From assembly GCA_003161835.1 (NCBI GenBank), contig PMNO01000169.1, positions 5,911-17,942 on the forward strand: a stretch of DNA of 12,032 nt. The letters are read 5' to 3'. Below, piece by piece: positions 1 to 12,032 of the stretch. The stretch's first letter is position 1, and every line of letters starts with the position of its first letter. The stretch is from Myxococcales bacterium. Lineage in GTDB: Bacteria > Myxococcota_A > Polyangia > Fen-1088. The notes beneath the pieces are model-generated. The model made no database searches. It had not been told where the DNA came from and was given only the letters and a program-made list of their open reading frames with translations. Position numbers and translations under genes: made by a program.

Positions 1-800
1 GGGAGCTTCGGATCCGAGATGAGGATCTCGGGGCCCGCCGCGCGCAACAACATGAGCCGGGTCTGCCCGGCCGCGCCCCGCCCGGCCGCGACCCGCGTTC
101 CGTTCGACAGCAAGGCGGTCCCGAGCGATTCGACGAAGTCGACCGGCTCCGCGGCCCGCGGCCCGAACGCCGCGAGCACCTGGCGGCCGTCGACGCGAAA
201 CAGGCCCTGTCGGGCGGTGCCGATCCATGCGGTCTTCCCGTCGAGATCGGCGTCGATGGAGGTGATGGACCAGGGACCGCCACCTGGCGCGCTGATCGGA
301 TTGATGCTGCCGCCGCCGATGAAAAACAACCCCGTTGGCGTGCTCGCCCAGAGCCCATCGCCCGCCGCCGGTCCATTCACGGATCCAAGCCGCCCGACTT
401 GGGCCAACTTCGCGACGGTCTGATACCGCGGCGCCCCCTCGACTTCGGAGAAACGGCCCACCTCCACGTCGGTTCCAATCAGTACCCGCCCGGACGCATC
501 TGTGCCGAGCGCCGACACGCCTCCCCCGACGAAGCCGGATTCCTGTCCCACCCATTGCGCCGGCCCCCCGGGGAGCCGAACCCGGCGCAGCCCACGTTCG
601 CTCCCGATCCAAATATATCCCTTACTGAGCGCCAGGGCCCGGATCGGCGCCACGTCCGCTTGAAACGTGATTGTCTCCGGCAGCGCCACCAGAGCGGCGG
701 GCACCGTTGGCGCGCGTGCTTCGGACGGGCGCGCGCCCCCACACCCCGCCGCCGTGATGATCCCGACCAAGGGAACCGCCACGAATACCAATGACCTCAT
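1..800 (-). CDS. Beta-propeller lipoprotein, partial (C-terminus off window)
   Basis: This is an open minus-strand frame with no stop before the window edge, at least 266 codons. It begins with a basic N-terminus and hydrophobic segment ending in a lipobox-like TAAGC with Cys20, so a signal-peptidase-II lipoprotein exported to the envelope is likely. The mature part carries repeated units that look like two-component-regulator propeller (Reg_prop) blades: 'GYIWIGSERGLRRV', 'GRVLIGTDVEVGRF', 'DGLWASTPTGLFFI' and 'KTAWIGTARQGLFRVDG', each with the W/L-I-G-T...G-L pattern. Such propellers usually bind ligands or partner proteins; the substrate here is unknown. An in-frame ATG six codons upstream (816-818) is an alternative start; neither start has a clear ribosome binding site. 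The gene lies on the host side of the tRNA and is probably chromosomal. The coding frame and signal peptide are clear, the exact function is not. Confidence 0.72.
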   Translation of the reverse strand, partial: MRSLVFVAVPLVGIITAAGCGGARPSEARAPTVPAALVALPETITFQADVAPIRALALSKGYIWIGSERGLRRVRLPGGPAQWVGQESGFVGGGVSALGTDASGRVLIGTDVEVGRFSEVEGAPRYQTVAKLAQVGRLGSVNGPAAGDGLWASTPTGLFFIGGGSINPISAPGGGPWSITSIDADLDGKTAWIGTARQGLFRVDGRQVLAAFGPRAAEPVDFVESLGTALLSNGTRVAAGRGAAGQTRLMLLRAAGPEILISDPKL

Positions 801-826
801 GCTAAGGGGCGCAACCATATTGGGCG

Positions 827-856
827 CTACTATGAATGGCCCTGGGGCGCGGTCAA
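827..856 (-). promoter_or_regulatory. Candidate promoter of the lipoprotein gene
   Basis: On the minus strand a TTGACC -35-like box (851-856) is followed, after 18 bases, by TAGTAG (827-832), a weak -10 match. The start site would fall near 820, just upstream of both possible start codons. Only the -35 is convincing. Confidence 0.3.
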
Positions 857-960
857 GGCGGCGCGCCGCTACGCGCCCACCGGTGCCGCGAGCAGGGCTG
901 GTGTCGGAAGTGCAATTGTTGGTCTGCGCAACGGGGTGTCGTCGCGGGGATCGCGGAACG

Positions 961-980
961 GGCGACCGTAGGCGACCGTA
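961..980. repeat. Perfect tandem 10-mer in tRNA upstream region
   Basis: GGCGACCGTA occurs twice head to tail, 961-970 and 971-980, about 30 bases before the tRNA promoter. It may be a regulatory element or simple slippage. Apart from this repeat and the promoter candidates, 801-1068 shows no gene. Confidence 0.5.
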
Positions 981-1011
981 AGAGAAGCGTGGTACGGCAA
1001 GGGTAAGTGTG

Positions 1012-1040
1012 TTGACCGAACCGCGCCACGCTGCTAGGAA
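1012..1040 (+). promoter_or_regulatory. Candidate promoter of tRNA-Ala
   Basis: TTGACC at 1012-1017 matches the -35 consensus in five of six positions. A 17-base spacer leads to TAGGAA at 1035-1040, a weak -10. The predicted start near 1047 would give a 5' leader of roughly 20 bases before the mature tRNA, a usual arrangement. Confidence 0.45.
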
Positions 1041-1068
1041 GCACCTCGCCGTTTTCTATCGCGGCGGG

Positions 1069-1141
1069 GGGGCTGTAGCTCAGCTGGGAGAGCGCCTCAA
1101 TGGCATTGAGGAGGCCGACGGTTCGATCCCGTTCAGCTCCA
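1069..1141 (+). tRNA. tRNA-Ala (anticodon GGC)
   Basis: A full 73-base cloverleaf can be folded by eye. The 7-bp acceptor stem (GGGGCTG with CAGCTCC, one G-U) is followed by D stem GCTC/GAGC, anticodon stem CCTCA/TGAGG with loop ATGGCAT and anticodon GGC at 1102-1104, and T stem GACGG/CCGTT with the TTCGATC loop. The discriminator base is A1141. CCA is not encoded. The gene is intact, and a tyrosine recombinase gene ends about 60 bases downstream on the opposite strand, which marks this tRNA as the likely integration target. A T-rich stretch just after the gene may help end transcription. Confidence 0.97.
1105..1141. other. Candidate left attachment site (attL) in tRNA 3' half
   Basis: Tyrosine recombinases of integrative elements usually recombine within the anticodon-to-3' part of a tRNA gene and regenerate the tRNA. 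The integrase beside this tRNA predicts such a core here. No second copy of the T-loop/acceptor sequence was found in the rest of the window, so the core length cannot be set and the right site must lie outside. Confidence 0.4.
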
Positions 1142-1176
1142 CGAAATTACTTAGGTTTATTTTTCGAAAAGGCCGT

Positions 1177-1206
1177 TTGAAACGATTGGCGGTCCAATCG
1201 TTTCAA
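1177..1206 (-). terminator. Hairpin at the integrase stop codon
   Basis: A perfect 13-bp inverted repeat (arms 1177-1189 and 1194-1206, loop CGGT) includes the integrase stop codon at 1203-1205. On the minus strand it is followed within a few bases by TTTT and an A/T-rich run toward the tRNA. It could terminate the integrase transcript and insulate it from the tRNA. Its place next to the presumed attL also allows a role as a recombinase or accessory-protein binding site. Confidence 0.55.
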
Positions 1207-2276
1207 GGTGAGGAGGCGAGTCTGCCCCCATCGAGCACGGTCAACACCCGCCGCTGGCGCGCCCCGGCGATCGCCTCGGGCTTCGCGTAGCTCTCGACCG
1301 TGGTCGAGAACGACTCGTGCCCCAGAGACGAGGCGACGACGTGGGCGGAAGCGCCGTGCTCGAGAGCGAGGGTCGAGTGCAGCCCCCGCATTCCGTGCGC
1401 GGTCACCTGAGGCACCTTCGCCTCCTTGCAGATCCGCTTCACCCACTTCCTCACCCAGTCCCGCCAGTGATCGCCGAAGAGGTGCCCCTGCGGTCCCTTC
1501 CCCTCCGCGAGCCCCTTCAGGTACGGCTGCAACACCTCCGGCACCTGTAGGGTCCGCTTCCCCGCCTCCGTCTTCGCGTCGGGTATCCAGAGCAGCCTCC
1601 CACCATCGTCGAGATCTCTCGCGACCCTCGTCGTGATCTCCGACGCCCTCATCCCCATCAGCAGCGAGACGAGAGCGGCTACCGCCCCCGACTCGCCCCG
1701 CCCTGCCATCTCCGTCGCCTTCGCCACCCACCTGCGTGCTTCATCGATCCGGAGCTGAGGCTTCCCGTGCTTCCTCTTCCCGACGCCCTGCACTTCCTCC
1801 ACCGGACTTCGCGACACCCACCTCCGCGGCTTCGCACAACACCACCGAAGGAACGTCTTCGCCGCTGCAAGAATGGTCCGGTGGCTGTCCACCGAGAACA
1901 CCTTCTTCGTTCTGGTGCTCCGCTTCCGCAGCTCCTCGTAGTAACCCTCGCAGGCTCTCGGCGTGAGATCGCCGAGCATCATGTCCCTGTCGGAAAAGAA
2001 CGTCTCCAACCTGTACATGGTGTTCGCCACGGACACGGCCTTGTTCTGCTTGTCCGTCGAGAGGTACTCCTCGTATGCGTCGAGCGCTTCCTGCATTGTC
2101 TTGCGTCCCTGCTTCGCGAATTCCTTCCTCACCGAGCGGATGACTTCTTCGGCCTTTTCCTTCGTCGGATAGAACCGACTATCTCTCTCGCCTCCCGCTC
2201 CGACCACGACGACTCGCCATTGTCTTCCGATGGGATAGGGTCCGAGGACCCGCTCCCCTCTACTTCGCTGCGCCAT
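1203..2276 (-). CDS. int: Tyrosine recombinase/integrase (XerD/phage type)
   Basis: The 357-residue protein is a complete tyrosine site-specific recombinase, expected to integrate and excise the element at the adjacent tRNA-Ala. The N-terminus (about 12-55) looks like an arm-type DNA-binding region. Residues 60-160 form the SAM-like core-binding domain and 175-340 the catalytic domain. All catalytic positions are visible: Arg210 in 'LLMGMRASE', Lys235 in 'DAKTEAGKR', His294 and Arg297 in 'HGMR', His320 in 'LGHES' and the nucleophile Tyr330 in 'VESYAKPE'. The ATG at 2274-2276 is preceded by AAGGAGA (2284-2290) at good spacing. The 5' end overlaps the preceding small gene by about 148 bases. 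The gene reads toward the tRNA, so its 3' end abuts the attachment site. Confidence 0.95.
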   Translation of the reverse strand: MAQRSRGERVLGPYPIGRQWRVVVVGAGGERDSRFYPTKEKAEEVIRSVRKEFAKQGRKTMQEALDAYEEYLSTDKQNKAVSVANTMYRLETFFSDRDMMLGDLTPRACEGYYEELRKRSTRTKKVFSVDSHRTILAAAKTFLRWCCAKPRRWVSRSPVEEVQGVGKRKHGKPQLRIDEARRWVAKATEMAGRGESGAVAALVSLLMGMRASEITTRVARDLDDGGRLLWIPDAKTEAGKRTLQVPEVLQPYLKGLAEGKGPQGHLFGDHWRDWVRKWVKRICKEAKVPQVTAHGMRGLHSTLALEHGASAHVVASSLGHESFSTTVESYAKPEAIAGARQRRVLTVLDGGRLASSP

Positions 2277-2482
2277 GTTCCCTTCTCCTTTCCGGGGCGC
2301 GGCGAAACGTCAGCGCCTGGAACGTTATCACGGCCGGGTAGAAGCGGGGCCAGCTCCTTCGCCAAAAGCGGCGCGAGCAGCCGCACGAAGCGACCGAGGT
2401 CACGAACGCCGGAGGGCGTCTCGGATTCGTCGTTGGCTGGAACGCTCGTCGGGCCGACGACGTGCGCACCGCGAGCGCTCAT
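2129..2482 (-). CDS. Small protein coupled to sigma factor, overlapping integrase
   Basis: I do not recognise this 117-residue protein. Support for it being real is its start: the ATG (2480-2482) shares ATGA with the sigma-factor stop, and a GAGG (complement of 2491-2494) sits eight bases upstream. Residues about 25-50 form a predicted amphipathic helix ('LGRFVRLLAPLLAKELAPLL'). The rest is polar, Ser/Glu/Pro-rich and probably disordered, ending in a strongly basic tail ('IRRRKRPKKSSAR') that could touch nucleic acid. Its last 49 codons overlap the integrase gene in another frame, and the integrase ribosome binding site lies inside it. The position between a sigma factor and an integrase suggests a partner or regulator of one of them, such as a recombination directionality factor or anti-sigma factor, but no domain shows this. 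The overlapped C-terminal part is the least certain. Confidence 0.5.
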   Translation of the reverse strand: MSARGAHVVGPTSVPANDESETPSGVRDLGRFVRLLAPLLAKELAPLLPGRDNVPGADVSPRPGKEKGTWRSEVEGSGSSDPIPSEDNGESSWSEREAREIVGSIRRRKRPKKSSAR

Positions 2483-3159
2483 GATGATGGCCTCACGGCG
2501 ACCAGGTCGGCTCGCCGCGACCTCTCGGTTTCCGCCTCGGGGCGGTAGGGGTAGGAGGTGATCTCTTCGATTGCGGCGCGGAGGGTGACGAGCGCCCGGG
2601 CATGAAGACGTGACGCTCGGGGGCGGCCGATCCTCAGCTCTTTGGCGGCCTGGGTGATCGTCTTCTCCTGGTAGTGATGGAGCTCGACGACTCGCCGCTC
2701 GAGCACGGGCAAGCCGCGCAACGCGGCGGCAACCTGCGCGGTGACGTCCTCCGTTTCGGTCGTCGGACAGACCATCGGGCGGCCATTCCGCCGGACGTCG
2801 TTGTGGGCCCGATGGCCGGCGTCGACCGCGACCTGCCAGTCGTGACCGACGCGATCGATTCGAAGACGGCGGTCGGCGCGGCGGCCGAACCAGTGTTGGG
2901 TGCGGATGCCATCGACAATCGCGCCGTAAATCCGTCGGCGCGCGAAGGCGGAGAACGGCACGCCCCTTTCCTCGAACCGCGTGGCTGCCTCGACGAGGCC
3001 TATCGCGCCGTACGCGACGAGGTCGTCGAACTCGATGCCCCTTCCCAGTGGCCGGGCTCGGATGTCCCCGGCTATCGACTTGACCAGGTCCAGGTGAGTC
3101 TTGATCAGCCGGTCACGCGTCCTCGTGTCAGATGCCTTGGAGTCGCCGGTGCCTTGCAT
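2479..3159 (-). CDS. RNA polymerase sigma factor, sigma-70 family (FliA/WhiG-like)
   Basis: The 226-residue product would direct RNA polymerase to a specific promoter set. Residues about 13-86 are sigma region 2, with 'THLDLVKSIAGDIRAR' (core-binding helix 2.1/2.2), 'IEFDDLVAYGAIGLVEAATR' and 'FSAFARRRIYGAIVDGIR' (2.3/2.4, promoter melting). Residues about 145-197 are region 4, with a helix-turn-helix 'TITQAAKELRIGRPRASRLH' for the -35 box. The middle (90-140) does not look like a normal region 3. The size fits FliA/WhiG-type alternative factors and differs from short ECF factors. I chose the ATG at 3157-3159, preceded by GAAGGA; a longer frame would need a TTG at 3247-3249 and adds unrelated residues. 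It overlaps the next gene by ATGA and lies downstream of the TraK-L-M-like run, so it is part of the element. Confidence 0.85.
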   Translation of the reverse strand: MQGTGDSKASDTRTRDRLIKTHLDLVKSIAGDIRARPLGRGIEFDDLVAYGAIGLVEAATRFEERGVPFSAFARRRIYGAIVDGIRTQHWFGRRADRRLRIDRVGHDWQVAVDAGHRAHNDVRRNGRPMVCPTTETEDVTAQVAAALRGLPVLERRVVELHHYQEKTITQAAKELRIGRPRASRLHARALVTLRAAIEEITSYPYRPEAETERSRRADLVAVRPSS

Positions 3160-3201
3160 GTTCTTGAAGTCCTTCGTCCCGTCTGGTTGTGAGTAGCGGC
3201 T

Positions 3202-3217
3202 CTGGCCCAGAGGCCAG
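3202..3217. repeat. Small inverted repeat before sigma gene
   Basis: CTGGCC and GGCCAG flank a 4-base loop between the TraM-like frame and the sigma-factor start. It may be an attenuator or operator. The rest of 3160-3289 shows no gene and no convincing promoter. Confidence 0.3.
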
Positions 3218-3289
3218 CTCGAACCGCCCCTCGTGATCGGTTCTCGCAACGAGACGGCAAACCGTTAACTTCGCGACCGAGGCGGCGGC

Positions 3290-3745
3290 TCAGACCTCCT
3301 TGTCGGCACCGGCCGGAAAAATCAGCGGTCGCGGCAGGACTCGGTGGAACGTGTGTTGAAATACCTCGGGACGGCGCCCGTGATGCCAGCGTCTGGAGGG
3401 ACTTGGCCACTCCACGCACGACGCTCGGCGCGACGTCCCGCGTCGCAAAAACCCTATCGATTCATATCGCCCGCCGCGATTCGCCAGCGGTACGACTTGC
3501 CGCGCTCCGGTTGGGCGACGCACCAATCTCCCTTCCGGTCGAGCCCTCGAGCCGGCTGCCTGCGCGATCTGGTGCGGGATGTCCTGATAGAGCGTCTGGT
3601 AGTGCTCCAACACCATGAGAAGTGTCCAGACGGCATCCGTGGGCTTGATGTTGAGCGCGTCGCGAGCCCGGTAGAGGCGTTGCCGCTCGCCGTCCGTCGG
3701 CTGACGATCGAGGAGCTTTTCGAACGATTCTTCGAGGTCACTCAC
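3290..3745 (-). CDS. traM: TraM/MobE-like mobilization protein, probably frame-disrupted
   Basis: The first 64 residues ('MSDLEESFEKLLDRQPTDGE', then a Tyr/Arg-rich helix and a 'WTLLMVLEHYQTLY' helix) resemble the N-terminus of the small TraM-type proteins encoded after TraL in RP4-like mobilization operons. The start is GTG (3743-3745) inside the stop region of the preceding ATPase gene (GTGAGTGA, 8-base overlap), a sign of translational coupling. After about residue 64 the Arg/Pro-rich tail of this frame looks non-coding, while another frame further on (about 3360-3460) reads 'VVRGVAKSLQTLASRA', which looks more like the expected alpha-helical C-terminus. I infer one or more frameshifts near 3550 and after, so the gene may be decayed. 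RP4 TraM is known to be needed for full transfer efficiency; the exact role is unclear. The N-terminal part is well supported, the annotated 3' end is not. Confidence 0.6.
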   Translation of the reverse strand: MSDLEESFEKLLDRQPTDGERQRLYRARDALNIKPTDAVWTLLMVLEHYQTLYQDIPHQIAQAAGSRARPEGRLVRRPTGARQVVPLANRGGRYESIGFLRRGTSRRASCVEWPSPSRRWHHGRRPEVFQHTFHRVLPRPLIFPAGADKEV

Positions 3746-4421
3746 TGACGACCTGCGACAACATGGCGGCGCATTCCTCCCGCCACCGTTCCAGCTCCAT
3801 TCGATCGCCCAGCGACAGCTCGCCGGTTGCTTTCGCGATTGTCATCCGCCCCTTGTTCATGGCGTCGGTCACGCGGTCGGCGAGTTCGGGCAGGTTGATG
3901 GACTTGCTTCCTTTCCCTTCGATGCCGGACTTCATCTTGGAGCCGTTGTAGAGCTCGAACTTCTTCTCGGAGCCGAGATAGAGATTTCGCACGACGTGCA
4001 CCTCGGCTTCTGGGATCGCCGCCATGAAGTCCGACAGCAGCTCGAGGCTTTCCCGCTTCCGGTCGATCATCCAAAGGACGACCAGCTTTCGCCCCAGCTC
4101 TCCGAGCGCCTTGTTGAGCGTGCGGCCGAAGTTGCTGACGCCGGTCTGATTTCGCGCGCCGGTGTTGATGACGATCGTGCTCTCTGCCCTGCTCTCGACC
4201 AGATTGACCAGCTCGATCCATCCCTCCCTCTCGTCGAGGTTCACCAGCTCTCCGCCGGTCTCCTCCTGATAGGTCTTGAACACGTCCGGGACCGACGTAT
4301 CGGTCTCGACGAGAAACGGCTCCTGTCCGCCGGCCTGCAGAAAGTCGAGCAGGGCCATCGACATCAGTGACTTGCCCACGCCGCCCTTGCCCCCACCGAC
4401 GAGAAAGATCGCTTTCGACAT
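3738..4421 (-). CDS. traL: TraL/MobD-like ParA/MinD-family ATPase
   Basis: The 227-residue protein is a P-loop ATPase of the ParA/MinD type. The deviant Walker A 'GGGKGGVGKS' (9-18) contains the signature Lys12 and Lys17, followed by 'FLVETDTSVPD' with Asp41 in the Walker A' position. The usual Walker B acidic residue appears as Asn86 in 'IVINTGA'. Length and position match TraL of RP4 (about 240 residues), encoded between TraK and TraM on the leading side of oriT. TraL-type proteins support conjugative DNA processing, and a role in positioning plasmid or relaxosome has been suggested for the family. The ATG (4419-4421) has AAGGAT upstream at good spacing, 15 bases after the TraK-like stop, and the 3' end overlaps the TraM-like GTG start. 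A solo chromosome-partition ParA is less likely because there is no ParB gene nearby. Confidence 0.85.
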   Translation of the reverse strand: MSKAIFLVGGGKGGVGKSLMSMALLDFLQAGGQEPFLVETDTSVPDVFKTYQEETGGELVNLDEREGWIELVNLVESRAESTIVINTGARNQTGVSNFGRTLNKALGELGRKLVVLWMIDRKRESLELLSDFMAAIPEAEVHVVRNLYLGSEKKFELYNGSKMKSGIEGKGSKSINLPELADRVTDAMNKGRMTIAKATGELSLGDRMELERWREECAAMLSQVVSE

Positions 4422-4436
4422 GATTTATCCTTTTGT

Positions 4437-4946
4437 TCAGTAGCTGTCCTTGTCCTTCACGAGAAAGGCTCCCTTACCGCTGCGCAGCGCGGTGCCCTCT
4501 GGCGCCGCGCCCGCCTCCGGCGTGCTCGCCGCCTGCTTCGCGCCGGGTGGGGCTTGAGTGGTCGCGGGTGCAGGCGCGTTCGACGCCTCGCGCTTCGCCG
4601 TCTTTGGCGTCCCGCTCCCTGACCCGCGGGGGGCGGGCCGGATACCGCTCTTCGCCCGCTTCTCCGTCTTGCTTTTGGCGCGCTGAAGGTAGTTCTTGAG
4701 CGTCGGTGTCGTGATCGCGAGGCCGCGCCCGCGCAGGCTCTCGGCCACCTCTTCGATGGTGTAGCCACGTTGCTGCAGGGCGATGAGCTCGCCCGCGAGC
4801 AGGCTCACCATCCGCTGTTTGTCGAGCTTTCGTTTGGCCGGGTCCTTCGGTGGAATCGCCCGCAGCTCCGCGATCAGCCAGTTGGCGTTCTCGACGGTGT
4901 ACTCGATGGCGGGCATTGTCTGGGCAGGTTCCTTTTCCGACGGCAT
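4437..4946 (-). CDS. traK: TraK/MobC-like oriT-binding protein
   Basis: Starting at the ATG at 4944-4946 (GAGG just upstream) the product has 169 residues. Upstream alternatives at 5037-5039 (ATG) and 5070-5072 (TTG) lack ribosome binding sites. Residues 18-60 are helical ('ANWLIAELRAIPPKDPAKRK', 'SLLAGELIALQQ') and 62-90 form a likely helix-turn-helix ('YTIEEVAESLRGRGLAITT', 'TLKNYLQRAK'). An Ala/Pro/Lys-rich linker follows (95-150), then a short C-terminal 'GAFLVKDKDSY'. Context gives the assignment: it is the first gene divergent from oriT, followed by a TraL-like ATPase and a TraM-like protein, as in the RP4 traKLM order. RP4 TraK binds the leading side of oriT and bends the DNA; the same role is inferred here. 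It could also autoregulate this operon from the same gap. Confidence 0.75.
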   Translation of the reverse strand: MPSEKEPAQTMPAIEYTVENANWLIAELRAIPPKDPAKRKLDKQRMVSLLAGELIALQQRGYTIEEVAESLRGRGLAITTPTLKNYLQRAKSKTEKRAKSGIRPAPRGSGSGTPKTAKREASNAPAPATTQAPPGAKQAASTPEAGAAPEGTALRSGKGAFLVKDKDSY

Positions 4947-5257
4947 GCGGTCCTCGTAGTTCCTGTCGGCCAGTCGCAGACAAAACGTTCCCGCGGGCAG
5001 AAACGATTCGCACGCCGCTGGCCGAATGGTTCCATGCATGACGGTCACGTCTATCGAATCGGCTCTCGCCAAGCGTCGGAATCAGATAACAGGATGGGGG
5101 CTTGTCCGGACACATGCGGCTGGCGCCGCACGTGCCCTCCCAAGCCCAGCTCCGCCCCGCCCGCTCGGCGCTCCGCTTCTCTCAGGCGAGTCTCCGCCAG
5201 ACGCGAGGGTGCTCGGCGCATTCGCTTCTCGCACCCAGCAGAACGGAGGCCCGGCCG
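4947..5257. other. Divergent intergenic region containing oriT
   Basis: This 311-base gene-free gap separates the TraK-like gene (minus) from the TraJ/MobC-like gene (plus), so it must hold both promoters. It contains the nic-like motif and nested inverted repeats described separately. The stretch 4947-5088, on the leading side of nic, would be the expected TraK-binding region by analogy with RP4; an 8-base CATGCATG palindrome lies at 5033-5040. No convincing -35/-10 pair was seen in either direction. The ribosome binding site GGAGG (5245-5249) of the next gene lies at its right end. Confidence 0.7.
5089..5147 (-). other. oriT: Origin of transfer (oriT), RP4/IncP-type nic region
   Basis: On the minus strand CATCCTG followed by T (5096 down to 5089) matches the IncP-type nic consensus YATCCTG|Y, placing the predicted cut between the complements of 5090 and 5089. 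Seven bases from nic, on the relaxase-gene side, begins an outer inverted repeat (GGGCTTG 5098-5104, CAAGCCC 5141-5147). It encloses an inner one (5111-5120 and 5125-5134, 9 of 10 paired) and the palindrome TGTCCGGACA (5103-5112). In RP4 the nic also lies about 8 bases from an inverted repeat bound by TraJ, with traJ/traI on that side and traK on the other, exactly as here. The transferred strand would lead into the traK-L-M, sigma and integrase genes and bring the relaxase gene in last. Confidence 0.75.
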
Positions 5258-5581
5258 ATGCCGTTCGCTCGTAAGGGGGCGGCCGCCCTCACGGAGCGCC
5301 TCGACGTCCGCGTCGCGCCGGGAGAGAAGGAGCAGCTCCGTCGAACCGCCGCGAGCGCCGGCATCAGCGTTGCCGAGTTGATCCGGGCGCGTGCCCTCGA
5401 CCGGCCCGTCGTATCGCGCACCGACGCCACGACGATCCGCGAGCTGCGTCGGCTCGGCGGCCTGCTCAAGAAGGTCCACCTCGACAGTGGCGGCGCCTAT
5501 AACCGGGAGACGGCCTCCGCGTTGACCGCCCTCCGCGCAGCGATCGTCCAGCTTGCTGGCGGCGACGAAGGCGCGTCGTGA
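5258..5581 (+). CDS. mobC: TraJ/MobC-like ribbon-helix-helix relaxosome accessory protein
   Basis: The 107-residue protein has an N-terminal ribbon-helix-helix region: 'LTERLDVRVAPGEKEQLRR' then 'ASAGISVAELIRARALD', residues about 11-50. A C-terminal helical part with 'ELRRLGGLLKKVHLD' is typical of TraJ/MobC relaxosome proteins. Such proteins bind the inverted repeat next to nic, help open the DNA and recruit the relaxase. The ATG at 5258 is chosen because GGAGG (5245-5249) sits eight bases upstream; the open frame continues upstream to 5102 but that part overlaps the oriT repeats and has no ribosome binding site. The stop overlaps the relaxase GTG start (GTGA, 5578-5581), so the two are translationally coupled. 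Confidence 0.85.
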   Translation: MPFARKGAAALTERLDVRVAPGEKEQLRRTAASAGISVAELIRARALDRPVVSRTDATTIRELRRLGGLLKKVHLDSGGAYNRETASALTALRAAIVQLAGGDEGAS

Positions 5582-7575
5582 TCGTCAAGAAGGTGGGCAC
5601 GTCGAAGACTGGAGCGCCCAAGAGCAAGGCCTCCAACGTGCGCGCCCTGATCGACTACATCGCCGGCGGCGCGGCGGGCGGCGACGGCGAGAAGGTCGAG
5701 CATCAGGGCGCCGTCAACCTCCTCAACATCGACCACGATGGTCAGGTGCAAGAGATGATCGATCTCGCCGAGGTCGCCCGCCGCAGCCCGCAGCCGGTGC
5801 AGCACTGGATCATGAGCTGGCGAGAGGGTGAGCAACCGACGCGCGCCCAAGCGGACGAGGCCGTCGGGATGTTTCTCGCCGAGATGGGCCTTGGCGAGCA
5901 CCAAGCCGTCTATGCGCTTCACCGCGACACCCACAACTGTCACGTCCACGTCGCGATCAACCGCGTCCACCCCACGACGGAAAAGGTCGTCACTGTCAAC
6001 AACGGCTTCGACCTCGAAATCGCCCACCGTGCGGTCGCCCGCATCGAGCAGCGGCAGGGGTGGGAACGCGAAGCGCGTGGGCTCTATGCGGTGGACCTGG
6101 ATGGTGGCGCCGAACGGCTCAAGCCCCGGGATCAGCGCGAACGTAGACCGTCCGGTCGAGCCCAGGACCTGGAGGAGCGAACCGGCCAACGCAGCGCCCA
6201 GCGGATCGCCATCGAGGAGGCCGGGCCGATCATTCGACAAGCGCAAAGCTGGCGCGAGCTGAACGCCGCCCTCGCCGCCCAGGGAATGCGCTACGAGAGG
6301 AAGGGTTCCGGCGCGCTGCTCTGGATTGGCGAGCAGCCGGTCAAGGCGAGCGCCGTCGGCCGCGACTGTTCGATGGCGGCGTTGCGCAACCGACTGGGGG
6401 AGTTCGAGCCGGCGCCGTCGACGCCCGCTCGGGTCCCGGCTTCATCGCGCGCCATCGACCCATCGGCGCCCACGCTGCCCGTCTACCTCGACGCGCGCCG
6501 CAAGCACTACGAGGACCGCGCGGCCAGACGCGCGGGAGCAGCCGGTGAGCAGCGCAAGGAATGGCGGGAGCTGGTGGACCGCCACCGCAACGAGCGGGCC
6601 GACATCCTCCGCGGCTCATGGCGGGGCAAGGGCGATCTCTTGAACGCAACGCGCAGCGTGCTCGCAGCTCGCCAGGCACGGGAGAAGGCCGCGCTTCGAG
6701 AGCGCCAGCAACTGGAGCGGGCGGCGCTCCATCGCGATGCCGGTCCATTCCCTGGATATGAAGACTGGCTGGCACGCCGGGACCGCGACCAGGCGGACCG
6801 ATGGAGGAACCGCGAGCGGCAGCCCGCCACGATCGATGGCGCGACGTTCGAGCAACCTACCGTCCGCGACATTCGCGCCTTCACCGCCGTCCTCGACGGC
6901 CGGAAGGTTCACTACCACCTCGCACGATCACGTCGTCCCTCGTTCACCGACCACGGGAAGACGATCGCTATCTACGACAGTCGGACCCGCGAGAGCGTCC
7001 TCGCCGCCCTCCAATTGAGCGCGCAGAAGTGGGGGACGATCTCGGTGCGCGGCAACCGGGAGTTCATGCGCACGTGCGTCGGGCTGGCCGCCGAGCACGG
7101 CTTCAAGATCGCCAATCCCGAGCTTCAGGAGGCGCTCGCGGCCGAGCGCCAGCGGTACCGACCGCAGGCTCGGCCCGGGCCTCACACACTTGGCGTGGGC
7201 TCTCACCCACAGCCTTTGACGCTCGCGTCCATCTACGAACGGCACGTCAACGAAATCCGGCGCGAACAACCAGACGCCCGTCGGATCGATGCCTCACGTC
7301 TCGACGCCGAGGTCGCTGTCCGGATGGCCGTGACTGGTCACTCCAGAGAGCAGATCGCCAAGGCAATCATCGACGGCGCGCGCGCAAGTCGGCCCCACGA
7401 GGATCGCGACTGGCAGTCCTACGCCGGCCGCGCGGTCCAACGCGCGTTCAGTGCTCCCGGCGAGGAAGCCCAGTTGCGCCTGGAGCGTCTCCGAGACGCG
7501 CTCTTGCGGCTCGAAGGTCGCCAGGAAGAACGACAGCTCCTCCGGGGCCTTGGTGGTCCATCGAGGGGACGGTGA
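5578..7575 (+). CDS. traI: MOBP-family relaxase (TraI/VirD2-like) with LPD7 domain
   Basis: The 665-residue relaxase nicks oriT and carries the transferred strand. Residues 1-170 are the catalytic domain. Tyr27 in 'LIDYIAGG' is the probable nucleophile (motif I), 'QHWIMSW' with His76 is a conserved strand, and motif III 'HRDTHNCHVHVAINR' (115-129) supplies metal-binding His115, His122 and His124, the HxDTxNxHVHVxxNR pattern of MOBP. The middle (180-410) is charged and helical. Residues about 430-525 ('VLDGRKVHYHLARSRRPSF', 'ISVRGNREF') match the LPD7-type domain often fused to such relaxases, and 560-640 contain a further conserved 'AVRMAVTGHSREQI' helical region. The GTG start overlaps the TraJ-like stop. 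It differs from RP4 TraI in the C-terminal architecture. It is intact and expected to be active. Confidence 0.95.
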   Translation: MIVKKVGTSKTGAPKSKASNVRALIDYIAGGAAGGDGEKVEHQGAVNLLNIDHDGQVQEMIDLAEVARRSPQPVQHWIMSWREGEQPTRAQADEAVGMFLAEMGLGEHQAVYALHRDTHNCHVHVAINRVHPTTEKVVTVNNGFDLEIAHRAVARIEQRQGWEREARGLYAVDLDGGAERLKPRDQRERRPSGRAQDLEERTGQRSAQRIAIEEAGPIIRQAQSWRELNAALAAQGMRYERKGSGALLWIGEQPVKASAVGRDCSMAALRNRLGEFEPAPSTPARVPASSRAIDPSAPTLPVYLDARRKHYEDRAARRAGAAGEQRKEWRELVDRHRNERADILRGSWRGKGDLLNATRSVLAARQAREKAALRERQQLERAALHRDAGPFPGYEDWLARRDRDQADRWRNRERQPATIDGATFEQPTVRDIRAFTAVLDGRKVHYHLARSRRPSFTDHGKTIAIYDSRTRESVLAALQLSAQKWGTISVRGNREFMRTCVGLAAEHGFKIANPELQEALAAERQRYRPQARPGPHTLGVGSHPQPLTLASIYERHVNEIRREQPDARRIDASRLDAEVAVRMAVTGHSREQIAKAIIDGARASRPHEDRDWQSYAGRAVQRAFSAPGEEAQLRLERLRDALLRLEGRQEERQLLRGLGGPSRGR

Positions 7576-7603
7576 TCCGGCGCGAATCCTTGCGCGGGAT
7601 CAC
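7572..7603 (+). terminator. Inverted repeat at the end of the relaxase gene
   Basis: Arms 7572-7583 (GTGATCCGGCGC) and 7592-7603 (GCGCGGGATCAC) pair at 11 of 12 positions around an 8-base loop. The relaxase stop codon lies inside the left arm. There is no T-run after it, so termination would be weak or factor-assisted. The remaining bases to 7641 hold a weak AGGA (7627-7630) ahead of the next gene. Confidence 0.4.
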
Positions 7604-7641
7604 ATCGCCATGTCGACGAACCTGATAGGATCGCTGCCGCG

Positions 7642-8064
7642 ATGACGAGCATCTCCGAGCAGCCTCGACGGGACGACTGGAAGACGCTGCTACGGGCGCG
7701 ATTCCCGATCGCGAAATCCGCCGGGATCGAATGCTTCAAGGGGTGGCAACCGATCCTGGCCCGTATGCTCGAACGGCTCGAAGCCGCGGTCGCGCAGCAG
7801 CCTGCCGTCTTTCGGCGCGGGCTCAAGGTCAAAGGGATCAGGGAGAAGTTCGGCGTGCTGGGCGTGTATCTATCGAAGGTCCCCACGCCCGAAGTGCAGG
7901 CGCTCCTCGACGAAGCTCACGCGGCGGCGATGGTCACATGCGAAGTGTGCGGCGCACCGGGCCGGATGGCCGATCGGCACGGCTGGATGTCGGTGAAGTG
8001 CGACGCCCACGAGAACTGGTCGCCTGCCGACCGCATCGCCGATGGACCTCGACAACCTGCCTGA
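7642..8064 (+). CDS. Small protein with C-terminal Cys/His zinc site
   Basis: The 140-residue protein has no known function. Its C-terminal half shows the pattern of a widespread uncharacterized family: 'VKGIREKFGVLGVYL' (63-77), a helix 'PEVQALLDEAHAAAM' (82-97), then 'CEVCGAPGRM' and 'KCDAHE', giving Cys100, Cys103, Cys120 and His123 as a likely single zinc-binding site. The N-terminal half (1-60) is helical and amphipathic. No signal peptide or membrane segment is present. It follows the relaxase by 66 bases on the same strand, with only a weak ribosome binding site. The gene ends about 120 bases from the convergent abiE pair with a perfect palindrome between them. It may be cargo or a mobilization accessory; nothing decides between these. 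Confidence 0.75.
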   Translation: MTSISEQPRRDDWKTLLRARFPIAKSAGIECFKGWQPILARMLERLEAAVAQQPAVFRRGLKVKGIREKFGVLGVYLSKVPTPEVQALLDEAHAAAMVTCEVCGAPGRMADRHGWMSVKCDAHENWSPADRIADGPRQPA

Positions 8065-8147
8065 TCACGACGATCGCCCGAAGTCGTCGCGCTCGCCTCC
8101 GTCGAAAGTGCCGGCGGCGCTGGCACCATTACCAGGGTCGGCGCCAA

Positions 8148-8172
8148 ATTGTGTCACCAGTGGTGACACAAT
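8148..8172. repeat. Perfect 25-base palindrome between convergent genes
   Basis: Arms ATTGTGTCACCA and TGGTGACACAAT are separated by a single G. It lies between the ends of the zinc-site gene (8064, plus) and abiEii (8187, minus), so a bidirectional terminator is the simplest reading. A T-rich tail is nearly absent, and the length and perfect symmetry would equally suit a dimeric protein-binding site. The flanking bases 8065-8147 and 8173-8186 show no gene. Confidence 0.75.
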
Positions 8173-8186
8173 CGGGCCGCAGCACG

Positions 8187-9092
8187 TCACACCCCCTGCC
8201 CCGCGAGCGCTCGGATTTCAGCCCGAAGACGGTCGGCCAGACGGTCGTTACGACCGCTCCGCGCGTCGCCGATGAGCGACCGTTCGAGCTCCGACAGATC
8301 GCGCAGCGAACCGAACCGCGCTTCGACGGTACGCAGGATTTCTCTCGCTTCGAGGCGGTCGTTGGCTCTCATCAGGCGTTGCAGATCTTGCCAGTCGTAG
8401 TCGCTGGCGTTGATCCTGGCGAACAGGGCGTCGGGGTCGAAGGGATCACGCACCTGCCACAGCTTGAGGACGGCGAGGCGCCTCAGGAGCTCGCCGTCGA
8501 AGGGCGTGGACGCGAACCGATGCAGGTCGTAGAGGTCTCGAACCTTCGCGCGCTGGAACGCGGCGCGCACCTTCTCGGCGATCATCTCGGTCACGTCGAG
8601 AGACCGAACGTCGAACAAGGGAAACTCCAGGTAGTTGAAGTAGGCCTGCGGCTTCAACGGGCGAGGCGTCGTCGTAAGCGTCGGTCGCTCGCGAAGGCTC
8701 ACCTGAAGCCGAAAGTGGCCAGTCTGATTCCACGCGTGGCGGTAGAGGACATCGCCGCCGAACGAGGTGTCGTCGTCAGTCTTGTAGTACTCGTCGAACG
8801 TGAAGGTGATGCCGTAGTGCTCTTGATTGAAGACGGCGACCAGTTCAATGAGCGCGTCGTCCGTGGCTCCGTCAGTATCCAGGGTGAAATCGAGATCCTC
8901 CGAGAATCGCCCGGTGGAACCGAAGACCGTCTTGCGAAGGCAGGTCCCGCCCTTGAACGCCAGGTGCTTGGTGACGCCCGAGTCTTCAAGCGCGCGCAAC
9001 GCGTACGTGAGCACCACATCGCGTTCGGCGACGAGCTTGTCGCGAACGCCGCTATTCCTTGCGTAGAGGTCGACGAACTTGTCAGCGATCAC
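8187..9092 (-). CDS. abiEii: AbiEii-type nucleotidyltransferase toxin
   Basis: The 301-residue protein is the toxin half of a type IV AbiE system, a DNA polymerase-beta-like nucleotidyltransferase (DUF1814/AbiEii family). Visible motifs are 'FKGGTCLRK' (46-54, motif I Gly-Gly-Thr), 'FSEDLDFTL' with Asp66 and Asp68 (metal-binding), 'EMIAEKVRAAF' with Lys174, and 'RDLYDLHRF' with Asp186. In the family this activity blocks growth, with tRNA reported as the target of related enzymes, and gives abortive phage resistance. The start is GTG (9090-9092), 11 bases inside the 3' end of the antitoxin gene, so the toxin is made by coupling to its antitoxin. All catalytic motifs are present and the protein is probably active. 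Confidence 0.93.
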   Translation of the reverse strand: MIADKFVDLYARNSGVRDKLVAERDVVLTYALRALEDSGVTKHLAFKGGTCLRKTVFGSTGRFSEDLDFTLDTDGATDDALIELVAVFNQEHYGITFTFDEYYKTDDDTSFGGDVLYRHAWNQTGHFRLQVSLRERPTLTTTPRPLKPQAYFNYLEFPLFDVRSLDVTEMIAEKVRAAFQRAKVRDLYDLHRFASTPFDGELLRRLAVLKLWQVRDPFDPDALFARINASDYDWQDLQRLMRANDRLEAREILRTVEARFGSLRDLSELERSLIGDARSGRNDRLADRLRAEIRALAGQGV

Positions 9093-9966
9093 CGGATGAC
9101 CTCGGTGGACCGAACGAAACGCGCCGCCTAGCCGGCTGACCCTTCTCGATCAGCTCTTGCTCGGGGACGTTCGCGACGACGTTCCATGGACGGACCAACT
9201 TGCCCTCGGTCCCCCATCTCGTTCGGGGACCAAAGACGACCTTGCTGCTCGGCCGCATGCGTGCAATCAAAGCCGCGCGCTGATCGGGTGGCACTGCGAC
9301 GCCGTGCAGGTCAAGCAGGTACCCGAGCCGTTGGACGAGCGCGGACTCATTCCAGCGCGCGAGCAGGTTCAGCATCGCATCCCATGAAATCTTCCCTCCT
9401 GCCCGCGACACCATTCGCGAGACCTCCGCCACACCGCCGGCGTATCGCGGCCGATCGAGCGCGTCGGCGAGGGCACGTTCCGGGGTCGCCATCTGGATCG
9501 CCTCGCCCAGAACGACCATCTCGGCGAATCCAAAGAACCGGTCCCGCGGAACCGAAACGAACACGTAGCGGGTTTCCCTCACGATCACCGAGGGGCGCCG
9601 CTCCTGGCAGGCGATGTAGGTCTCGGCGAAGACCTGCTCGGTAAACCCGTGGTGGGTGCATGCAGTGCCGAACGAAAAGAAGTAGGGCTCGACCAGGGCG
9701 GCGCCGGCGGTCAGGGGGTTGGTGTCGGCGATCCCCTCAGTTCCTCGGTTCGCGGGGATCAGGCGGTAGAGCCCGGGGCGCAGGCGTTCGAGCCAGCCCT
9801 TGCGGACGAGCCGGTGGGCAAGAAACCGAGCGTAGCTCTCCGACGCGCCGAGTAGTGCTCGGAGATCGGCGAGCGTGACCGTCCTCTGATCGCGCCATTC
9901 GAGGTCCAGGACGAGCCTGGATTCGCTCGCCGAGAGCGAACGGGACGTGTTGGTTTCTGAAATCAT
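9082..9966 (-). CDS. abiEi: AbiEi-type antitoxin/transcriptional repressor
   Basis: The 294-residue protein precedes the AbiEii toxin, the order usual for AbiE operons. Residues about 15-80 form a winged helix-turn-helix ('TLADLRALLGASESYARFLA', ending 'LRPGLYRLIP'). Residues 85-230 match the AbiEi C-terminal antitoxin region ('VEPYFFSFGTACTHHGFTEQ', 'PRDRFFGFAEM', 'ATPERALADALDRPRYAGG'). In characterised AbiE systems the N-terminal domain represses the operon by binding inverted repeats in its promoter, and the C-terminal domain counteracts the toxin without forming a stable complex. The ATG at 9964-9966 is directly downstream of an AT-rich promoter/operator and has no ribosome binding site, so translation may be near-leaderless. 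It is complete. Confidence 0.92.
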   Translation of the reverse strand: MISETNTSRSLSASESRLVLDLEWRDQRTVTLADLRALLGASESYARFLAHRLVRKGWLERLRPGLYRLIPANRGTEGIADTNPLTAGAALVEPYFFSFGTACTHHGFTEQVFAETYIACQERRPSVIVRETRYVFVSVPRDRFFGFAEMVVLGEAIQMATPERALADALDRPRYAGGVAEVSRMVSRAGGKISWDAMLNLLARWNESALVQRLGYLLDLHGVAVPPDQRAALIARMRPSSKVVFGPRTRWGTEGKLVRPWNVVANVPEQELIEKGQPARRRVSFGPPRSSGDR

Positions 9967-10006
9967 GGTACGTTAGTAAACTACAAACATAATACTACTT
10001 ATGCAA
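9967..10006 (-). promoter_or_regulatory. AbiE promoter/operator region
   Basis: This is a strikingly AT-rich patch in GC-rich DNA. On the minus strand TTGCAT (10001-10006), a 17-base spacer and TAGTTT (9978-9983) form a promoter candidate; TATTAT (9989-9994) is an alternative -10. TAGT-TT-ACTA is an inverted repeat over the -10, and GTAGT recurs upstream, so an AbiEi operator overlapping the promoter is plausible and would give autorepression. Confidence 0.5.
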
Positions 10007-10054
10007 CCATGCGTCTCTTTCAGGCCAACCGGACCGCGGCGTGTAATCACAATC

Positions 10055-10084
10055 TCGGCCAATGACTCTATTTCGGCCAATGAC
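10055..10084. repeat. 12-bp direct repeat, period 18
   Basis: TCGGCCAATGAC occurs at 10055-10066 and again at 10073-10084. Spaced short direct repeats like this occur near the ends of some insertion sequences (for example IS21-type transposase sites) and as repressor sites. No transposase of that type is nearby. It lies in the 325-base gene-free stretch 9967-10291 between abiE and the IS91-type gene. Confidence 0.6.
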
Positions 10085-10155
10085 GCGCTGAGACCAGCAG
10101 CTTGAAAGGCCTGTTCCCCAGGCGGACACCTCGACGAGCGTCACGGTGAGGCGGG

Positions 10156-10197
10156 CGCGGTCAGCAGAACGGTGCGATGAGCGTTCTGTTAACCGCG
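10156..10197. repeat. 16-bp imperfect inverted repeat upstream of transposase
   Basis: Arms 10156-10171 and 10182-10197 (core CAGAACG / CGTTCTG) pair with one mismatch and one G-U around a 10-base loop. It could be part of the left (terminal) end structure of the IS91-type element or a terminator for upstream transcription. No gene was seen around it. Confidence 0.5.
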
Positions 10198-10291
10198 TCG
10201 CCCTCCCCACACTCGCCCAAGAGCGCCGTTTCCAGTCCGGTAGTCGGACGACGGGAAACTATGGCGGCCAGTTGGTCGAAACCCGTGACTG

Positions 10292-11902
10292 GTGTCCGCC
10301 AGTCTTCCGATCCCGCTGGCCAAGCAGCCGGCTTCGATCTGGCCGGGAGGAAGGCCCCCCGCCTACGCCCGCCGCCGCCCCGAACTGAGCACCTTGCACA
10401 AGGTGGTCCGCGAGAATCTCGCCACCCTGTACGCCGCCACCGAGGCCGGCTTCGACGGCACCCCTCTGCCGCGGTTCGTGAGGCAGGAGCTGGACGGATA
10501 TGTTGGCTGCGGATCGCTCAATCGGGGCTTTGCACACCTCAGATGTGAAGGCTGCTCGGACAGCCGCCTGGTCGCGTTCAGTTGCCACGGCAGAGGATTC
10601 TGCCCGTCGTGTTTTGGCAGACGCATGGCCCAGACCAGCGCGAATCTTCTGGACCACGTCCTACCTGCCAACGTTCCGCTCCGACAATGGGTGGTCACAC
10701 TGCCCCACGCGCTTCGCGCGCGCATCGCATACGACGGCGTACTCCTCGGCGCGGTGGTGCGGTTGTTCGCGGACACGGTCCTCGGCTGGTACCGCCGCCG
10801 CATGCAGATCGCGGGGGCGCCAGGCGGTCGCGGTGGTGGGATCACCGTCGTCCAGCGGGTCAGCTCGGACCTCCGCTGTAACCCGCACGTCCATGGCATT
10901 TTTGTCGATGGAGTTTTCGTACCTGCGGCCGACGGCGGCAAGCCCACCTTCCACGCCCTGCCGCACCTATCGGACACCGCCGTCGCCGATGTCCTCCAGA
11001 TCTCTCGCACCCGGATACTCAAGTTTCTGATCCGGCGGGGCGTCGTCGATGTCGCCGACGACATGGTCACCGTCACCGACGATCTCGCCGATCGCGATCC
11101 GGTTCTGGCCGCGCTCGCGTCAGCGTCGGTCTACGGCCTGCCGCCAGCGGGACCTGCGCGCCGCAAGCCCACGCTGATCGCGCTTCGGGGTCATGGCGGC
11201 CACGCCGAGCCCACCATCAAGTCCCCGCTGTGCGTCGACCACGCCGGATTCGGGCTTCACGCCGCCACCGTCGCCAGGGCCGACGACGCCCGCGGCCGCC
11301 AGGCGTTGGTCAAATATGTACTTCGGCCGCCCGTGGCCAACGAGCGACTGCAGATCACCCCCGACGGCAACGTGCGCCTGCTCCTGAAGAAAGCGTTCCG
11401 CGACGGTACCGCCGCGATAGAAATGCAGCCGCTGGCCTTGTTGACACGCCTCGCGACCGCGGTGCCGCCGCCCAAGCGGCACGTCGTCGGATATTTTGGC
11501 GTGCTCTCCTCGGCTTCGCGCCTCCGCCCCCTAGTCGTCCCACCGCTGCCTGCGTCGGCTGAGGCTGCGGCCCATCCACCGCCACACGCACCGCCTCCGT
11601 CCGCCGAGCCTGACGGCCGCAAGCCCACGCACCGGTGTCGCTACCGCCCCCTCCTCGAGCTTCTCCGTCGCACATTCGGCGATGACCTTGCCGCATGCCA
11701 GCGCTGCGGGGGCCGCATGCGCCTCGTCGCCCTGGTTCAAGATCAGCAATCCATCGACAGGTTCCTTCGGGGCATCGGCGAGTCCACCGACTTCCCGTCG
11801 CTCGCTCCCGCCAGAGGCCCGCCTTACTTCACCGTCCAAGGTTCAAGGGGCGCAAAGAACACCGCGCCTCTCGCCCCCGAGCCCATCGACGAGTCTCCGT
11901 AG
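10292..11902 (+). CDS. IS91-family HUH transposase, single-tyrosine type
   Basis: The 536-residue protein is an IS91-family (Y2_Tnp) rolling-circle transposase. The N-terminal zinc-binding region (about 70-125) carries 'RCEGC' (Cys85, Cys88) and 'SCHGRGFCPSC' (Cys98, Cys104, Cys107). 'CNPHVHGIFVDGVF' supplies the HUH metal ligands His199 and His201. The catalytic helix 'ALVKYVLRPPVANERL' contains Tyr342 but no second tyrosine four residues on, as in ISCR-like members and unlike IS91 itself. 'KKAFRDGT' and 'HVVGYFGVLSSASRLR' are further family blocks. The C-terminus has a second Cys pair, 'CQRCGGRM' (469-476), also typical. The start is a GTG at 10292 without a ribosome binding site; upstream starts are not better. 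The frame is intact. Confidence 0.9.
   Translation: MSASLPIPLAKQPASIWPGGRPPAYARRRPELSTLHKVVRENLATLYAATEAGFDGTPLPRFVRQELDGYVGCGSLNRGFAHLRCEGCSDSRLVAFSCHGRGFCPSCFGRRMAQTSANLLDHVLPANVPLRQWVVTLPHALRARIAYDGVLLGAVVRLFADTVLGWYRRRMQIAGAPGGRGGGITVVQRVSSDLRCNPHVHGIFVDGVFVPAADGGKPTFHALPHLSDTAVADVLQISRTRILKFLIRRGVVDVADDMVTVTDDLADRDPVLAALASASVYGLPPAGPARRKPTLIALRGHGGHAEPTIKSPLCVDHAGFGLHAATVARADDARGRQALVKYVLRPPVANERLQITPDGNVRLLLKKAFRDGTAAIEMQPLALLTRLATAVPPPKRHVVGYFGVLSSASRLRPLVVPPLPASAEAAAHPPPHAPPPSAEPDGRKPTHRCRYRPLLELLRRTFGDDLAACQRCGGRMRLVALVQDQQSIDRFLRGIGESTDFPSLAPARGPPYFTVQGSRGAKNTAPLAPEPIDESP
10292..11902 (+). mobile_element. IS91-family insertion sequence (ends not located)
   Basis: Only the transposase gene can be delimited. 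IS91-type elements have non-identical ends (oriIS with a hairpin downstream, terIS upstream), do not make target duplications and can carry neighbouring DNA by one-ended transposition. Neither end could be placed with confidence, so the element may reach left past the inverted repeat at 10156 and right past the window. Confidence 0.6.
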
Positions 11903-12032
11903 CCCGCGTCAACGTGGCCGGTGGGCCCCCGCCAGCATCGCCCCCGGCAGATCCCGCCAAGCCGCAGGAGGCCCGAGATCCGCCCTCGCCCCGTTCGCGC
12001 GCCAGGATCCCGGCCGGATCACGTTGATTCAC
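11903..12032. other. Gene-free region after transposase
   Basis: This very GC-rich stretch is where the oriIS end of the IS91-type element would be expected. Several short C-rich and GGCC-containing segments could form hairpins, but I see no clear oriIS and no gene. Confidence 0.4.

Follow-up and report, generated by a model that had tools for sequence, protein, structure and literature searches.

We describe a gene for a two-domain sigma factor that lies directly ahead of a small gene and a tyrosine integrase gene, on what appears from its sequence to be an element integrated in a tRNA-Ala gene of a Myxococcota genome. With somewhat less than even confidence, we propose that this sigma factor is an element-specific regulator, placed in a variable slot before the small gene-integrase pair at a joint marked by a truncated mobE, and that it probably drives its own operon.

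The window, meaning the whole 12,032-nt stretch that was analysed (G000:C576:5911-17942, G000 being the source genome), belongs to a genome of 4.68 Mb in 734 contigs, and its features are collected in Table 1. A host gene and tRNA-Ala(GGC) occupy positions 1-1142, after which the element begins, with an integrase gene that adjoins the tRNA and is transcribed toward it. A second, exact copy of the 36-bp tRNA 3' end is found at G000:C176:1673-1708, where ARAGORN detects no tRNA; it is the attR that would be expected if insertion restores the tRNA at attL. An integrase and flanking att repeats, the marks of an integrative element, are both present, attR on a separate contig. The far side of the element would lie across a gap between C576 and C176, which are unjoined in the assembly. 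For about 100 bp next to attR, two relatives show 74% similarity, and an XRE-type regulator (G000:C176:1230-1547, L149) sits beside attR, at the element's far end.

Table 1. Features of the window (G000:C576:5911-17942), with positions counted from its first letter
Feature	Position	Strand	Basis and remarks
tRNA-Ala(GGC), target gene of the element	1069..1142	+	ARAGORN
attL core	1109..1144	+	exact 36-bp repeat; sequence comparison
terminator-like inverted repeat	1177..1206	-	13 bp, perfect, 4-nt loop, spanning the integrase stop codon; by eye
tyrosine integrase, 357 aa	1203..2276	-	Phage_integrase E 1.3e-10; PHROG integrase E 9.7e-36
small integrase-associated protein, 117 aa	2129..2482	-	no known family; start within sigma stop
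sigma factor, 226 aa from ATG	2479..3159	-	regions 2 and 4; Pfam, NCBIfam, AlphaFold2, Foldseek
truncated mobE	3290..3745	-	residues 1-64 align with pRAS3.1 MobE (212 aa), as far as 3554; best segment 61%
mobD, TraL/ParA-like	3738..4421	-	best segment 57% to pRAS3.1 MobD
mobC	4437..4916	-	best segment (78 residues) 49% to the pRAS3.1 ORF preceding mobD; start 4916 picked by hand
mobC-mobB intergenic region, putative oriT	4917..5257		nic-like CATCCTGT at 5096-5089, - strand
FliA-like site	4963..4990	-	agrees with the FliA consensus at 12 of 16 letters; lies 47 bp before mobC
mobB, NikA-like	5258..5581	+	family search; pRAS3.1 match, best segment 44%
mobA relaxase, TraI/MobA(P) family	5578..7575	+	family search; pRAS3.1 match, best segment 45%
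AbiEii/AbiEi pair, cargo	8187..9966	-	family search
IS91/ISCR-like transposase within element	10292..11902	+	family search

The two-domain sigma factor gene is certainly genuine. The original prediction, whose span of 2129..3159 takes in the small gene and the sigma gene and nothing else, had named a 226-residue protein with sigma regions 2 and 4, and both domains are confirmed above the Pfam cut-offs: Sigma70_r2 at residues 18-90 (E 7.9e-14) and Sigma70_r4 at residues 146-194 (E 5.9e-8). Read from an upstream TTG, the frame would encode 256 aa. Its third-position GC, 0.81, is like that of the element's other coding genes. As in the FliA/WhiG factors of group 3, regions 2 and 4 are present, and the best NCBIfam subfamily is theirs, but the scores of the top named models lie far below the family cut-offs (WhiG, 90.6 of 343 bits; FliA/WhiG TIGR02479, 88.2 of 189.6); the sigma70-ECF superfamily model is exceeded (75.3 bits against a cut-off of 42.9). 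Unlike group 3 factors, the protein has no folded region 3 in the predicted structure. AlphaFold2 gives confident region-2 and region-4 domains joined by a low-confidence linker (residues 92-137), in which pLDDT stays below 50 and no helix bundle is seen; profile matches leave the linker out, and no region-3 family appears among Pfam matches at E up to 0.1. WhiG (6pfj) and FliA (1rp3) are among the top PDB matches both by sequence and by Foldseek, with low TM-scores of about 0.3. Within the linker, R123, N125, G126 and R127 are conserved; around residues 121-133 (2761-2799, - strand) the family keeps a motif, N-D-x-R-x-N-G-R-P-M, for which there is neither a matching known domain nor a confidently predicted fold.

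The overlaps proposed in the original prediction are both visible in the ORF coordinates. The sigma TGA and the small gene's ATG overlap by 4 bp as ATGA (2482-2479), and the small ORF enters the integrase ORF by 148 bp (2129-2276). Translational coupling, also proposed there, can be traced further by a signature, read from protein ends, that 28 of the 120 listed sigma homologs retain (own included; 156 were found). These 28 sequences end in V-R-x-S-S or a close variant (tail A), with V in 26, R in 27, the first S in 25 and the last in 27. In the window these residues are encoded by GTGAGG, a ribosome-binding-like stretch, and by TCATCATGA, at which the small gene starts, and the coupled start thus seems to be preserved across the tail-A homologs; constant residues beside a varying x would fit selection on the start of the next gene. 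Another 39 of the 120 listed sequences carry a second tail (tail B), mostly G-E-G-V-A-R. A rule that the last sigma codon ends in A, with one exception in 120, was dropped as evidence, the rows not being independent. On a quick tree of 76 rows, which included 37 of the 39 tail-B rows and 11 of the 53 rows with other tails, tails A and B interleave with at least 7 changes, and only 5 of 72 inner branches are starred. The interleaved tails of the homologs P0001-P0086 may reflect, with weak support, recombination at the 3' end of the sigma gene that swapped one downstream partner for another.

The small protein has no family match in searches of Pfam, NCBIfam and PHROG, and its fold is predicted poorly (mean pLDDT 61.6, two helices at low confidence). 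Fourteen sequences of it were found, own included, and a profile built from 13 of them recovered ORFs overlapping the integrase start at L176, L178, L182, L183, L187 and L240. A widened profile, itself trained also on four of these first six loci, found the small gene, our own locus apart, at 11 of the 39 loci with sister integrases, namely those six together with L242, L243, L246, L247 (where the integrase match is partial) and L248. In L176, L182, L183 and L187 the overlap with the integrase is out of phase and 175-178 bp long. None of the 11 loci has the sigma gene. The small gene thus appears to travel with the integrase, also without sigma, which makes an anti-sigma role unlikely. The original prediction had suggested that the small protein could be the anti-sigma factor of its neighbour, for which the overlapping genes and the two low-confidence helices might speak; with relatives adjoining integrases in elements that have no sigma, and with no family match for the protein itself, this suggestion does not hold up, and we regard a sigma/anti-sigma pair as very improbable. 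A role as partner of the integrase, like that of a directionality factor, is more likely for the small protein than one as anti-sigma factor.

Integrase relatives at E up to 1e-20 occur in 13 of the 18 genomes of the family, own included, many beside tRNA-Ala. We took as testable those sister loci, counted by hand, at which the integrase match extends into the first ten residues and the upstream sequence is 1,400 bp or longer; 24 of the 39 fall within this rule and 15 outside it. Sigma is absent at all 24, ten of which have integrases at 45% identity or more. A weak sigma profile match at L204 (E 3.6e-4) was discounted, as it lies inside the integrase gene coordinates. Sigma is likewise absent from all five testable MobD contigs: the six that were read, including C106, gave no match at E up to 10, the sixth, G277:C28, ending directly after mobD. 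Conservation of the sigma gene together with integrase and mobilization genes, the lack of which the original prediction had itself named as counting against it, is therefore not borne out, and neither the related integrases nor the related mob modules would need sigma in general, since both occur without it. In L176, L182, L183 and L187 its place is held by genes of 248-300 aa, none with a Pfam match above cut-off, and these other genes suggest that sigma occupies a variable slot ahead of the small gene-integrase pair. Coincidences on same-sized contigs, counted with the best 120 of 1187 integrase matches and the best 120 of 156 sigma matches, numbered two for sigma and integrase against 1.7 expected, which is chance level (one of the two came from different sources), one for sigma and small gene against 0.2, and two for small gene and integrase against 0.13.

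Close relatives of the sigma factor are found mostly on short contigs. The protein search returned 156 sequences with E no higher than 1e-8, of which the 120 listed share 41-95% identity besides own; among them, 21 span the whole query at 72-94% identity. In 317 genomes of the class, a full-strength match occurs only in the source genome (385.6 bits), the next reaching 136.6 bits in two pieces, and no further close relative was seen in a phylum sample of 377 genomes. Among the best 80 of 363 loci in GTDB r220 representatives, where the source genome is possibly absent, the top identity is 35%; plasmid and phage collections hold matches only under 60% identity (19 and 6 records), and of 11 loci on viral contigs none is close across its full length. 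A tree of 81 rows, comprising 31 of the 120 listed sequences and the fetched-locus frames matching over >140 residues, with duplicates dropped, places the window sigma, the listed homologs and one divergent gene of genome G011 in a 33-row clade with support of 100/100; the program's warning on this tree concerns long branches elsewhere in it. The FliA-like genes of the family, including this genome's own copy on C716, fall outside that clade. The sigma factor is thus shown by the tree as a distinct family, with a separate origin from the host FliA-like gene.

A host-lineage ortholog, which the original prediction had named as another finding that would count against it, is not what the tree returns. 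Region 2 does resemble the FliA-like protein of the host family, but this genome has the host gene as well, at a separate locus (G000:C716) and in another well-supported clade, and the sigma gene sits between attL and the mob module; that it is a host gene standing by chance beside an integrase is scarcely credible. Around the divergent clade member, on G011:C224, no relative of the window integrase was found within the 14 kb examined; a transposase similar to that of the element (40%) lies about 3.4 kb from the G011 gene (L143).

Beyond the sigma gene, the window holds an IncQ2-type MobABCDE module with all five genes in order and divergent around oriT, mobE matching only to residue 64. The mob gene names other than mobD are our assignment from module order, the pRAS3.1 record naming only mobD. 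Like pRAS3.1, typed as IncQ2 in PLSDB, the module has a divergent five-gene layout around the oriT region and an 8-bp mobD/mobE overlap. It differs in being chromosomal and in its truncated mobE, whereas pRAS3.1 carries replication genes, and none of its 14 annotated features is a sigma gene. A relaxase gene and a nic-like site both lie in the window; one or two nic-like words would by our own estimate occur by chance in 12 kb, and 30 bp around this one are identical in the genome's second mob module, on C106. That second IncQ2-like module (G000:C106:1-3861, L226), with a MobD 79% identical, lies beside a different integrase-like ORF and has no sigma. Relatives of MobD were found in 241 plasmid records; 5 of the 317 class genomes hold nine matched places between them, own included. 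No mating-pair protein came up when the window genes were compared with protein families, the element's middle being an assembly gap. The AbiEii/AbiEi genes aboard the element are a defence pair of toxin-antitoxin type. The best explanation of this content is a tRNA-Ala integrase cassette joined to an IncQ2-like mob module, and so an element that would be both integrative and mobilizable. Past residue 64 the mobE ORF has no match, and its truncation indicates that part of the mob module is damaged.

The truncated neighbour raises the question of whether sigma itself is a decaying passenger, a remnant at a recombination joint with no present function, and several of the listed homologs do look frameshifted or partial. 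Yet the sigma ORF is intact, its domains are confidently predicted by AlphaFold2, its third-position GC does not set it apart from the element's other coding genes, and, besides the 21 full-span homologs, 25 columns are invariant across 27 aligned sequences; we consider decay improbable.

Promoter scans bear on what the sigma factor might control. We used as FliA promoter consensus what we take to be TAAAGTTT-N10-12-GCCGATAA. Over the whole window, the three best minus-strand scores (12, 11 and 11 of 16) lie upstream of mobC and sigma, and the best on the plus strand (11 of 16) falls within the transposase gene. The mobC site was equalled by 17 of 2000 dinucleotide shuffles, which is near 0.05 after correction for the six regions tried; the best site upstream of sigma was equalled by 205 of 2000 and is not beyond chance. 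Over 300 dinucleotide shuffles with the long word, the counts were 3 for mobC, 25 for sigma, 79 for mobB and 141-242 for the other three regions, and in eight sigma-free control regions (four mobC, four small gene-integrase) 45-295 of 300 shuffles did as well. With a shorter -35 word the mobC signal vanishes, all six regions being equalled by 46-210 of 300 mononucleotide shuffles (sigma 46, mobC 209). A 28-nt motif shared between the sigma and mobC upstream regions was matched by 33 of 100 shuffles; among 14 upstream pairs only abiEi-transposase (1/100; these two regions are one stretch on opposite strands) and sigma-transposase (5/100) stood out, which is unconvincing for 14 tests. Of the promoter motif that the original prediction expected element genes to share, none was found between sigma and mob upstream regions; what is left is the FliA-like site at mobC, which stands out weakly and may serve as a weak lead for sigma control of mobilization.

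In the mechanism that we propose, sigma would sit at the joint of cassette and mob module, downstream of the truncated mobE and ahead of the small gene and integrase, with which it would be co-translated. It would direct RNA polymerase to the promoter of its own operon, giving positive feedback, such that once the sigma gene is triggered, integrase and partner may rise together. A part in integrase expression is favoured by where the sigma gene lies and by its coupling. The main competing account makes sigma a cargo regulator, acquired with the integrase cassette and acting mainly on host genes, thereby altering the host. Its absence from every testable sister integrase locus and MobD contig would suit such cargo, as would the want of a convincing promoter at its own operon, the G011:C224 relative in surroundings free of this integrase, and the sigma-like accessory genes described in the available text on C. 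difficile elements (PMC3158075). Free cargo, however, would need neither a start-stop overlap within the integrase operon nor the matching end kept in the tail-A homologs, and we think this account on the whole unlikely. Autoregulation of the sigma-small gene-integrase operon is accordingly ranked first, as the most likely reading, and host-directed cargo second. A bolder extension of autoregulation is that there exists a lineage of Myxococcota mobilizable elements with its own promoter class, in which a dedicated two-domain sigma, co-translated with the integrase cassette and able to pass from one version of it to another, would switch on recombination, and perhaps the mob operon, by positive feedback and apart from host transcription; this we put forward as conceivable, if rather doubtful.

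Sigma-like genes on mobile elements are known in other settings. We take orf7 of Tn916 to lie near xis and int. This gene, annotated as sigma-70 family, is likewise on an integrative element and in the printed coordinates has a 4-bp overlap with the small orf8 (PMC9137128, in the text available). Tn916 differs in being a conjugative element of Firmicutes with an orf7 of about 140 aa, whereas here a 226-aa two-domain sigma is directly coupled to small gene and integrase. The C. difficile transposons Tn6103-Tn6105 and CTn1-like elements, conjugative or mobilizable, carry predicted sigma factors, Tn6105 together with a mobilisation protein; in the available portion of that account the factors lie in accessory modules and are compared with TcdR, a -35-binding domain being what can be recognised in them (PMC3158075). 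That sigma factors are not standard in mobilizable elements, as first asserted, is thus too strong, given Tn916 and the C. difficile transposons (PMC9137128, PMC3158075, as far as their available text goes). By analogy, SigN (ZpdN) of pBS32 in Bacillus subtilis offers a worked precedent, being an element-encoded sigma with its own consensus and positive feedback; it differs in being on a plasmid, LexA-controlled and linked to cell death, and the available sections of the source describe no integrase coupling (PMC6751061). One streptococcal IME carries a sigma-70 gene, and the IMEs studied are described as awaiting the activator of a helper element (PMC5704250, in the part available).

Literature searches on element-, ICE- or island-encoded sigma factors returned only phage and plasmid cases among the matches listed, and an integrase-coupled two-domain FliA/WhiG-like sigma factor on a Myxococcota mobilizable element was not found among them. 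If sigma does drive the integrase operon, excision would be set by a dedicated polymerase subunit, as against the helper-activated IMEs of the available account (PMC5704250). The system would then offer a simple setting, open to testing, in which a minimal two-domain sigma factor serves one operon, and a handle on mobile-element regulation in uncultured Myxococcota.

As to the insertion site, a search of relatives for an empty copy gave no attR right flank beside tRNA-Ala, and the left flank matches G001 and G005. In a genome of the same genus (L188, G001:C175), tRNA-Ala is followed 2.46 kb on by a truncated tRNA 3' end (881-905 and 3338-3362), a pattern that reads as if another small insertion had entered the same tRNA-Ala site.
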